From Psychromonas sp. psych-6C06 (GTDB lineage Bacteria > Pseudomonadota > Gammaproteobacteria > Enterobacterales > Psychromonadaceae), in the NCBI RefSeq assembly GCF_002835465.1, contig NZ_PIZM01000006.1, positions 1 to 64,000 of the forward strand: 64,000 nucleotides of DNA, read 5' to 3'. The notes below the pieces were generated by a model. It was not told the DNA's origin, made no database searches, and saw only the letters and a list, made by a program, of their open reading frames with translations. The position numbers and the translations under genes were made by a program. Shown one piece after another: positions 1 through 64,000 of this stretch. How positions within the stretch are numbered: position 1 is the stretch's first letter; the number at the start of each line of letters is the position of its first letter.

Positions 1-23
1 ATTACCCGTGAGGCTTAACCATA
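1..23 (+). rRNA. rrl: 23S rRNA, 3' end (partial)
   Basis: The window opens on the last bases of a 23S gene: the CCGTGAGGCTTAACC string is the conserved 3' terminus of gammaproteobacterial 23S rRNA. The rest lies upstream of the window. The two 5S genes and tRNA that follow on the same strand fit the end of an rRNA operon. The exact last base is estimated. Confidence 0.85.
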
Positions 24-74
24 CAAACTCTAAGAGTTTTGTATACCAAGACGAGTCGAAAGACTATAAAAGAA

Positions 75-177
75 ATGCTTGCGAAGCATATTTTACGAAA
101 ACATTGCAAAGATTAAGAAGAACAAGCAGATTACGAAGTAATTTGCAGTTTCGTACTGTTTAACGAAGTTAAATAGT
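75..177 (+). other. rRNA 23S-5S spacer with three triloop hairpins
   Basis: Three consecutive inverted repeats lie in the 23S-5S spacer: 75-89 (6 bp stem, GCG loop), 126-146 (9 bp stem, GAA loop) and 155-177 (10 bp stem, GAA loop). Each includes at most one G-U pair. They would fold in the precursor rRNA and may take part in processing; that role is inferred. A near copy of the third hairpin is at 21796-21817. Confidence 0.6.
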
Positions 178-208
178 GGAAACAAACAGCTTTTCTAATT
201 AACTTTTT

Positions 209-327
209 TGTTTGGCGACAATAGCGCTGTGGTCCCACCTGATTCCATTCCGAACTCAGTAGTGAAACGCAGTTGCGCCGATGGTAGTGTGGGGTCTCCC
301 CATGTGAGAGTAGGTCATCGCCAAACG
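209..327 (+). rRNA. rrf: 5S rRNA, copy 1
   Basis: About 119 nt matching the gammaproteobacterial 5S pattern, including the GGTCCCACCTGA and CCGAACTCAG segments and the GGTAGTGTGGGGTCTCCCCATG arm (given here only in outline). The ends are set by helix I, where GTTTGGCGA at 210-218 pairs with TCGCCAAAC at 318-326. A strong terminator hairpin follows at once. Confidence 0.95.
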
Positions 328-340
328 CCTAATTTAAAAT

Positions 341-375
341 AACCCCACTGGTTAATTCCGGTGGGGTTTATTTAA
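341..375 (+). terminator. Rho-independent terminator after first 5S
   Basis: An 11 bp stem (AACCCCACTGG / CCGGTGGGGTT, one G-U pair, 6-nt loop) is followed by TTTATTT. It sits 14 nt after the first 5S. A second perfect hairpin (AGTGGTT / AACCACT) lies at 380-399. A terminator here would limit transcription of the second 5S and the tRNA, unless it is partial or those genes have their own promoter. Confidence 0.75.
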
Positions 376-433
376 TTCTAGTGGTTGCAAATAACCACTA
401 TGAAAATTTATAATAATAATTATTTTTAGATTT

Positions 434-552
434 TTTCTGACAACAATAGCGCTGTGGTCCCACCTGATTCCATTCCGAACTCAGTAGTGAAACGCAGTTG
501 CGCCGATGGTAGTGTGGGGTCTCCCCATGTGAGAGTAGGTCATTGTCAGATC
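434..552 (+). rRNA. rrf: 5S rRNA, copy 2
   Basis: The internal part of this gene is identical to the first 5S, but helix I differs. CTGACAA (437-443) pairs with TTGTCAG (543-549), so three base pairs have changed on both sides together relative to copy 1. Paired changes of this kind point to a functional RNA rather than a decayed duplicate. It lies 7 nt upstream of tRNA-Thr. Confidence 0.93.
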
Positions 553-559
553 CCCTTTT

Positions 560-635
560 GCTGATATGGCTCAGTTGGTAGAGCGCACCCTTGGTAAGGG
601 TGAGGTCGGCGGTTCAAATCCGCCTATCAGCACCA
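560..635 (+). tRNA. thrT: tRNA-Thr (GGT)
   Basis: A 76-nt cloverleaf. The acceptor stem GCTGATA (560-566) pairs with TATCAGC (625-631), followed by discriminator A and an encoded CCA. The anticodon stem-loop CACCCTTGGTAAGGGTG gives anticodon GGT, and the T arm carries GGTTCAAATCC. Placement after 5S resembles the distal threonine tRNA of some enterobacterial rRNA operons. It is likely co-transcribed with the second 5S. Confidence 0.97.
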
Positions 636-714
636 TCCCCCTTTTAAAGCCTTAGTAATTCTCTTATACTCTCTTTTAATATTCTGATTTTATTCTTCTT
701 TATTAAGAGATCTC

Positions 715-1650
715 ATGACTCAAAAAACGATTCGTATTGCAACAAGACACAGCCCTCTTGCTATGTGGCAAGCCAACTTTGTTAAATCTGAACTATTAAA
801 ATTTCATCCTGATCTAAATGTTGAATTACTTCCTATGAAAACCAAAGGGGATATTATTTTAGATACACCACTGGCTAAAGTCGGTGGTAAAGGTTTATTT
901 GTAAAAGAGCTTGAAGTGGCAATGTTGGAGGGGCGTGCTGACATTGCAGTTCATTCAATGAAAGATGTTCCTGTCGATTTTCCTGAAGGTTTGGGGCTCA
1001 CTGTTATCTGTGAGCGTGAAGACCCTCGTGATGCTTTTGTATCTAATCAATATATGAATATATCAGAGTTACCTAATGGCGCTATTGTTGGTACATCTAG
1101 TTTACGTCGTCAATGTCAGCTTCGTGAACTAAGGCCTGATCTGATTATTAAAGATTTACGTGGAAACGTTAATACTCGCTTACGTAAACTGGACGATGGT
1201 GAATATGATGCCATTATCTTGGCAGCGGCTGGTTTAATACGTCTTGAAATGTATTCGCGTATTGCTAGTTATATAGAACCTGAGATGAGTCTACCAGCGG
1301 TTGGCCAAGGAGCTGTAGGTATTGAGTGTCGATTGGACGACGAAGAGACTATTGCTTTATTACAGCCTTTAGAACATCAGCAAACACGCCAACGTGTGAC
1401 AGCTGAGCGTGCAATGAATCTCGCACTGCAGGGGGGATGTCAGGTGCCTATTGGCAGCTATTCTATTTTTAAAGGTGATCAGCTCTTTCTTCGCGGTCTA
1501 GTAGGCAGTGTTGATGGTAAAAAGATCATTCGTAAAGAGATAATAGGTCAACCAGAGCAAGCTGAGCAAATGGGGCTGACACTTGCAAAGCAACTCTTAG
1601 ACTGCGGTGCGAAAGAAATATTATCTGAAGTTTATAATATTAATGGTTAA
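715..1650 (+). CDS. hemC: Hydroxymethylbilane synthase (porphobilinogen deaminase)
   Basis: This cytosolic enzyme joins four porphobilinogen molecules into hydroxymethylbilane in tetrapyrrole (heme, siroheme) synthesis. The 311 aa length is normal for the family. The N-terminal [15 protein letters not shown] substrate-binding stretch, [11 protein letters not shown], and the dipyrromethane cofactor cysteine C242 within GGCQVPIG are all visible. The ATG follows an AAGAG ribosome-binding site. It is the first gene of hemCDXY and overlaps hemD by 8 bp. Siroheme made from this pathway is also needed by the NirB encoded downstream in this window. Confidence 0.97.
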
Positions 1651-2365
1651 ACCTAGGCTATTAATCACGCGTTTTGCACCACATGGGCAATACTTAGCCG
1701 AACGACTTAGTGAGCAAGGCATTTATAGTCTTGCTCAGCCTTTATTAACGATAGAGCCCATCCCTCACTTAGATTACCCTTTTGTTCATCATTATGACTT
1801 TATTATTGCTGTTAGTGCAAATGCGGTTGAATATACAGATCTGTCTCTACACAATAAAACATGGCCCCAATGTAACTACATTGCTGTAGGTGATGCAACA
1901 CAACACTTATTAGCAGAAAAAACAAAACAATTTGTTGAAGTGCCTATCTCTTCGTTCAATAGTGAAGGTGTGTTGGCATTGCCTAAGCTACAACAGTTAG
2001 ACAATCGTAGTGTGCTTATCCTACGTGGTGTGGGAGGGAGGGAGTTACTCAAAGAGACCTTACTTGCCCGTGGCGCGAGTGTTGATTATTTTGAATCATA
2101 TCAGCGTGTTGCTATTTCGTTACCGAGATCAATGACTATTGATAAATGGCAGCAACATGCTATTAATGGTGCTATTATCAGCAGTGTTGAGTTATTAGAA
2201 CAGCTGATAATATTAACTCCTGATTCACAGCTAAACTGGCTGAAGACCATCACAATTTATGCCGCCAGTGAAAGAATTCTAAATTTTGCGTATGCCAACG
2301 GTTTTGTTAAGCGCGTATTGTTACCGAGCATCGCGAGCCAAGATATTATTGATTATTTTAAATGA
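1643..2365 (+). CDS. hemD: Uroporphyrinogen-III synthase
   Basis: Cyclises hydroxymethylbilane to uroporphyrinogen III with inversion of ring D. The start chosen is the ATG at 1643 ([11 protein letters not shown]), giving 240 aa, close to the usual 240-250. A longer in-frame reading from 1607 would run deep into hemC and add a tail unlike the family. The sequence begins with the typical RP-LLITR segment, and the family is poorly conserved elsewhere. Assignment rests on this and on position between hemC and hemX. It probably overlaps hemC by 8 bp and is translationally coupled to it. Confidence 0.92.
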
Positions 2366-2373
2366 GGGCAGTT

Positions 2374-3492
2374 ATGAGTGAAATTGAAAATAAATTAGAA
2401 CAACAGCCTAATGAAAATTTACCTGAAACGAATACGATAAAGCAGCCAAAGTTACCATTATATAGTGCATTATTAGCACTTTTATTAATTGTAATGTTAG
2501 CTATCGGAGCCTTTTATTTTCATCAGCAGCATAGTGCATTAGTTAATGCACAGCAGCTACAAATTAGTGAATTATCTAAGAAGCTATCTGTACAATCTTC
2601 ACAGCAAACCTCTCAACATCGCCAAGTCATAGAGACTAAAGGTAAGCTTGAAGCAAAAATAGAGCAGGTTAATCTACAACTTCAGCAAGCTAATAATGAT
2701 AATAAAATCGTCAAAACTGATATCCAAGCATTACAGCGTAGCTTCGCAGCTAGCAATGTTCGCCAGCCTAATGATTGGGTTTTAGCGGAAGTTGAATATC
2801 TCATTGACTTATCAGCCCGAAAAATCTGGTTAGAAAAAGATATTAACACTGCAATATCCCTTTTAGTGGCTGCAGACCAACGTATTGTCTCACTTAACGA
2901 TGCAAGCCTAAGTCCATTACGTGGGGCTATTCTAGCTGATATTAATCAATTGGAGTCATTGCCTAAGCTGGACACTGACGGTGTTATTTTAGCGCTAACC
3001 AGTTTAGAGCGTCAGGTAGATAAATTACGCTCTTCAAGTTTATTGATGCCAGAAGCTGCCGAAAATACTGATAATGAAGTTTCCAGCGATATAAATGATT
3101 GGGAAACTAATTTATATAAATCTTGGAATGTTTTCATTGATAGCTTTATTACAGTTAATAAGAGAGAGCGCAAAGTTGAAGCGTTATTATCCCCAGAGCA
3201 AAGTTGGTATCTGCGTGAGCACCTGCGTAATAATTTAGCTAAGGCACAGTTTGCAATTTATCGAGAGCAACAAGAGGTTTATGACCTAGCTCTAGAAAAC
3301 ACCTTAGTGCTATTAAAAGATTATTATGATCTAAATGATAATGCGACGGAGCACTTTTATAAATCGGTACAACGTTTAAGTAAGCGTCAGGTATTTATTA
3401 ATTATCCTGATCAATTAAAAAGCGCCCCTTTGTTAGAGCGTGTATTAGATCAGCGTATTAAAAAAACACTTGCTAGCTCAAATCTGAAATAG
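2374..3492 (+). CDS. hemX: HemX-type inner-membrane protein of the hem operon
   Basis: 372 aa. It has a charged, Gln-rich cytoplasmic N-terminus, one membrane segment (about residues 30-50), then a Gln-rich coiled-coil stretch and a long periplasmic helical domain. This layout and its place after hemD match the HemX family, once called a uroporphyrinogen methyltransferase, though this protein has no methyltransferase motifs. The ATG at 2374 is preferred over the one at 2362 because GAGGG lies 5-6 nt upstream. Its function in heme synthesis is not firmly known. Confidence 0.88.
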   Translation: MSEIENKLEQQPNENLPETNTIKQPKLPLYSALLALLLIVMLAIGAFYFHQQHSALVNAQQLQISELSKKLSVQSSQQTSQHRQVIETKGKLEAKIEQVNLQLQQANNDNKIVKTDIQALQRSFAASNVRQPNDWVLAEVEYLIDLSARKIWLEKDINTAISLLVAADQRIVSLNDASLSPLRGAILADINQLESLPKLDTDGVILALTSLERQVDKLRSSSLLMPEAAENTDNEVSSDINDWETNLYKSWNVFIDSFITVNKRERKVEALLSPEQSWYLREHLRNNLAKAQFAIYREQQEVYDLALENTLVLLKDYYDLNDNATEHFYKSVQRLSKRQVFINYPDQLKSAPLLERVLDQRIKKTLASSNLK

Positions 3493-3502
3493 GAGAAACA
3501 GT

Positions 3503-4711
3503 ATGATTAGAATGATTCTTATTGTTTCAGCGTTGATTGCTGGATTGATTTTAGGCCCTGAAATTAGTGAAAACAAAGGTTACATTCTGCTCTCCTTTGA
3601 TAGTTACACAACCTATGAAACTACGATTATTAATGCATGTTTTATCGCGCTTATTTTCTATTTTTTATTGTTGATTGCTGAGTGGCTATTGCGTCGATTA
3701 TTGTCAATGAACTCTTTAACTCGTGGGTGGTTTGGACAAAGGAAAACTAAAAAAGCACAGAAAAATAGCTTGTTAGGTATGTTTGCACTGTTTGAAGGCA
3801 ATAATAAACAAGCATATAAATTACTGTCTAATTCAGCACAACGCAGTGAAGCGCCTTCTCTTACCCATATTGGTGCCGCTAGAGCGGCTCATTTACAAGG
3901 ATTATATGACCTACGTGATGATCATCTTCAACTTGCTGGTGAAGTGAATAAAGCCGCAGAATTGGCTGCTGGTCTAGTGTGGGTTGAGTTGCAGTTAGAC
4001 GCTAAGCAATATGAAAATGCATTAGCCACCCTGCAAGAATTGGCGATAAAGTTTCCTAAAAATAAACGTATTGCTCTGTTATTCCTCGACATCTACCCTG
4101 CTTTAGATGAGTGGAAGCTATATATACAGACCTTAAATGAGCAACGCAAATCGCTTGCATATAATGATCTTGAATTTGCTACGTTAGAATTAAATGCTTA
4201 TCAGCACTTTTTTACACAACTTGCTGCTGATAGCCCTGATATGCTCAAACTTTATTGGGATAACAAAGCACCTCGCTGGATGCGTAAAGAGCTATCCTAT
4301 CAAAAGGCGGTATTGGACGCTTTTATTAGCACGGATCATGGTAAGTTTGCACAGGCTGTACTGCTCGAAAAATTAAATAAACAGTTTTCATTACCGTTAT
4401 TAGCGTATTTGGATAAAGTTGTGGTAACTGATCATTATCCATTAATTCTCTTACTTGAAAAGAAGCTCAACAAAGAGAAAGAGACCAGTTTAATACATCA
4501 AGCATTAGCAAAGTTAAAACTGAAAGAAGACAACCCTATCGCTGCCATTAAGCACCTTGAGCAGAGTTTAGAGACTGTGCCTAATGCAGAAGACTTTGCT
4601 TTGATAGCTGAGCTTTTAGAAAAACAAGATCGTCACCAAGAAGCAACTAGTTACTATCGCCAGGGGTTAATATTGGCGACAACTAAAAATACTGCTGTCA
4701 CAATAGTGTAA
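3503..4711 (+). CDS. hemY: HemY-type TPR membrane protein of the hem operon
   Basis: 402 aa with two N-terminal membrane segments (about 3-20 and 42-64), a basic cytoplasmic stretch, then TPR-like helical repeats to the C-terminus. This is the enterobacterial HemY architecture and is unrelated to Bacillus protoporphyrinogen oxidase HemY. The ATG has a strong AGGAGA site at 3491-3496. It is the last gene of hemCDXY, and a terminator follows 20 nt later. The biochemical role in late heme synthesis is unsettled. Confidence 0.9.
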   Translation: MIRMILIVSALIAGLILGPEISENKGYILLSFDSYTTYETTIINACFIALIFYFLLLIAEWLLRRLLSMNSLTRGWFGQRKTKKAQKNSLLGMFALFEGNNKQAYKLLSNSAQRSEAPSLTHIGAARAAHLQGLYDLRDDHLQLAGEVNKAAELAAGLVWVELQLDAKQYENALATLQELAIKFPKNKRIALLFLDIYPALDEWKLYIQTLNEQRKSLAYNDLEFATLELNAYQHFFTQLAADSPDMLKLYWDNKAPRWMRKELSYQKAVLDAFISTDHGKFAQAVLLEKLNKQFSLPLLAYLDKVVVTDHYPLILLLEKKLNKEKETSLIHQALAKLKLKEDNPIAAIKHLEQSLETVPNAEDFALIAELLEKQDRHQEATSYYRQGLILATTKNTAVTIV

Positions 4712-4730
4712 CAATACGTTTTTATCATTA

Positions 4731-4757
4731 ATTAGCAGGAATCGGCCTGCTTTTTAT
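4731..4757 (+). terminator. Terminator of hemCDXY
   Basis: AGCAGG (4734-4739) pairs with CCTGCT (4746-4751) across a 6-nt loop, followed by a TTTTT run. It lies just beyond the hemY stop and only 13 nt before the next ATG. Confidence 0.65.
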
Positions 4758-4769
4758 ATAGGTCCATAT

Positions 4770-5267
4770 ATGTTAACTCATCCATTTTTTACACTTCCCA
4801 TAAAAAATAGTGAAGCGAAAATTATTTTAACCGCTTGCCCTGGTACTAAAGAAGCTGATTTAGACACTTCTTTAGAGCAACTAAAAGCAGCTGGGGCACA
4901 AGCTATACTCACTTTTATGACTCAAGCAGAGTTAGATAAAAATAATTTATCAGATATTGGTAAATCGATTAAGTCTAAAGGGATATCTTGGTTCCACCTT
5001 CCGATTGTGGATGATGAAGCGCCGGAAGCGCCTTTTTTAGATGCTTGGCAAACCGCAGGGCCCGCAATTCATCGTTTAATTGAACAGGGCAAAACGATTG
5101 CAATGCATTGTAAAGGTGGATCAGGTCGAACTGGGCTCATTTCTGCGCAAATATTATTAGAGCGTGGTGAGGCGATTGAACCACTCATGGCACGTATTAA
5201 GCTGTTGCGCCCGAATGCTTTTACTCATGCTTGCCATCGCGATTACTTAAAAAATTTAGCCTCTTAA
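4770..5267 (+). CDS. Dual-specificity/tyrosine phosphatase-like protein (CDKN3-like)
   Basis: 165 aa cysteine-phosphatase fold. The signature HCKGGSGRTG is present, with nucleophile C114 and R120 of HCX5R. An acidic loop (VDDEAPEAP, about residue 90) may supply the general acid. Similar small phosphatases occur in marine bacteria near arsenate-resistance genes, and here it precedes the arsR remnant, GAPDH and arsJ. Whether it acts on proteins, sugars or another phosphoester is unknown. It is not the low-molecular-weight ArsC family. A hairpin downstream suggests its own transcript. Confidence 0.8.
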   Translation: MLTHPFFTLPIKNSEAKIILTACPGTKEADLDTSLEQLKAAGAQAILTFMTQAELDKNNLSDIGKSIKSKGISWFHLPIVDDEAPEAPFLDAWQTAGPAIHRLIEQGKTIAMHCKGGSGRTGLISAQILLERGEAIEPLMARIKLLRPNAFTHACHRDYLKNLAS

Positions 5268-5276
5268 AAGCAACCT

Positions 5277-5304
5277 CGTTATTTCTCTTTGCAGAGAGGT
5301 AACG
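5277..5304 (+). terminator. Hairpin after the phosphatase gene, possible terminator
   Basis: CGTTA..TCTCT pairs with AGAGA..TAACG around TTGC, with two internal G-U pairs. The following stretch is T/C-rich (ATCTCCTTTC) rather than a clean T run, so termination is only possible. Confidence 0.35.
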
Positions 5305-5411
5305 ATCTCCTTTCAATTCTTCCTGCCACTCTATTGTAATAATTTTCTATTACCTTTATATTGCCTGTTATATGTATTTTTTCATATATATGGAAAAAAG
5401 TATATTTAGGG

Positions 5412-5748
5412 TTGCCAGAGCGTTATCTTTTTAAAGTGCTTTCAGATGAAATGCGACTAAAAATAATAATGTTCATTCAACTGAAGGTGAACTTTGTGTG
5501 TGCGAGTTAGTGGCTGCTTTAGATTATCATCGGCCGTAAATATCGCGCCACTTAGCGCAACTTAAACCTCTGGACCTATTGCTTGAGAAAACAGGAGTAG
5601 TGGATTTACTCCCGATTAAATCCAACTCTTAGGGAGGCAAGACATTATTAACACTACTTATGTTAATAATGAGTTATTTATAAATGGCAACCTAGCTAAA
5701 TTAACCACAATGGCAGATCGACTCAATAGTTGTAATGGCCAATGTTAA
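5412..5748 (+). pseudogene. arsR: ArsR-family repressor, degraded (frameshifts plus stop)
   Basis: Read in pieces, this stretch gives a recognisable ArsR repressor. Frame one from 5412 reads LFKVLSDEMRLKII. A shift near 5475-5480 leads into EGELCVCELVAAL, holding the ELCVC metalloid-binding and helix start motif. An in-frame TAA at 5537-5539 falls just before the DNA-recognition segment ISRHLAQLK. A further shift near 5632-5641 restores a C-terminal tail (NLAKLTTMADRL...C) like that of ArsR proteins. About 112 codons in all, the normal family size. Three separate lesions make a sequencing error unlikely. The upstream AT-rich imperfect palindrome (about 5367-5392) may be its old operator. Confidence 0.85.
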
Positions 5749-5773
5749 CAATAAATTTAAGATGGAATATCAA

Positions 5774-6781
5774 ATGAAAATTAAAGTAGGTATTAACGGT
5801 TTTGGACGTATCGGACGTTTAGCATTACGCGCAGCTTATGATTGGGATAATGTTGAATTTATTATGATTAATGATGTAGCTGGTGATGCAAAGACACTGG
5901 CACACTTATTGGAGTTTGATTCAATTCAAGGCCGTTGGCAGCATACTGTGGAAGCCGAAGCGTCAAATATTATTATTGGTGAACATAAAGTTAAGTGCAC
6001 TCAGGAGTCTGAAATTGCAAGTGTAGACTGGTCGGACTGCGACGTGGTTATTGAGGCGACGGGTGTTAATCGCGATGCTAAGTTATTGCAAACCTACCTC
6101 GACCAAGGTGTAAAGCGTGTGGTCGTCTCTGCACCTGTTAAAGCGGAGGGTATTGCTAATATTGTCGTTGGCGTGAATGATGAAATATTTCAGCCTGAGC
6201 TACATAAAATTGTTACCGCTGCTTCATGTACCACTAACTGCCTTGCACCAGTGATTAAAGTGATCAACGAAAAATTAGGCATCGAGCAAGTTGCCTTTAC
6301 CACGATTCATGATCTGACCAATACACAAACTATTTTAGATGCGCCACACAAAGATCTGCGTCGAGCACGTGCATGTGGTATGAGTTTAATTCCAACTACA
6401 ACGGGATCTGCTAAAGCGATTGTAGAAATTTTCCCTGAGCTTGCGGGAAAAATTGACGGCCATGCTGTGCGAGTTCCACTGGCAAACGCTTCACTGACAG
6501 ATATCATCTTTAACTTGAAACAAGATACGACAGCTGAGCAGGTTAACGAATTACTAAAAAGCGCTTCTGAAAATGAGTTGCAGGGTATTTTAGGTTACGA
6601 AGACAAGCCACTTGTTTCAATTGATTACCGAGGCGACCGTCGTTCAACGATTGTGGATGCGCTCTCTACCATGATGGTGGGTAAGCGTATGTTAAAAATT
6701 TACGCATGGTATGACAATGAGATGGGTTATGCGACGCGTACAGCAGAGTTAATGAGAACAGTTGGTCTAGCTGATAAATAA
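5774..6781 (+). CDS. Glyceraldehyde-3-phosphate dehydrogenase, ArsJ-associated type
   Basis: 335 aa GAPDH with the NAD-binding N-terminus INGFGRIGRLALRAA and catalytic C152 in ASCTTNCLAP. In arsJ loci this enzyme is known to make 1-arseno-3-phosphoglycerate from arsenate and glyceraldehyde 3-phosphate, which ArsJ then exports. The intact arsJ 145 bp downstream supports that role over central glycolysis. The start at 5774 (MKIKVGINGFG) is chosen. The ORF is open from 5735, but those first codons overlap the arsR tail and add 13 residues not seen in the family. Confidence 0.9.
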   Translation: MKIKVGINGFGRIGRLALRAAYDWDNVEFIMINDVAGDAKTLAHLLEFDSIQGRWQHTVEAEASNIIIGEHKVKCTQESEIASVDWSDCDVVIEATGVNRDAKLLQTYLDQGVKRVVVSAPVKAEGIANIVVGVNDEIFQPELHKIVTAASCTTNCLAPVIKVINEKLGIEQVAFTTIHDLTNTQTILDAPHKDLRRARACGMSLIPTTTGSAKAIVEIFPELAGKIDGHAVRVPLANASLTDIIFNLKQDTTAEQVNELLKSASENELQGILGYEDKPLVSIDYRGDRRSTIVDALSTMMVGKRMLKIYAWYDNEMGYATRTAELMRTVGLADK

Positions 6782-6926
6782 TAGTAATCGAATTAAGTAA
6801 GCGGTCTAAATTTTTACGCAGAAAAAATAACCCACCTCTTTGTTGGAAACTATTTTAAGCGATAAAAAGACCGCCTATTTATTTCCTTTGCTAGCGCAGT
6901 TAAACGATATCTGATGGAATCCAAAA

Positions 6927-8129
6927 ATGTTTAAAAATCTCTCTGATGAGTTAAAGCAATACCTTGTTATTACGGGTAATTATTGGGCCTTTACCTTAAC
7001 GGATGGTGCATTACGCATGTTGGTGGTGTTGTACTTTCACCAACTTGGTTACGATGCATTACAAGTGGCTTTTCTATTTCTTTTTTATGAGTTTTTTGGT
7101 GTGGTAACCAACCTTTTTGGCGGTTGGCTAGGTACAAGACTTGGTCTCAACAGAACAATGAATATTGGCCTGTTGATGCAAGTGGTTGCATTAGCCATGC
7201 TAGCATTACCTAATGGTTACTTAACCATTGCATGGGTGATGCTTGCGCAGGCGCTTTCTGGTATCGCTAAGGACCTCAATAAAATGAGTGCTAAGAGTGC
7301 TATCAAGCTATTTGTTAAGGATGATCAACAGGGCCAGTTGTATAAATGGGTTGCTATCTTAACGGGCTCTAAAAATACTTTAAAAGGGATTGGTTTCTTT
7401 CTTGGTGGCTTGCTACTTACTTTAATTGGCTTTCAATCGGCCATGATATTAATGGCGAGCGTATTAATGCTGGTCTTTATCGCAAGCTTACTTTTGTTAA
7501 AAGCAGATCTTGGAAAAATTGAGCGAAAAGTTAAATTTAAAGAGCTATTTTCTAAAAGCGAGGCTATCAATCGTTTATCGCTTGCTCGCATGTTTCTTTT
7601 TGCATCGCGTGATGTGTGGTTTGTTGTTGCTCTTCCGGTTTACTTGAGTGAAACCTACGGCTGGAATTCATGGACGGTCGGTGGATTAATCGCATTATGG
7701 GTCATTGTATATGGCGGTATTCAGTCTATTGCTCCCTATTTTACAGGTAAAAGGTCAGGCAAACTTCCCGATGGCAGGTCTGCAACACTTTGGGCATTTG
7801 CACTCATATTCACACCACTTCTAGTGATGTTTAGTTTGTCTTTTGCGAATTGGTTAGTGGTTCTTTGTCTCTTTATTTTCGGGGCGCTGTTTGCGATTAA
7901 TTCTTCATTACATAGTTATTTGATTGTTAGTTATGCGCAACGTGAAGGGGTTTCTTTGGATATTGGTTTTTATTACATGGCTAATGCGATGGGGAGACTG
8001 ATCGGGACGTTACTTTCTGGTTGGGTATTTGTAAATTACGGCTTATCTGCTTGTTTAATCGTTTCAAGCTCTCTTATCGTGTTAGCAATGCTATTTTCAT
8101 TAAAGCTACCTCAGGAGCAATTTAAATAA
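6927..8129 (+). CDS. arsJ: Organoarsenical efflux MFS transporter ArsJ
   Basis: 400 aa major facilitator protein with about 11-12 membrane segments. The N-terminal segment (ELKQYLVITGNYWAFTLTDGALRML) is characteristic of ArsJ. It would export 1-arseno-3-phosphoglycerate produced by the GAPDH encoded just upstream, giving arsenate resistance. The intergenic 145 bp holds a long-range inverted pair (GCGGTCT near 6801, AGACCGC near 6868) but no obvious terminator, so co-transcription with the GAPDH gene is likely. With arsR broken, expression may no longer respond to arsenic. Confidence 0.88.
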   Translation: MFKNLSDELKQYLVITGNYWAFTLTDGALRMLVVLYFHQLGYDALQVAFLFLFYEFFGVVTNLFGGWLGTRLGLNRTMNIGLLMQVVALAMLALPNGYLTIAWVMLAQALSGIAKDLNKMSAKSAIKLFVKDDQQGQLYKWVAILTGSKNTLKGIGFFLGGLLLTLIGFQSAMILMASVLMLVFIASLLLLKADLGKIERKVKFKELFSKSEAINRLSLARMFLFASRDVWFVVALPVYLSETYGWNSWTVGGLIALWVIVYGGIQSIAPYFTGKRSGKLPDGRSATLWAFALIFTPLLVMFSLSFANWLVVLCLFIFGALFAINSSLHSYLIVSYAQREGVSLDIGFYYMANAMGRLIGTLLSGWVFVNYGLSACLIVSSSLIVLAMLFSLKLPQEQFK

Positions 8130-8215
8130 GAATCGCTATCAACTATGTAGCGTCATACATCTGAATGTTATAACATAACACTTGTTGTTATTAACCTAAT
8201 TGAGATGTTTATTCT

Positions 8216-10564
8216 ATGTTGTTGCTGTTAAGCATATTGGCCCTTTTTCTAGGGCCTATTACCTACCGTTTATTAAAGCGTCAACCGGGGTGGTTTGACC
8301 TGATGGACGCATTTATTTTTGTAACTATTTCTGGCCTAGTGTTATTTCACATACTGCCAGAGGTATTACATAGCGGTGGACCGATTGTTCTCCTTTTGAT
8401 GGCTATTGGTTTACTTGCGCCAAGTTGGATAGAGAAGTATTTTCATAAAGCCGCAGACCAAGCGCATCAAACAACACTTTTTCTTGGTGTCATCGGCCTT
8501 GTTGTTCATGCAGCGGTAGATGGCTCTGCACTAGTGGTCGAGCCAGGTGATCATACCGCTTGGTTATTAGCACTGGGTGTTTTATTACACCGTTTCCCTG
8601 TTGGTTTGACTATTTGGTGGTTATTACGTCCACAATATGGACGAACGTTACCGCTAGTTGTGCTTATTTCGATGTCTGCAGCGACGGTTGCCGGAGCGCT
8701 ATTTGCCGATCATTCCATTGCACATTTAGACGGAGAGCTACTCGCATGGTTCCAAGCGTTTGTAATGGGCTCTATCATGCATGTTGTATTACATCGTCCT
8801 TACCTAAAATCAGGTAAACATTCGCATTCTCATGGGCATAGCCATGAAACAGATAAAGAGAGTGAGTCTAGCGAAAACCGTTACGCAGCAGGCATTGGTA
8901 GTGTGTTGGGGGTTGTGGTTTTGGCTGCCGTGTTGTTGCCCCATTGGCTAGGTTATGTTGAGCATAACCATGATCATGGCGTAGCGCATGAAGTTCATGA
9001 GTCTCACGCCCATGATGAGCATGCGCATGAATCACATGGGCACGACCATGATAAACATGAAGCCGATGCACATGAATCACATGGGCACGATCATGATGAA
9101 CATGAAGCCGACGAGCATGCGCATGAATCACATGGGCACGATCATGATGAACATGAAGCCGACGAGCATGCGCATGAATCACATGGACACGACCATGATA
9201 AACATGAAGCTGATGTGCATGAATCACATGAGCACGACCATGATGTACATGAAACCGAGAAGCATGAATCACATGGGCACGACCATGATGAACATGAAGC
9301 TGATGCGCATGAATCACATGGACACGACCATGATGAACATGAAGCTGATGTGCATGAATCACATGAGCACGACCATGATGTACATGAAACCGAGAAGCAT
9401 GAATCACATGGGCACGACCATGATGAACATGAAGCCGACGAGCATGCGCACGAATCACATGGGCACGGCCATGAAGAACATGAAGCCGATAACCATGAAG
9501 GACATGATCATGGTGCAGAAGAACAATTTAGTTCACAAACGGCACAAGCGTTAATTAATGTCAGTAAAATTGCACTGTATAGTGCTCCTATGCTGTTATT
9601 CGCATATTTTTTAAGTGCGTTAATGCATTACTTTAAACCTAAATTTTCTATTATGCCGATGCAAGGCAGTCAAGCTTTCCTTAAAGACAGCTTAAAAGGT
9701 GTCGCTTATGGTTTACCGTTACCTGTGTGTTCACCAAGTGCGAGTAAAATGCATCAACAGCTATTAGGATTAGGGGCAAACCAAACCTTTGCAACTGCCT
9801 TTCTAATTGCAACACCTATTTTGGGTTTCGATGCATTGCTTATCTCATTGCCTTTATTAGGTGAACAGATGTTATTGTTGCGCCTTGCACTAGCGATTAT
9901 TTTTGCAGTAGCTGTTGCTTGGTTACTAGGGCGTCACTTTAAAACACCAATCTCTTCAATTGCTGCACATAGTTGCCAAGGTGGTCAACCCTCGTCGCGA
10001 TTTATTAGTGCGATAAAACAAGGGTATCAACACCAACTTGATCATACCGCTCCATGGGTTTTATTAGGCTGGGCGGTCGCAGCGACACTCTCTACGCTAC
10101 CTGCATGGTCATTTTTCGATCAGGCATTATGGTTACAAGTATTAGTGATGATTGTTATTGCTTTCCCATTTGCGCTCTGTGCAACGGGTATTACGCCAGT
10201 GATCGCCATTTTATTAATGGCGGGACTCTCACCGGGCGCTGCAATTGCCTTCTTTTTGATCGCGCCAACTATTAGCCTTGAGCTACTTAAGACACTTAAA
10301 AAGCAACAGGGCTTCTTTGCTGCCATGAGTTTGGCGCTATTGATGACAGTCGGTGCTTTCCTAACGGGCTTATTACTGAATCAATTTATCGAAGTCTTCT
10401 CACCTTCATGGATTGAGCATAGCATTGCAGATTACAGTCTCTGGCAAATGATCAGTTTAGCGATTATTTTAGTACTATATTTCAGCTCACTATTACGTCG
10501 TGGTGCACGTAGCTTTATTGCTGAATTAGTTCCTAAAAGCTTTTTAAAACCTCATCAACATTAG
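8216..10564 (+). CDS. Fused metal transporter: ZIP-like domain, His-rich loop, DUF318-type permease
   Basis: 782 aa. Residues 1-245 form a multi-span domain with ZIP-like motifs: HxLPE (H45-E49), HAAVDG (H98-G103) and HRFPVG (H125-G130). About residues 249-435 form a repetitive loop of His, Asp and Glu that should bind divalent metals. The rest is a second membrane domain with GLPLPVCSPSA and ATGITPVIAILLMAGLSPG, resembling the DUF318/ArsP-like permeases that include the SO_0444 Cu/Zn exporter. The usual CSC pair is CSP here. Which metal it carries and in which direction cannot be told. It follows the arsenic genes but has its own 86 bp upstream gap. Confidence 0.72.
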   Translation: MLLLLSILALFLGPITYRLLKRQPGWFDLMDAFIFVTISGLVLFHILPEVLHSGGPIVLLLMAIGLLAPSWIEKYFHKAADQAHQTTLFLGVIGLVVHAAVDGSALVVEPGDHTAWLLALGVLLHRFPVGLTIWWLLRPQYGRTLPLVVLISMSAATVAGALFADHSIAHLDGELLAWFQAFVMGSIMHVVLHRPYLKSGKHSHSHGHSHETDKESESSENRYAAGIGSVLGVVVLAAVLLPHWLGYVEHNHDHGVAHEVHESHAHDEHAHESHGHDHDKHEADAHESHGHDHDEHEADEHAHESHGHDHDEHEADEHAHESHGHDHDKHEADVHESHEHDHDVHETEKHESHGHDHDEHEADAHESHGHDHDEHEADVHESHEHDHDVHETEKHESHGHDHDEHEADEHAHESHGHGHEEHEADNHEGHDHGAEEQFSSQTAQALINVSKIALYSAPMLLFAYFLSALMHYFKPKFSIMPMQGSQAFLKDSLKGVAYGLPLPVCSPSASKMHQQLLGLGANQTFATAFLIATPILGFDALLISLPLLGEQMLLLRLALAIIFAVAVAWLLGRHFKTPISSIAAHSCQGGQPSSRFISAIKQGYQHQLDHTAPWVLLGWAVAATLSTLPAWSFFDQALWLQVLVMIVIAFPFALCATGITPVIAILLMAGLSPGAAIAFFLIAPTISLELLKTLKKQQGFFAAMSLALLMTVGAFLTGLLLNQFIEVFSPSWIEHSIADYSLWQMISLAIILVLYFSSLLRRGARSFIAELVPKSFLKPHQH
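8995..9500 (+). repeat. Coding tandem repeats (His/Asp/Glu-rich loop)
   Basis: Imperfect direct repeats of about 42-51 nt built on CATGAATCACATGGGCACGA followed by CATGATGAACATGAAGC. At least nine units can be seen, and some stretches (for example around 9220-9290 and 9345-9415) are near-identical at longer range. All stay in frame, so copy number can change without breaking the gene. The repeats also produce long open frames on the other strand and in other frames, which are not genes. Confidence 0.9.
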
Positions 10565-10921
10565 TAAGCTACTGCGATGTTACCTGACCAATGAATTAGG
10601 GACGGTGACATCTGCAAATATATTTTGGCCGCTAATAGTAAATGAAATAAATAGCTTCTTTTAACCAGTAAGATTGCTCAGTTATTTAGTGGATTTGGTA
10701 TTATTTCTGCGTTGATATTTTTACACGTGGAACAACTGGTTACGTAGAGTTTTTCTTCATATTTTTCTGCTTATCGAAATCTTGTGATAGCGTTTGACCC
10801 ACCGTATTTTGCGGTGTTGTCACAGGCAGTTGGAAAGTAGAGAAGGGAGATCTATTTTACGATATGGATATGGGGTTGGCATTACTGTTTAAAAGCGAAT
10901 AATACTCTAACCCCTCATTGT
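10565..10921. other. Intergenic region, 357 bp
   Basis: No gene could be supported. Bases 10659-10707 match the intergenic repeat also found at 16947-17003 and, inverted, at 19267-19318. A short protein-like frame ends at the TAA near 10901 but has no start or recognisable match. No terminator for the transporter gene was clear. Confidence 0.5.
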
Positions 10922-11278
10922 TTAAGCGAAGCGTTTGCTTAAATACTCACTGATTGCTGATGATTCATACATCCAAGTAACTTGCTCTGCTTCTTCGATA
11001 CGCAGGCAGGGAACTTGTACTTTTCCACCCAGTGATTTAAGCTGTTGTTTATTCTCCTCAAGTTTTGCATCAACGGTTTTAATATTTAGCCCATGACGAC
11101 GTATATCTCTGCGTACTTTCACACAAAAAGGGCACGCCTGGTATTGGTAAAGCTGTAACGAGCTTGTTTGTGCATCGATAGCTGCTTGAGCAGAAGCTTC
11201 TCGTTTTAACTTTTTAGGGCTAAAAATAAAATTTAATAATAAAATGATACGGCCTAAAACCCAGCGAATAATAAACAT
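10922..11278 (-). CDS. Glutaredoxin / GST N-terminal domain protein, membrane-anchored
   Basis: 118 aa from the ATG at 11278 (MFIIRWVLGRIILLL). One N-terminal hydrophobic segment (about 1-18) precedes a thioredoxin fold. The CPFCVKVRRDI motif is a glutaredoxin-type CxxC, VPCLRI gives the cis-proline loop, and YESSAISEYL is the glutathione-binding C-terminal end. It is probably a glutathione-linked thiol protein held at the inner membrane. A longer reading from 11344 adds 22 residues before the membrane segment and is less likely. It is divergent from the DUF1289 gene. Confidence 0.82.
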   Translation of the reverse strand: MFIIRWVLGRIILLLNFIFSPKKLKREASAQAAIDAQTSSLQLYQYQACPFCVKVRRDIRRHGLNIKTVDAKLEENKQQLKSLGGKVQVPCLRIEEAEQVTWMYESSAISEYLSKRFA

Positions 11279-11367
11279 CTGAACTCTCTTTGTAATTGTT
11301 ATAAAATTGCTGCGCAGTTTAACGGAAGCGTGTCCAACACTCAATTATTCCCTAAAAAGAGTTAATC

Positions 11368-11547
11368 ATGAATCAAATAGAAAGTCCCTGTGTTCGAGAT
11401 TGTTGTTTAAATGAAAATGATATCTGTATGGGCTGCTTACGTAGTTTAGAGGAGATAAAAGCTTGGGGCCAAGCGAGTGATGTCAGAAAAACAGAGATTG
11501 TTGAAGCCATAAAGTTTCGAAAAGGCGTTGAATTGAAAGAGGTTTAA
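11368..11547 (+). CDS. DUF1289 family small protein
   Basis: 59 aa: starts MNQIESPCVRDC and contains CLNENDICMGCLRSLEEI, then WGQASDVRK. The four cysteines (PC, DCC, CMGC) and the GC-R-EI-W pattern are the DUF1289 signature, a short likely metal-binding family of unknown function found in many proteobacteria (E. coli YdhL is one). An AAAGAG-like site lies upstream of the ATG. It starts 89 bp from, and divergent to, the glutaredoxin-like gene, and converges on the next gene 11 bp downstream. Confidence 0.85.
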   Translation: MNQIESPCVRDCCLNENDICMGCLRSLEEIKAWGQASDVRKTEIVEAIKFRKGVELKEV

Positions 11548-11558
11548 TGTTCTCGACT

Positions 11559-11912
11559 CTATAGCGTGCTTGCTTCTTCGTTAATATCAGCACAGTGGAT
11601 CTTGAGTCGCATTTTATCCTGACGTTCATGCGTGCTTGCTAGTTGGCAGTGTTGATTTTGTGGTTGTGTGCTGACCTGAATAATTAATTGTTCTGGTGTT
11701 GCTGAATATGCCATGAAAGTAAAACGATCAAGTTCGCCAAGGTTTAGATGAAAGTTTTCGATATTAAGTACCAATTTTCCTTCCAAGCCTGTAACTTTTC
11801 CATGTATTTGAATGGGTTGCGTAAATTTTTCGTTGTCATATTTTACCCAGCACCAAATACTGAACAGTGAGATGATCATTGTATAAGTGATGTATTTTAT
11901 TTTAAAAGTCAT
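11559..11912 (-). CDS. Hypothetical single-span membrane protein
   Basis: 117 aa from the ATG at 11912, preceded by AGTAGGATT. There is one hydrophobic segment near the N-terminus (about residues 8-24), then a soluble, probably periplasmic, domain of beta-prone sequence with two cysteines near the C-terminus that could pair. It has some general likeness to FixH-type or small periplasmic proteins, but I do not recognise the family. It converges with the DUF1289 gene. Confidence 0.6.
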   Translation of the reverse strand: MTFKIKYITYTMIISLFSIWCWVKYDNEKFTQPIQIHGKVTGLEGKLVLNIENFHLNLGELDRFTFMAYSATPEQLIIQVSTQPQNQHCQLASTHERQDKMRLKIHCADINEEASTL

Positions 11913-11998
11913 GTAAATCCTACTCACCATTTTTCAGTATAAGTTGATGCAATTAGCTGTTTTTTGACGCTTATAGCACAGCTAACTTAAGCAATTAT

Positions 11999-12157
11999 TT
12001 AATAAAACCTTCTTTTTAGAGCTCTTAATAGCAGTGGTAATAGTGCAATACCACCAATGAATATGATCAGCGCTTGTATTATATTCCCACTAGCAATCAG
12101 AAACAGTGCACAAGAGGTTAGGGATAACAGTAAACAGGTTGTAATTATTATCAGCAT
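11999..12157 (-). CDS. Small hydrophobic protein, 52 aa, hypothetical
   Basis: A 52-codon frame, MLIIITTCLLLSLTSC at its start and LLLRALKRRFY at its end. It has two hydrophobic stretches joined by SGN and a basic C-terminus, a layout typical of small inner-membrane proteins. Its start is preceded by GAGATGA, a weak ribosome-binding site. It lies upstream of and in line with the 117 aa membrane protein gene, so the pair may be co-transcribed. There is no recognised family and it could be fortuitous. Confidence 0.4.
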   Translation of the reverse strand: MLIIITTCLLLSLTSCALFLIASGNIIQALIIFIGGIALLPLLLRALKRRFY

Positions 12158-12229
12158 CTCATCTCACTGAACGAATAGAGACTTATACTATTGATAATAG
12201 GAGAATCAGTATCATTTTATAACTACCTG

Positions 12230-12712
12230 CTAGGGTAGTTTTTGAGAAAAAGAGAGGTGTTTTTGCACTTCCTCTAATTGGAATTGGTTAAATACTAAAA
12301 TGCCATTGTTGCGTAGCAATTGAGTAGTGATGCCTTGGCCCTCAATAAGTGTATTTGAAAACTCCCCATTATAGATATTTGAGCTACCGCAAGAGGGGCT
12401 ACGTTCTGTCAAAATAGCTATTTTAATTCCATGTTTTAATGCTATCGCGAGGGTTTTTTGTGCTCCTCTGTGAAAGGCTTCGCTGACATCTTCTTGTTGT
12501 ACAGTTTGGATTGTACCATTGGTCATTATTTCTGCGGGCGCTCGTGGTGTTGGTAGTCCTCCAATGACCTCTGGGCAAACAGGTAAAACGATATCTTCAT
12601 TGATCCACTGTTGAAGTAATGTGTGCTCAAGTTTATTGAGCTTAGCGTCATAACGGACGCGTTCTCCAAAAAGGCATGCGCTTATCAATAGCTGGTAATT
12701 TTCTTTTTTCAT
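12230..12712 (-). CDS. DUF523 family protein
   Basis: 160 aa from the ATG at 12712 (MKKENYQLLISACLFG). It carries the family hallmarks: LLISACLFGERVRYDA near the start, CPEVIGGLPTPRAPAEI, and LTERSPSCGSSNIYNG. The conserved cysteines suggest an Fe-S or redox role, but no activity is established for this domain. ATGs at 12724 and 12745 are also open. The chosen one has GGATAAC 3-4 nt upstream and starts nearest to the conserved domain. It is divergent from nirB. Confidence 0.85.
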   Translation of the reverse strand: MKKENYQLLISACLFGERVRYDAKLNKLEHTLLQQWINEDIVLPVCPEVIGGLPTPRAPAEIMTNGTIQTVQQEDVSEAFHRGAQKTLAIALKHGIKIAILTERSPSCGSSNIYNGEFSNTLIEGQGITTQLLRNNGILVFNQFQLEEVQKHLSFSQKLP

Positions 12713-12864
12713 TTTGTTATCCATGTGTTCATAAATAGTGATCATTTATAATTGAGGTTGTTGCCAATATGTTAATTAACCTTGTTTACAACAAGGTTTT
12801 GTTATGGTTTTGTTATAAAAATTTAATCAATTTCACTGCTTTTGTTATTAAACTGTAATGCTAA

Positions 12865-12878
12865 TTGATGCTTATCAA
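12865..12878 (+). promoter_or_regulatory. FNR-type site upstream of nirBDC
   Basis: TTGATGCTTATCAA is a perfect match to the FNR consensus TTGAT-N4-ATCAA. Its centre lies 84 bp before the nirB ATG. A class II arrangement (centre at -41.5) would place the transcript start near 12913, with TACTCT at 12900-12905 as a poor -10. Oxygen-responsive control of nitrite reduction by FNR is well established in related bacteria. Confidence 0.75.
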
Positions 12879-12955
12879 GTTATGCCCTGAATATGTCAGT
12901 ACTCTAACCCTCATTAAATAATGTAGCTAAGTAGTTAATATATCTCGAGGGTGTT

Positions 12956-15502
12956 ATGAGTAAACAAAAATTAGTAATTATTGGTAATGGAATGGTTGGC
13001 CATCGATTTATTGAGGATTTTGTAGAAAAAGCCGATTTAGATCAGTTTGAAATTACTGCTTTTTGTGAAGAGCCTCGTGTTGCTTATGACCGAGTACATC
13101 TCTCTTCATACTTTTCGCATCATACTGCAGATGAGCTTTCTTTAGTCAAAGAGGGCTTCTACGAAAAACATAATATTAACGTGTTAATCGGTGAACGTGC
13201 GTTAACTATTAATCGCCAAGAAAAAGTGATTCACTCACAAACTGGTCGTGCTGTTTTTTACGATAAGTTAGTGATGGCAACTGGCTCTTACCCATGGGTT
13301 CCTTCGATCAAGGGCAATGAAAGTAAAGACTGTTTTGTCTACCGCACCATTGAAGATTTGAATGCCATTGAGAACACTGCACGTCGTAGTAAAAATGGTG
13401 TAGTTGTCGGTGGTGGTTTGCTTGGATTAGAAGCTGCGGGTGCGTTAAAGGCGCTTGGTGTTGAAACACATGTTATTGAATTTGCACCGGTATTAATGGC
13501 TGAGCAATTAGACCAGCAGGGTGGTCAAATGCTTCGTAACAAAATAGAAAGCATTGGTGTTAATGTCCATACAGGTAAAAATACTCAAGAGATTGTGGTT
13601 GGTGGTGAAAGCGCACGTAATACCATGAAGTTTGCTGATGGGACGCAACTGGAAGTCGATTTCATTGTTTTCTCAACCGGTATTCGTCCTCAAGATAAAC
13701 TGGCAAAACAGTGTGGTTTAGCAACAGGGCGTCGTGGTGGCATTACCATTGATAATAACTGTTTAACGACTGATCCGGATATTTATGCGATTGGTGAATG
13801 TGCTTCGTGGAATGAACAGTTCTTCGGTCTTGTGGCGCCCGGCTACAACATGGCTAAAGTCGCTGTCGATAATATTTTAGGGCGTGACAATGAGTTCACT
13901 GGCGCAGATATGAGCGCAAAGCTGAAATTGTTGGGTGTGGATGTGGGCAGTATTGGTGATGCAAATGGCCGTACACCAAAATGTAAGAGTTATGTCTATT
14001 TAGATGAAAACCATTCTGTCTATAAACGCATCGTTGTCTCTGAAGATGGTAAGCATCTGCTAGGAGCCGTGTTAGTTGGTGATACAGAGAGCTACAGCGA
14101 TCTATTACAATATAAATTAAACGATATTGAGTTACCCAAACATCCTGACTCTTTGATTCTTCCCTCTCATGCTGGTGGCGAGAAAGTGGGCTTAGGGGTA
14201 GATGCTTTACCAGAAACTGCGCAAGTCTGTTCATGTTTTGATGTTAAGAAATCAGATATCGCTGAGGCGGTGGCGGCTGGCCATACGACTATTGGGGCGA
14301 TTAAGTCTGAAACCGGAGCGGGTACTGGGTGTGGTGGCTGTGTTCCACTGATCACGCAAGTGCTTAATGCTGAACTCAAAAAGCAAGGTATGGAAGTTAA
14401 AAATCATCTTTGTGAGCATTTCGAATATTCTCGTCAAGAGCTGTTCCACTTAATTCGTATAGAAGAGATCAAAACCTTTAAAGATCTTTTAGCTAAATAT
14501 GGCAAAGGCTATGGTTGTGAAGTTTGTAAGCCGACGATCGGGTCTATTTTAGCGTCTTGCTGGGGTGAGCATATCCTCACTAAAGAACATAACGGCCTTC
14601 AAGATACCAACGATATCTTCCTTGGTAACATGCAAAAAGATGGTACTTATTCTGTTATTCCACGTATGGCGGGTGGTGAAGTAACGCCGAAAGGTTTAGC
14701 CGCTGTAGCGAGTGTCGCTGAGCAATACACGCTTTACACTAAAATCACTGGCGCGCAGCGTATTGGTCTATTTGGTGCGCATAAATCAGATCTCCCCGAT
14801 ATCTGGAAGCAACTCTTAGATGCTGGCTTTGAAACCGGTCAGGCTTATGCTAAAGCACTGCGTATGGTAAAAACCTGTGTTGGTAGTACATGGTGTCGTT
14901 TTGGTGTGCAAGACAGTGTGGGCCTTGGCGTTGAACTTGAGAATCGTTACAAAGGCTTACGTACACCACATAAAATGAAATTTGGTGTTTCTGGTTGTAC
15001 TCGAGAATGTGCTGAAGCACAGGGGAAAGATGTCGGTATTATTGCTACCGATGCAGGCTGGAACTTATATGTGTGTGGTAATGGTGGTATGAAACCTCAA
15101 CATGCTTCATTACTGGCTTCTGATTTAGATAAAGAAACGCTGATTAAATACTTGGATCGTTTCATGATGTTCTATGTGCGCACTGCCGATAAATTAACAC
15201 GGACTTCAGTGTGGTTGCAAAACCTTGAAGGAGGTATTGAATATCTACAACAAGTTGTGATGGAAGATAAGTTAGGTATTAATGCACAACTTGAAAAAGA
15301 GATGGCTGAATCTATTGAAAATTATCACTGTGAATGGGCAACGACGCTTAATGATGAGCAACAATTACAACGCTTTACACATTTCATTAACAGCGATGCA
15401 CAGGATGATAATGTCGTATTTACCCCTGAACGCGGTCAAAAACGTCCCGCCTTTTTAACTGAAAAAGCACCCATCTATAAAATTGATTTGGAGGAAGCGT
15501 AA
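12956..15502 (+). CDS. nirB: NADH-dependent nitrite reductase, large subunit
   Basis: 848 aa, full length for NirB, the cytosolic enzyme reducing nitrite to ammonium with NADH. N-terminal FAD/NAD(P)H domains show GNGMVGHRF and GVVVGGGLLGLEAAG. A BFD-type [2Fe-2S] region has CSCFDVKK...TGCGGC (about residues 424-462) and a further CEVC near 520. The C-terminal siroheme/[4Fe-4S] domain has TCVGSTWCRFG and SGCTRECAEAQGKD supplying the four cluster cysteines. The start follows GAGGG. The stop overlaps the nirD ATG by one base (TAATG). Confidence 0.97.
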   Translation: MSKQKLVIIGNGMVGHRFIEDFVEKADLDQFEITAFCEEPRVAYDRVHLSSYFSHHTADELSLVKEGFYEKHNINVLIGERALTINRQEKVIHSQTGRAVFYDKLVMATGSYPWVPSIKGNESKDCFVYRTIEDLNAIENTARRSKNGVVVGGGLLGLEAAGALKALGVETHVIEFAPVLMAEQLDQQGGQMLRNKIESIGVNVHTGKNTQEIVVGGESARNTMKFADGTQLEVDFIVFSTGIRPQDKLAKQCGLATGRRGGITIDNNCLTTDPDIYAIGECASWNEQFFGLVAPGYNMAKVAVDNILGRDNEFTGADMSAKLKLLGVDVGSIGDANGRTPKCKSYVYLDENHSVYKRIVVSEDGKHLLGAVLVGDTESYSDLLQYKLNDIELPKHPDSLILPSHAGGEKVGLGVDALPETAQVCSCFDVKKSDIAEAVAAGHTTIGAIKSETGAGTGCGGCVPLITQVLNAELKKQGMEVKNHLCEHFEYSRQELFHLIRIEEIKTFKDLLAKYGKGYGCEVCKPTIGSILASCWGEHILTKEHNGLQDTNDIFLGNMQKDGTYSVIPRMAGGEVTPKGLAAVASVAEQYTLYTKITGAQRIGLFGAHKSDLPDIWKQLLDAGFETGQAYAKALRMVKTCVGSTWCRFGVQDSVGLGVELENRYKGLRTPHKMKFGVSGCTRECAEAQGKDVGIIATDAGWNLYVCGNGGMKPQHASLLASDLDKETLIKYLDRFMMFYVRTADKLTRTSVWLQNLEGGIEYLQQVVMEDKLGINAQLEKEMAESIENYHCEWATTLNDEQQLQRFTHFINSDAQDDNVVFTPERGQKRPAFLTEKAPIYKIDLEEA

Positions 15503-15828
15503 TGAGTAAGTGGATTAAAGTGTGTGAATTAAAGGATATCTTTCCTTCTACCGGGGTATGTGCATTAGTTGATGGTAAACAAGTGGCTATTTTCCGTCCA
15601 AGTGATGAAGAGCAAGTATACGCGATTAATAATATGGATCCCTTTGCACGAGCAAACGTGTTATCACGGGGGGTTATTTGTGAACATCAAGAGCAACTCT
15701 GGGTGGCTTCTCCTTTGAAAAAGCAGCGTTTCAATTTAGTGGATGGCTCATGTTTAGAAAACAGCGAAGTCTCTATTGAAGCTTACCAAGCGCGTGTGGC
15801 TAATGGCCATATCGAAGTGAAGCTGTAA
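15502..15828 (+). CDS. nirD: NADH-dependent nitrite reductase, small subunit
   Basis: 108 aa Rieske-fold small subunit of the NirBD enzyme. It follows nirB with a TAATG overlap, so translation is coupled. NirD proteins keep the Rieske fold but usually lack the cluster ligands. In keeping with that, no CxH...CxxH pair is present here, only scattered Cys residues. It contains VCALVDGKQVAIFRPSDEEQ, the normal start of the fold. Confidence 0.95.
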   Translation: MSKWIKVCELKDIFPSTGVCALVDGKQVAIFRPSDEEQVYAINNMDPFARANVLSRGVICEHQEQLWVASPLKKQRFNLVDGSCLENSEVSIEAYQARVANGHIEVKL

Positions 15829-15924
15829 TTTATCATTCTATTCATTTTTATAACCCTATTTGTCGCGCATTATGCACTAGATAAATAGGGACTAATTTAT
15901 TATTTAACTTATAGGGACGTAACT

Positions 15925-16737
15925 ATGTCTTACAACAAACCAGCCGATTTTGTACAAACCATGATAGATGTTGGCGAAGCTAAAACTAAAACTGGCACGC
16001 GCGACCTCATCCTACGTGGAACAATGGCTGGTGTTATTTTATCACTGGCGGTTGTGGTGGCTATCACCGCTATCACTCAAACAGGAAGTGGTCTTGTTGG
16101 GGCATTGGTGTTCCCGGTTGGTTTTTGCATTTTAAGCTTGATGGGTTATGACTTGGTGACAGGTGTTTTTGGTTTAGCGCCACTCGCTAAATTTGATAAT
16201 CGTCCAGGCATTACATGGGGACGTGTTTTTCGTTGTTGGGGACTTGTCGGTCTAGGTAACTTAATCGGCTCATTGATTGTCGCTTATATGGTTGCTGTTT
16301 CTCTGACGATGAACTTTTCGATTGACCCGAATGCCGTTGCACAAAAATTTATCGCCGTTTCAACTGCCCGCACTGTCGGCTTTGAAAATTTAGGTGCGGA
16401 TGGTTGGATCACTTGTTTTGTACGAGCAATTTTCTGTAACTTAATGGTTTGTTTAGGGGTGATTGGTGGCATGACATCACGCTCAGTCGCAGGTAAAGTT
16501 GTTGCAATGTGGTTACCAATTTTTATCTTCTTTGTGTTAGTTTTCGAACATACGGTTGTAAACATGTTCCTTTTCCCACTTGGAATGATTTTAGGCGCGG
16601 ATTTTGGTATTGCGACATGGTTAAACTTTAACTTAATTCCAACTATCTTAGGTAATATTGTTGGTGGTTTACTATTTACGTGTATTCCACTTTACTTAAC
16701 ACATGCAAAAACGTCGGCTTCGTTAGATGCCAAATAA
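15925..16737 (+). CDS. nirC: Nitrite transporter, FNT family
   Basis: 270 aa formate/nitrite channel-type protein with six membrane segments. FNT features include the KTGTRDLILRGTMAGVILSLA start, the FPVGFCILSLMGYDLVTG loop and the NLMVCLGV repeat segment. It would bring in nitrite for NirBD. It lies 96 bp after nirD on the same strand, with no terminator visible between, and a good terminator follows. No cysG-type siroheme synthase gene follows, unlike the enterobacterial nirBDC-cysG order. Confidence 0.95.
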   Translation: MSYNKPADFVQTMIDVGEAKTKTGTRDLILRGTMAGVILSLAVVVAITAITQTGSGLVGALVFPVGFCILSLMGYDLVTGVFGLAPLAKFDNRPGITWGRVFRCWGLVGLGNLIGSLIVAYMVAVSLTMNFSIDPNAVAQKFIAVSTARTVGFENLGADGWITCFVRAIFCNLMVCLGVIGGMTSRSVAGKVVAMWLPIFIFFVLVFEHTVVNMFLFPLGMILGADFGIATWLNFNLIPTILGNIVGGLLFTCIPLYLTHAKTSASLDAK

Positions 16738-16776
16738 TTTTTAAGGTAGCGCTACTTTAGCGTTGATGAATGATTA

Positions 16777-16804
16777 AGCCCCGTTACGATACGGGGTTTT
16801 TTTA
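16777..16804 (+). terminator. Rho-independent terminator of nirBDC
   Basis: CCCCGT (16779-16784) pairs with ACGGGG (16791-16796), followed by a run of eight T. A clear terminator 40 bp after the nirC stop. Confidence 0.85.
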
Positions 16805-16840
16805 TGGGTGAGAGAAAACAACGCAACAATCGGGTTGAGT

Positions 16841-17001
16841 TATACCATTGCGTATAATATTGTGATCTGGGCTTGTGGAGGAAAAAGGATAGAGAGCAAG
16901 GCGCATGATTGAGTAATAGCTAGCTATTGCGATTGAATGCAATGCAGTTATCTATTTTTTTAACTCACAAGATAGATCAGATAGCTATGCGGACTGGTAT
17001 A
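16841..17001. mobile_element. MITE-like intergenic repeat
   Basis: A 161 bp segment with imperfect inverted ends: TATACCATTGCGTATA at the left and, reversed, TATACCAGTCCGCATA at the right. It has no coding capacity. Its right part (16947-17003) is closely similar to the complement of 19267-19318 and to 10659-10707, sharing a core like GATCAGATAG-TATGCGGA-T. It fills most of the 331 bp gap between nirC and the EamA gene. Confidence 0.55.
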
Positions 17002-17068
17002 ATCAGAGCCTTTGTTTCACAATCAGCATATTGACGATTATCAATGCGATATCAACTAAGGGTTGCGA

Positions 17069-17962
17069 ATGGGGTTTGCCAGTTTATTACAGCTATTCAC
17101 ATTAGCCGCCATTTGGGGGGGCTCTTTTATATTTATGCGTGTTGCGGCTTCTCCGCTAGGCCCTGTTGCACTCATTGAGGGGCGTGTTTTATTTGCAGCG
17201 GTTACGCTACTCATTATTTCTTGGATTGTAAAAAAGAAATTACCCGTGAAAGGGAACCGTAAACACTTTTTCATATTAGGGTTGTTTAATACGGCATTAC
17301 CATTCTTATTGTTTGCTTATGCAGCCCAAATCATGAACGCTTCATCTTTAGCGGTTATTAACGCTACCGCACCTATTTGGGCGACCTTAATTGCAACTAT
17401 TTATTACAAAAATCAGTTAACTAAGCAGGTGTTAATTGGTTTAGTATTGGGGGTGTTGGGCGTTACCTTACTAGTTGGTTGGGAAGCTTTGAAAATAGGT
17501 GAGGGGGCTATCCTCCCTATTTCTGCGGCTATGTTTGCATCCTTTAGTTATGGCGTCGCCTCCAATTATGCCAGAAGCGCCCCTAAAGTAGAGGCTTATG
17601 CAAATGCCCATGGAAGCATGTGGGCTGCGGTGATTTTTTTATTACCTTTATGTCTCTTTTTCCCAATGAGAACTCCCCCCGATATTGATATTAGTATTGC
17701 AGTGTTATTATTGGGCATAGTATGCACAGGTATAGCTTATATCTTGTATTTTCGTTTAATTGTTGAGGTTGGCGCTACTTCTGCTTTATCTGTTACTTTT
17801 TTAGTCCCTGTTTTTGGCATTTTATGGGGGTATTTTTTCTTGGATGAGCAAATCGGGTTTAACACCTTACTGGGCTCTACATTAGTTATCTCTGGTACGA
17901 TGTTTGTGACTGGCTTGACGCCTAAAGCACTTATTAGCGCCACAAGGGAAAAGTATGAGTAA
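17069..17962 (+). CDS. EamA/DMT-family transporter
   Basis: 297 aa with ten membrane segments in two EamA repeats. The first shows AAIWGGSFIFMRVAASPLGP, the second a GVASNYARSAPK start and LVPVFGILWGYFFLDEQIG near the end. It belongs to the drug/metabolite exporter superfamily, with unknown substrate. The ATG at 17069 is preferred to the TTG at 17063 because AAGGG at 17058-17062 is well spaced. It overlaps the next gene by 8 bp, so it is likely co-translated with the Ada-like protein. Confidence 0.9.
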   Translation: MGFASLLQLFTLAAIWGGSFIFMRVAASPLGPVALIEGRVLFAAVTLLIISWIVKKKLPVKGNRKHFFILGLFNTALPFLLFAYAAQIMNASSLAVINATAPIWATLIATIYYKNQLTKQVLIGLVLGVLGVTLLVGWEALKIGEGAILPISAAMFASFSYGVASNYARSAPKVEAYANAHGSMWAAVIFLLPLCLFFPMRTPPDIDISIAVLLLGIVCTGIAYILYFRLIVEVGATSALSVTFLVPVFGILWGYFFLDEQIGFNTLLGSTLVISGTMFVTGLTPKALISATREKYE

Positions 17963-18797
17963 GCAAGATAACCAAAGACACTATCAGCTCATTGAGCAGG
18001 CCATTTACTTTATTCGTGCTCAACAAGCAAAACAACCAAGTTTAAAAGAGGTTGCCGATGCTGTTGGTGTGAGTGAGTTACATTTTCAGCGACTTTTTTC
18101 ACAATGGGCGGGTATTTCACCAAAACGATTTTTACAATATCTGACTAAGGAAGCAGCGTTAAAGGCATTACAAGAGAGTAGCAACTTATTAGAAGCGAGT
18201 TTATCTGCTGGCTTATCCGGTACTGGTCGATTACATGACTTGATGGTCAGTTGCGAAGCAATGACTCCAGGGGAGATAAAGCTCGCAGGAAAGGGGATGG
18301 TTATTGATTATGCCTTTGTGGATACGCCATTTGGGGAAGCATTATTAGCGTGGACTGCACGTGGTATTTGTTACTTACAGTTTGTAGGGCAATCGATGCA
18401 GCTGGTGGATGATTTGCAAAAACAATGGCCGAATGCAAAGTATCGACTTAATCAGGATAATGGTGCTCAATTAGCGCTGGATATATTTTCATCCGCTGTA
18501 CCAAAACAGCAACTACACCTGCTAATTAAAGGTACCAATTTTCAAATAAAAGTATGGGAGGCTGTTTTACATAGTGCTGTGGGTCAGCAACTTTCTTATG
18601 CGCAACTTGCTAAAGGAATGGGTAACCCTAAAGCTTCAAGAGCGGTTGGTAGTGCACTTGCTAGTAATAACATTGCCTACCTTATCCCATGTCATAGAGT
18701 CATTAAAAGTACTGGTGAACTTTCTCATTACCGCTGGGGAGGTAGCAGAAAAGCCGCTATGCAAGTTTGGGAAAAAGCACACAATGTGGCGACTTAA
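17955..18797 (+). CDS. AraC-HTH / methylated-DNA-cysteine methyltransferase (Ada-like)
   Basis: 280 aa. An AraC-type helix-turn-helix (about 10-110, with EVADAVGVSELHFQRLFSQWAGISPKRF) is joined to an O6-methylguanine-DNA methyltransferase domain. The latter has the acceptor cysteine C246 in LIPCHRVIKS and GNPKASRAVGSAL. It resembles E. coli Ada without the N-terminal zinc/methylphosphotriester domain. So it should repair O6-methylguanine, but the usual activating cysteine is absent. It overlaps the EamA gene by 8 bp and the opposing ypeA by 4 bp. Confidence 0.9.
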   Translation: MSKQDNQRHYQLIEQAIYFIRAQQAKQPSLKEVADAVGVSELHFQRLFSQWAGISPKRFLQYLTKEAALKALQESSNLLEASLSAGLSGTGRLHDLMVSCEAMTPGEIKLAGKGMVIDYAFVDTPFGEALLAWTARGICYLQFVGQSMQLVDDLQKQWPNAKYRLNQDNGAQLALDIFSSAVPKQQLHLLIKGTNFQIKVWEAVLHSAVGQQLSYAQLAKGMGNPKASRAVGSALASNNIAYLIPCHRVIKSTGELSHYRWGGSRKAAMQVWEKAHNVAT

Positions 18798-19216
18798 ATT
18801 GGCTTTCCAGTAAAAGTGCCCATGCTGATGCGATCCTCTATAGTAAAGCCCAAGGATTGATAAAAACCGATCACTTGCTCATTACCAGCAACAATTTGTA
18901 AGTTAATTTTTTGGCACCCTAATTTGGTTAATTCGCTCATTGTGTGTTTAACCAGTTTTGAACCGATATGCAATCGGCGCATCTCTTCGCTAACCGCAAC
19001 TGAGTATAACCAGCCACGATGGCCATCATAGCCCGCCATACAAGAGCCTATCACTTGTCCTTTTTTCTCAGCTACAAACAATAACCTGTCGACGCGTAGT
19101 TTTTTATCCAATACATTATTGGCTTCATTGTGCGGTGCTGGTGAAGTAAAAACGGTTTGCCAAAGCGCAATCAGAGAGGGCCTATCCGTTGCTTTATAGT
19201 GGCGTATAATGATCAT
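18794..19216 (-). CDS. ypeA: GNAT-family acetyltransferase, YpeA-like
   Basis: 140 aa, about the length of E. coli YpeA. The acetyl-CoA binding region reads VSEEMRRLHIGSKLVK (Q/RxxGxG/A type). Other family features are YDGHRGWLYSVAV and VIGFYQSLGF. The start at 19216 (MIIIRHYKATDR) has AAGGTC upstream, and the ORF's earlier ATG at 19231 is less well placed. The substrate is unknown. It converges on the Ada-like gene, overlapping its stop. Confidence 0.85.
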   Translation of the reverse strand: MIIIRHYKATDRPSLIALWQTVFTSPAPHNEANNVLDKKLRVDRLLFVAEKKGQVIGSCMAGYDGHRGWLYSVAVSEEMRRLHIGSKLVKHTMSELTKLGCQKINLQIVAGNEQVIGFYQSLGFTIEDRISMGTFTGKPI

Positions 19217-19256
19217 AACTGACCTTTCCATTGCTATGTTGTGAAGAGTTTTGCTA

Positions 19257-19433
19257 TACCAAACGAAATAATACTAATCCGCATAACTATCTGATCTATT
19301 TTACTGGTTAAAGATAACTTATCTCATCGTTAAAATTTTTGTAAAGAGAGCAACCATTTGCGTAAATTTTCGCCTTGAGTTAAGCCACTTTTCCTGCGCA
19401 AAATGTTAGATAACATACTTAATTCGCTTGGTA
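19257..19433. mobile_element. MITE-like element, 177 bp, with terminal inverted repeats
   Basis: Ends are TACCAAACGAAATAA (19257-19271) and, reversed, TACCAAGCGAATTAA (19433-19419), 15 bp with two mismatches. If the outer TA is a target duplication, the element starts CCAA. There is no coding capacity. Its left arm is repeated at 16947-17003 and 10659-10707. Its right arm (CTTTTCCTGCGCAAAAT...) is repeated at 22968-23018 and, more weakly, at 21707-21758. Confidence 0.65.
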
Positions 19434-19452
19434 ATAAGCATAGATTGTAAAA

Positions 19453-19486
19453 ATAAAAAAGGCACTTAGTTTAAGTGCCTTTTTCT
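19453..19486 (-). terminator. Terminator of the antiporter gene
   Basis: GGCACTTA / TAAGTGCC (19461-19479), with A-rich sequence on its left and T-rich on its right, so it can act on both strands. It lies 19 bp past the antiporter stop on the minus strand. Confidence 0.8.
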
Positions 19487-19504
19487 TGGATGTCGCGTTA
19501 AAAG

Positions 19505-20494
19505 TTATGCGCTTGTTTTTGTCATATCGATGAATAGCCAAACCATATAACCAAGGTAGGCTGTTAATAACAAGGCGCCTTCAAATCGACCTAGTATTCC
19601 TGTCTTTCCTTTACGCCAAGCAATAGAGAAAATCATTAATGCAACTGTAAGACCTATCATCACAGGGTAATCACGGGTGAGTACTTCGATATCAAAAGTA
19701 TCAGGGCGAATTAAACCAGGTAGCGCCATAACGCCGAGAATATTAAAGATATTAGAGCCGATGATATTACCTACCGCTAAATCAAATTCTTTTTTACGAG
19801 CCGCTGCGATGGTGGCGGCTAACTCCGGTAAACTGGTTCCAATAGCAACAATAGTAAGTCCAATAATGAGATCGCTGACTTGGAAAAACTCTGCAACTTC
19901 TACAGCTCCCCAGACTAAAACTCTCGAAGACGCGATCAAGACGATAATACCGATAATCAGCCATTTCAGCGCCTCACCTTTACTGACTTCTTCTGGCATT
20001 TCATCTAAAATTTCTTGTGGTAGTTCATCATCACCGTGGCTTTTAGCTTCCCATATGGTGTAGGCCAACATGGCAAACATCATAAGTAGCAGTAACAAAC
20101 CATTTAAGAAGCTCAAATGTTGATCGGAAAGAATATAATAACTTAGCAGTATGATAGCTAAGAGTACCGGCATCTCCCGTTTTAGTAATTTAGAATGGAT
20201 ATGTAGCGGATAAAAGAGGGCGGTAACACCAAGCATTAAACCGATATTAGTGATGTTAGAGCCAATGGCATTGCCAATTGATAAGCCAGTATTTCCTTCT
20301 GCAGCGGCGATCGCAGAAACGAGCATCTCTGGCGCTGAGGTGCCTAAACCAACAATAACAACACCGACAATAAGTGGGGAAATTGAAAAACTGCGAGCGG
20401 TATTTGATGCGCCTAAAACAAATTTATCGGCACTCCAAATGAGTAACGCAAAACCAATGATGATGGCTAGTGCTGGGTATAATAGGGTGATCAC
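19505..20494 (-). CDS. yrbG: Calcium/sodium antiporter, CaCA family (YrbG-like)
   Basis: 329 aa inner-membrane exchanger with two inverted halves. The alpha repeats are visible: GLGTSAPEMLVSAIAA with GNAIGSNITNIGLMLG in the first, and AIGTSLPELAATIAA with GNIIGSNIFNILGVM in the second. An acidic loop (DDELPQEILDEMPEE) lies between the halves. Length and motifs match E. coli YrbG. Flanked by terminators on both sides, it appears to be a single-gene unit. Confidence 0.92.
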   Translation of the reverse strand: MITLLYPALAIIIGFALLIWSADKFVLGASNTARSFSISPLIVGVVIVGLGTSAPEMLVSAIAAAEGNTGLSIGNAIGSNITNIGLMLGVTALFYPLHIHSKLLKREMPVLLAIILLSYYILSDQHLSFLNGLLLLLMMFAMLAYTIWEAKSHGDDELPQEILDEMPEEVSKGEALKWLIIGIIVLIASSRVLVWGAVEVAEFFQVSDLIIGLTIVAIGTSLPELAATIAAARKKEFDLAVGNIIGSNIFNILGVMALPGLIRPDTFDIEVLTRDYPVMIGLTVALMIFSIAWRKGKTGILGRFEGALLLTAYLGYMVWLFIDMTKTSA

Positions 20495-20516
20495 AATATA
20501 TCCTTAAATTTGCTAT

Positions 20517-20553
20517 AAAAAAACGCCGAGCACTTTCATGTTCGACGTTTTCT
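20517..20553 (-). terminator. Terminator after rpoZ
   Basis: On the minus strand AACGTCGA pairs with TCGGCGTT (one G-U) around a short loop, followed by a run of seven T. It separates gmk-rpoZ from the antiporter gene. Confidence 0.75.
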
Positions 20554-20578
20554 TAAAAAATTGAAGTGTCTTCGGGTA

Positions 20579-20854
20579 TTAACCGCGACCTTCTGCAATA
20601 GCTGCAACTGCAGCTAATTCAGCTGCTTGTTTCTCATGCTTCTCTTGGCGATCTTGAACATCCATCAACTCATTAGTGATTAAACGCTCTTCAATTTCAC
20701 GTAAAGCAATGACGGTTGGTTTGTCATTTTCAGGATCAACCAAAGGTGTTTTACCTTGAGTTGCAAGCTGACGAGCTCGACGAGATGCCATTAAGATTAA
20801 ATCAAAACGGTTACCAACTACATTTACTGCATCTTCAACGGTTACACGTGCCAT
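20579..20854 (-). CDS. rpoZ: RNA polymerase omega subunit
   Basis: 91 aa, the normal length. It starts [10 protein letters not shown] and contains [21 protein letters not shown], the conserved omega core that wraps the beta-prime C-terminus. It lies 72 bp downstream of gmk on the same strand as in many gammaproteobacteria. The usual next gene, spoT, is not here; a terminator and an unrelated antiporter gene follow. Confidence 0.97.
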
Positions 20855-20926
20855 TGTTGAACTCCAAAAGTTAATTACATAAAAACGGGCGCTTATTATA
20901 CAAGCATAACAAAGTTTGATCCAGCG

Positions 20927-21550
20927 CTACTTTAGCAAGTCAGCGATCATATCTTGGTAAATAATCGATTGTTTCACGCGCTGATTACGTTGTGCACTAA
21001 CGATTTGCGAAAGTTGCTGACTGGCAACTTCAAAATTATCATTAATAATTAGATAATCATACTCATTGTAGTGCGACATTTCAGACTTTGCTTGTGCCAT
21101 GCGTTTAGCGATGATCTCTTCGCTGTCTTGACCACGCTTGGTTAAGCGAGATTCTAATTCGTCCCGGTTGGGTGGCAAAATAAAGATACCAACTGCTTCT
21201 GGCATCATTTTACGAACCTGCTGTGCGCCTTGCCAATCAATATCTAAAAATATATCGGTGCCCTGTTGTAAAGCTTGCTCTATCGTAATGCGTGAAGTGC
21301 CGTAATAGTTACCAAATACTTCTGCCCATTCAAAAAATGCATTATCTTCAATCAAAGATTTGAAGTCATTAACATCGACAAAATGATAATGCTCTCCATT
21401 ATTTTCACCAACCCGAGGCGATCGTGTTGTATGAGACACAGAAACTTGTACATCCCATGAACGCTTTTCTTCTAGTAATGCATTGATAAGACTAGACTTC
21501 CCTGCGCCACTGGGTGCGGAAATAATATAAAGTGTACCGAGTTGAGACAT
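20927..21550 (-). CDS. gmk: Guanylate kinase
   Basis: 207 aa. Phosphorylates GMP to GDP with ATP. The P-loop [12 protein letters not shown] is near the N-terminus. The GMP-binding region has [20 protein letters not shown], and [11 protein letters not shown] completes the active site. The start [17 protein letters not shown] is typical. It is the first gene of a gmk-rpoZ unit. The 388 bp upstream of it hold repeats and no gene. Confidence 0.97.
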
Positions 21551-21938
21551 GTTTAAGTTCCTAAAAAATAATGAAGCGCGAATTATCGCCTATTTTTTAA
21601 TTAATTACAGCGTTTAAATCATAAATTAGAAGGGGGTTTCTAGAGGCAGTCGATCTTTGCTGTTTAACTTTCGTCTTCTGCTACCTCCTTTTTCCTACAT
21701 AAAATTTAAACACTACATTAGTGGAATTGGTATTAGTCATTCTAAGCGAGTTTCGTCTAACGGATAGCAAAACGCCTTTTCGTTTTGTATTGCGTACTGT
21801 TTGACGTAGTCAAATAGAGCAAGGGCAACATTTGTTGACCATTTTTACTGCGTTTTTGCCTATTGATGTGGAATAACCACACATCATAGGCTCAGTCCTT
21901 TAAAATGGTTGCAAATAAACTCGAAAGTGCGACAGGCG
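21551..21938. other. Intergenic region with repeat fragments and hairpins
   Basis: No gene found in 388 bp. Bases 21707-21758 are a diverged copy of the repeat arm seen at 19387-19439 and 22968-23018. Two hairpins follow: CAAAACG / CGTTTTG (about 21768-21788) and CTGTTTGAC / GTCAAATAG (21797-21817, GTA loop). The second closely resembles the rRNA spacer hairpin at 155-177. The promoter for gmk must lie here but was not clear. Confidence 0.5.
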
Positions 21939-22907
21939 CTAGCACAGCTGTTCATTTTTATATTGATTGCGTAAAAACTCTATTTTATGGTCAAAATATT
22001 TTTCACTAAGCCACCCCTTTGCGACAGCGATATCAATGTGCAAACCAATAAGCCAAATATGACGAATAGAGACAAGTGTGTCTATAATTTTAAGATCACT
22101 GTTACTGAGGGAACGATGTGTTTGATAATGTTGTAAAAAAGGCTTCCATGCAATATCTACCTGTTTCCTTAATTGCAACGACCATTTAAATACTGCTAAG
22201 TCATAAACACGCAACCCTATTGCGCAACAATCAAAGTCAAATGAAGCTAACAGATTTCCATCAAAATGCGCGTTTCCACCATGCAGATCGCCATGACATA
22301 AGCCAATATCCGTTGAGCTATTTAATGTTTTACTTAGCTTTTCTGAAAGTACCTGCGCATAGCTTTCAATGAACAGCCAATCTTTTTTACGGTCTGCTAA
22401 ATAAGGTTTAATACGTTGTAATGGTTGCTCGATTAAATGCTCAACATCTAATTGAAAACGTTTATGGGAGCTATTAAATTGTGCTGACTTTAAATGTAAG
22501 TGAGCCATATGCTCAGCATATTTTCTGGCATTTTCTGCTTGAGAAAAGTCTAATTCATCGCCAGGGATATAATTTATTAAAATAGCGTGTCGCAAACCCT
22601 CTGGTGCGTCGAAACTGACAATGTAATCGTTTTGGTAGGTGAGGATAGGCGCCGCAACATTTACCCCGTTGTTTTGTAGATGTAACAATGCATCAATTTC
22701 AAACTGTATCTCTTCACGTGATCGCCAGTTATGTCGGTAGACCCTGAGAATAAATGTATGTTCTTCCGTACTAACTTTGTAAGAGTCATTTAAGCCTTGG
22801 CACCAGAATAAGCAATGTAATACAGCGTCTATTTGAAATTTGGGAATAATACTCTGTAATAAAGCAGCTGGGCAACTCGCTGAATAGCTTACTGGAAGTG
22901 TTAGCAT
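21939..22907 (-). CDS. Aminoglycoside phosphotransferase-fold kinase
   Basis: 322 aa of the APH/choline-kinase-like family. The catalytic loop is GLCHGDLHGGN, and FDFDCC holds the metal-binding aspartate. An N-lobe with FILRVYR may include the ATP-binding lysine region. Its size and motifs are near SrkA-type stress kinases, though the short N-lobe match is not decisive. The substrate is unknown. It stands alone between repeat-containing gaps. Confidence 0.75.
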   Translation of the reverse strand: MLTLPVSYSASCPAALLQSIIPKFQIDAVLHCLFWCQGLNDSYKVSTEEHTFILRVYRHNWRSREEIQFEIDALLHLQNNGVNVAAPILTYQNDYIVSFDAPEGLRHAILINYIPGDELDFSQAENARKYAEHMAHLHLKSAQFNSSHKRFQLDVEHLIEQPLQRIKPYLADRKKDWLFIESYAQVLSEKLSKTLNSSTDIGLCHGDLHGGNAHFDGNLLASFDFDCCAIGLRVYDLAVFKWSLQLRKQVDIAWKPFLQHYQTHRSLSNSDLKIIDTLVSIRHIWLIGLHIDIAVAKGWLSEKYFDHKIEFLRNQYKNEQLC

Positions 22908-22929
22908 TATTTACTCCGTTGTAGAAGCC

Positions 22930-23018
22930 GAACTGGCGTTTACGTCAAATTTTTTCCGGGAACAGTTGCTTTTCCTGCGCAAAATTTAGATCACATACTT
23001 AATTCGATGAGTATGATC
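22930..23018. repeat. Partial copy of the intergenic repeat
   Basis: Similar to 19340-19439 of the MITE-like element: CTTTTCCTGCGCAAAAT is shared exactly, then TAGATCACATACTTAATTCG is shared with one change. Upstream, GTTTACGTCAAATTTTTTCC matches GTTTGCGTAAATTTTC-like sequence loosely. It lies in the gap between the kinase and OmpA genes. Left end not defined. Confidence 0.55.
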
Positions 23019-23044
23019 CTACTATGTAAACATATATTTTAATT

Positions 23045-23077
23045 AAAAAAACCAAGGCACGTTGGCCTTGGTTTTTG
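23045..23077 (-). terminator. Terminator of the OmpA-family gene
   Basis: CCAAGGC / GCCTTGG (23052-23071) with A-rich and T-rich flanks on opposite sides. It lies 20 bp past the OmpA-family stop on the minus strand, and is symmetric enough to work in both directions. Confidence 0.8.
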
Positions 23078-23097
23078 GATCGAATATAAAAGCGGGT

Positions 23098-24183
23098 TTA
23101 TTTTTCATTCACCACAAAAGAGGGAGAAAATACAGAAACACGACGGTTTTTTGCCTGTCCTTCTTTCGTCTCGTTAGTTGCAATAGGTACTGCCTCACCT
23201 TCACCTGAATAAGTGATACGATCTGCAGAGATTGCGTACTCTTTTATTAGAAAATCACGAACTGTCTTAGCGCGTTTCTCTGAAAGTTTTTGATTCAACT
23301 TTGCAGCGCCACGTGAATCGGTATGACCAACGGCAAAAATAGTCGCAGAAGGGTAATTTTTTAAATGCTCGATGATCGGTTTCAATTGCTCGATTGACTG
23401 TGCCGATAAGTTTTCGCTACCTGTGTCGAAGTAAACTTGTACTGTTTTATAGTCAACTTTAACTGGTTTTTCTTTTACAACTTCGGTGGCTACTACAGCT
23501 ACAATTGTTTCTTCAACAACAGCTTCTTCAATAACGGTTTCTTCAACAATTGTCTCTTCTACGGTTTCAACAGGTGGCGTTGTTGATGGTGCATCTTGCA
23601 CGATCACTTTTTCTTGTCCGCCCCAGTGATAAATTAAACCAAGCGCAAACAGGTGGGTATTCCAACTTGCCTCATTATTGTTGTCTTGCAACGCCAGATC
23701 ATGATAATACTGATATTCTAAACGAGCTGAAAAATTATCAGTGAAGAAGTATTGCATGCCTAGACCTGCCGTAGCACTGAGCCCATCGTCTTTGAAACCA
23801 GAAAGTAAGTTTTCACCTTTATTTTTATAAACAAAGCCACCGGCCTTAGCAAATAGATCAAAAGATTCAGTAGCTTGCCAAGTAAACTTACCAACTAAGT
23901 CAATGCCATTACTTGAAATACTGGCATTCTCTGCAATTTCTGTTTCTCCAAGATAGGTATACCCTGCTTCTACTCCAAACCAATCATTAATGTTGTATCC
24001 TAAGAATAGGCCTGCTCCGAAGTTATCATCATCTTTCAACTCATTTGATGATTGATTAATTTCAAAGTTAGTATAATTAGTGATGCCAGCGCGAGCACCA
24101 ACATAGAATGGGTTATCTTGATTGTTTGCCATTGCATTGCTTGCTGTTAACAAGGTGCCTAAAACAATAATTTTTTTATTCAT
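23098..24183 (-). CDS. OmpA-family outer-membrane protein
   Basis: 361 aa. A signal peptide (MNKKIIVLGTLLTASNAMA) is followed by an eight-strand OmpA-type barrel (about 25-195). A Val/Glu/Thr-rich linker (VEETIVEETVIEEAVVEE, about 207-235) follows, then a peptidoglycan-binding OmpA C-domain (YFDTGSENLSAQS, GHTDSRGAAKLNQKLSEKRA). The start follows AGGATGGATAT. The linker is unusually repetitive in GTT/GAA codons. It should tether the outer membrane to the cell wall. It is a single gene ended by a terminator. Confidence 0.92.
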   Translation of the reverse strand: MNKKIIVLGTLLTASNAMANNQDNPFYVGARAGITNYTNFEINQSSNELKDDDNFGAGLFLGYNINDWFGVEAGYTYLGETEIAENASISSNGIDLVGKFTWQATESFDLFAKAGGFVYKNKGENLLSGFKDDGLSATAGLGMQYFFTDNFSARLEYQYYHDLALQDNNNEASWNTHLFALGLIYHWGGQEKVIVQDAPSTTPPVETVEETIVEETVIEEAVVEETIVAVVATEVVKEKPVKVDYKTVQVYFDTGSENLSAQSIEQLKPIIEHLKNYPSATIFAVGHTDSRGAAKLNQKLSEKRAKTVRDFLIKEYAISADRITYSGEGEAVPIATNETKEGQAKNRRVSVFSPSFVVNEK

Positions 24184-24233
24184 ATATCCATCCTGAAAAA
24201 AGTTACCAAAAAGCTAAAGTGTGAGCTGTGCAC

Positions 24234-24247
24234 GATAAATATTTATC
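24234..24247. promoter_or_regulatory. 14 bp perfect palindrome upstream of the OmpA-family gene
   Basis: GATAAATATTTATC lies 51 bp before the OmpA-family start codon, inside the likely promoter region. It is a perfect inverted repeat and could be a regulator site, but AT-rich palindromes also occur by chance. No regulator can be named. Confidence 0.3.
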
Positions 24248-24388
24248 ACAAACAAAGCAATACATAATATGCCAATTTTGTTCTTTTTATATAATAACCG
24301 CCTATTTTTTGAGTTGAGGGACTCGATAAAGTAATTACTGTTACGTTTGCGTATACTCAATAGACGTTTTAAAGCCATGAGCCATTAA

Positions 24389-24991
24389 ATGAATTATCTT
24401 GCCCACCTTCATATTGCTGAACATACCCACACTAGTTTATTAGGAAATTTTTTAGGTGATTTTGTTAAAGGTAATCCTGATGAAAAGTTTAATCACAAAA
24501 TTGTGCAAGGGATTCGCTTACATCGTTTTGTGGATAGTTATACTGATCAACACCCCTTGGTAAAAACTTCCAAGCTTCTTTTTGAAAAAGAAATACGCCG
24601 TTTTTCCCCTATTGCATTAGATATGTTTTGGGACCACTGCTTAGCCAAACACTGGCATCGTTTTCATGATTGCTCTTTAGAGGTTTTTTCACAGCAAGCA
24701 CAGCGCATCGTGACCGATGAGTGTAAAAATTCACTACATGCGTTACCTGCACGCTTTGAAAAAACTTCACAGCTAGTTTGGCAGGGGAGGTGGTTTGAGC
24801 ATTATGTAGATATAAAAAACATTGAATTTGCTTTGCAGCGAATAGCTACAAGAAGCCCTAGAATGGCACCTTTAGCTTCCATATTTACAACCTTGGAAGT
24901 AAATTACCAAACCCTTACAGGGACATTTTTTGAGCTATACCCAGATGTCTTGGAGGCTACGTTAAAAGCAAAGGAAAAGGAGACTGATTAG
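24389..24991 (+). CDS. acpH: Acyl-carrier-protein phosphodiesterase
   Basis: 200 aa, near the 193 aa of E. coli AcpH. Removes the phosphopantetheine arm from ACP. It starts MNYLAHLHIAEHTHTSLLGNFLGDFVKG, and the HD-like pattern includes GIRLHRFVDSYTDQHP and MFWDHCLAKHWHRF, whose His and Asp residues bind the metal. It is monocistronic: the terminator hairpin overlaps its last codons. Divergent from the OmpA-family gene. Confidence 0.93.
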   Translation: MNYLAHLHIAEHTHTSLLGNFLGDFVKGNPDEKFNHKIVQGIRLHRFVDSYTDQHPLVKTSKLLFEKEIRRFSPIALDMFWDHCLAKHWHRFHDCSLEVFSQQAQRIVTDECKNSLHALPARFEKTSQLVWQGRWFEHYVDIKNIEFALQRIATRSPRMAPLASIFTTLEVNYQTLTGTFFELYPDVLEATLKAKEKETD

Positions 24992-25003
24992 TCTCCTTTT
25001 AAA
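24975..25003. terminator. Bidirectional terminator between acpH and the phosphoribosyltransferase
   Basis: AAAAGGAGACT (24975-24985) and AGTCTCCTTTT (24990-25000) form a perfect 11 bp stem with loop GATT. It includes the acpH stop codon and serves both convergent genes. Confidence 0.85.
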
Positions 25004-25019
25004 GTGGGTGAGATTTTGA

Positions 25020-25583
25020 TTAATCTTTAAACAGATGTTTAATGTTTTCAAAATCTGTTTTGCCATTGACGATTTCATCAATGTCGAGGCCAGAGACTTC
25101 GTGCGGAAATACTAGCCACTCTTCTGATTCGTGGATAAAGTAATCAGGTACCATTTCAACGGCTTTATTTTTAGGTTTGTAATAAGGCGTTGCAATACGT
25201 ACATCGCGTGGCATGTTAAGGCGCATTAGTTCTGACAATTTCTCTTTTAATGCAACGACACTTCGACCTGAATCAAATACATCATCAACAATTAATAGGC
25301 CATCATCGGCATTCGCATTTTCAATAATGTAATGTAACCCGTGTACTTTGATTGTTTTACTTTGCTTACCAATTCCGTAGTAAGAAGAAGTACGCACTGC
25401 AATATGGTCGGTTTCTACTTTTTTGTAGTCAAAGTATTCCTGTACAGCGATACCAATGGGAGCACCCCCACGCCAAATACCAACAATAAATTGTGGACGA
25501 AAGCCACTTTCGTAAACCTGTGCGGCTAGGCGGAATGAATCTTCCAGTAGTGTTTTCGCGGTAATAAATACTTTGTCTGACAT
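25020..25583 (-). CDS. Phosphoribosyltransferase (hypoxanthine/xanthine type)
   Basis: 187 aa from the ATG at 25583 (MSDKVFITAK), which has AGGAGAGG upstream. The PRPP-binding motif LLIVDDVFDSGRSV and the early RGGAP stretch are present, and VRTSSYYGIGKQSKT is like purine salvage enzymes of the Gpt/Hpt group. It may be a xanthine/hypoxanthine enzyme or a related type; the substrate is not fixed by these motifs. A longer reading from 25610 adds nine residues before the motif. Confidence 0.82.
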   Translation of the reverse strand: MSDKVFITAKTLLEDSFRLAAQVYESGFRPQFIVGIWRGGAPIGIAVQEYFDYKKVETDHIAVRTSSYYGIGKQSKTIKVHGLHYIIENANADDGLLIVDDVFDSGRSVVALKEKLSELMRLNMPRDVRIATPYYKPKNKAVEMVPDYFIHESEEWLVFPHEVSGLDIDEIVNGKTDFENIKHLFKD

Positions 25584-25888
25584 AGGACCTCTCCTGTTAA
25601 TTGTGCGCAAAGTTTAGACTAACGTCACAAAAATTCAATGACTAATATCAATTCGCATTAATTTGTCACTTTATTGTGTTTTGGATTTTATATTGGTGTT
25701 TTTGAGAGGGGATAATTTTAATTTAAGATGTTGATTTATATGGTTTGTTTTTTCTTCCCCCTTCTTGTTTACTTTCTGTTTTGATGTTCGGTAGATAACT
25801 AAATCACGTATATAATAAGCAAATCGGTTTCAATATAAGAAGTAAGCTAAAATAAGTACGCAACTCTCTGCTTATTTAAAGGAAATAA
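25584..25888. other. Intergenic region, divergent promoters
   Basis: A 305 bp AT-rich gap between divergent genes. TATAAT at 25811-25816 could serve the downstream gene, but no well-spaced -35 was seen. Nothing else recognised. Confidence 0.4.
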
Positions 25889-26527
25889 ATGTCTGATTCT
25901 TTACCCTATGAGCGCTTTGAACAAGTGCAATTGAAGATACATGATCTGCTTAAAGAGTCGGTCACTAATACCTTATTAGAAAATAGGATACCGCTCTCTG
26001 TTGCCGATAAGCTGGCTCGCCAAGTGGCGACGAATTTCGATTTAGCGCAGCTTTATTTGCTCATTGAACAAAATATTCAAGATACTCGCTTCCCTAAACA
26101 ACGTATTTTAGACCGCACGATCGTGCATATGTTTGAAGAATTATATCGCACGGTTAATTCGCCTAGCGCGGGCCAAATCGACAATGAATTTTTTAGTATT
26201 GTGCCACGTGGTGAGTGTTTAGATCTATTCCTCCAACTGGTAAAAGAGTATTGCATGGGGGATGCCGAGATAGAGAAGCACACTCATCAGATAGAGCCGA
26301 TAATAGAGCGCTACAAAGATGCTGAAATTATCAATTGGGAAGCGATTTATGCGAGTGATGATTTTAAAGTGTATCTGGATGGTTTGTTAACATTAATATT
26401 AAGCCGTCTTCGTAAAGATCAAAAACCTATTCCTGCACTTGAAAATAAGATGCCACTCAAATACCAGCCCTATCGCATTAATTCATTTTTAAACCAAGTC
26501 TGCTTAATGTGGGAAAAACAGCAGTAG
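25889..26527 (+). CDS. Conserved hypothetical protein, 212 aa
   Basis: A soluble, mostly alpha-helical protein with AAGGAAA just upstream of the ATG. It starts MSDSLPYERFEQVQLKI and has many Leu, Ile, Glu and Gln residues. No signal peptide, membrane segment or known motif was found, and I do not recognise the family. It has good coding character over its whole length and is followed by a convergent TetR gene with only 4 bp between. Confidence 0.75.
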   Translation: MSDSLPYERFEQVQLKIHDLLKESVTNTLLENRIPLSVADKLARQVATNFDLAQLYLLIEQNIQDTRFPKQRILDRTIVHMFEELYRTVNSPSAGQIDNEFFSIVPRGECLDLFLQLVKEYCMGDAEIEKHTHQIEPIIERYKDAEIINWEAIYASDDFKVYLDGLLTLILSRLRKDQKPIPALENKMPLKYQPYRINSFLNQVCLMWEKQQ

Positions 26528-26531
26528 ATGA

Positions 26532-27107
26532 TCAACGTTTAAAGCGTAATAGGTTTTCAACGCAAAGGCCTGCTTCTAACGCACTCTTATTATTACCTGT
26601 AACGAGTGCGTTGTTGATTGCACCTTCTTTCAATAAAATTAGTGTGTTAACTAAATATTTATTTTTATCTGGGTGCTGTTCAAAGCTGTCAACATGCGCC
26701 TGAATAAGTGCCTTGATTGCGTTTTTGTGTGATTGACTGGTGTCGTACACTAAGGTGTTTGTTTGTGCATATTCGGCGCAGCAATTGTTGAAATAATCGC
26801 CTCTAAAGTCGCCGAGTGTCGTGTCGCGATTATTGATAAAATCATCAATTAGCTCAAACAGCGCCAATAGGGCATCTTTGCCAATTTCAGCACTGGCTAA
26901 TTTGAATTTTAAGTGGTTGATTTCGAGTTGATCTCGATAGATAAGTGTTGCGACAATCAGTTCGTCTTTACTGACAAAATGGTTATAGAGGGTTTTTTTG
27001 GCGATAGAGGCACTTTTAATGATTTCATTGACCCCAACTGCATGAATACCTTTGCGGTAAAAAAGTGAAAAGGCGGTTTCGATAATGTGACGTTTTTTAT
27101 TATTCAT
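26532..27107 (-). CDS. TetR/AcrR-family regulator
   Basis: 191 aa from the ATG at 27107 (MNNKKRHIIETAFSLF). The N-terminal HTH reads GVNEIIKSASIAKKTLYNHFVSKDELI, a standard TetR DNA-binding domain. The variable C-terminal ligand domain gives no clue to the effector. It is divergent from the oxidoreductase-glycosyltransferase pair, and a near-palindromic site lies between them, so it may repress those genes and itself. Confidence 0.88.
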   Translation of the reverse strand: MNNKKRHIIETAFSLFYRKGIHAVGVNEIIKSASIAKKTLYNHFVSKDELIVATLIYRDQLEINHLKFKLASAEIGKDALLALFELIDDFINNRDTTLGDFRGDYFNNCCAEYAQTNTLVYDTSQSHKNAIKALIQAHVDSFEQHPDKNKYLVNTLILLKEGAINNALVTGNNKSALEAGLCVENLLRFKR

Positions 27108-27139
27108 ATAAACTGCTCCTCTAATCTGCTCAACAATCA

Positions 27140-27155
27140 TAGACCAGGTTGTCTA
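27140..27155. promoter_or_regulatory. Putative TetR-family operator
   Basis: TAGACCAGGTTGTCTA: TAGAC/GTCTA arms are perfect inverted repeats around a 6 bp centre. It lies 33 bp upstream of the TetR gene and 29 bp before the oxidoreductase gene, the usual place for a TetR operator. Which protein binds is inferred only from position. Confidence 0.5.
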
Positions 27156-27183
27156 CTTTGTATCTAATTTAAGGGGTATTAAT

Positions 27184-28089
27184 ATGAAAATCGCAATTAT
27201 AGGTTTAGGAGATATTGCCCAAAAGGCATACCTGCCCATTTTAACCCAGCTTGAAAATATAGAATTGGTTTTTTGTACGCGTGATCCAGAGACACTAACT
27301 CGGTTGGCAAAGCAGTACCGTATTAAAGAAACTTATCAAGATTATCGAGCGCTGACTAAAGCAAATATCGATGCAGTGATGATACATAGTAGCACGACAT
27401 CACACCCCTTAATCGCCACCTATTTTTTGCAGCAAGGTATCGCCACTTTTGTTGATAAGCCTTTGGCAGATAATGCCTTTGATTGCGAAAAACTGTATGA
27501 ACTAGCTGAGAAACAGCGCGTTCCCATATATATGGGGTTTAACCGTCGCTTTATTCCACTATTTCAGCAATGCTATGGCGCTAAAAATTTACGCTCACTG
27601 CGTTGGGAGAAGAATCGCTATAACTTAGCCGGTGAGTTGCGCACCTTTATTTTTGATGACTTCATTCATCCATTAGATAGTGTCAATTTATATGCTAAAA
27701 CGACTGTTGATGAGGTTAATATTGTGACTCAATTTGAAGGTGAGTTGCTCGCGCGTTTAGATATTCAGTGGCAACAAAACGGCGCACTGTTACAGGCTTC
27801 AATGAATCGTGCACACGGTGTAACCAATGAAAGAGTCACTTTTAATTATTCGAATAGTAGTTACCAGTTTGACTCTTTTGTCTCAGGTATTAACTGGAAT
27901 GCTAATCAACAAACATTATTACAGCTGGCTGATTGGACGCCGATGCTTGCGAGTAAAGGTTTTGTGGCGATGATTGATGATTGGCTAAATGTCGTTGCAC
28001 AGGGGAAATTAGACAGGCAGATTATGAATCGAAATTTAGCTAGCCATCTGTTTGCCGAAGCGCTTTGTCAAAAAATAGGTAAATTATGA
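27184..28089 (+). CDS. Gfo/Idh/MocA-family oxidoreductase
   Basis: 301 aa NAD(P)-dependent sugar-type dehydrogenase. The Rossmann start is KIAIIGLGDIAQKAYLPIL, and VDKPLADNAFDCEKL is the conserved DKP region. The substrate is unknown. Its stop overlaps the start of the next gene (ATGA at 28086-28089), so it is translationally coupled to a glycosyltransferase-like gene. It is divergent from the TetR gene and probably regulated by it. Confidence 0.88.
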   Translation: MKIAIIGLGDIAQKAYLPILTQLENIELVFCTRDPETLTRLAKQYRIKETYQDYRALTKANIDAVMIHSSTTSHPLIATYFLQQGIATFVDKPLADNAFDCEKLYELAEKQRVPIYMGFNRRFIPLFQQCYGAKNLRSLRWEKNRYNLAGELRTFIFDDFIHPLDSVNLYAKTTVDEVNIVTQFEGELLARLDIQWQQNGALLQASMNRAHGVTNERVTFNYSNSSYQFDSFVSGINWNANQQTLLQLADWTPMLASKGFVAMIDDWLNVVAQGKLDRQIMNRNLASHLFAEALCQKIGKL

Positions 28090-29165
28090 AACATATATGC
28101 TTTTCGATAACAGCACACGGGTTTGGGCATGGTGCGATATCTTGCTCTGTGATTAATTGCTTAATGGCGCAATATCCCCATATAAAAATATCAGTAATGA
28201 CGCTTTTACCCAAAGCTTATCTTGATTCTCGTTTGGCTGGCGAATTTGATTATTATCCAATGGGATCTGATTTTGGTATGTTAATGGCCACACCGATTGA
28301 GATAGATATTGAAAATAGCCGCCAAAAATATCAAACTTTGTATGAAAATTGGCAATCTTACGTCGAGACTGAAAAAGACCAATTAGCTACGATGAAAGCA
28401 GATATGCTAATTAGTAATATCTCACCAATTAGTTTAGATGCAGCGCATCAATTGGGCATCCAAACTGCCTCTGTAGCGCCGTTTAATTGGGCGCAAATTT
28501 ATCAAGCTTATTGTTTAAATGAAGAGCGAGCTACTCAAGCAGTCTATCGCAAAATGATGTCGGTCTATGAAAAAGTTGATCAAGTCTTTAAACCTTTGCC
28601 TTTTGTTCCTTTAGGTGATGGAAAAGAGATTGAAATTGCGAGTATTAATGACCAGCCTGTGGCACAAATGGATGTGCTACTTTCCAAATTACCAAAGAGT
28701 GTTAAAAAGATAGGCTTGCTTGCATTAGGGGGCTTACCTTTTCCACTGGACCTAGCGCAATGGCCTGAAATTGAGAGCTTGCATTGGTTAGTTGATCAAA
28801 CGCCACCTTCAGCGCGTGCAGATATGACGCAAATTGGTCAATTAAACCTTCCTTTTCTAAGCCTTATTGCTTGTAGTGATTTGATTATTACTAAACCGGG
28901 TTATGGCACTTATTGTGAAATAGCTGCATTAGCTAAATATAAAAAAGTACGCGTGCTTAGCCTACAACGACCAGATTGGCCTGAGACACCTTATTTGAAG
29001 CGTTTTTTATCGCGCAGAGTACCTTTTGTTGAAGTTAGCCAATCGCAGTTAAAGGGAGAATCTTTAAGGCAGGTGATCATTGAAATTAATCAGGTCGAAT
29101 ACCCTGATGAGATGAGCTGTCAGAGTGGCGCACAGCAATTAGTAAAGGCATTATCGATACTTTAA
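28086..29165 (+). CDS. GT-B fold glycosyltransferase-like protein
   Basis: 359 aa of the MurG/UDP-glycosyltransferase or epimerase superfamily. The N-terminal ITAHGFGHGAISCSVINCL is the nucleotide-sugar protein pattern also seen in arabinokinase-like enzymes. The C-terminal half shows DLIITKPGYGTYCEIAAL, where the KPGYGT segment marks the donor-binding site. The donor and acceptor are unknown. It overlaps the oxidoreductase gene by 4 bp. Confidence 0.75.
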   Translation: MKHICFSITAHGFGHGAISCSVINCLMAQYPHIKISVMTLLPKAYLDSRLAGEFDYYPMGSDFGMLMATPIEIDIENSRQKYQTLYENWQSYVETEKDQLATMKADMLISNISPISLDAAHQLGIQTASVAPFNWAQIYQAYCLNEERATQAVYRKMMSVYEKVDQVFKPLPFVPLGDGKEIEIASINDQPVAQMDVLLSKLPKSVKKIGLLALGGLPFPLDLAQWPEIESLHWLVDQTPPSARADMTQIGQLNLPFLSLIACSDLIITKPGYGTYCEIAALAKYKKVRVLSLQRPDWPETPYLKRFLSRRVPFVEVSQSQLKGESLRQVIIEINQVEYPDEMSCQSGAQQLVKALSIL

Positions 29166-29297
29166 TAATGAGCCTGCCTCCACAATAATTTAAAAACTGA
29201 GAAAATATTATTAGGCAATGTAAATTTTTAAGCTATATTTATTTTGTCACATACATCTAATCTTTTATTACTTGCATTCAGATGTTTATATATTGTA

Positions 29298-29392
29298 GCT
29301 AGAAAAAGGCAAGTTAAGGGAAACCTTAATACGCAAAGCCACCGGCCTGTCGACAACTGTCTATGGTAGCGGAGTTACCGAGGCGATACATA
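29298..29392 (+). ncRNA. Class I cyclic-di-GMP riboswitch (GEMM-I)
   Basis: The aptamer has the class I hallmarks. P2 is a GTTAAG / CTTAAT stem with a GGGAAACC-type GNRA loop, preceded by AAGGCAA. The conserved ACGCAAAGCCACCGGCCT block follows (29331-29348). P3 ends in GGTAGCGGAGTTACC (29365-29379). The arrangement is the same as in the Vibrio aptamers. It lies 75 bp upstream of the FN3 protein's start and is on its strand. The exact P1 ends are estimated. Confidence 0.93.
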
Positions 29393-29400
29393 TTGTTATA

Positions 29401-29466
29401 TCCCTCCATATTTCAAAGATAATGCAATGTCAATAAACGCTGAATGATCATTTTTGTGGAGGCAAA
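29401..29466 (+). promoter_or_regulatory. Possible expression platform and RBS of the riboswitch
   Basis: CCTCCA at 29403-29408 is complementary to TGGAGG (29457-29462), the ribosome-binding site of the next gene. Pairing would hide that site, and the aptamer next to it could control this. No terminator hairpin with a T run was found in the leader, which favours control of translation. The direction of the c-di-GMP effect cannot be told. Confidence 0.5.
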
Positions 29467-30882
29467 ATGAATCAGCTATTTACCTATTCTAAAACCTATT
29501 ACTTTACGTTGTTTATATATCTATTTTTTAGCCCTGTGGTTGCTGCAGAAAGCTTGCTAGTTAGCTGGGTAGACAACTCTAATGAAGATGTGTTTTTTGT
29601 TGAAAAGCGCCAGCCGGGTGATGCGAGTTTTCAGCGTGTCGCGATCCTTTCTGAAAACACTAATAGTTATACTGATATAGATGTAATTATCGATAAAACA
29701 TATTGTTATCGAATTATTGCATTTAATCAGGCTGGGCAAAGTATTTCAGATGAAGTCTGCCAAGAAGTACAGGGCGTCGTTTCCTCACCTATACCACCTA
29801 CTTCGCCTACATCACCAACTTTACCCATACATCCAGATCTTGTAGATCCTTCTGGAAATATGGTGGTATCACACCAATTTATACCGAGACCTATCAATAT
29901 TGAAATAGCTGAAAAGAAACTATATTCCTTTAAAAGTGATGAGTTATATAATGATCGGTATAGTGAAGATGATATTTTTAATGTTGATTTTTATGTAAAT
30001 GAGGGGAATCTTTATCGAATTGATCGTGAGGATTTTAGCTTTCAGCAAGACGGGGTAGAGTTAGATAATGGATATGCAAGCATGGTCTTCGACACAAGCA
30101 ATAGTTTATCTTTTGTTTTGCAAGCAAGTGGAGATTTACAGGTTGCAACATTATATATGCGAGCAGGTGTTTGGAGTCATGAGGAGTCAAGTATTCTGGT
30201 TACAGTGGGTGATACAATTGAAAAAATAACTTTACCAAGCGGTTATGGGTGGCATTACATCATGGTGGATATTGAATTTGATGGTACAGCTCCTGTTACC
30301 ATTACCACTGATAGTGATAGAGCTGTATATAGCTCTGTTATGTTTGCAGGCTTGGTAATCAATAACAAGCCTAGTGCTCCTCAATATGCAGCTATGGTAG
30401 ATATCGATACTAATGTTGATTATAAAATTGATGTTAGCAATGTGAAATTCATGGTTTCTAATGGTGAAATAGGTAATGAAGGTGCTTCTGATGTGAGTAT
30501 TACTTCGCTAGGTTATTATGGAAAAACAATGGTTTATGATAGCCCTTATGAATTTGTTAGTGCTAACGGAGGTGATTACTCAGGCTATAGATATATGGGC
30601 TGGAAAGAATCGAATGGCGTAGATATAAAATTGCAGAGTGCAGAGTCTCAGGTTAATACTACATCACTGTACTTTAAAGTTGGCGTCTGGAGTCATGAGG
30701 CAACATTTATTGAGCTGACTATCAATGGAGTAAACGAGTTAATTGAAGTCCCTAGTGGGTACCGTTGGTATTATATGAAAATAGAGGTTGAGTTTGAAGG
30801 GGAACTTGAACTTGATTTGCATCCTTACGGGGAAAGAGGGGGGTACAGTGCGCTAGGATTCGTTGGCCTTACATTTGAGTAA
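29467..30882 (+). CDS. Secreted FN3 protein with a duplicated GVWSHE domain
   Basis: 471 aa. A signal peptide (about 1-27, cleaving after VVAA) leads into an FN3-like domain (about 28-105) with a cysteine pair (C80, C98). A Pro/Thr/Ser linker (PTSPTSPTLP) follows. The rest is two copies of an unknown domain of about 150 residues. Each has GVWSHE (224-229 and 396-401), then, 23 residues after its start, PSGYxW (247-252 and 419-424). No membrane anchor or PEP-CTERM motif. It is preceded by a c-di-GMP riboswitch and ended by a terminator, so it is probably a single gene. A matrix or surface role is inferred. Confidence 0.85.
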   Translation: MNQLFTYSKTYYFTLFIYLFFSPVVAAESLLVSWVDNSNEDVFFVEKRQPGDASFQRVAILSENTNSYTDIDVIIDKTYCYRIIAFNQAGQSISDEVCQEVQGVVSSPIPPTSPTSPTLPIHPDLVDPSGNMVVSHQFIPRPINIEIAEKKLYSFKSDELYNDRYSEDDIFNVDFYVNEGNLYRIDREDFSFQQDGVELDNGYASMVFDTSNSLSFVLQASGDLQVATLYMRAGVWSHEESSILVTVGDTIEKITLPSGYGWHYIMVDIEFDGTAPVTITTDSDRAVYSSVMFAGLVINNKPSAPQYAAMVDIDTNVDYKIDVSNVKFMVSNGEIGNEGASDVSITSLGYYGKTMVYDSPYEFVSANGGDYSGYRYMGWKESNGVDIKLQSAESQVNTTSLYFKVGVWSHEATFIELTINGVNELIEVPSGYRWYYMKIEVEFEGELELDLHPYGERGGYSALGFVGLTFE

Positions 30883-30894
30883 CAAACAGTAAGT

Positions 30895-30930
30895 AAAAAG
30901 CCGAAGAGTTTATCTTCGGCTTTTGCGTTT
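30895..30930. terminator. Bidirectional terminator between the FN3 and PEP-CTERM genes
   Basis: AAAAGCCGAAGA pairs with TCTTCGGCTTTT around a four-base loop. It is nearly perfect, with T tracts in both directions, between two convergent genes. Confidence 0.88.
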
Positions 30931-30944
30931 TTAGCTCAATTTTA

Positions 30945-31511
30945 TTAAGCTTGTTTTTTACGACGAGCAGCACCAAAGCCAACTAATGCAAGACCTAGTA
31001 ATGCAATTGTTGCTGGAGCAGGTACTGCAGAAGCTGCAAAGATAAATTCGCCTGGCGCACCAAATTGATTTGCAGAGAACTTCATCATACCTGATGTATC
31101 AGCAAATAGGCCTGAAACTGACTTTAAAACACCATTTGCAATGAAGTCATTTAATAGACCATCTTTATCTGCATCATTGTGCGTGATGTTAGTTAATGTA
31201 AAGGTGAAATCACCTGCAGCCCAAAATTCAGCACCACCATTTACAGTTGGCACTGAATTGTTGATAACGATATCGTTAAATGTAGCTGCTGAGCCAATTG
31301 CAACCGATTGAAAGTCAATCGTTGTAGCTGCAACAGTTACTGGGTTAAAAGACACGCTTTCAAGTGCAGTTTCTGCTGCGTTGTAGTCAGCTTGTGCAAA
31401 ACCAAAAAATGCAATTTCACCTTGAATTGTGTCCAAAGTGGTTGCGAAAGTTGATGATGACGCTACTAAAAGTGTTGCGCATGCAACAAGCTTTAAAAAT
31501 ACGTTTTTCAT
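30945..31511 (-). CDS. PEP-CTERM sorting-domain protein
   Basis: 188 aa. It has a signal peptide (MKNVFLKLVACATLLVASSSTFA) and a C-terminal sorting signal: VPAPATIALLGLALVGFGAA then RRKKQA, about residues 162-188. That is the PEP motif (VPAP), a hydrophobic stretch and a basic tail, the signal handled by exosortases such as the XrtA encoded at the other end of this locus. The mature part is rich in small and beta-branched residues and has no enzyme motif. It is likely a matrix or surface protein. A sigma-54 promoter lies upstream. Confidence 0.92.
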   Translation of the reverse strand: MKNVFLKLVACATLLVASSSTFATTLDTIQGEIAFFGFAQADYNAAETALESVSFNPVTVAATTIDFQSVAIGSAATFNDIVINNSVPTVNGGAEFWAAGDFTFTLTNITHNDADKDGLLNDFIANGVLKSVSGLFADTSGMMKFSANQFGAPGEFIFAASAVPAPATIALLGLALVGFGAARRKKQA

Positions 31512-31594
31512 GTTAATCCTTATTAAGTGTTCGTCCCTTATTGGGCTTGTTATTAAATAGTGAAGCTCAAATTAATATGAACTTATTTGTACAT

Positions 31595-31612
31595 AAGCAT
31601 TTTTCATGCCAA
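31595..31612 (-). promoter_or_regulatory. Sigma-54 promoter of the PEP-CTERM gene
   Basis: On the minus strand TTGGCATGAAAAATGCTT fits the -24/-12 consensus (TGGCACG-N4-TTGCW). GG and GC are separated by exactly 10 bases. It lies about 85-100 bp upstream of the PEP-CTERM gene start, leaving room for a leader. The locus also encodes a sigma-54-dependent activator, PrsR, so the two fit together. Confidence 0.75.
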
Positions 31613-31808
31613 AAATAAAGCTTATGTTTATCAATGGGTTATTTACTTAGTTGTACCCGGTGTGTAAATAAAACTGACATGGGTAAGTTTGAAATAGATA
31701 AACAGACTTAAATCAAAGTTAATGAATCTGGGGTGATAGATTGATTGAATAAGTAACAAGCTACGCTTACAATTGGTTTCTTTGATATTTTTTATAGATG
31801 GAGTTTGA

Positions 31809-32264
31809 ATGCAATTTTCTTCTGCAGTTAAGGTAGTGACACCCGCTGTTTTTTTATCAGTTCTTTTATCTGCCTGTGGCTCCTCTAGCTCAGAAGACTT
31901 AAGTGTTATTAATAATATTCTTGAACAAGATAATGTGCTCGTTGCAGAAGAAATTGTAAAAGAGATCGCTAATAATACGGAGTCAATTATTGTTACCCCA
32001 CCTTTGGAAAGCAACGGTGAAGTAGATTTTTCAAATGTCCAAATTGAATGGCTTGATAATTCAGATAATGAAGATGCTTTTATTGTTGTTCGGAAAAATA
32101 TTCGACATACTCATTTTGACCAAGTCGAAGTATTACCCAAAGATACGATAAGTTATACAGATACAGGTGTTATTGTTGGTGAATCGTATTGTTATAAGGT
32201 GGTTGCGGTTAATGCAGGTGGGCAAGCTAACTCTGAAGAGTCTTGTTTAGAAGTGACTTATTAA
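31809..32264 (+). CDS. FN3-domain lipoprotein
   Basis: 151 aa. A lipoprotein signal (VTPAVFLSVLLSACGSSSS; lipobox LSAC) is followed by an acidic stretch and one FN3-like domain, about 75-150. This domain is clearly related to that of the 471 aa protein just upstream. Compare IEWLDNSDNEDAF with VSWVDNSNEDVFF, and SYCYKVVAVNAGGQ with TYCYRIIAFNQAGQ, including the Cys pair. It is likely anchored in the outer membrane. It converges with prsT. Confidence 0.8.
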   Translation: MQFSSAVKVVTPAVFLSVLLSACGSSSSEDLSVINNILEQDNVLVAEEIVKEIANNTESIIVTPPLESNGEVDFSNVQIEWLDNSDNEDAFIVVRKNIRHTHFDQVEVLPKDTISYTDTGVIVGESYCYKVVAVNAGGQANSEESCLEVTY

Positions 32265-32281
32265 GTACTAAGTCCTAATGT

Positions 32282-32335
32282 ATTATCAACATTATCAACA
32301 TTATCAACATTATCAACATTATCAACATTATCATT
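32282..32335. repeat. Tandem 9-mer repeat
   Basis: ATTATCAAC occurs five times in perfect tandem (32282-32326), followed by a degenerate unit ATTATCATT. It lies between the FN3 lipoprotein stop and the prsT terminator hairpin. It is a simple slippage repeat in non-coding DNA, with no sign of CRISPR spacers. Confidence 0.9.
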
Positions 32336-32339
32336 TCTG

Positions 32340-32375
32340 AATAAACTAAGCGCCGGTAAGGGCGGTTAGTTTATT
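32340..32375. terminator. Long hairpin terminator between convergent genes
   Basis: AATAAACTAAGCGCC pairs with GGCGGTTAGTTTATT around GGTAAG-like loop bases, with a single G-G mismatch. The stem of about 15 bp is strong. T tracts are short on both sides. It separates the lipoprotein gene and prsT. Confidence 0.75.
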
Positions 32376-32391
32376 CATGCTTAACGTTTTC

Positions 32392-35022
32392 TTACAAATC
32401 CTTCACTTCAAGCCAATGATCTTTTATTTCGGTATTATCTGGGGCTAATGTATAAGCACGTCGTAGCTCTTTTTGGGCTTCTTTTAATTTGCCTTGCTTA
32501 TATAATATCCAGCCATAGGTATCTGCAATCGGGCCGTTATTAGGAGCTTGTTGTGACGCTCTTCGTGCTAGCTCTTCAGCACGACTTGCATCTACATTAA
32601 GATATAACCATGCTGCGTTATTGAGGCTAGTCAGCTCATTAGGTTGTTGTTCTAATACTTTTTCATACAATATTAACGCTTGTTTGTGGTCACCTGCAGC
32701 TTGAGCTACTAATGCTTGATTAATGCTAGCAGCTAGGCTTCCGGGGCTTTGCGCTTGCCATTGCGTTAAAAATTGAGATGCACGTTGTTCACTCTCTCGT
32801 TTGAGGGTCGCATAGAGTTTTTGTGCGACTTGATCATTGCGGCCTGATTTCCATTTATTCTCAAGTAGTTGTATTGCTTTTGCATTATCTTTTTGCATAA
32901 TCGCAATGTCTGCAAGATAAATGGTGGTAATCGGGTTGTTAGGCAGAATCGCTTCTACCTGTTGAATCACTTTTTGGGCTTCGTTGAGCTGTCCTGCATC
33001 AATCTCAATTCTTGCTAATAATACTAAAAATGTTGCTTGCTCGGGTGCGCTTTTAAGTTCATTTAAAGCCAAGGTTCTCGCTTGGATATAGTCCTTTGCT
33101 TGTAGTGCGGAGTATGCTCGCTGATAATTAATTTTCTGTCTAAGCTGATTAAAATAGGTGATGAGCTTGCCATCTACGCCTTGTTTTGCATCCTCTAGAT
33201 GGACAATTGCCTGTGTTATATTTTGTGCTTGGAATTGTGCATCAGCAAGTACCAGTGCTAAGGTTGAAGCGTGGTGGTTACTCGGTAACATCTGTTGAAC
33301 CTGTTCAATATCTTGATTGAGTTGTATCTGGTTAAATACAACTCCTTGGTAGGCCCTTAATTCTTCTGGGTGAAAAAGAATTGCTTGGCGATAAACTTGC
33401 TGTGCCTCGGACCAGCTTTCTGTTTGTTGTTTACTCTGAGCAAGGCCATATAGGGCGACTAAATTATCCTCTTCCTGGGCTAACACGCTGTTAAATAACT
33501 GCGCTGCCTGTGGATACTGTTGGCGGTATAGTGTGTATTTTGCAACGAGAAGTTGAGTATCGATAGGGCTAACATCCATACTCTTAAGTTGTTGGATATA
33601 TGAATCTGCTTCTGACTCTCTTTTTAATAAGATTAATTTCTGCAGATAAGCCGTTTGTAGGTGAATGTTTTCAGGGTTTTTCGTTAATGCTTTTTTTAAT
33701 GTAGCGAGTGCTTTTTCATGTTGCGCAGGTTTTTTTTGGCTATCATAGTTTGCTGAAAGAAGTGCGTATTTGTCGCTATTAGGAAATAGCTTCCCGATTC
33801 TCTTTAAGGCCATTTCTGCTTTTTCGAACTGCTGCTGATTAATTGCTGCAAGATGATAAAGGGTTAAGGTTTCATAACTATCTTCTACGCTAATTGTATT
33901 GTCGAGCATGAGCAATACATCGGATGCATTATCTAATTTTAGCTGTGTCATAGCATAAAGTTGAGTTAACTTGTCAGAGTCCTTCTCTGGATCAACAATA
34001 CCGTTAAGATACTGTTGAGCACCTTTTAGATCACCTTCTGCATAAAGTATTACACCATATAAGGTGAGTGCTTTTTTGTTACCAGGTGCAACTTTTAAGA
34101 TGCTATCTAACGTTTGTTTTGCGAGTGTAAACTCTTTATTCTGATATTGTTTGGTTGCTTCAATAATATTTTGGTTAATGGAAGCCGCTTCTGGAAATTC
34201 ATCCGCTAAAATACGTGAATAAAGTAATGCTTCTGAGCTTCTACCCTGCATCGTTAACACTTCTGTCAGCGCTTGTAAGATATTAATTCTTTCTGGTGTG
34301 AAAATATCAGAAGAAGGAATCACTGCTAACGCTTCAGAAAGTGTTTTTTCAGCTTGCGGTAAGTCATTATTATTAATCTGTAAATAACTCTTAAGGATCA
34401 GCGCTTCACTATTTTTACTGTTGTTCTCTATCGCATTATTTAACAGGGCGATGGCTCCCTGTGGGTCATTGGAAAGTGCACTAACGCGAGCTAATCCAAC
34501 TAATGCATCACTTTGATAAGCATCGGTACTTTGTAACTGATTGAAAAGTTTAGCGGCTTTATCTATCTGCTTATCACGTAATAAGAATTTTGCTTGCTCA
34601 AGTTTTAGACGGTTAGGTTGTTGTTGCAAAATATCTGCATAAGTCTCTATGACGCTATTGGCAGAAAATAGCTTATTGTCTTTATTGTATGACTCTAATA
34701 GTAAAAAGTAGTAGTCAGCATTTTTTTCATTTTGATAGTTTTTTAACACGTAGCTTGATGCTTCGGGCTGTCCCAGTTGCAGGTATATTTGAGCGAGGAT
34801 AAGATAGCCATCAATCTGATCTGGGTAAGTCGTAATCGCATTTTTAGCGGCTACCATCGCGGCTTTAAACTGATGTTGCTCTAAGTAAGTTGTTCCCTGC
34901 TGAGTATATTGACTCAATGAAGCTGTCGGAGCCTCAGTGGGTTCGCTACACGCGGAAAGCAATAAGGTTGTTGCCATTAATATTGCTGTGACTGTTTTTT
35001 TCTTAGTAAATTGTAGCGTCAT
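32392..35022 (-). CDS. prsT: PrsT: PEP-CTERM/XrtA system TPR lipoprotein
   Basis: 876 aa. A lipoprotein signal (MATTLLLSACSEPT; lipobox LLSAC) precedes TPR repeats over almost the whole length, for example LILAQIYLQLGQPEASSYVL and TYGWILYKQGKLKEAQKEL. This size and architecture match the PEP-CTERM-system TPR lipoprotein family that accompanies XrtA loci. Likely held in the outer membrane as an assembly scaffold, though its role is not proven. It is the last gene of the minus-strand run, 48 bp after prsR. Confidence 0.9.
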   Translation of the reverse strand: MTLQFTKKKTVTAILMATTLLLSACSEPTEAPTASLSQYTQQGTTYLEQHQFKAAMVAAKNAITTYPDQIDGYLILAQIYLQLGQPEASSYVLKNYQNEKNADYYFLLLESYNKDNKLFSANSVIETYADILQQQPNRLKLEQAKFLLRDKQIDKAAKLFNQLQSTDAYQSDALVGLARVSALSNDPQGAIALLNNAIENNSKNSEALILKSYLQINNNDLPQAEKTLSEALAVIPSSDIFTPERINILQALTEVLTMQGRSSEALLYSRILADEFPEAASINQNIIEATKQYQNKEFTLAKQTLDSILKVAPGNKKALTLYGVILYAEGDLKGAQQYLNGIVDPEKDSDKLTQLYAMTQLKLDNASDVLLMLDNTISVEDSYETLTLYHLAAINQQQFEKAEMALKRIGKLFPNSDKYALLSANYDSQKKPAQHEKALATLKKALTKNPENIHLQTAYLQKLILLKRESEADSYIQQLKSMDVSPIDTQLLVAKYTLYRQQYPQAAQLFNSVLAQEEDNLVALYGLAQSKQQTESWSEAQQVYRQAILFHPEELRAYQGVVFNQIQLNQDIEQVQQMLPSNHHASTLALVLADAQFQAQNITQAIVHLEDAKQGVDGKLITYFNQLRQKINYQRAYSALQAKDYIQARTLALNELKSAPEQATFLVLLARIEIDAGQLNEAQKVIQQVEAILPNNPITTIYLADIAIMQKDNAKAIQLLENKWKSGRNDQVAQKLYATLKRESEQRASQFLTQWQAQSPGSLAASINQALVAQAAGDHKQALILYEKVLEQQPNELTSLNNAAWLYLNVDASRAEELARRASQQAPNNGPIADTYGWILYKQGKLKEAQKELRRAYTLAPDNTEIKDHWLEVKDL

Positions 35023-35070
35023 AATATTTCCATATAGGTTGCCAATATAATTACAGGGGCATAGCGATGC

Positions 35071-36414
35071 TTAGCTCATATTGTATTTTTTCATTAAATC
35101 GTACAGTGTTGGTCTTGTAATACCGAGTGATTTCGCTGCTGCTGATATATTATGGTCACAGGCGATTAATGCTTGCTTCAGAGCATTAACTTCAGCATTT
35201 TTACGGATCTCTTTTAAATTAAGCGCGCTATTTTCTTTGTTACTAAGTCCTAGATCCTGGGCGCTGATATATTTTAAATCACACATAATCGTGGCACGTT
35301 TAATCTTATTTTCCATTTCACGTACATTGCCAGGCCAACTATGATTTTCGATTGCATTTACTGCATCTTCTGAAAAACCAATAATGTTTAACTTTTGTTT
35401 TTTGACAAACTTGTTAAGTAGATATTTGGCTAATAATATTTTGTCTGAACCTCTATCTTTTAAAGCAGGAATATCTATTTGTATCTCTGCGATACGATAG
35501 AAAAGATCCTCCCTAAACTCTCCATTTTGGATCATTTCATCAAGGTTCTTATGAGTTGCACATACAATTCGAGTATCAATAGGGATATTGGTACGCCCAC
35601 CAACACGCTCAATAACACGCTCTTGTAAAAAGCGTAATAATTTTGCCTGTAGATGAAGTGGCATATCACCGATTTCATCAAGAAAGAGCGTGCCTTTGTG
35701 CGCCTGTTCAATTTTACCGATGGTCGTTTTGACTGCACCGGTAAATGCACCTTTTTCATAACCAAACAATTCACTTTCGATCAGGTTTTCTGGAATGGCT
35801 GCACAATTGATTGCAACAATTGAGTGCTCTTTTCGTTGGCTTAGTTGATGTAATGAGTTCGCTAATACCTCTTTACCGGTACCGCTATCGCCTAGTAATA
35901 GGCATGAGGTATCAGTAGGAGCAATTTTTTCGATCATTTTACAGATTTTTAGCATCTTCTCATCGCTGGCGATAAGGCCATGCAACATTGATTCTTGCTG
36001 TTGGCTACTATTGCGATTTTTTTCTTCTAAGTGATGTATGTGGAAGGCTCGCTGTACGATTAGGTCTAATGTATCAGGGTCCACCGGTTTTGCATAAAAA
36101 TCATAGGAGCCTAATTTAATTGCCTCCATCGCATGTTGATTACCCTCATTTCCTGTCATTACGATAATTTTCATATGTGGATTGAGGTGCAGCGCTTGTT
36201 GTAAAAGTTCAAAGCCCTCTTTTACGCCATCCTCATCTGGCGGTAACCCTAAATCTTGTATCATTACTTTAGGCTCATGTAGACGAATTGCTGCAATCGC
36301 ATCTTTTTGATTGGCAGCTACGACGACCTGATAATCAGAGAAGTGCCACTTCAATTGTGTTTGCAAGCCTTTGTCATCTTCGACAATTAGCAGTGTCTCT
36401 GCTTTGTTACTCAT
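35071..36414 (-). CDS. prsR: PrsR: sigma-54-dependent response regulator
   Basis: 447 aa. A receiver domain (about 5-125; DLGLPPDEDG with phosphoacceptor Asp near 56, and a conserved VMTGN and KP) is followed by an AAA+ domain. This domain has the Walker A LLGDSGTGKEVLA, the sigma-54 contact loop GAFTGA and Walker B GTLFLDEIGD. A Fis-type HTH at the C-terminus ends ISAAAKSLGITRPTLYDLMKKY. It matches the PEP-CTERM-box response regulator family. The partner is PrsK, 4 kb upstream on the same strand. The start has AAAGGAACA upstream. Confidence 0.93.
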   Translation of the reverse strand: MSNKAETLLIVEDDKGLQTQLKWHFSDYQVVVAANQKDAIAAIRLHEPKVMIQDLGLPPDEDGVKEGFELLQQALHLNPHMKIIVMTGNEGNQHAMEAIKLGSYDFYAKPVDPDTLDLIVQRAFHIHHLEEKNRNSSQQQESMLHGLIASDEKMLKICKMIEKIAPTDTSCLLLGDSGTGKEVLANSLHQLSQRKEHSIVAINCAAIPENLIESELFGYEKGAFTGAVKTTIGKIEQAHKGTLFLDEIGDMPLHLQAKLLRFLQERVIERVGGRTNIPIDTRIVCATHKNLDEMIQNGEFREDLFYRIAEIQIDIPALKDRGSDKILLAKYLLNKFVKKQKLNIIGFSEDAVNAIENHSWPGNVREMENKIKRATIMCDLKYISAQDLGLSNKENSALNLKEIRKNAEVNALKQALIACDHNISAAAKSLGITRPTLYDLMKKYNMS

Positions 36415-36431
36415 TCATTGTTCCTTTACGT

Positions 36432-37709
36432 TTAATAGCTAAAGCGAATGTTCGCGATTAATCTAACTTCGTCATAACCACTAATATTTTCGTTACTTAT
36501 CTGTTCTTCATATTGTACGGTGAGTGCCCCAAAAAGTTTTGGGTGAAATTGATATTGGCTGGAGAGACTACTTCTCCACTGTTTTTTATCATTTACTTTA
36601 TCAATTGTAGTTTGGCTGTAGTGCGCGTTAAATAAACTGGTTAATAATCGAGTATGCTTCCAACTTACCTGTGTAGAGATACCACTTCGAGGCTTAACTT
36701 TACGAGTGAGTAGGGGCGTTTCTTGTTGATAATAGATACTATTTGAGTTAGTTAATCGAGTACTAAACGCGAAAAATTGATGGTCTAAAGAGACTCTATC
36801 AATCCATAATAATTGTGTTCCATCAAAATCAATATCGCCATTATCAGGCCTATCTTCCCCTAAGCCAAGCGACGAATCAGTTAATTCTCGTTGTGCGCTG
36901 AAAGACAATCTGTTTTTTTGAAAGCGGTAATTATAAGTTAATTGGAATATACCTCCTTCCTCATAGCGATTTAATAGCGCTAATCGACTATATCCACCTT
37001 CAATTAAATAATCACCTTCTCGTAAGCGGCCAGAGAATGAACTGTTTAGATTAATTTGTTCGTAGGTTAAGTCGTAATATAAAAAATCAACTTCGCTATA
37101 TTCACTACTAAATTGAAAAGTCATTTTACGATTTAAATGATGATACCAAGCAATGCTTAATGCATTGCGGTTAGTTTCTTGTTGCTTGTCATCACTAAAT
37201 CGAACCGTGGTATAAGTATAGCGTGTATCAAAACCTGCACGATCTGAGTAGGGAAGGTGCCACAGGGGGCTAGCAGTGAATACATCTCGATCTCCTGTAT
37301 TGCTAGGCAAGTCGACACCTGCTTGGTCAATTAAGTAACTACGTCTAAAGTGACTTAAATCTAAGCGTAAGTTTTCACTGAATAGTTGCTGATTAATGGA
37401 TAGGCTACCTGATATATCGCTGTCGTCTTCAATGCTCTCTTCGCTATAGTGAGAATAAGAGACCGTGTAATCTAATATTGTTGTATTAGTCGCGGTATTA
37501 TTAATATAACTCGCCCCTAGGTTTGCACGTTGCTCATAGCCTGATTTGATATCAGTGCTTGATTTTAAAATATTATCGCTATGGGCATGCTCTAAACCCA
37601 TAGAAATATGTCCCTCACCACTGGATGAAGGAAGTGGGTCAGCATGAGCAGTCTTAACTAGATGCAACATGCTGAGAAGAGTTAGGCAGATAACATAGCG
37701 AATAATCAT
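36432..37709 (-). CDS. Outer-membrane beta-barrel protein of the PEP-CTERM system
   Basis: 425 aa with a signal peptide (about 1-23, ending AHA). The rest is alternating beta-strand sequence with many aromatic residues, ending in the outer-membrane signature RLIANIRFSY. Length, position next to prsR and the kinase, and barrel character fit the XrtA-associated uncharacterised outer-membrane family. It may be a polysaccharide channel or matrix-associated barrel. The function is inferred. Confidence 0.75.
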   Translation of the reverse strand: MIIRYVICLTLLSMLHLVKTAHADPLPSSSGEGHISMGLEHAHSDNILKSSTDIKSGYEQRANLGASYINNTATNTTILDYTVSYSHYSEESIEDDSDISGSLSINQQLFSENLRLDLSHFRRSYLIDQAGVDLPSNTGDRDVFTASPLWHLPYSDRAGFDTRYTYTTVRFSDDKQQETNRNALSIAWYHHLNRKMTFQFSSEYSEVDFLYYDLTYEQINLNSSFSGRLREGDYLIEGGYSRLALLNRYEEGGIFQLTYNYRFQKNRLSFSAQRELTDSSLGLGEDRPDNGDIDFDGTQLLWIDRVSLDHQFFAFSTRLTNSNSIYYQQETPLLTRKVKPRSGISTQVSWKHTRLLTSLFNAHYSQTTIDKVNDKKQWRSSLSSQYQFHPKLFGALTVQYEEQISNENISGYDEVRLIANIRFSY

Positions 37710-37721
37710 GGCGTTTCTCTA

Positions 37722-38453
37722 CTATTGATTATTAAAGACAATGCCAGCGAGCTTATCTTTACCAATGGTATCAATGCCGGCTTGTGTCTGTGCATTATTG
37801 GATTTTCCATAACCCACAACTAAAATGGCAAAATCACAAATAGACGCCAATATTTGGCTTTCTGCATACAAGCCTATTGGTGGCGTGTCCAAAATAATAA
37901 ACCGATCAGGATAACGCTCTTTCACTGAATGCATGAATGAATCCATATGTTCAGAGGAGAAATGCTCGGCTGCGTTAATGACGTTATTACCGACTGGAAT
38001 AATTCGCACACGAGGAATACCAGAAGGATAAATGATATCGGTGATAGCATCGGTATCATTTTCAAGAAAGTTAGTAAGCCCTAATGTGGGGGGCGTTTTT
38101 AGATAAGATTCAATCGTCGGGTCGTATATATTACAATCGACAACTAATGCTGTTTTATTTTGATCTAAAGCGATACTTGCAGCTAGGTTCATCGCGACAT
38201 GGCTTGTACCTGCTCCGGAACGAATACTAGTTACCATGCAGATAAAGTTTTTGTGGTCTGTTTTTTTTAATAAATTAGTGCGTAACTCACGATATGCATT
38301 AAGTGTATTTGAATCATCAATGCCAGGATAAATAATTTTTCGCTCATCTAATTCTCGTGGAGAGAATAGAGACGTTTCAGACATTTTTTTAATCGCATTC
38401 TGTATTGGTTTTTCTGGTGTTGCTGTCTTTGGTTCATATTCAGGCGTAGACAT
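37722..38453 (-). CDS. XrtA-associated BY-kinase-like ATPase, deviant Walker A
   Basis: 243 aa of the Wzc/CpsD cytoplasmic kinase family. The Walker A region is SIRSGAGTSHVAMNLA: at residue 83 a threonine stands where the lysine of GxGK(T/S) is normally found. Walker A' (ALVVDCN, about 101-107) and the DTPP Walker B (about 193-196) remain. There is no C-terminal tyrosine cluster; the end is GIVFNNQ. It may bind nucleotide weakly or act as a regulatory partner. It is 1 bp from the chain-length gene, so co-translated. Phosphorylation activity should not be assumed. Confidence 0.85.
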   Translation of the reverse strand: MSTPEYEPKTATPEKPIQNAIKKMSETSLFSPRELDERKIIYPGIDDSNTLNAYRELRTNLLKKTDHKNFICMVTSIRSGAGTSHVAMNLAASIALDQNKTALVVDCNIYDPTIESYLKTPPTLGLTNFLENDTDAITDIIYPSGIPRVRIIPVGNNVINAAEHFSSEHMDSFMHSVKERYPDRFIILDTPPIGLYAESQILASICDFAILVVGYGKSNNAQTQAGIDTIGKDKLAGIVFNNQ

Positions 38454-38454
38454 A

Positions 38455-39999
38455 TTACAACCCTCCTAATTCGATAATTTGTGTTAATGAAAGTCCGTAT
38501 TTATGTCTGATGGCAAAGCCTGCATAGGCGAGCATGGCAACAACAATTAAAGCTAAAAGGAGAATGTTGCTAATTCGGCGCTTTCTTTTTTCTTGGCTGG
38601 TAATTGCACGTGGTAAACTGGCTAAGATAGAGATGCTCTCCATGTTAGTAAGTTGATCGGCAAAACGAATGCGTCCATCTAATAGAATTTTACCCGCAAA
38701 GATAGCTAAGATAAATCCAATTGCTAAGATTGGGCCTGCCAATAAAAAGTGGATAAAACGAAAGCCTGTTGGTGCATTAGGATAAGTGGCCGCTTCTTGT
38801 ATTTTAAAGTTAACCCCTTGGCCTTGAATATCTAATACCATGGATATTCTTGCTTGCTCTTTTTTCGCGAGCATATCTTCATACTGCGCTTGAAATACGC
38901 TGTAGTCTCGAGTGAGTTCCGATAGCTCTGCTTTATTGTTAGCAATACGCTTACGACGTTCATAGGCTTCATCTAATAGTGAATTAAATGCTTTTAATCT
39001 ATTATTCAAAGTCCGTTGTTCAACGCGAGCCGCAGATAACTTACTTCGTAACTCTTTATAGAGAGGGTTAAAGTCAGAATCAATCGATTTAGCTGGCTTC
39101 TCTTTCTTATTTACCTCACGGATATTTTCTTGGAGATCTGCAATTTGATAGGTCAGCTCAATAATTGCTGGGTAGTCATCTTGATAGCTTAATTGTAAGG
39201 TTGCTTTTTTCTGTTGTAGCTCTTTTAATTGCGTATGGTAAATAGAAGCTTCAAAATCACTACTAGCAAAACGGCTCTCTTTAGATAACTGAGATTTTAA
39301 AGACCAAATACGTGTATCACCCTCTTCGATCAATATGTTCATCTCTTCAATTGAGCTACGCAATGAAGCAATACGAGCACTTACTTGCTCCTCTGTACCA
39401 TCAAAATTATTCGATTGAAATTCTTTTAATTTCGATTCTGCGGCGAGTAACAAGGTTTTATACGATGCCGTTTGTTGCTCAATAAAGTTATAAGCGTTCC
39501 TACTTTCTTTACGTTTTGAGTTGGCGCTATCTTCTATAAATAGACTCACCACTTTATTGATAGTGGTAAAAGTTCTATCTGCATTGGTATCTTTATAACT
39601 GATCTGAATGTAGTTTTTCGACTTACCGTCAATAGTGAGGTTGTTACGTAATTGCCCCATTTTTAAATCTTTAGCCTGTGCATTTGGGAATGCATCTTTA
39701 CCATAAATATCGTCAATCACCTGATTTAATATACGAGGTGAATAGATAATGTCACGTACCTGCGTTGTTCTGTTTTGCTTAATGCCTGTAACTGAGGTTT
39801 TACTGCCTAACAATGGTTTAATGATGTTTTGATTATCGGCAAAAATAGTGATAGAGGTAGTGAAAGTCGAAGGTCTAAACATACCCGCAATCATGACAAC
39901 AAAGCTTATGCTGATAATGGTCAGCGCAACTTTAAACTTGCGCTTACAAAGTTCATACCAAACAACACCGATATACTTAAAAATTTCATTTAATTCCAT
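38455..39999 (-). CDS. XrtA-system polysaccharide chain-length determinant (Wzz/GumC-like)
   Basis: 514 aa. One N-terminal membrane segment (about 20-40) and one near the C-terminus (about 475-497), plus another near 415-435, border a long periplasmic coiled-coil region (for example EQQTASYKTLLLAAESKLKEF and LNNRLKAFNSLLDEAYERRK). That is the co-polymerase layout of Wzz/Wzc/GumC proteins. It fits between a Wza-like protein and the kinase-like protein. It probably sets sugar-chain length with those partners. Stop and start with neighbours are spaced by 1-2 bp. Confidence 0.9.
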   Translation of the reverse strand: MELNEIFKYIGVVWYELCKRKFKVALTIISISFVVMIAGMFRPSTFTTSITIFADNQNIIKPLLGSKTSVTGIKQNRTTQVRDIIYSPRILNQVIDDIYGKDAFPNAQAKDLKMGQLRNNLTIDGKSKNYIQISYKDTNADRTFTTINKVVSLFIEDSANSKRKESRNAYNFIEQQTASYKTLLLAAESKLKEFQSNNFDGTEEQVSARIASLRSSIEEMNILIEEGDTRIWSLKSQLSKESRFASSDFEASIYHTQLKELQQKKATLQLSYQDDYPAIIELTYQIADLQENIREVNKKEKPAKSIDSDFNPLYKELRSKLSAARVEQRTLNNRLKAFNSLLDEAYERRKRIANNKAELSELTRDYSVFQAQYEDMLAKKEQARISMVLDIQGQGVNFKIQEAATYPNAPTGFRFIHFLLAGPILAIGFILAIFAGKILLDGRIRFADQLTNMESISILASLPRAITSQEKRKRRISNILLLALIVVAMLAYAGFAIRHKYGLSLTQIIELGGL

Positions 40000-40001
40000 G
40001 A

Positions 40002-40607
40002 CTAAAATACACTCTCTGGGATGATCAAAATATCTGACGGGCGAAGTTCATAGTTCGTCTCTAATGAACCATTATCTAGAATTTCGTGAATATACACAGG
40101 GTAAGACTCTATGCCACTTGGTGTTTTACGGTATAGGATGGCATCATCTGCATTAGCAAACTCAGTCAAACCACCCGCTTCTAAGACTAGATCTAGAACA
40201 GTAATATCTTTATAAAAGGGGATAGATAAAGGATTATTAACGGCACCTGTAATTCGAATACGGTTAGTATAAATAGCGCTATTTGCTGCCGTCACAATCA
40301 CAGTGACATTAGGAGAGCGGATATATTTATTGAGCTTTTTCGCTATATTTTTAGAAAGGGCTTCGGGAGCTAGATCTTTCGCTTGTATATCGCCGATCAA
40401 TGGCATTGATATTTGACCGTCAGGTCGTACTGAGACCGCGAGAGAAAGCTCTGGATTTTGCCATACGCTAATATAAAGCTGATCAGCATTACCAATTTGA
40501 TATTCTGCTACGCTAATATCTTCTTCAAATGGCGTAACATGTTCTGGTTTATTGGCACAGGCCGATAATAATGTTACTGCTAACATTATGATTAATTTAT
40601 TTTTCAT
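40002..40607 (-). CDS. XrtA-system polysaccharide export lipoprotein (Wza-like)
   Basis: 201 aa. A lipoprotein signal (MLAVTLLSACANKP) is followed by a Poly_export domain (YQIGNADQLYISVWQNPEL, about 36-115) and an SLBB-type domain (about 120-195, with ITVLDLVLEAGGLTEFANADD). This is the outer-membrane polysaccharide pore family, but only about 200 aa, shorter than Wza (about 380 aa), as is common in XrtA systems. It is 2 bp from the chain-length gene. Confidence 0.92.
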   Translation of the reverse strand: MKNKLIIMLAVTLLSACANKPEHVTPFEEDISVAEYQIGNADQLYISVWQNPELSLAVSVRPDGQISMPLIGDIQAKDLAPEALSKNIAKKLNKYIRSPNVTVIVTAANSAIYTNRIRITGAVNNPLSIPFYKDITVLDLVLEAGGLTEFANADDAILYRKTPSGIESYPVYIHEILDNGSLETNYELRPSDILIIPESVF

Positions 40608-40632
40608 ATGTACTCTCTCCCTGACGGTATGA

Positions 40633-42684
40633 TTAATTTAAAATTGTGTTGGCATTTTTAGGAATATAAATTGAAAATTTACTGCCTATATTTAAGGTGC
40701 TTTCTACAAAGAATTGCCCCTCTAATGAATGAATTATCTCTCTAATTTGATAGGCGCCTAAACCCATCCCATTATCCTGTTTGGTACTATCAAAAGGCTT
40801 AAAAAGCTTGTTGTTAATAAACGCTTGACTCATTCCTACCCCTGTATCCATTACTTCAAGCCAAATAGCCTCTTTATCTGTTCGCAATATTATATCTATC
40901 TGGCCATTATCTTCTGTGGCATCCTGTGCATTTTTTATTAGGTGGTTGAGCACCATTAATAGTTTGTCCGCATCCACATTTAAACTCGTATCTGCTTGAA
41001 AAGCTTTTAGTGTAGGTATTGGTGATGCGTGTTTATTCATTTCAATTGCTTGTGCTATTAAATGATTAATATTAACCAAGTTACTGCTATTACGATGCTT
41101 CCCCTGTAGCTTGACTAATAGCGCATCCATTTTTTGTACGGAGTTAGCGATGGTATCAATCGCATCATCAACAAATTCAGGGTGATGTTTATATTTTTCT
41201 GCATTTTTGACTACTAAGGCTTGTTGCGCGATTAAATTTTTAATGTCGTGAATAGCAAATGCAGTGATCTTATTAAAGATATCAAATTGTTGATTTTGAA
41301 TTAATTTCTCATGGGCTTGCTGGTGGCTAATATAACTCGCTATCTGCCGACCTGTTAATTTAAGCATATCTAAATCTTCCCAAATTAACTCTGTTTTAAC
41401 GCGTTGCTCAGATAAAAGCATAAAACCAATAAGTTCTTGTTCGTTATTTAATGGCACAATGACCCACGGCTCTTTAAATGATGTTAACCATTCTGGGAGA
41501 TGTTGATTGTTTGTTTTATCAATCTCATTTTTATTATAAGCCGGCTGAAAAATCCATTCCTGTTTCTCGAGTAGTTCAATGAATGGCGTGTGGTTATTTT
41601 GAATTGGATTATTGGCTAATGGCCCATGGTTAATGCTATTAACCATGGAATAAAATTGTGGGCCTTTAATCCAAACCGCACCACTTTGGCATGAAAAGAT
41701 TGTTAACATCGCCCGTAAAGATTTCTCATAGCTATTACCGCCTTGAGTGAGTAGCTTATCTAATTTCATCCACTGTTGTTTATAGTCATATTTGTGAGCA
41801 AAAAAGTGTTTACTGATCCAAACAAACACTGTGAGTCGTGCTGTTTCAGAAAATGAGAGGGCAATAATAGAAAAGATTGCGAGCACATATAGCATGATAG
41901 TCGATGCATTTAGCCAGCTAATTTGTAGATAATTAAAAATAGACCCTAACAGAGCCATAATTAATAAAAAGAACCCTACTAATGTAATGCTGGTATTAAA
42001 AATAATAACGGAGTTAGAGAGCTTAAACTTTCCTCGTTGTTGTAATTGTGGAGCATAAAAAATTACAGTTAATGCCATTATTAAAGAGGTAGCCGAAGCT
42101 ACAAAACCACGTGCATGCCATATCTCTTGATTGTGTTCAGCAAATAAAAGTAGGTTAGAGAACACTAGAATGTCATAAGCAAAAATTGTAAAAGCAGCGA
42201 GTGCGATTAATTTTGCCATACGACTAGAATGGTCGTGGCGCAATAATTGTTCGCAAATAATGATCCCTAATAAACAGATAGCCATTTTGCTATATAACCA
42301 GAAGTTTGCAAAAGGAAGCGCAATAATTTGAGTCATTATTGAATAGATAAATGAGATTATTAATACAGGTATGGTGATAAATAAGGTAGTGGACCATAGC
42401 GCAGGTAATTTTGTGCCTCGAGAAAGCATGAGTAGGCATAAAAGCATTAGCAAGAGTGTTAAATAACGCAAAGCTTCAATAATTAGTAATTGTGCGCTAT
42501 TAACTAAATAACTATCAAGCTGAGTAGGCAGGCTAATATGCCAAACTACAGCGCAGAGGGCATAGATGAGAAAGCTAATTTTAGTTCGAGTAATGTGTAT
42601 TTTAAAGAAGACTACGATCGCTAAAGCGATTTCAACAGAACCTAGTAACAAGTTACTAAACTCCGTATTTTGATAAAAGTCCAT
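40633..42684 (-). CDS. prsK: PrsK: PEP-CTERM-system histidine kinase
   Basis: 683 aa. An N-terminal multi-span membrane domain (about 1-295) is followed by a GAF-like domain (about 310-450) and a histidine kinase core. The H-box is AIHDIKNLIAQQ, with N-box NAQDAT and G-boxes DTGVGM and GMGLGAYQ. This matches the PrsK kinases of XrtA loci. It would phosphorylate PrsR in response to an unknown cell-envelope signal. It is 25 bp upstream of the export gene. The gap to the deacetylase upstream is 168 bp with a hairpin at 42789-42827. Confidence 0.92.
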   Translation of the reverse strand: MDFYQNTEFSNLLLGSVEIALAIVVFFKIHITRTKISFLIYALCAVVWHISLPTQLDSYLVNSAQLLIIEALRYLTLLLMLLCLLMLSRGTKLPALWSTTLFITIPVLIISFIYSIMTQIIALPFANFWLYSKMAICLLGIIICEQLLRHDHSSRMAKLIALAAFTIFAYDILVFSNLLLFAEHNQEIWHARGFVASATSLIMALTVIFYAPQLQQRGKFKLSNSVIIFNTSITLVGFFLLIMALLGSIFNYLQISWLNASTIMLYVLAIFSIIALSFSETARLTVFVWISKHFFAHKYDYKQQWMKLDKLLTQGGNSYEKSLRAMLTIFSCQSGAVWIKGPQFYSMVNSINHGPLANNPIQNNHTPFIELLEKQEWIFQPAYNKNEIDKTNNQHLPEWLTSFKEPWVIVPLNNEQELIGFMLLSEQRVKTELIWEDLDMLKLTGRQIASYISHQQAHEKLIQNQQFDIFNKITAFAIHDIKNLIAQQALVVKNAEKYKHHPEFVDDAIDTIANSVQKMDALLVKLQGKHRNSSNLVNINHLIAQAIEMNKHASPIPTLKAFQADTSLNVDADKLLMVLNHLIKNAQDATEDNGQIDIILRTDKEAIWLEVMDTGVGMSQAFINNKLFKPFDSTKQDNGMGLGAYQIREIIHSLEGQFFVESTLNIGSKFSIYIPKNANTILN

Positions 42685-42852
42685 TTAAAAATTCCAATTT
42701 ACAATTGTTTCAAACGAGTGGGAAATCTGGGGTAAACGCACTTCACAAATAATATATTTTTTATGCCATTATAGCTTTTATATCAACAAGAAGGCAAATG
42801 CTGCTGCAGTGTTTAAATGTGCCTTCTGCTATTTGCTTGATGCTGACTACAA

Positions 42853-43881
42853 CTAAATGCTGTGTAAGTTATTATTTTTTAAGTTCTTTAGATCTTGAAA
42901 AGTGATGAAGTTTAGGTTGTTATTTTTTTCTAAAAATTGTTCAAGCTTTATTAATGAAAACTCGCAGAGGCTTTTAGGGTGCCCCATAACATTGAAAACA
43001 GCTTTTGGGGGTGTCGACTTTTTATGTGTGATAAATGCTTGTTGAAGTTGACCCGCTTTTGCGCCATCAATCATTACTGGGCCATGTGTCGTTTTTGTTA
43101 ATCGTTCAATATAGTAATTGCCATGCGCAACCATTGCTTGTCCATCCCCGAAAGGTTTAAATTGTTGCCCTGAGAATTTCTTCCTAAAAGCCAACTTCCA
43201 AAAGAATAGAGGGGAAGTTTTGAATGAACTAATGGGTAATTCAGTAAAGAAGCCATTTTCATCTTCAAGCAAAGGATCGTTTGAGAATGACCAATGTGCT
43301 TTCGGGGGAAGCGCATGGAAATTAAAGTAACGGGTAGGGTCATCGGAGTGACCACCTGAAAATACTGTGCTGTCTAGCCAAATGTTGTGATTTTCAAGTG
43401 CAGATTGTAGTCTGTCAAAGGGTTGAATACACCAACCACCTGCGCGATACGCAAAAATATCATGAACAGTAAAGTGCTGTAGCTCTTCTTTATAACTTTT
43501 AACAATATCGTTAACTTCTCTTTCCGAAAAATCATGAAGGCGGTATCGCTCAGTTGTGATTTTCCATCCCTCATGATCATAAGTGCTGTCATACCAATGG
43601 GGATGAATATGTAACTGAATATCATGCCCTTGTTCGGAAAGGGTTAGTAGCTGTGTTTGAATTTGCTTATATTGTTCTATGAGTTCTGGGTATTGCTGAC
43701 CATACTCTCGGAGTTTTACTAAAAAACCAACGTCAACAAATAGGCTAACTTTAGCGTTAAACTTATCTAAAACAGAGATTAGTTTTTGTGTTGGTGTAAT
43801 CATACAATGTTGAACACTACCTGGCTTTTTACCAAAAAACAGTTCGTAATCTAAGCTTAATAAAAAATCGGTCTTGTGCAT
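42853..43881 (-). CDS. NodB-type polysaccharide deacetylase-like protein
   Basis: 342 aa. LSLDYELFF at the start supplies the DxE-like metal region, and LQLHIHPHWY has the HxHPH motif. AYRAGGWCIQPF is also conserved in the family. It could deacetylate the polymer or be a lyase-like relative. The catalytic set differs from canonical NodB, so activity is not certain. It is the first gene of the minus-strand run, divergent from the sugar genes. No signal peptide is obvious, so a cytoplasmic role is likely. Confidence 0.7.
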   Translation of the reverse strand: MHKTDFLLSLDYELFFGKKPGSVQHCMITPTQKLISVLDKFNAKVSLFVDVGFLVKLREYGQQYPELIEQYKQIQTQLLTLSEQGHDIQLHIHPHWYDSTYDHEGWKITTERYRLHDFSEREVNDIVKSYKEELQHFTVHDIFAYRAGGWCIQPFDRLQSALENHNIWLDSTVFSGGHSDDPTRYFNFHALPPKAHWSFSNDPLLEDENGFFTELPISSFKTSPLFFWKLAFRKKFSGQQFKPFGDGQAMVAHGNYYIERLTKTTHGPVMIDGAKAGQLQQAFITHKKSTPPKAVFNVMGHPKSLCEFSLIKLEQFLEKNNNLNFITFQDLKNLKNNNLHSI

Positions 43882-44181
43882 TGCTAATCAACTCCTTGTC
43901 ATTGAGATGCGATTATAAAGTGATTATTGGTTAGTTACTACCTCGGTATTAAAATCATTATATGCGCTAATAATCAGTTGTTTTACGTATGCTTCATTGG
44001 GTTTTCTTAAATTGTTTTTTTATCAATCTTAGGTATAAAAAACAGCCTCTAAATGAAGCGCCTCGTTTACAAAATGTTCAGTTACTGCTATGGTTCGCGC
44101 CTTATTTTAGATTACACTTTATTACTAAAGTGACATTTCGCCTTTTGAACGAGGGCTTACGTATGCAAAGGAGAGCAATGC
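43882..44181. other. Divergent promoter region, 300 bp
   Basis: AT-rich DNA between the minus-strand Prs genes and the plus-strand sugar genes. A 71-codon frame at 43989-44204 overlaps the next gene and looks fortuitous. AAGGAG at 44168-44173 is the ribosome-binding site for the next gene. No clear sigma-54 promoter or ops element was seen. Confidence 0.5.
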
Positions 44182-44979
44182 GTGTCAGATATCGACTCTA
44201 TTGACGGTAATTCGTTACCTAAACTTCAGGTTCAACAAAAAACGATACAGCTTTTTGGGATTAATATACACGCTCTCTCGATGAAAGAAGCATTAGCTAA
44301 TGTGCATCAAGCAATCACTAACAAACAGTCCTTACATGTCGGTATGCTTAATGCTGCGAAAGTCGTCAATATGAAACGTAATCCCGCATTGGGTGAAGAT
44401 GTGACTTCATCCAATATGATTCTTGCTGACGGTAGTGCAGTGGTAATGGCGAGTAAGTTATTAGGTAAAAAGTTACCCGAACGTGTTGCTGGTATAGATT
44501 TAATGCACGGAATTCTAGCAGAGGGAAGCCAGCTTGGTTATCGTGTTTTTTGCTTGGGGGCAACGGAAGAGATTTCGCATCAAATAGAAATTGAAATAGG
44601 GAAGCATTATCCAGGAGTTGTCGTGGCTGGGCGTCAAAATGGTTACTTTTCTGCAGAGCAGGAGCCGAGTGTCGCGCAACGTATTGCTGACTCTAAAGCA
44701 GACGTTTTATTTGTGGCTATTACCTCTCCTAAAAAAGAGCAATTTATGGCTAAATGGAACGCCACCATGAAAGTGCCGGTAGTACATGGAGTTGGTGGCT
44801 CATTTGATGTTTTTGCTGGAAAAGTACAACGTGCTCCTTTGATGTGGCAAAAATTAGGGATGGAGTGGCTATATCGCGTTTTGCAGGAGCCTGGGCGTCT
44901 TTGGAAGCGTTACTTAGTTACTAATACTTTATTTCTTGGCATGTTAGCTAAAGAAATGATCAAGCCAACAAAATCCTAA
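44182..44979 (+). CDS. WecG/TagA/CpsF-family glycosyltransferase
   Basis: 265 aa from GTG at 44182, with AAGGAG 8 nt upstream. Family features: LNAAKVVNMKRNPALGEDV, ILADGSAVVMASKLLG and LFVAITSPKKEQFMAKW. Members transfer N-acetylmannosaminuronate-like sugars onto lipid-linked acceptors. It is the first sugar gene and so may act early in chain assembly. Confidence 0.9.
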   Translation: MSDIDSIDGNSLPKLQVQQKTIQLFGINIHALSMKEALANVHQAITNKQSLHVGMLNAAKVVNMKRNPALGEDVTSSNMILADGSAVVMASKLLGKKLPERVAGIDLMHGILAEGSQLGYRVFCLGATEEISHQIEIEIGKHYPGVVVAGRQNGYFSAEQEPSVAQRIADSKADVLFVAITSPKKEQFMAKWNATMKVPVVHGVGGSFDVFAGKVQRAPLMWQKLGMEWLYRVLQEPGRLWKRYLVTNTLFLGMLAKEMIKPTKS

Positions 44980-44993
44980 ATAGTAAAAAAATC

Positions 44994-45977
44994 ATGACTC
45001 AGAAAAAACAGAAACTTGTCTATTTAGCTGCAGCTAGTCATTCCGGTTCGACAATGACAGCGATGTTACTTGGCGCACATCCAGACTTGTGCAGTGTCGG
45101 TGAATTGAAAGCGATAAATCTCGGAGATAAAAATAGTTACCTATGCTCCTGTAAAACATTAGTCGGTCAGTGTCACTTTTGGCAGGGGGTAACAGAGAAA
45201 ATGGCGAGTAAAGGTCATGATTTTTGTATCTCTGATGCTGGGACTGATATCCGTACCGGCGCAACTCCGTATATGTTACGTTTACTTCGTCCTTTAGTTC
45301 GTGCGCCTTTCATGGAACTTATCCGTGATTCCTTATTAAGTTTATCTCCTGTGTGGAGAAAACAACTACCTTACTTACAAAAACGTAATGCTGATTATGC
45401 TCGCTCAATCGCCGAGCAAGCGGGAGTTGATACAGTGGTTGACTCTTCTAAAATCGGTATCCGTTTAAAGTACCTGTTACAAAACCCCGAATTAGATGTA
45501 AAAGTTATTTGGATCGTGCGAGATGGACGAGGTGTATCGCTTGCATATAAAAATCCTTCTGAGTTTGCCGATGCAAAAGATCCTAAACTACGCGGTGGAG
45601 GAGCAGGAAAAACACAGGAGCATCACCGTGGTGTTGAAATTGGCGCACAAGAGTGGGTGAAATGTAACAAAGAAACACAGGCTATTTTAAACACGATGCC
45701 TAAGAAAAATTGGATGCGTGTACGCTATGAAGATATCTGTAATGAAACAGATAAAACGCTAGATCAGATATTTGACTTTATCGGTGTAGATGCTTCTAAA
45801 AAACGTTTGGACTTTAAAACAGTAGAGCATCATGTCGTCGGCAATGGGATGCGTTTAGATGACTCTGAAGTTATTCAACTGGATGACCGCTGGAAAACAC
45901 AATTGGATGAGCAAGATTTAGCAACGTACTATCAAGTTGCAGGTGAATGCCATCACGAACTTGGTTACACGGAATAA
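44994..45977 (+). CDS. Sulfotransferase family protein
   Basis: 327 aa. The PAPS 5'-phosphosulfate loop is present as LAAASHSGSTMTAMLL, and the 3'-phosphate loop as IWIVRDGRGVSLAYK. VVDSSKIGIRLKYL and VRYEDICNETD are also typical. It should transfer sulfate from PAPS to a sugar. It lies in the same strand run 14 bp after the WecG-like gene. Sulfation of an XrtA-linked polysaccharide is a notable inference for a marine bacterium. Confidence 0.87.
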   Translation: MTQKKQKLVYLAAASHSGSTMTAMLLGAHPDLCSVGELKAINLGDKNSYLCSCKTLVGQCHFWQGVTEKMASKGHDFCISDAGTDIRTGATPYMLRLLRPLVRAPFMELIRDSLLSLSPVWRKQLPYLQKRNADYARSIAEQAGVDTVVDSSKIGIRLKYLLQNPELDVKVIWIVRDGRGVSLAYKNPSEFADAKDPKLRGGGAGKTQEHHRGVEIGAQEWVKCNKETQAILNTMPKKNWMRVRYEDICNETDKTLDQIFDFIGVDASKKRLDFKTVEHHVVGNGMRLDDSEVIQLDDRWKTQLDEQDLATYYQVAGECHHELGYTE

Positions 45978-45983
45978 ACAATA

Positions 45984-47531
45984 ATGACGCAACAGGTAAC
46001 CAAGGCAAAAAAAGATGATTTAACTGGGCAAGACCGTTTTGCATGGAATTTATTGGTAAGTTGGGCAAGCCAATTCGTACTTATTTTCTCAGGTTTTATT
46101 ATGCCACGGCTAGTGGATGATAAAGTTGGACAAGAGTTGTTAGGTATTTGGGATTTTGGCTGGTCTTTTGTGAGTTACTTAAGCCTAGTTGGCCTAGGAA
46201 TGGGCGCTTGCTTTAACCGCTATATAGCAAAACACCGTGCTGCCGGTGACTTCGAAGCGCTTAATAAAGTGGCAAATTCGGCGGTATTCGTACAATTGAT
46301 TTTCTCCAGTGTGACCGCATTTTGCACAATATCATTTTATTTTCTTTTACCTATCTATTTTGATGATGCATTACACGCGAATATGGAGATGGCGCAGTGG
46401 GTCGTGCTCTTTTTAGGGTTAAGTGTATCTGTACAAATGATAGCGGGCTCTGCAAGTGGTTTATTGACCGGTTATCACCGTTGGGATATTCATAATGCGT
46501 TGCATGCCGGGGATAGCATTTTTTCATTGATTTTGATGTTTATAGCCCTGTATTTTACCGACCTGGGTGTCGCGGGTATGGCAATCGGTTATTTAATTTC
46601 GACGATCACATTTGAAACGTTACGCTTTGTTTTTGTGAATAAATTATGCAACGAATTTCAATTTAATCTGCGTCTCGCCAACTTCATTAGCTGTAAAGAA
46701 ATGTTGATTTTTGGTATTAAAAGTATGCTATCAAATGTACCTCCTATTATTCTATTACAAACTATCAGTATTATGTTGGTAAGTACTATTGGCCCCGCCG
46801 CATTAGCTATTTTTGCTCGCCCAATGGCATTAACAAAACAGGTCAAAACATTTATGGCCAAGTTTACCTTGATGCTGACTCCAACCACTGGATCAATGCA
46901 GGGTACCGGCGATATTAAAGCGATACAGGCGCTGTTTATTAACACAACCACTTTGAGCTTTGCATTTGCTTTACCCAGTTTAGGTTTCTTGTTTATCTAT
47001 GGTGATGTCATTTTACATTATTGGATGGGGAGTGAGTATGCACTTTCTTCTCTGGTAATGATTCTCGCATTGGGTCAGTTATTACCGATGGGGCAAGATA
47101 CCTCCATTCGCATTTTAATGGGGATGAATCAGCATGGGCGCATTTCTCTTTTTGCTTTTATTGCCGTATTTGTTCTTTTTGCCATCGGGCTTCTTTTTGC
47201 TGGTGTTGAGCATTGGGAGTTAACTACTGCAGCGTTGCTATTTGTTGTGCCAATGAACATTGTTTATGGCTTAATTGTACCTATTTATACATGTAAAGAG
47301 TTAAAGTTGTCGTGGTTCAGCTATATCATTAGTAGCCTATTGAAACCACTTGCTTATATCACTCCCTTTTTAGGTCTTATTTATTGGTCTCGACAAGCAT
47401 TTGATGCTGAACAAATGTTGGCTGCCTTTGTGAGTTTTGTGTTGGCTGGCATTCTCACCTTCATTATCTACTTTATTTATTTAGTGCCGGAAAAGCTACA
47501 GCAGAAAATACTAGGGCGATTTAAATGGTAA
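45984..47531 (+). CDS. Oligosaccharide flippase (Wzx/MATE-like)
   Basis: 515 aa with about 12-14 membrane segments. It belongs to the polysaccharide transporter group. It starts after a short polar N-terminus (TGQDRFAWNLLVSWASQFVLIFSGFIMPRLVDD). It would flip lipid-linked repeat units to the periplasm. It lies 6 bp after the sulfotransferase gene. Together with the Wzy-like protein downstream it fits a Wzx/Wzy pathway. Confidence 0.88.
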   Translation: MTQQVTKAKKDDLTGQDRFAWNLLVSWASQFVLIFSGFIMPRLVDDKVGQELLGIWDFGWSFVSYLSLVGLGMGACFNRYIAKHRAAGDFEALNKVANSAVFVQLIFSSVTAFCTISFYFLLPIYFDDALHANMEMAQWVVLFLGLSVSVQMIAGSASGLLTGYHRWDIHNALHAGDSIFSLILMFIALYFTDLGVAGMAIGYLISTITFETLRFVFVNKLCNEFQFNLRLANFISCKEMLIFGIKSMLSNVPPIILLQTISIMLVSTIGPAALAIFARPMALTKQVKTFMAKFTLMLTPTTGSMQGTGDIKAIQALFINTTTLSFAFALPSLGFLFIYGDVILHYWMGSEYALSSLVMILALGQLLPMGQDTSIRILMGMNQHGRISLFAFIAVFVLFAIGLLFAGVEHWELTTAALLFVVPMNIVYGLIVPIYTCKELKLSWFSYIISSLLKPLAYITPFLGLIYWSRQAFDAEQMLAAFVSFVLAGILTFIIYFIYLVPEKLQQKILGRFKW

Positions 47532-47575
47532 GCGTGATCGATTTAGGGACTTTAACTTAATGAGGTTAATAAAAT

Positions 47576-48784
47576 ATGGATGTTAGTTTAAGGAAGTATC
47601 CTTATCCCTATCAAGCGATGTTGGCAATCTGCAGTGATTTAGATGAAACACCTAACAAAGAGATCTATTTTGAAACTGCACGATATTTAAATACTTCAGA
47701 AGAGACGTTGCTTGGGAAGGGGGTTGGATTAGAGGTGGGCAACACTCTCTATTTTGATATGCCTGAGCATAATTTCTCTTATACAAATACTGATGATGAT
47801 GGTCGCGAAAAAATACAAACCTTGATTCAATCTGGGCATATTGATTGTTTACACTCATTTGGTGATTTTGTTAACTCTCGAGAAAAAATAGAGAAGTGCT
47901 GGGCTGAAATTCGCCAACATGAACGTAAAATAGAGGTATGGGTCGATCACGCCCAAGCCCCAACTAATTTAGATAACGATATCATGCAAGGTAAGGGCGC
48001 TATCATTGGCGAGAGCGCTTACCATAGCGATTTAACGGTTAAAAGTGGTGCATTGCCTTTTATTTGGAAAGGTCGGGTAACCAGCTGTGCTGCGCAGAAT
48101 GCCAAAAGAAGTTATCGCGCCATCTTTAATAAACGTCATATCAAAGCTTCTTTAAAAACCATTGCCCTTGAATTTATCAAAGGATGGTTAGCTCGCCTAG
48201 GTAATGAAAAATATGCGATGCATAAGGCCAATAAAGTATTAAGAAAAACAACGCTTGTAGATGGCAGTGAAATCACTGAATTTATGCGTTGCAACCCAGC
48301 TTGGGGGGGCGTATCTTGCTTTGATCAAGCACGTGGTATTCATCATGTATTAACTAAACCTGTTTTAGATGCACTTGTACAACAGCAAGGCTGCAGTGTT
48401 TTATATAGCCACCTAGGTAAAGTGCACTCTGTTGAAGCCCCTTTTAGTGATGATACGCGACAAGCATTTGAATTATTAGCTAACTATCAAAGCAACTCTT
48501 TAATATTGACCGCTACTACCAGGCGATTGTTGGGCTATTTGCGCGCACAGCAAGAGATAACATTTCATACTGAGTTAAAAAATGAAACATTACACATTAT
48601 TGTTACTACCTCATTGGCGATAACCGAGTTACAGGGACTCACTTGGGAAGTTGGTAATGCTAAAGATGTTTGCTTGTTTATTAATGGTATTCAGCTTGAA
48701 GGGCTACAGGTAAATAAGTCAGATGAAGTAGGCATGCATAGCGTGTCTATTCCATGGCTAACACTTTCATTTCCCACACTATAA
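47576..48784 (+). CDS. Uncharacterised protein, possible NodB-fold deacetylase
   Basis: 402 aa. It starts MDVSLRKYPYPYQAMLAICSDLDETP and later has IDCLHSFGDF and VWVDHAQAPTN, patterns like the metal-binding strands of polysaccharide deacetylases or related glycosidases. The full catalytic set is not clear. It has no signal peptide. The C-terminal part (about 280-400) is beta-rich and of unknown type. It lies between the flippase and a glycosyltransferase in a tight operon, which suggests a sugar-related role. Confidence 0.6.
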   Translation: MDVSLRKYPYPYQAMLAICSDLDETPNKEIYFETARYLNTSEETLLGKGVGLEVGNTLYFDMPEHNFSYTNTDDDGREKIQTLIQSGHIDCLHSFGDFVNSREKIEKCWAEIRQHERKIEVWVDHAQAPTNLDNDIMQGKGAIIGESAYHSDLTVKSGALPFIWKGRVTSCAAQNAKRSYRAIFNKRHIKASLKTIALEFIKGWLARLGNEKYAMHKANKVLRKTTLVDGSEITEFMRCNPAWGGVSCFDQARGIHHVLTKPVLDALVQQQGCSVLYSHLGKVHSVEAPFSDDTRQAFELLANYQSNSLILTATTRRLLGYLRAQQEITFHTELKNETLHIIVTTSLAITELQGLTWEVGNAKDVCLFINGIQLEGLQVNKSDEVGMHSVSIPWLTLSFPTL

Positions 48785-48802
48785 AGGTTTTTGGTTTTCT
48801 TT

Positions 48803-50017
48803 ATGTATTTAATAAAATTATACCTAGGTAAATTAATGATGTTTAGCTTTTGGTTGCTAATCACTATTTTTTCATGGTTACCTAAAAGAAAAGAAAGAAA
48901 ACAAAAAGTAGTTGTTTTAACTGGGACTTTCTATTCAAAAAATTGGGCTAATGCGCACCTTTTGCCATTAGTTAGTTGTCCATCAGTGAAGCATGTATAC
49001 ATTGTTTCTACTCATTTAGAGTATCAAGCTGATGGATTAACTATTGTAACACCATCCGATTTATCCTGTAGATATATTGGACACACGCTGGCACGTTTAC
49101 TCTGTTTCTTTTCAACCGCCGTTAAAGTTAAGCCTGATTATATGGGGGGCTTTCATATCCTGTTTAACGCCTCTTTTGCTATTTTATTTGCCAATATACT
49201 ACGTACTCGTTCAATCTACTTCAGTGGTGGAGGGGTAACTGAAACACTAGAAACAGGCGCTTCAGAAAACAGCTACTTTAAGTTCATTGAGCAAAAAGAT
49301 CAGTTTTTAACTTCGACTATTTGCAACATTATTGCTCATGCAACTGCGATTATTACGATGGGGAAAGGCGCTAAAAGTTTTCTTGCGAAAAATGGTGTTA
49401 ATAATGAACGTATTCATATTATTTCAGGCTCAATTGATAAATCTAAATTCTACCCGCCCTCATCAGAGTCACCTAAGCCATTTGATATAGTTTTAACTGC
49501 TCGCCTATCAGCTATTAAACAGGTAGATCTGTATATTGATGTGATAGCTGAGATATATCAGAGAGGGCATAGCTGCAATGCATTAATTATTGGCGATGGT
49601 CCCCTTTTTACTGAACTACAAAACTATGCCACTAAAAGTGGAATGCAAAAAAATATAACGTTTGCCGGACATCAAGATGACGTCTTATCATGGTTACACC
49701 AATCTAAGGTGTATATTTTAACATCTCGTACCGAGGGGCTGTCTTTATCCTTATTGGAAGGGCTAAAGGCTGGGTTACCTGCTATTGTGCCAAATGTAGG
49801 CGACTTGGGGGATGTGTTAAAGGATGGTTATAACGGTCATTTAATTGAGAAACACAGCAAGCAAGATTTTGCGTCGCATATCATTGAATTAATTGAATCG
49901 AAAGAAAAACTAGAACAGTTTTCACAACATGCCGTCGAATCAACGGATCGCTTCGATTTATCGGTTGTCCAGCAACAGTGGGTCGCTCTATTTAAAAAAG
50001 GGAATATTTTTGAGTAA
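48803..50017 (+). CDS. Family 4-type glycosyltransferase
   Basis: 404 aa GT-B glycosyltransferase. The donor-binding C-terminal half reads LTARLSAIKQVDLYIDVIAE and TSRTEGLSLSLLEGLKAGLP, with the glutamate of the EGLxxxxxE pattern. The N-terminal part has two hydrophobic stretches and could be membrane-associated. The ATG at 48803 is preferred to a TTG at 48791. It overlaps the next gene by 8 bp. Confidence 0.85.
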   Translation: MYLIKLYLGKLMMFSFWLLITIFSWLPKRKERKQKVVVLTGTFYSKNWANAHLLPLVSCPSVKHVYIVSTHLEYQADGLTIVTPSDLSCRYIGHTLARLLCFFSTAVKVKPDYMGGFHILFNASFAILFANILRTRSIYFSGGGVTETLETGASENSYFKFIEQKDQFLTSTICNIIAHATAIITMGKGAKSFLAKNGVNNERIHIISGSIDKSKFYPPSSESPKPFDIVLTARLSAIKQVDLYIDVIAEIYQRGHSCNALIIGDGPLFTELQNYATKSGMQKNITFAGHQDDVLSWLHQSKVYILTSRTEGLSLSLLEGLKAGLPAIVPNVGDLGDVLKDGYNGHLIEKHSKQDFASHIIELIESKEKLEQFSQHAVESTDRFDLSVVQQQWVALFKKGNIFE

Positions 50018-51344
50018 CTTTCAACTAACTAAATTTATGGCAAATTGTTTTGATAGTATGAAGCAGTTTTCTTTTGCTGAAAAAATTATCCGTAGAAATC
50101 CGCTTTACTACAGTAAAGCGAAACAATTATTTTCAGATTTAAAAGCAATGCCTCTAACTGAACGTAAGCAGTCTGTTGAATCGTTGTTAATACGCACCTT
50201 AAAATCACGCACTCATCATATTAAGCAGTTTAAAGCGGATAAGGGGGGCTTAAGCGTACTGCCTTACATTAATAAAAAATCTATCCAAGAAAACCCTAAA
50301 GCGTTTTTAGGGTTTTGGTATAAGTTGTCTATTCCTTCGGGAACAGGAGGCTCTACAGGAGTACCGTTACGCTTATATCGTTCATTCCCATCAATTGTTG
50401 TGGAGCAGGCCGCTATTGATAGCATATATAGTGATAACGGTATTGAACCTGATCTATCAAAAATTGCTGTCTTAAGGGGAGATTCAATAAAAGCAGTAGA
50501 TGATAATAATCCACCGTTTTGGAAATATAATGCAAAGGGTCGTATTCTAAAACTTTCTGCACACCACATGAACAGTAATACGATACATCATTATGTAAAA
50601 GAACTAGAAAAGTTTAAGCCGGATGTTATTTATGCTTACCCTAGTGCGATAGAATTTTTTACTCATTTAGTTTCTCAAAGTGGGCTGTCATTTAATGTGT
50701 CATTATTAGTGACATCATCAGAAGTGTTTACTACTCAGTCCAGAAAGAGAGTAAGTAATATATTAAACTGTAAAACTTGTGACTATTTTGGACAAGCTGA
50801 AAGAATGGCTTTTGCTTACAGTTATGAAATAGATGAATACTTCTTTTTGCCTGGTTATTCTCGAATTGAATTGGCTTACCAATATAGCGAAGATGAGTAT
50901 GACTATTATGAGGTGATCGGTACTTCGTTGCATAATAATGCAATGTCAGTACAAAGATATTGCACGGGAGACCTTGCGGTTTTACCAAAGGGGTTAACTA
51001 AAGAACAGATAGAAGAAATTGCTTATGGTGTAAAGCCCTTTAAGGGGATATTAGGAAGGACATCTGAGTATCTATTGGGGCCAGATCGCCAGCAACTAAT
51101 TGGCATTAACCAAATCCCTAAATTTATCGATAATGTAGTACAGATGCAATTTGTTCAAGATAAATTAGATCATGTCAATCTTTATGTTGTTCCTGAGGCG
51201 GGTTTTAATTCTGAGAACCAAGCTGAACTATTAAAAAGTGCGCGTAAAAAAATCCCAGATTCCGTCATTATTAACATTATTGTCACTGATAAATTGGAAA
51301 AAACTAAAGCCCATAAAACTCCTTTAGTTATTAGGCGTTGCTAA
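50010..51344 (+). CDS. CapK/phenylacetate-CoA ligase-like adenylate-forming protein
   Basis: 444 aa. It has the AMP-binding P-loop PSGTGGSTGVPLRLY (about 107-121) and CDYFGQAERMAF in place of the usual acidic motif, with GRTSEYLLGPDRQ near the C-terminus. This CapK-type group occurs in capsule and EPS loci, with unknown substrate; attachment of acyl or amino-acid groups to sugars has been suggested. The TTG at 50010, with AAGGGA 7 nt upstream, is the best start. An open ORF from 49929 runs inside the preceding gene. Confidence 0.78.
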   Translation: MSNFQLTKFMANCFDSMKQFSFAEKIIRRNPLYYSKAKQLFSDLKAMPLTERKQSVESLLIRTLKSRTHHIKQFKADKGGLSVLPYINKKSIQENPKAFLGFWYKLSIPSGTGGSTGVPLRLYRSFPSIVVEQAAIDSIYSDNGIEPDLSKIAVLRGDSIKAVDDNNPPFWKYNAKGRILKLSAHHMNSNTIHHYVKELEKFKPDVIYAYPSAIEFFTHLVSQSGLSFNVSLLVTSSEVFTTQSRKRVSNILNCKTCDYFGQAERMAFAYSYEIDEYFFLPGYSRIELAYQYSEDEYDYYEVIGTSLHNNAMSVQRYCTGDLAVLPKGLTKEQIEEIAYGVKPFKGILGRTSEYLLGPDRQQLIGINQIPKFIDNVVQMQFVQDKLDHVNLYVVPEAGFNSENQAELLKSARKKIPDSVIINIIVTDKLEKTKAHKTPLVIRRC

Positions 51345-51390
51345 TGCAATTTTCTATTGTAATGTTAATTAATCAATCATGAGGTTATAG

Positions 51391-52809
51391 ATGATTCGTA
51401 TTACCTTGTTAACACTACTTATCGCTTACTTAAGCGCCTACGCTTGGAAAGATTGGTTTCGTACCGCATGCTGGCTAGTATTATTGATGTCTATTTTTCA
51501 GCATCCTGATATGCCTAAAGCTGTTGCAGGTGTACCAGGTTTAAATCACTGGAACTTTCTCTTTTTAAATACAGTTATGTCTTGGTTGATTAACCGGAAA
51601 AAACAAAAGCTCCCTTGGGAAATGCCCCCTTTTTTAAATTTATTACTTTTTATGTACGCCTTTTTTATTATTTTGAGTGTGGTTCGTTATTTGAATTATC
51701 ACGACGGGGTTCTTGAGCTGGTGGCTCACCTTGGTGGTAAAGCATACCTAGGCTCTAAAGCAATAAATGAGTATCTAATAAATTGTTTTAAATGGGTGTT
51801 GCCTGCACTGATAATTTTTGATGGTTGCCGTAATCGCAAGCAATATAATATGGCTATTATAGTTTTAGCTCTTTTGTACATACTCCTAGCTTTACAAGTA
51901 GTTAAAGCAATGAAGTTAGGTTCTTTAACGATGGGTGGAGAGGCACTACAACGTAAAGCCCTTAAGATCATTTCCAAGAGTGTTGGTTTTCATCGAGTAA
52001 ATATATCGATGATGATGAGCGGTGCATTTTGGGCAGTCTTTTGCTTGAAAGAGTTCGCTACAAATCGCCAGTATTGGTTGTTTATTATACCTAGTTGCCT
52101 GTTTATTTTTCTTGCAATGGCATTAACAGGTGGCCGAACTGGTTATGCTACCTGGGCTATCCTTGGTTTAATATTCTGCCTATTTAAATGGAAAAAATAC
52201 TTATTATTAGCGCCTATTATATTTTCTTTAATAATGGCATTTGCGCCTTCTGCTATCGAACGTTTAACACAAGGTTTTGCAAGTGAGGAGTCGATAGAGG
52301 AATCGAGTGCAAATTTTGAGGAAGAACAAGTTGATTTAACAACAGTGACTTCTGGAAGAGTTTATGTTTGGCCACTTGTTTGGGAATCAATTACAGAGGC
52401 TCCATTTTTTGGTCATGGACGTAACTCGACTCAGAATGAGGGAATTACTTTAAGAATATTATTTGAATATGGCGAGTTTGAAATGTTTCCCCACCCGCAT
52501 AATGCATATTTGGAGTGGTTACAAGATAATGGGTTTATCGGCGCCTTTCCTGTGTTTTTATTTTACTTAATTTTATTAAAGTATGCCTGGGCGCTCTTTC
52601 GTGATGACTCTGAAAAAATATATGTAGTGACAGGAGGAATGGCTTTATCGTTATTATTGGCATTTTTAATCGCCTCTACAGGAAGCCAGACCTTTTATCC
52701 AAGGGAGGGGGCTGTTGGAATGTGGGTCGCTATTGGGATATTGCTCAGAGTTTATATTGAGCGAGGTAAGAAAAAGAAAGGTAAAGTTAGTTCGTTGATA
52801 GACGTTTAA
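51391..52809 (+). CDS. O-antigen polymerase/ligase-like membrane protein (Wzy/WaaL)
   Basis: 472 aa with about 11-12 membrane segments and a periplasmic loop (about 295-370, with TSGRVYVWPLVWES and HPHNAYLEWLQDNGFIGAFP). The HxHNxxLE-type motif is typical of the O-antigen ligase/Wzy_C family. In XrtA loci, such proteins are thought to polymerise or transfer the sugar chain. It has GGTRTGYAT-like membrane motifs. It is 46 bp after the CapK-like gene. Confidence 0.85.
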   Translation: MIRITLLTLLIAYLSAYAWKDWFRTACWLVLLMSIFQHPDMPKAVAGVPGLNHWNFLFLNTVMSWLINRKKQKLPWEMPPFLNLLLFMYAFFIILSVVRYLNYHDGVLELVAHLGGKAYLGSKAINEYLINCFKWVLPALIIFDGCRNRKQYNMAIIVLALLYILLALQVVKAMKLGSLTMGGEALQRKALKIISKSVGFHRVNISMMMSGAFWAVFCLKEFATNRQYWLFIIPSCLFIFLAMALTGGRTGYATWAILGLIFCLFKWKKYLLLAPIIFSLIMAFAPSAIERLTQGFASEESIEESSANFEEEQVDLTTVTSGRVYVWPLVWESITEAPFFGHGRNSTQNEGITLRILFEYGEFEMFPHPHNAYLEWLQDNGFIGAFPVFLFYLILLKYAWALFRDDSEKIYVVTGGMALSLLLAFLIASTGSQTFYPREGAVGMWVAIGILLRVYIERGKKKKGKVSSLIDV

Positions 52810-52879
52810 ACAGAGCTTATCGTGTTGAAACATAGCCATTATTTTGCAGATAATTGTGGCGATTAAAGAGTTATAAATT

Positions 52880-54733
52880 GTGAAATTCAGGAAAGATATT
52901 AATGGATTAAGAGCTATTGCGGTAATTGCTGTTGTCTTATTTCATTTTGATGCAACTTGGTTACCTGGTGGCTTTGCAGGTGTAGATGTTTTTTTTGTTA
53001 TTTCTGGTTATTTAATGACGGGAATAATTTTTAGAGGAATAGAAAATAAAAACTTTTCTATTTATCGTTTTTACATTGCACGTGCTAATAGGATCATTCC
53101 CCCTCTCGCTGTACTTTGCTTGGTATTATTGGTATGGGGATATTTTTATTTAACACCAATAGATTATAGGGTGTTAGGTAAGCATATTGGGGGGAGTATT
53201 AGTTTCCTATCTAATTTTTTGTATTGGATGGAAGATGGTTATTTTGATGTATCTTCATATGAGAAATGGCTATTACATACTTGGTCTTTGTCAGTCGAAT
53301 GGCAATTCTACATAATATATCCATTAGTGTTAGTTTTTATGAGAAAGCTTGTTTCATTAGCCTTATTAAAGTTGCTGGTGTTGCTTTCTGCAATAATTGG
53401 TTTTATTTTTTGTATTTATTCAACCATACAATGGCCTTCATCTTCTTATTACCTTTTGAGTGCTAGGGCATGGGAAATGGTTATCGGTGGTGTTTGCTAC
53501 CTTTATCCCGTTAAATGGTCAAATGTTGATAATCTCAAGCAGAAGCTCATAGAGTGGCTTGGGGTTGCCCTTATTATCTTTTCATATCTAGCTATAAATA
53601 AGGAAACTGCCTGGCCCGGATATTGGTCCCTTATCCCTGTTTTAGGTTCTTGTTTGGTAATTCTCGCGCATCGAAATGATAGTGCCATTACATCTAATGT
53701 TGCCTTTCAAAAGTTAGGTGCGTGGTCATATTCAATCTATTTATGGCATTGGCCAATAGTAGTGGGAATATATTTTTATTCTCTTAATAACTTGTTTATT
53801 TATGCAGGTATATTAATTTCTGTGTTACTCGGTTTTTTAAGTAATAAGTATATAGAAACCCTTAAATTTAAAAATAACTTTACAGGGTTCAAGAGTTATT
53901 TTAAGTGTAAGCCGTTTTATATGATTATCAGTGTTGGTGTGGCTGGCAGTTTTATTTTTCTAACTAATGGTCTTGATAGCAGAGTAAGTAAGGAGAATCA
54001 GAATTTAAATGCATCAGCTCGCAGTGCAATGGTTGATTGGGAGTACCCTGATCCAAATTTAGAAATTAAAGGCTATGATATTAGGTTTATTAAAGGAAGA
54101 GCAAATAAAAATATACTCTTTCTAGGTGCTAGCCATATAGAGCAGACTTTTCCATATGTAGAACAGCTTGACACAGAATATAATATTTATTATTTAACAC
54201 AGGGGGGGTGTTTATTATTGCCCTCTTATAGGCCAAATTTAGATTGCTCTAATGTTAAGGGATATAAAGATATTTTGTCCGAAATTCATTTCGATAAAAT
54301 AGTCACTTCACTATTTTTACTTGATTCATATCTACCTGAGAACGATCGACTTAAGGCTGCGCAACTCAATATCAGAATAGCCGAGTTAAATGAGTTTTTA
54401 GAATATACGAAGGATAACTCACTGGATGTTTTCTTAATTTTAGGGGAGCCAAGGGGGAAAGAATTTAATCCTAAATTATCAATAAGACATAGTTTAAATA
54501 GCGAAATACCTACTAAAAAAGTCAAAGAGTCATACGCTACACATTATAAGGTTTTACCTAGTATTATTAGATCAGATAGGGTTACCATCATTGATCCTAT
54601 TGATTATTTATGTAGGGAAACTTGTAGGACACGTGATGTGAATAATCAATTTTATTATAAAGACTCTGATCATATGAGGCCTTGGTATGCGAAATTATCA
54701 CTCGGCTACTTAGATAAAATATTTGATAAGTGA
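52880..54733 (+). CDS. Acyltransferase-3 / SGNH fused O-acyltransferase
   Basis: 617 aa from a GTG at 52880. The acyltransferase-3 domain (about 1-345) has DINGLRAIAVIAVVLFHF, GGFAGVDVFFVISGYL and LHTWSLSVEWQFYIIYP. The rest is a periplasmic SGNH-like domain (LFLGASHIEQTF near residue 415). It would O-acylate the polysaccharide. A run of seven G (54202-54208) lies inside the gene. The end is followed by a terminator hairpin. Confidence 0.87.
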   Translation: MKFRKDINGLRAIAVIAVVLFHFDATWLPGGFAGVDVFFVISGYLMTGIIFRGIENKNFSIYRFYIARANRIIPPLAVLCLVLLVWGYFYLTPIDYRVLGKHIGGSISFLSNFLYWMEDGYFDVSSYEKWLLHTWSLSVEWQFYIIYPLVLVFMRKLVSLALLKLLVLLSAIIGFIFCIYSTIQWPSSSYYLLSARAWEMVIGGVCYLYPVKWSNVDNLKQKLIEWLGVALIIFSYLAINKETAWPGYWSLIPVLGSCLVILAHRNDSAITSNVAFQKLGAWSYSIYLWHWPIVVGIYFYSLNNLFIYAGILISVLLGFLSNKYIETLKFKNNFTGFKSYFKCKPFYMIISVGVAGSFIFLTNGLDSRVSKENQNLNASARSAMVDWEYPDPNLEIKGYDIRFIKGRANKNILFLGASHIEQTFPYVEQLDTEYNIYYLTQGGCLLLPSYRPNLDCSNVKGYKDILSEIHFDKIVTSLFLLDSYLPENDRLKAAQLNIRIAELNEFLEYTKDNSLDVFLILGEPRGKEFNPKLSIRHSLNSEIPTKKVKESYATHYKVLPSIIRSDRVTIIDPIDYLCRETCRTRDVNNQFYYKDSDHMRPWYAKLSLGYLDKIFDK

Positions 54734-54770
54734 ACCAATACACTGCAAAAAATGAGTGTATTGGTGCTTT
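54734..54770 (+). terminator. Terminator after the acyltransferase gene
   Basis: ACCAATACACT / AGTGTATTGGT (54734-54765) forms an 11 bp stem with a ten-base loop. The following GCTTTATATT is a weak T tract. It ends the first run of plus-strand sugar genes and faces the beta-helix gene's end. Confidence 0.6.
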
Positions 54771-54790
54771 ATATTAAAATATTTTAGTTA

Positions 54791-56530
54791 TTATTGTGGA
54801 GTTATAAGTACCTGTACATTTGTTGGTGATTGGGGGGGGGTTACTTCATTCTTAGCACCATCTTGCTCAAATGGGCCTATATCAATAGATGCACCTAATT
54901 CGCGCTCTTTATTTAATATGTCACGATCCAGCCCTGTAGTATTCGGAAATATCTCTTTAAAGCTAGTTTGTAAAAAATAGTTATTATTTTTACCCTTGTC
55001 TTTTAACAGTGTACTTACGTCTTGATTTGACATTAAACTACTAAATATTGACTCAATATCTGTGCTATCAACTGCAATTGGGTTGGTGACATTATTTAAG
55101 TGACCACCCGCATCTAAAAGAGCTGTTCTTTCATATATTGTGTGGTGGAGCTTAACTTTGAAACCTCCTCCTAAAAAATTGTTATCTACGATTAATTTTT
55201 CGGTACCTTTGTTACCTTCACTCCAGATATTATAGCCACTCTCTCCTGATGCGTGACCATTTATGACATCGAAGATAATATTGTTTTCAATAAGAGTTTT
55301 ATGGCTATGACTAGAGGTAGTAATACCATTGCCTACATTAAAGATTAAATTATTATATATGTAATGTTCATGTCCTCCGACTAGATGTATTGCCGCACTT
55401 TGCCAGCTATTTTCTGAGCCTACTTGTATTGTGGACTCTGGAGCTGCAGTAACATTATAAATTATATTACCAACTGTATAGACTTTTAATATGGTTTCAC
55501 CCACATCATAGGTGCTAGCTATTCTTATCCCATACTCTACATCATGAATGCGGTTATTTATCATCCATAAGCCATCGGGTTCATATTGTGCCCCTATCCC
55601 TTTAGATACAGACCATGGAGTGGTCACTATGTTATGGATATAATTCCCTGAAAAAATCACGTTTTGCGCGAACTTTACCCAAAGGCCACTTTGCCTTACA
55701 TTGTAAATTTCATTATCTCCTACATAAACATTATGGGTTGCTATCCTCGGAGGGGCACCGTTGACCTGTAAACCAGAGCCAGATGCGTTATATCCAGTAT
55801 TTTTTAGAATCCAAACATTGGAAGTGTATCCTGATACAGTCATTAGGTGCGCATCTTGGTCGAATGAACTGTTTATGTCTCCTGCATCATGAATTGTATT
55901 ATTATAAAAAATGATATTTTCTGCTTTTGAATCGGGACTTCCTCCTGACGTTGATAACAGAGTTCCTCCATCTATCACTCCAATAATTTCGTTGTTTCTC
56001 GCCACAATGTTTTTAGCCGCATACCCGCTACTAGGTGAACCGATTTGTAATAATGATTTATCCTTAAACAGCATATCTGTTAAAAAAGCATTTTCACCCC
56101 ATAGAACAACTTTGTGACCAGTAAACGAGCCAGGTTTGTTTTTCGCTTTAGTAATCCATACTGGGCCTGAGGTATTGGCAACCCATTCAGAATTTGTACC
56201 ATTCGCAATGATGCGTGTAAAACCACCTGCGGGTACGTCATAGTCTCCTGCTATTTCTACGTATGATCCTGCTGGAATTGGTTGAGGTAACATTTTTCTC
56301 GGAGCTGTCTCTGAACCAAAACTAGGGGAATAAGAGCCATTAACGAGATCTATATAATAATAACCAGGGACCTCTTTACTCCAGTCGCTTGGCCTTGCCG
56401 GCGCCTCTTGCTCAAAATTTATATCGGGAGCAGGTATGCCTACTGGCATTGTATAGGCCCCGGTACTATGAAAAGGGATGATTATGAACGAGAGTAGCAG
56501 ATACGCTACATGTCTAAATGAACTATTCAT
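54791..56530 (-). CDS. Secreted right-handed beta-helix protein
   Basis: 579 aa. A signal peptide (about 1-25) is followed by repeated short strand-turn units such as NNTIHDAG, YVGDNEIYNVRQSGLWV, FSGNYIHNI and ENNIIFDVING (residues about 130-470). That is the parallel beta-helix fold of polysaccharide lyases or NosD-like proteins. No catalytic set can be named. It may bind or trim the polymer. It is the only gene read against the sugar run. A run of nine C lies in its last 20 codons and the protein stops soon after PPQSPTNVQVLITPQ, a tail like the start of an FN3 domain. Confidence 0.8.
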   Translation of the reverse strand: MNSSFRHVAYLLLSFIIIPFHSTGAYTMPVGIPAPDINFEQEAPARPSDWSKEVPGYYYIDLVNGSYSPSFGSETAPRKMLPQPIPAGSYVEIAGDYDVPAGGFTRIIANGTNSEWVANTSGPVWITKAKNKPGSFTGHKVVLWGENAFLTDMLFKDKSLLQIGSPSSGYAAKNIVARNNEIIGVIDGGTLLSTSGGSPDSKAENIIFYNNTIHDAGDINSSFDQDAHLMTVSGYTSNVWILKNTGYNASGSGLQVNGAPPRIATHNVYVGDNEIYNVRQSGLWVKFAQNVIFSGNYIHNIVTTPWSVSKGIGAQYEPDGLWMINNRIHDVEYGIRIASTYDVGETILKVYTVGNIIYNVTAAPESTIQVGSENSWQSAAIHLVGGHEHYIYNNLIFNVGNGITTSSHSHKTLIENNIIFDVINGHASGESGYNIWSEGNKGTEKLIVDNNFLGGGFKVKLHHTIYERTALLDAGGHLNNVTNPIAVDSTDIESIFSSLMSNQDVSTLLKDKGKNNNYFLQTSFKEIFPNTTGLDRDILNKERELGASIDIGPFEQDGAKNEVTPPQSPTNVQVLITPQ

Positions 56531-57053
56531 TTTAACTCCATGTGAAAATAGTTTGTTGTTCTGAAAGGCTTTGTCATGCCAAGGGTCTTACAATAATTAA
56601 TGACTTTTGTATGTAAAAAATAATCATTAATTATGGTTGTTATATACCTAAGTGCAAGTATTCAACGCTAATTAGTTAATAAAATATTTAGTTTTATTAG
56701 CTTAGTAATTTAATCTTTTAAACCTTTTCATATTCTTATTCCTGATTGCCGTAGGGAAAATAAAGTTCTTACTTATATGTAAAGGAAAGGTTAACAACTT
56801 TATTATATATTGATATAATTATTAGCGGTTAAAGGATATATCGCACTTCTTTGGTTTTTCATCATACTTAGGTGTGAACGCTGATTATTTTTGGCGCTAC
56901 CATGCTTCTCAGTTTGCTCATCCCATGTTCTTTAAGCGTTCAAACCTGATGTAGATAGATACTCTAGAATGCAAGAATGGCAATGATGTTGGCATAAGCT
57001 AAAGTGTTATTTTAAATCAATTAGTTAATTCATGGATTAGAAGGTGTTAGAAA
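56531..57053. other. Intergenic region, 523 bp, AT-rich
   Basis: No gene was found. It separates divergent genes and holds a plausible sigma-70 promoter at 56791-56819, about 235 bp before the next start. The leader has no recognised riboswitch or hairpin terminator. A sigma-54-like GG-N9-GC on the minus strand at 56568-56582 has the wrong spacing. Confidence 0.5.
56791..56819 (+). promoter_or_regulatory. Sigma-70 promoter for the second sugar-gene run
   Basis: TTAACA (56791-56796) and TATAAT (56814-56819), spaced by 17 bp. The -10 is perfect and the -35 has one mismatch. It would drive the four glycosyltransferase/deacetylase genes and perhaps xrtA, with a leader of about 230 nt. Confidence 0.6.
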
Positions 57054-58208
57054 TTGCAAAAAGGAAGGAATATCGTTCATTATTGGGGAGGTTGCCCAAT
57101 AGTTGCCACCTCAAAATGGATGAGTTATTTAAGGCTAATTGAGAAATGTACAGAGAATGGTATGAATAACTGGCTTATTCTATCTAAACAGCCTGACGAT
57201 CAAACCCTTATCGCTCCGATATTGAAGGCTGGGTGTAAAATCATTTACCAACCTAGATCTAAAAAGAATTTTGATTTTGCGAGTATTCTTCGAAATTACA
57301 AGCTTCTACGACAGATCAAATGTGATATTTTTCACTGTTATAATGATCATACTAGCCCACTTATTGCGGCTAAATTAGCACGGGTGCCTGTTACTTTGTG
57401 GTCAAAATTGTCGATGTCTTCATACTATGAAAAAGGCGTTAATCCGAAAGGCTTGCAACGACTTATGTTGAGTACCAGAGTTACTGCGTATTGTGTGAGT
57501 AGGATTCTCGCTATTAGTAAACGCGCAGGTGATGAAGTCATTGAGCAAGTTGGCTTTAAAAACAAAGTGGCAACTGTGACTGTGCCTGTTTCATTAGAAC
57601 GCTTCTTTTCAGTTAAGCATTCAGCGGTCAGAAATGAATTTAAATTTATTAATGCTGATTTTGTTATTACAGCTATAGGTCACTTTGTCGAAATTAAAGG
57701 TTGGGATGTCGCTATTGATGCGTTTGCTATTGTTAATAAGCGTATGCCAAATACAAAATTATTATTAATTGGCAAGAAAACATCAGAAAGCTTTTATCAA
57801 AAAATCAGTGCTCAAATTGCTGGATATGGCTTACAGGAACAAGTGATTATTGCAGGTAATCGAAGTGATACACCTGAAGTACTTAAAGCGAGTGATATTT
57901 TTATACTGCCTTCACGGTCAGAGGGCACCCCTGCCGCGCTGGTTGAGGCGATGGCTGTTGGTTTACCTTGTGTCGCCACTGCAACTGGTGGAATTCCGGA
58001 GGTAATAGAAGATGGTGTAAGTGGATTACTCTTTGAGCGAGAAAATGCAAATGAGCTTGCTGAAAAAATTCTTGAACTTGCGTCTAACCCGACATTTAAG
58101 GCCCAAATCATCGATAATGTGCAGAAAGGTTTACATAAATATTCGATATCGGCATATGTTGATACGGTGTTTGGGCATTATCAGCACTTATTAGAAAACA
58201 ATAAATAA
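57054..58208 (+). CDS. Family 4-type glycosyltransferase
   Basis: 384 aa. Typical GT4: N-terminal NIVHYWGGCPIVATSKWM, donor site ILPSRSEGTPAALVEAMAVGLPCVATATGGIPEVI, with the EGxxxxxxE pattern. The start is TTG at 57054, following AGAAGGTG; no ATG keeps the conserved N-terminal HYWGG segment. It is the first gene after the promoter and leader. Confidence 0.85.
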   Translation: MQKGRNIVHYWGGCPIVATSKWMSYLRLIEKCTENGMNNWLILSKQPDDQTLIAPILKAGCKIIYQPRSKKNFDFASILRNYKLLRQIKCDIFHCYNDHTSPLIAAKLARVPVTLWSKLSMSSYYEKGVNPKGLQRLMLSTRVTAYCVSRILAISKRAGDEVIEQVGFKNKVATVTVPVSLERFFSVKHSAVRNEFKFINADFVITAIGHFVEIKGWDVAIDAFAIVNKRMPNTKLLLIGKKTSESFYQKISAQIAGYGLQEQVIIAGNRSDTPEVLKASDIFILPSRSEGTPAALVEAMAVGLPCVATATGGIPEVIEDGVSGLLFERENANELAEKILELASNPTFKAQIIDNVQKGLHKYSISAYVDTVFGHYQHLLENNK

Positions 58209-58277
58209 TGTTATTCAGTATAAGTTTTGAAAAATTTTTGCAGTTTAGCCTTTGGCCTGTGTATATTGGAGCTTGTG

Positions 58278-59303
58278 ATGAAAAGTAAGCGGTTTTGTAA
58301 AAAAATGCTAGCCACTTTCTTATCGAGAACTGGATTTCTCTCTTTTTTACACCATAAAAATCGCCATAAAATTTGCGTCTTGATGTTACACGGTGTGATG
58401 GAAGAAAATTACAAAGCAAGCTGGACTCCATTACGGCCTCAATTAACCCCCGGTGAATTAAAAAGAACACTTACGCTTCTTTCTAAGAATTATCAGTTTG
58501 TTACTATTGAGCAAGCGGTTGATATGCTGTCTGGAAAGCTTGCATTGATTGATAACGCAATGCTTATCACTTTTGATGATGGTTACCGCAATAACTTAAA
58601 ATTTGCTTTGCCTATTTGTGAGCAATTCTCTATCAAGCCTGTATTATTTTTAACCACTGGCAATGTTGATTCAAGGTTACCATTTTGGGTAGATCGGTTG
58701 GATTATGCATTACAACAACATATGGGGGAGATCATTTCTTTTTCATATGGTGGCATTACTTATCAATTTGATGCGACTTCTCGCCAATCCCTTAAAAAAA
58801 GCTATAAACAGTTTCGTGACGGCTGTAAAAATAGATTCAGTGATGAAATAAAGATGAACCAATTGATTGACGCACTATCTGAAAAGCTTGAGCTACAGTC
58901 GGGTAAGGCGCTCGCTACGATATGTGAACAAGATGATTGGTCTGCTATCGTTGCTTGGGATCAACTAAGAGATGTGGTGAAAAGCAAGCGTATTGATGTA
59001 GCAAGTCATACTGTTGATCATTGGCGGTTAAACTGCCTTCCTGAAGAATATATTTCATCACAATTACAGCAATCAAAAGTCCGCATAGAGCAGGAGTTAG
59101 CAGTAAAATGTCAATTTTTTTGTTATCCTAATGGGAATTACAATGATGTTGCTATTAATCTTGTAGAAAAAATAGGTTATAAAGCCGCTTTTTCTACAGA
59201 TGTCGGGCTGTGTGGTCTCAAGGATGATTTAATGACGTTAAAACGTTTTAACTTCCCTTCTGATAAATCAGAGTCTGAATTATTGTATTTGCTCAATCGA
59301 TAA
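58278..59303 (+). CDS. Polysaccharide deacetylase (NodB domain)
   Basis: 341 aa from the ATG at 58278 with GGAG upstream. LITFDDGYRNN has the DD metal/acid pair, VASHTVDHWRL the HxxxH motif, and CYPNGNYND the C-terminal catalytic segment. That is a complete NodB set. It probably removes acetyl groups from amino sugars. A longer reading from 58227 (TTG) has no support. It is 69 bp after the glycosyltransferase gene. Confidence 0.88.
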   Translation: MKSKRFCKKMLATFLSRTGFLSFLHHKNRHKICVLMLHGVMEENYKASWTPLRPQLTPGELKRTLTLLSKNYQFVTIEQAVDMLSGKLALIDNAMLITFDDGYRNNLKFALPICEQFSIKPVLFLTTGNVDSRLPFWVDRLDYALQQHMGEIISFSYGGITYQFDATSRQSLKKSYKQFRDGCKNRFSDEIKMNQLIDALSEKLELQSGKALATICEQDDWSAIVAWDQLRDVVKSKRIDVASHTVDHWRLNCLPEEYISSQLQQSKVRIEQELAVKCQFFCYPNGNYNDVAINLVEKIGYKAAFSTDVGLCGLKDDLMTLKRFNFPSDKSESELLYLLNR

Positions 59304-59363
59304 TTATTAGAACTTGTACCTCTTTACTTTTTAATTTTCAAACGCTTAGGTTTATAAATAATC

Positions 59364-60485
59364 ATGTTAAACATATGTCTGGTTGCACATTTTGCATACG
59401 ATGCGGTTAAAGGTGGCAATAATGGCTTTATTGGTGGCGTAGAGCGTCAAACCACATTAATGGCAAAATGGCTTGCAGCAAAGGGGCATAAGGTTTCTTT
59501 ACTCACTTGGTCTGATGGTAATCGCGAAGATGAAGTCATTGATGGTATTCAAGTTATTAAAATTTGTCGAAGCGATGCTGGTATACCAGGGGTACGATTT
59601 TTCTATCCTCGTTGGAGTGGTTTAATTAGTGCGATGAAGCGTGCTGATGCGGATGTATATTATCAAAACTGTGGTGAATACATTACCGGCCAGATAGCAA
59701 TGTGGTGTAAGCATAACAATAAATCCTTTTTATACTCGCTTGCCAGTGACGCTGATGCCGATCCTGCTCTGCCTGTCATGACAAAGCTACGAGAACGTGT
59801 TTTATATCGGTATGGCTTGCGTAATGCTGATTATATTTTATCGCAAACGGAAAAACAGGTAGGCATGCTCTCTTCTGGATTCCAATTACAGTCAACCGTT
59901 ATGCCGATGCCTTGTCCTGGGCCCGGAGACGATGAGTATCAACCACTAGCGTTTAAAGAAGGTAAGCCGACTGTATTATGGGCGGCAAGGATCCACCCGT
60001 GTAAAAGGTTAGAGCTTTTACTAGAGGTTGCCACATCATTACCTGAGTTTAATTTTGTTGTTGGGGGAAGTCCTTTAGAAGAGGATGATTATTCAAGATC
60101 CTTATTAAGCAAAATGCAAAGCTTAGAAAACGTGTCTTATCTTGGCATGGTAGGTCGTGCCGATATGCCCGCTTTATATCGTTCAAGCTCTGTATTCTGT
60201 TGTTCTTCTGCCTATGAAGGTTTCCCAAACACATTTCTTGAAGCATGGAGTCAAGGGCTTCCTATCGTTTCTACTTTTGATCCCGATAATCTAATTCGTG
60301 ATAAACAGCTTGGGTTTCCTGCTGATAATAAAGATGAACTGATTGCTGGTATTAGAAAACTATGCACAGATAAAGCATTGTGGTTAGCGCATTCGGCTAA
60401 TGCACGTGCTTATTATCAAAATAACCATGCTGTGGATGAAGTGATGCAACGCTTTGAAAATATTTTCCTTAATTTATCTAAATAA
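59364..60485 (+). CDS. Family 4-type glycosyltransferase
   Basis: 373 aa. The N-terminal VAHFAYDAVKGGNNGFIGGVERQTTLMAKWL holds the GGxERQ acceptor-side pattern. The donor side has ARIHPCKRLELLLEVA and SAYEGFPNTFLEAWSQGLPIV. It is 60 bp after the deacetylase gene and 11 bp before the next glycosyltransferase gene. Confidence 0.88.
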   Translation: MLNICLVAHFAYDAVKGGNNGFIGGVERQTTLMAKWLAAKGHKVSLLTWSDGNREDEVIDGIQVIKICRSDAGIPGVRFFYPRWSGLISAMKRADADVYYQNCGEYITGQIAMWCKHNNKSFLYSLASDADADPALPVMTKLRERVLYRYGLRNADYILSQTEKQVGMLSSGFQLQSTVMPMPCPGPGDDEYQPLAFKEGKPTVLWAARIHPCKRLELLLEVATSLPEFNFVVGGSPLEEDDYSRSLLSKMQSLENVSYLGMVGRADMPALYRSSSVFCCSSAYEGFPNTFLEAWSQGLPIVSTFDPDNLIRDKQLGFPADNKDELIAGIRKLCTDKALWLAHSANARAYYQNNHAVDEVMQRFENIFLNLSK

Positions 60486-60496
60486 GAACCAACAAT

Positions 60497-61648
60497 ATGA
60501 CCGTTACTAAACTTGCTTTTGTTACTCAATTTCCGATTGATTCAGATCGTCCTTTAGGTGGTGTGGAAGCGGTTAGTGTTAACCTAGTTCGCTCTCTCTC
60601 AGCTTATACCGATCTACAGATTGATGTGTTGACGCTGTGCCCTGAAACATCAAAGCAAACAACGGAAAGTTGGGGGAAAGTAAAAATTCATCGTTTACCT
60701 AAGCCTAATGGAAGTGAGCTTCTTAATGCCGTCACTAAAAGTAAAGTATTAATCGAGCGCTACATCAAACAGCTACAGCCGGACTTGATTCATGCGCATG
60801 ATACCTACGGAATAATGGTACAAGATATTGATATTACGAAAGCCTTTACAGTACATGGTTTTATTTACGGTGATACGCTGTTTTCTAATGGTAAGTTTAG
60901 GTGGTTACGCTCAAAAATATGGGAAAAAATAGAAAAAGGCAGTTGGGCTAAACAACCCAATATTATCTCTATTAGTCCCTATGTGCGTGAGCGAGTCTCG
61001 CCGGTTTCTGATGCTATTGTTTATGACATTGACAACCCTATTTCTGACCAATTTTTTAATTTAACACGTGATGAAATAGCCGGAAGAATATTTACTTCTG
61101 CTGTGATTTGTCCTCGCAAAAACACCTTACAATTGGTTAAAGCAGTGAAGTTACTCGTGGATGACAATATCGCAGTCGAGCTTCGTATTGCAGGGAGTGT
61201 TGGTGATGAACAATATATGCAGGAGATGTTGGATTATATCGCGCATAACAATCTCGATAAGCACATTAAAATTCTCGGGCGAATATCGACGACAGAGGTG
61301 ATGAAGGAGCTGATGCATTCATCGATTTATGCACTCGCTTCACTTGAGGAAAATTCACCAATGGGCATTGAAGAAGCGATGGCTGTTGGTATTCCTGTGG
61401 TGACCTCAAATCGTTGTGGAATGCCATACATGGTTAAAAATGGTGAGACGGGTTATCTTGTTAACCCATTTAATGAACAAGATATTGCTAACAAATGTAA
61501 GCGCATTTTGGTTGATGGTGAATTAAAGGATGCGATGGCAAAAAAATCGACTGAATTAGCAAGAGATCTGTATCACTCTGAAAGTGTCGCAAGACGAACT
61601 TATGCGGTATACCAAGAGTTAAGCATGAATGCTGAGCGTAAATTTTGA
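60497..61648 (+). CDS. Family 4-type glycosyltransferase
   Basis: 383 aa. The N-terminal FVTQFPIDSDRPLGGVEAVSVNLV and donor motif SLEENSPMGIEEAMAVGIPVV (EExxxxGxEEA) mark the family. It overlaps the exosortase gene by 4 bp (TTGA), suggesting coupled synthesis with xrtA. Confidence 0.88.
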   Translation: MTVTKLAFVTQFPIDSDRPLGGVEAVSVNLVRSLSAYTDLQIDVLTLCPETSKQTTESWGKVKIHRLPKPNGSELLNAVTKSKVLIERYIKQLQPDLIHAHDTYGIMVQDIDITKAFTVHGFIYGDTLFSNGKFRWLRSKIWEKIEKGSWAKQPNIISISPYVRERVSPVSDAIVYDIDNPISDQFFNLTRDEIAGRIFTSAVICPRKNTLQLVKAVKLLVDDNIAVELRIAGSVGDEQYMQEMLDYIAHNNLDKHIKILGRISTTEVMKELMHSSIYALASLEENSPMGIEEAMAVGIPVVTSNRCGMPYMVKNGETGYLVNPFNEQDIANKCKRILVDGELKDAMAKKSTELARDLYHSESVARRTYAVYQELSMNAERKF

Positions 61649-63111
61649 TAGCGCCTTCGAAGGTCATCAATTTAGTTGCCTTAATCGGTTTAGCATTGAT
61701 TTTCTTTATCAATGGCGCAGTTTTGCTTACCATTTTTGATGAGTGGAATAGCAACGGCCCCTTTAGCCATGGTTTTCTTGGTTTTGCAGTGGTGTTGTAT
61801 ATTTTATGGTTAAAGCGTGACTTTTTTCAAACTGCTACACATCAACCATCTATAGCTGCCACTGGCTTACTGCTATTAAGTGCATTTGGCTTGCTAGTTA
61901 GCCAGTTAGCGAGCGTGCAACAGCTTCAGCAGCTGATGTTATTTGCGCTGATGACTTCCTTCTTAATTAGTATTTATGGTTTTCGTCTTTTACGAGACCA
62001 GTTTTTCCCACTGCTAATGTTAGCGTTGATCTTGCCCGTCTGGAGTCTCTTTCAAACACCACTACGAGAGTTATCCACAATTGCCGGTGATATTGGCCCG
62101 AGTATTGTTGGTATTGAGGTATTACGTGACGGTTACCGACTCTCTACCTATGGCGGATTATTTGATGTTGAGCCTGCTTGTTCTGGCTTAGGGTTCTTTA
62201 TGGTTGGCGCGCTTTTTGCGGCTTGTGTGAGCTTCTTTAACCATCTTTCTCTGAAAAAGAGCATCCAATTTTTAGTAATTTGTCTCTGCTTTGCTATTTT
62301 TGCGAATTGGGTACGTATTATATTGATTATTATTGTGGGCAGTTATACTCACATGCAACACTTTATCGTACAGGATCACTTAACCTTTGGTTGGGCGGTC
62401 TTTGCTGTGTTCCTTGTGCCACTTATTTATCTATCGCGTCACTTCTTCGATAAGCCGATTGATGAGCAGGTTAAACCTGTAAAAACAACGAATCAGAATG
62501 TAGCGATCAATAAAAAACAGTTGTTATTTAGTTACTCCATCCTACTTGCTTTTATCTTTGCGAGTTACTGGATCCCATCGCGTTTCGATGCAAACTATCA
62601 ATTTAAAATGCCTGCATTAGAAGGGTATAACCTTGTTAGTACAAATAAAACATCAAGTCCCAATTGGAAGCCTCTCTCACATGGCGTGAGCTCTGAGAAC
62701 TTCAGTTTCTTTGTTAAGGGTGAGGTTGGGATTCAAACTTATCTGGCGAACTATGTTAAACAAAGCCAAGCGCATGAAATGATCTTTGTGGAAAATAAAC
62801 TGTTTGATAAACATCGCTGGTCAATTGTCGATCATGACTCTCTGTACCTTGATAACAGTGAAGTGAAGCTGTTTACCCTGAATCGCAGTGGCGAGCGAGG
62901 GCGTTTAATAGCCTATTGGTATGTTGTTAATGGAGTGCATACCAGCAGTAAAAAGTTAGCAAAGCTAGAGGAAGTGAAATCGGCGATTTTAGGCACGCCT
63001 GGTGCGACATTAATCGCATTCGCCATTGATTATCGAGCGGGTGGTCATGGTCAAGCTGTTACCCAGATACAACATTTCACACAAACATTTTTTAATCAGA
63101 TAGAGCAATAA
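61645..63111 (+). CDS. xrtA: Exosortase A (XrtA) with fused EpsI-like domain
   Basis: 488 aa. The exosortase domain (about 1-270) has eight or so membrane segments and the protease-type triad: C179 in VEPACSGLGFF, R224 in NWVRII and H245 in DHLTFGW. A soluble C-terminal part (about 305-488, after one more membrane segment near 285-303) resembles EpsI/DUF3485, as is common in XrtA. It should recognise VPEP/VPAP-type signals such as that of the PEP-CTERM protein at 30945-31511. It starts from TTG at 61645, overlapping the preceding stop. Confidence 0.93.
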   Translation: MIAPSKVINLVALIGLALIFFINGAVLLTIFDEWNSNGPFSHGFLGFAVVLYILWLKRDFFQTATHQPSIAATGLLLLSAFGLLVSQLASVQQLQQLMLFALMTSFLISIYGFRLLRDQFFPLLMLALILPVWSLFQTPLRELSTIAGDIGPSIVGIEVLRDGYRLSTYGGLFDVEPACSGLGFFMVGALFAACVSFFNHLSLKKSIQFLVICLCFAIFANWVRIILIIIVGSYTHMQHFIVQDHLTFGWAVFAVFLVPLIYLSRHFFDKPIDEQVKPVKTTNQNVAINKKQLLFSYSILLAFIFASYWIPSRFDANYQFKMPALEGYNLVSTNKTSSPNWKPLSHGVSSENFSFFVKGEVGIQTYLANYVKQSQAHEMIFVENKLFDKHRWSIVDHDSLYLDNSEVKLFTLNRSGERGRLIAYWYVVNGVHTSSKKLAKLEEVKSAILGTPGATLIAFAIDYRAGGHGQAVTQIQHFTQTFFNQIEQ

Positions 63112-63120
63112 GAGAACTTC

Positions 63121-64000
63121 ATGCAATCAATTACTTGGTACGTTAAACGCATTCAAATGATGTCACCTAAAGAGATCATCTGGCGTGTCACTTCACTCAC
63201 CGATGCATTTGTGGAGCGCGGGCGCGTGCAGTTTAACTTAGTGCCAACAGAGAAATATCAACCTTCTTACGATCCCGATGCTAATTTTGTTGGTGGATTC
63301 GAAGTGTTCACCGGCGAGGTAGAACAATTTCAAAATGAGTGGAAAAATGAACTTATCAAAAAGTCTGAGATGATTCTTGATCATAAACTGAGCTACTTTG
63401 ATCTAAAAGAGCACGATCTTGAAACACCTATCAATTGGCATAAAGATCATTCCGCGAATATATTTTCTAGCTTGAATCATATTGTTTCCGTAAATTATCG
63501 TGATTTTGCCAATAATGGCGACTGTAAGCTTGTGTGGGAGCCTAATCGCCATCATCAGCTAGTCGTTCTTGGCCGTGCGTATAAAGTCACTGGCGATACA
63601 AAATATGCGCAGGGTGTGATTGATCAGCTAACAGCATGGCTAGATGCAAATCCTTATGGCTATGGCATGAATTGGCGAAGCCCATTGGAGCTTGCTATTC
63701 GTTTAATCAGTTGGGTTTGGGCTATTGATTTAATTAAGGGCTCTGGACTTTTTGCAGGCGACATAAAAGCACGACTACTCAACAGTGTATTTCTACACTG
63801 TAGAGATGTTGACGGTAAGTATTCACAGGGGACTTCTGCGAATAACCACTTAGTGGGTGAGGCTGCCGGCGTTTATATCGCAGCTAGCTATTTCGATATG
63901 CTTACGGATGCACCACAATGGCAGGCGAGAAGTAAAGCGGTGCTTGAACGTGAGATTCAAGCACAAAGTTTTGCCGATGGCTGTACGAAAGAGCATGCTT
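63121..64000 (+). CDS. Heparinase II/III-like protein (partial, N-terminal)
   Basis: The reading frame is open from the ATG at 63121 to the window end (293 codons seen). It has MSPKEIIWRVTSLTDAF, WEPNRHHQLVVLGRAYKVTGD and GTSANNHLVGEAAG, as in the N-terminal alpha/alpha toroid of heparinase II/III family proteins found in XrtA loci. It follows xrtA by 9 bp. It may cut or modify the polymer. The catalytic beta-domain and the end of the gene lie beyond the window. Confidence 0.85.
   Translation, partial: MQSITWYVKRIQMMSPKEIIWRVTSLTDAFVERGRVQFNLVPTEKYQPSYDPDANFVGGFEVFTGEVEQFQNEWKNELIKKSEMILDHKLSYFDLKEHDLETPINWHKDHSANIFSSLNHIVSVNYRDFANNGDCKLVWEPNRHHQLVVLGRAYKVTGDTKYAQGVIDQLTAWLDANPYGYGMNWRSPLELAIRLISWVWAIDLIKGSGLFAGDIKARLLNSVFLHCRDVDGKYSQGTSANNHLVGEAAGVYIAASYFDMLTDAPQWQARSKAVLEREIQAQSFADGCTKEHA

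What the first reader, a model, noticed from the sequence alone, without database searches (positions are those of the whole stretch)
29298..29466. c-di-GMP riboswitch controls a secreted matrix-type protein beside the XrtA locus
A textbook class I aptamer lies upstream of a signal-peptide FN3 protein. High c-di-GMP promotes biofilm in many bacteria, so this places a matrix protein under that signal at the edge of the EPS/PEP-CTERM cluster. The protein family is not one I recognise.
Basis: partly seen in the sequence, partly recalled or inferred. Interest (0 to 1): 0.7.

Follow-up and report, generated by a model that had tools for sequence, protein, structure and literature searches.

The report
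c-di-GMP riboswitch before secreted sugar-binding-like protein
A real cyclic-di-GMP sensor sits in the messenger RNA of a secreted, probably polysaccharide-binding protein in the marine genus Psychromonas; the sensor-gene pair is conserved in several species, and the RNA looks more like an off-switch than an on-switch.

Summary
Observation confirmed. Window 29298-29382 is a class I c-di-GMP aptamer (RF01051, 70 bits, cut-off 35), the only one found in this 3.72-Mb assembly. It ends 84 nt before a 471-aa signal-peptide protein. Ten of 24 Psychromonas genomes have it 74-84 nt before the orthologue; six have another before a smaller FN3 paralogue. The full-length family was found only in Psychromonas (16 of 24), in the same 16 genomes that have an exosortase over cut-off. 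The protein is FN3 plus two carbohydrate-module-like beta-sandwiches without a PEP-CTERM tag. The leader has no terminator-like site. It holds an anti-Shine-Dalgarno, a hairpin carrying the Shine-Dalgarno and AUG, and a covarying long-range helix around the aptamer (best of 120 re-pairings). P1 excludes the helix that hides the anti-Shine-Dalgarno, so I predict a translational OFF switch, like published Vc2. Direction is only moderately supported: the nested model hardly changes for the window's own leader. The place beside XrtA is shared only with P. hadalis among ten carriers. Known kind, undescribed target.

The parts
29274..29295 (+). 5' strand of long-range helix H1
   Evidence: pairs with 29425-29446; strands fit their own partner best of 120 group re-pairings over 16 leaders; coordinates
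29294..29299 (+). 5' strand of aptamer stem P1 (UGUA-GC), overlapping the inner end of H1
   Evidence: read from sequence and constrained folding
29298..29382 (+). class I c-di-GMP aptamer (RF01051); base equated with Vc2 G20 is G29308
   Evidence: 70 bits, cut-off 35; base at model position 11
29380..29388 (+). 5' strand of the anti-P1 hairpin (GAGG.GAUA)
   Evidence: pairs with 29399-29406; GAGG/CCUC core in 16 of 16 leaders, as AAGG/CCUU in two; covariation test weak, 25 of 120
29383..29390 (+). 3' strand of P1, overlapping the anti-P1 hairpin
29399..29409 (+). 3' strand of anti-P1 (29399-29406) and anti-Shine-Dalgarno CCUCCAU (29403-29409)
   Evidence: duplex with the Shine-Dalgarno -12.5 kcal/mol; 8 of 300 shuffles as good for this leader
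29425..29446 (+). 3' strand of long-range helix H1
29446..29473 (+). hairpin with the Shine-Dalgarno GUGGAGG (29456-29462) around its loop and the AUG in its 3' arm
   Evidence: arms fit own partner, 4 of 120 re-pairings as good; folds
29467..30882 (+). secreted 471-aa protein: signal peptide, FN3 (about 29548-29796), repeat 1 (29842-30366), repeat 2 (30403-30879)
   Evidence: orthologues with the same leader in 9 other genomes
30896..30924 (+). terminator-like hairpin after the gene, between it and the convergent PEP-CTERM gene
   Evidence: 12 pairs, T-rich tail (a pattern match, 3 found where shuffles give 1.7)
30945..31511 (-). neighbouring PEP-CTERM protein, convergent
   Evidence: PF07589 25.9 bits, cut-off 20.7; TIGR02595 26.3, cut-off 16
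31809..32264 (+). small FN3 lipoprotein, paralogue of the FN3 part; no aptamer before it in this genome
   Evidence: 41% identity over residues 29-116 of the large protein; no RF01051 match at E up to 10 in 31500-31830

Best explanation
This is a class I c-di-GMP riboswitch that controls translation of one secreted protein. When c-di-GMP is low, the two strands of aptamer stem P1 are taken up by alternative helices: the 5' strand by long-range helix H1, the 3' strand by an anti-P1 hairpin (GAGG.GAUA with UAUC.CCUC) that also buries the anti-Shine-Dalgarno. The Shine-Dalgarno stays in a hairpin loop and the mRNA can be translated. When c-di-GMP binds during transcription, P1 forms and shortens H1; CCUCCA is freed to pair with the Shine-Dalgarno and the AUG hairpin can close, so translation falls (OFF switch). 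The protein (FN3 plus two carbohydrate-module-like sandwiches) is probably an extracellular polysaccharide-binding protein tied to the exosortase/exopolysaccharide system and made when c-di-GMP is low. Shown by computation: the aptamer, its conserved linkage to the gene, the covarying H1, no terminator-like site in the leader, a confident model of repeat 2. Inferred: ligand binding, translational control, OFF direction, kinetic control, polysaccharide binding.
For: Aptamer. Linkage kept in 10 genomes and a related leader before a paralogue in 6. Leader comparison over 16 sequences: H1 own partner -13.28 against -9.47 kcal/mol, best of 120 re-pairings, at most 8 of 300 shuffles as good in 11 of 16; SD hairpin 4 of 120. 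Anti-SD:SD duplex -10.7 kcal/mol or better in 7 of 16, and at most 10 of 300 shuffles as good in 6 of these 7. With the aptamer fold imposed, expected anti-SD:SD pairs at 37 C go from 0.00 to 0.40 (window, L001), 0.00 to 1.27 (L008), 0.00 to 0.62 (L002), 0.00 to 2.55 (L003), 0.05 to 5.43 (L005); AUG exposure falls in L005, L007, L008, L009, L017, L019. No terminator-like site between aptamer and gene. Vc2 is described as a translational OFF switch in which P1 is decisive (PMC9262584, passages). Repeat 2 modelled at pLDDT 89 and matched to carbohydrate-module-like sandwiches.
Against: For the window's own leader the nested model hardly changes: SD exposure 0.79 to 0.73 at 37 C and 0.77 to 0.77 at 10 C; AUG 0.05 to 0.07. 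In L018 the AUG becomes more exposed (0.15 to 0.35); at 10 C SD exposure rises in L002 (0.41 to 0.80), L003 (0.49 to 0.67) and L011 (0.68 to 0.73). Anti-SD:SD is weak in the other 9 leaders and its re-pairing test is flat (58 of 120); anti-P1 is 25 of 120. H1 is not better than shuffles in L005, L006, L018, L010, L015 (71, 17, 28, 15, 75 of 300). The loss of anti-P1 on binding follows from the imposed P1. The imposed bound form lies 7.3-16.3 kcal/mol above the free ensemble at 37 C (14.0 in the window), and already 7.8 at 12 nt past the aptamer, so equilibrium switching looks unlikely. In V. cholerae the Vc1 switch is ON (PMC4744006, passages). Polysaccharide binding rests on fold only.
Confidence: 0.5

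Rival explanations
1. Same riboswitch, opposite sense: c-di-GMP raises translation (ON), placing a matrix protein in the high c-di-GMP state.
For: Putative matrix or adhesive proteins are often raised by c-di-GMP: Vc1-gbpA is positively regulated (PMC4744006, passages) and Bc2 is an ON switch for a collagen adhesion protein (PMC6366702, first part read). At 10 C SD exposure rises with the imposed bound fold in L002, L003 and L011.
Against: At 37 C SD exposure rises by no more than 0.01 in any of 16 leaders and falls clearly in L003, L005 and L008; the anti-SD is released, not hidden, by P1.
Confidence: 0.27
2. The aptamer acts on mRNA stability, Rho termination or an upstream RNA rather than on ribosome access.
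For: There is precedent: a paper titled as showing that Vc2 acts through RNA stability of an upstream putative sRNA (title seen in a reference list only), and Vc1 has no apparent terminator or anti-SD (PMC4744006, passages).
Against: Conserved Shine-Dalgarno/AUG hairpin (4 of 120 re-pairings) and an anti-Shine-Dalgarno in 7 of 16 leaders.
Confidence: 0.14
3. The ligand is another cyclic dinucleotide such as cGAMP.
For: Three of 16 related leaders (L007, L010, L011) have A at the position equated with Vc2 G20; G20A class I aptamers bind 3',3'-cGAMP (PMC6274999, passages).
Against: The window aptamer has G there, and the genome has 51 GGDEF matches.
Confidence: 0.04
4. The aptamer is a decayed relic or a chance match with no function.
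For: Two orthologues of the same clade have no aptamer (L062, L063), so the gene can do without it.
Against: 70 bits over all 87 positions; kept in 10 of the 12 signal-peptide orthologues with a conserved leader.
Confidence: 0.03

Closest known systems
Vc2 class I c-di-GMP riboswitch of Vibrio cholerae (before tfoY)
   Same: Same aptamer class; described as a translational OFF switch in which P1 is decisive and control is assumed kinetic (PMC9262584, passages)
   Different: Different downstream gene; the leader compared here has an enclosing covarying helix H1 and a hairpin with Shine-Dalgarno and AUG; I did not align Vc2 itself
Vc1 class I riboswitch before gbpA of Vibrio cholerae
   Same: Same aptamer class, before a secreted carbohydrate-associated surface protein
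   Different: Vc1 is ON and has no apparent terminator or anti-Shine-Dalgarno (PMC4744006, passages)
XrtA/PEP-CTERM exopolysaccharide system
   Same: Family present in the same 16 of 24 genomes as exosortase over cut-off; membrane-anchored-looking paralogues within about 14-30 kb of it in 5 genomes
   Different: The protein has no PEP-CTERM tag, and the aptamer-bearing gene lies beside the locus only here and in P. hadalis among 10
CBM35/CBM36-type carbohydrate-binding modules and the sandwich domain of family 2 carbohydrate esterases
   Different: Low identity (CBM35/36 rows 8-14%), no Pfam family; sugar binding untested
cGAMP-type GEMM-Ib riboswitches (Geobacter)
   Same: Same RF01051 family; three related Psychromonas leaders have A at the position equated with G20
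   Different: The window aptamer has G

Membership tests
c-di-GMP-I riboswitch (RF01051) | Covariance-model score over the curated cut-off | tested here: met
   70 bits, cut-off 35, all 87 positions
c-di-GMP-I riboswitch (RF01051) | GAAA tetraloop of P2 and pocket bases equivalent to Vc2 G20, A47, C92 | tested here: met
   GAAA loop and conserved pocket letters in the alignment; position 11 is G; Vc2 numbering partly recalled, consistent with PMC7288161 passage
c-di-GMP-I riboswitch (RF01051) | Place in the 5' leader of a gene, conserved across species | tested here: met
   74-84 nt before the orthologue in 10 genomes
c-di-GMP-I riboswitch (RF01051) | Binds c-di-GMP and changes expression | not testable with these tools
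   needs in-line probing and reporters
Translational OFF riboswitch of the Vc2 kind | P1 exclusive with a structure that exposes the ribosome site | tested here: inconclusive
   exclusive helices present, but predicted change of the ribosome site is small in the window leader and mixed at 10 C
Transcription-terminating class I switch | Intrinsic terminator between aptamer and gene | tested here: not met
   no terminator-like site in 29383-29466
cGAMP-type GEMM-Ib riboswitch | A in place of Vc2 G20 | tested here: not met
   G in the window; A in L007, L010, L011
PEP-CTERM exosortase substrate (471-aa protein) | C-terminal PEP-CTERM sorting domain | tested here: not met
   0 families in Pfam at E up to 10 and in NCBIfam at E up to 0.01
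Fibronectin type III domain | Sequence profile match | tested here: met
   family profile to titin FN3 E 2.4e-13; fn3 in 9 of 12 members at E up to 1, none in the window protein itself
CBM35/CBM36 carbohydrate-binding module | Fold plus sequence relation and sugar-binding site | tested here: inconclusive

The most novel reading that the evidence does not exclude
In Psychromonas a duplicated leader-gene cassette (large and small FN3 secreted proteins) carries a translational expression platform in which a covarying helix encloses the whole aptamer and ends at the ribosome site. It represses polysaccharide-binding proteins when c-di-GMP is high, opposite to the usual matrix logic; and in two sister species, and in one copy of a third, the same switch has changed its specificity base (G20 to A) and may answer to cGAMP instead.
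Probability: 0.3. Interest if true: 0.6.

Novelty: new member of a known kind. Interest (0 to 1): 0.42.

Why it matters
It would put an undescribed secreted protein family, one that shares its distribution with exosortase across the genus, under direct RNA control by c-di-GMP. The predicted sense (repression) would place a putative matrix or surface protein in the low c-di-GMP state, which is easy to test with a reporter. The G-to-A change at the specificity base in related leaders offers a natural test of ligand switching within one regulon.

Tried and rejected
Transcription attenuation: rejected for this leader, since the scan found no terminator-like site between aptamer and gene; by contrast the tandem pilus-linked aptamers L020 and L022-L026 are followed by a hairpin and a T-run (read from the sequences printed, not scanned).

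A remnant aptamer before the small FN3 gene of the window: no RF01051 match at E up to 10 in 31500-31830. Aptamers in 17 further family or FN3 loci, including L037/L039 and the order-level FN3 proteins L103-L106: none at E up to 0.1; none in L062/L063 at E up to 1.

Folding energy alone of 29298-29490: z -1.09, 31 of 200 shuffles as stable, so it shows nothing; the case rests on comparison.

Promoter: 8 sigma-70-like sites in 29100-32400 where shuffles give 13.4, so no transcription start is claimed.

Full-length structure model: pLDDT 66, too weak; its Foldseek list was not used for claims. Repeat 2 alone gave 89 (10 rows, one of them repeat 1 of the window). Its matches include sandwich domains of insect toxins, phloem lectin and others; I read these as a shared common fold, not a function.

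Helix tests that did not help: anti-P1 25 of 120 and anti-SD 58 of 120 re-pairings as good. The five leader groups used in that test were set by me, and one of them holds a single sequence.

Papers: PEP-CTERM with c-di-GMP (15 papers, listing only); c-di-GMP riboswitch with Shine-Dalgarno (21, listing only); Psychromonas with riboswitch and exopolysaccharide or c-di-GMP (1 paper, the same in both, passages read; it names Psychromonas only in a phylogenetic survey); exosortase, PEP-CTERM and FN3 (1 paper, listing). None of these listings pointed to a description of this system; only the open library was searched.

Full report
1. The aptamer. RF01051 (c-di-GMP-I) matches window 29298-29382 on the plus strand over its whole length, 70 bits against a gathering score of 35. 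It is the only match in the own assembly of 3.72 Mb (150 of 258 first-look candidates scored). The assembly has 51 GGDEF-domain matches, so c-di-GMP is very likely made (inference). The base at model position 11 is G. I equate it with G20 of Vc2; the numbering is partly recalled and agrees with the contact list in PMC7288161 (passage).

2. The linkage is conserved. The organism belongs to Psychromonas, by the record titles of its relatives; P. hadalis is the nearest named one (protein 63% identical). Of 24 genomes of the genus, 13 have RF01051, 26 sites in all (at most 117 candidates scored per genome). Ten of the 26 sites end 74-84 nt before the start codon of the orthologue of the 471-aa protein, six end 85-88 nt before a smaller FN3 protein, and ten stand elsewhere (L004, L012, L013, L020-L026). 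On a tree of 18 family members the label 'has aptamer' needs 2 changes (shuffled mean 6.2; 1 of 500 shuffles as low). The simplest story is one origin in the clade of 12 signal-peptide proteins and one loss in the pair G021/G013 (loci L062, L063), whose exact place has support 89/95 only. That pair keeps the adjacent 633-aa gene seen beside the orthologue in L059 and L060 (the L059 copy is a chemotaxis receptor), but has no aptamer. None of the six other full-length members, which look membrane-anchored (read from sequence), has an RF01051 match.

4. Link to the exosortase system. Exosortase (TIGR02602) is over its cut-off in exactly the 16 genomes that have a full-length family member. In the other 8 there is one short sub-threshold match (G019, 21.5 bits, with stops). 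Fisher p is 1.4e-6, or 4.9e-5 with only the 5 negatives that are at least 90% complete; kinship of the genomes is not corrected for. The membrane-anchored-looking paralogues lie about 14-30 kb from the exosortase in 5 of 6 cases; the sixth is on another contig. The aptamer-bearing gene is beside the XrtA locus in the window and in P. hadalis, where 11 of 11 ORFs of the 13.4-kb locus match the window. In the other 8 of 10 it is either on another contig (5 genomes; their named loci show no XrtA-locus gene within the stretch held) or 0.22-1.51 Mb away on the same contig (3 genomes).

5. The expression platform. No terminator-like site lies in the leader. Sixteen leaders (10 large-gene, 6 small-gene) were compared; the other 10 aptamer sites were left out because they precede other genes or contig ends. 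(a) H1, a long-range helix between the start of the leader and the stretch before the Shine-Dalgarno hairpin: own partners -13.28 against a mean of -9.47 kcal/mol over 120 re-pairings of five groups, own pairing the best; at most 8 of 300 shuffles as good in 11 of 16 leaders, but 71, 17, 28, 15 and 75 in L005, L006, L018, L010 and L015. (b) The anti-P1 hairpin: core GAGG/CCUC in 16 of 16, as AAGG/CCUU in L010 and L011; 25 of 120 re-pairings as good. (c) An anti-Shine-Dalgarno with a duplex of -10.7 kcal/mol or better in 7 of 16; 58 of 120. (d) A hairpin around the Shine-Dalgarno with the AUG in its arm; 4 of 120. P1 shares bases with (b) and with the inner end of (a), so they exclude each other.

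6. Direction. I imposed the aptamer fold with P1 and compared ensembles. At 37 C expected anti-SD:SD pairs rise in L001 (0.00 to 0.40), L008 (0.00 to 1.27), L002 (0.00 to 0.62), L003 (0.00 to 2.55) and L005 (0.05 to 5.43), are near saturation in L006 and L018 in both states, and stay at or below 0.06 in the other 9. AUG exposure falls in L005, L007, L008, L009, L017 and L019. Against this: the window's own Shine-Dalgarno exposure hardly moves (0.79 to 0.73; 0.77 to 0.77 at 10 C), L018's AUG becomes more exposed, and at 10 C Shine-Dalgarno exposure rises in L002, L003 and L011. The model cannot hold the pseudoknot of anti-SD with the hairpin loop, nor tertiary contacts or ligand. The imposed form costs 14.0 kcal/mol in the window leader (7.3-16.3 over the 16), so control would have to be kinetic, as assumed for Vc2 (PMC9262584, passages). 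I hold OFF somewhat over one half and ON at about 0.27. Published class I switches go both ways (PMC6366702, first part and passages; PMC4744006, passages).

7. What it is. A genuine, conserved riboswitch of a known kind with an undescribed target family. The points that seem new are the regulon of two paralogous FN3 proteins in the genus, the helix enclosing the aptamer, the shared distribution with exosortase, the likely repressive sense, and the A at the specificity base in three of 16 leaders (G20A class I aptamers bind cGAMP, PMC6274999, passages).

Noticed in passing
L010, L011, L007 (aptamer at 1501 onward): Three related aptamers have A at the position equated with Vc2 G20, which may shift the ligand to cGAMP. 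In two genomes (G005, G012) all four aptamers have A or C there.
   Followed up: partly
L020, L022-L026: In G005 and G012 class I aptamers occur as clusters near a fimbrial chaperone-like gene (two or three within about 1 kb), each followed by a hairpin and T-run that looks like a terminator.
   Followed up: partly
L013 (aptamer 1501-1579, minus strand): A class I aptamer in another Psychromonas genome stands 31 nt before an RTX-repeat protein.
   Followed up: no
L061:1990-4640: In Psychromonas sp. MB-3u-54 a GGDEF gene and a GGDEF-EAL gene lie upstream of the aptamer-bearing gene.
   Followed up: no
L059:3274-5175, L060:3290-5191, L062:3681-5582, L063:2565-4562: A 633-665-aa gene (chemotaxis receptor in L059) stands next to the orthologue in four species, with or without the aptamer.
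   Followed up: partly
window 211-632: Two 5S rRNA genes in tandem followed by a tRNA gene at the start of the window.
   Followed up: no
window 8216-10564: A long membrane-protein ORF with a His/Asp/Glu-rich repeated stretch.
   Followed up: no
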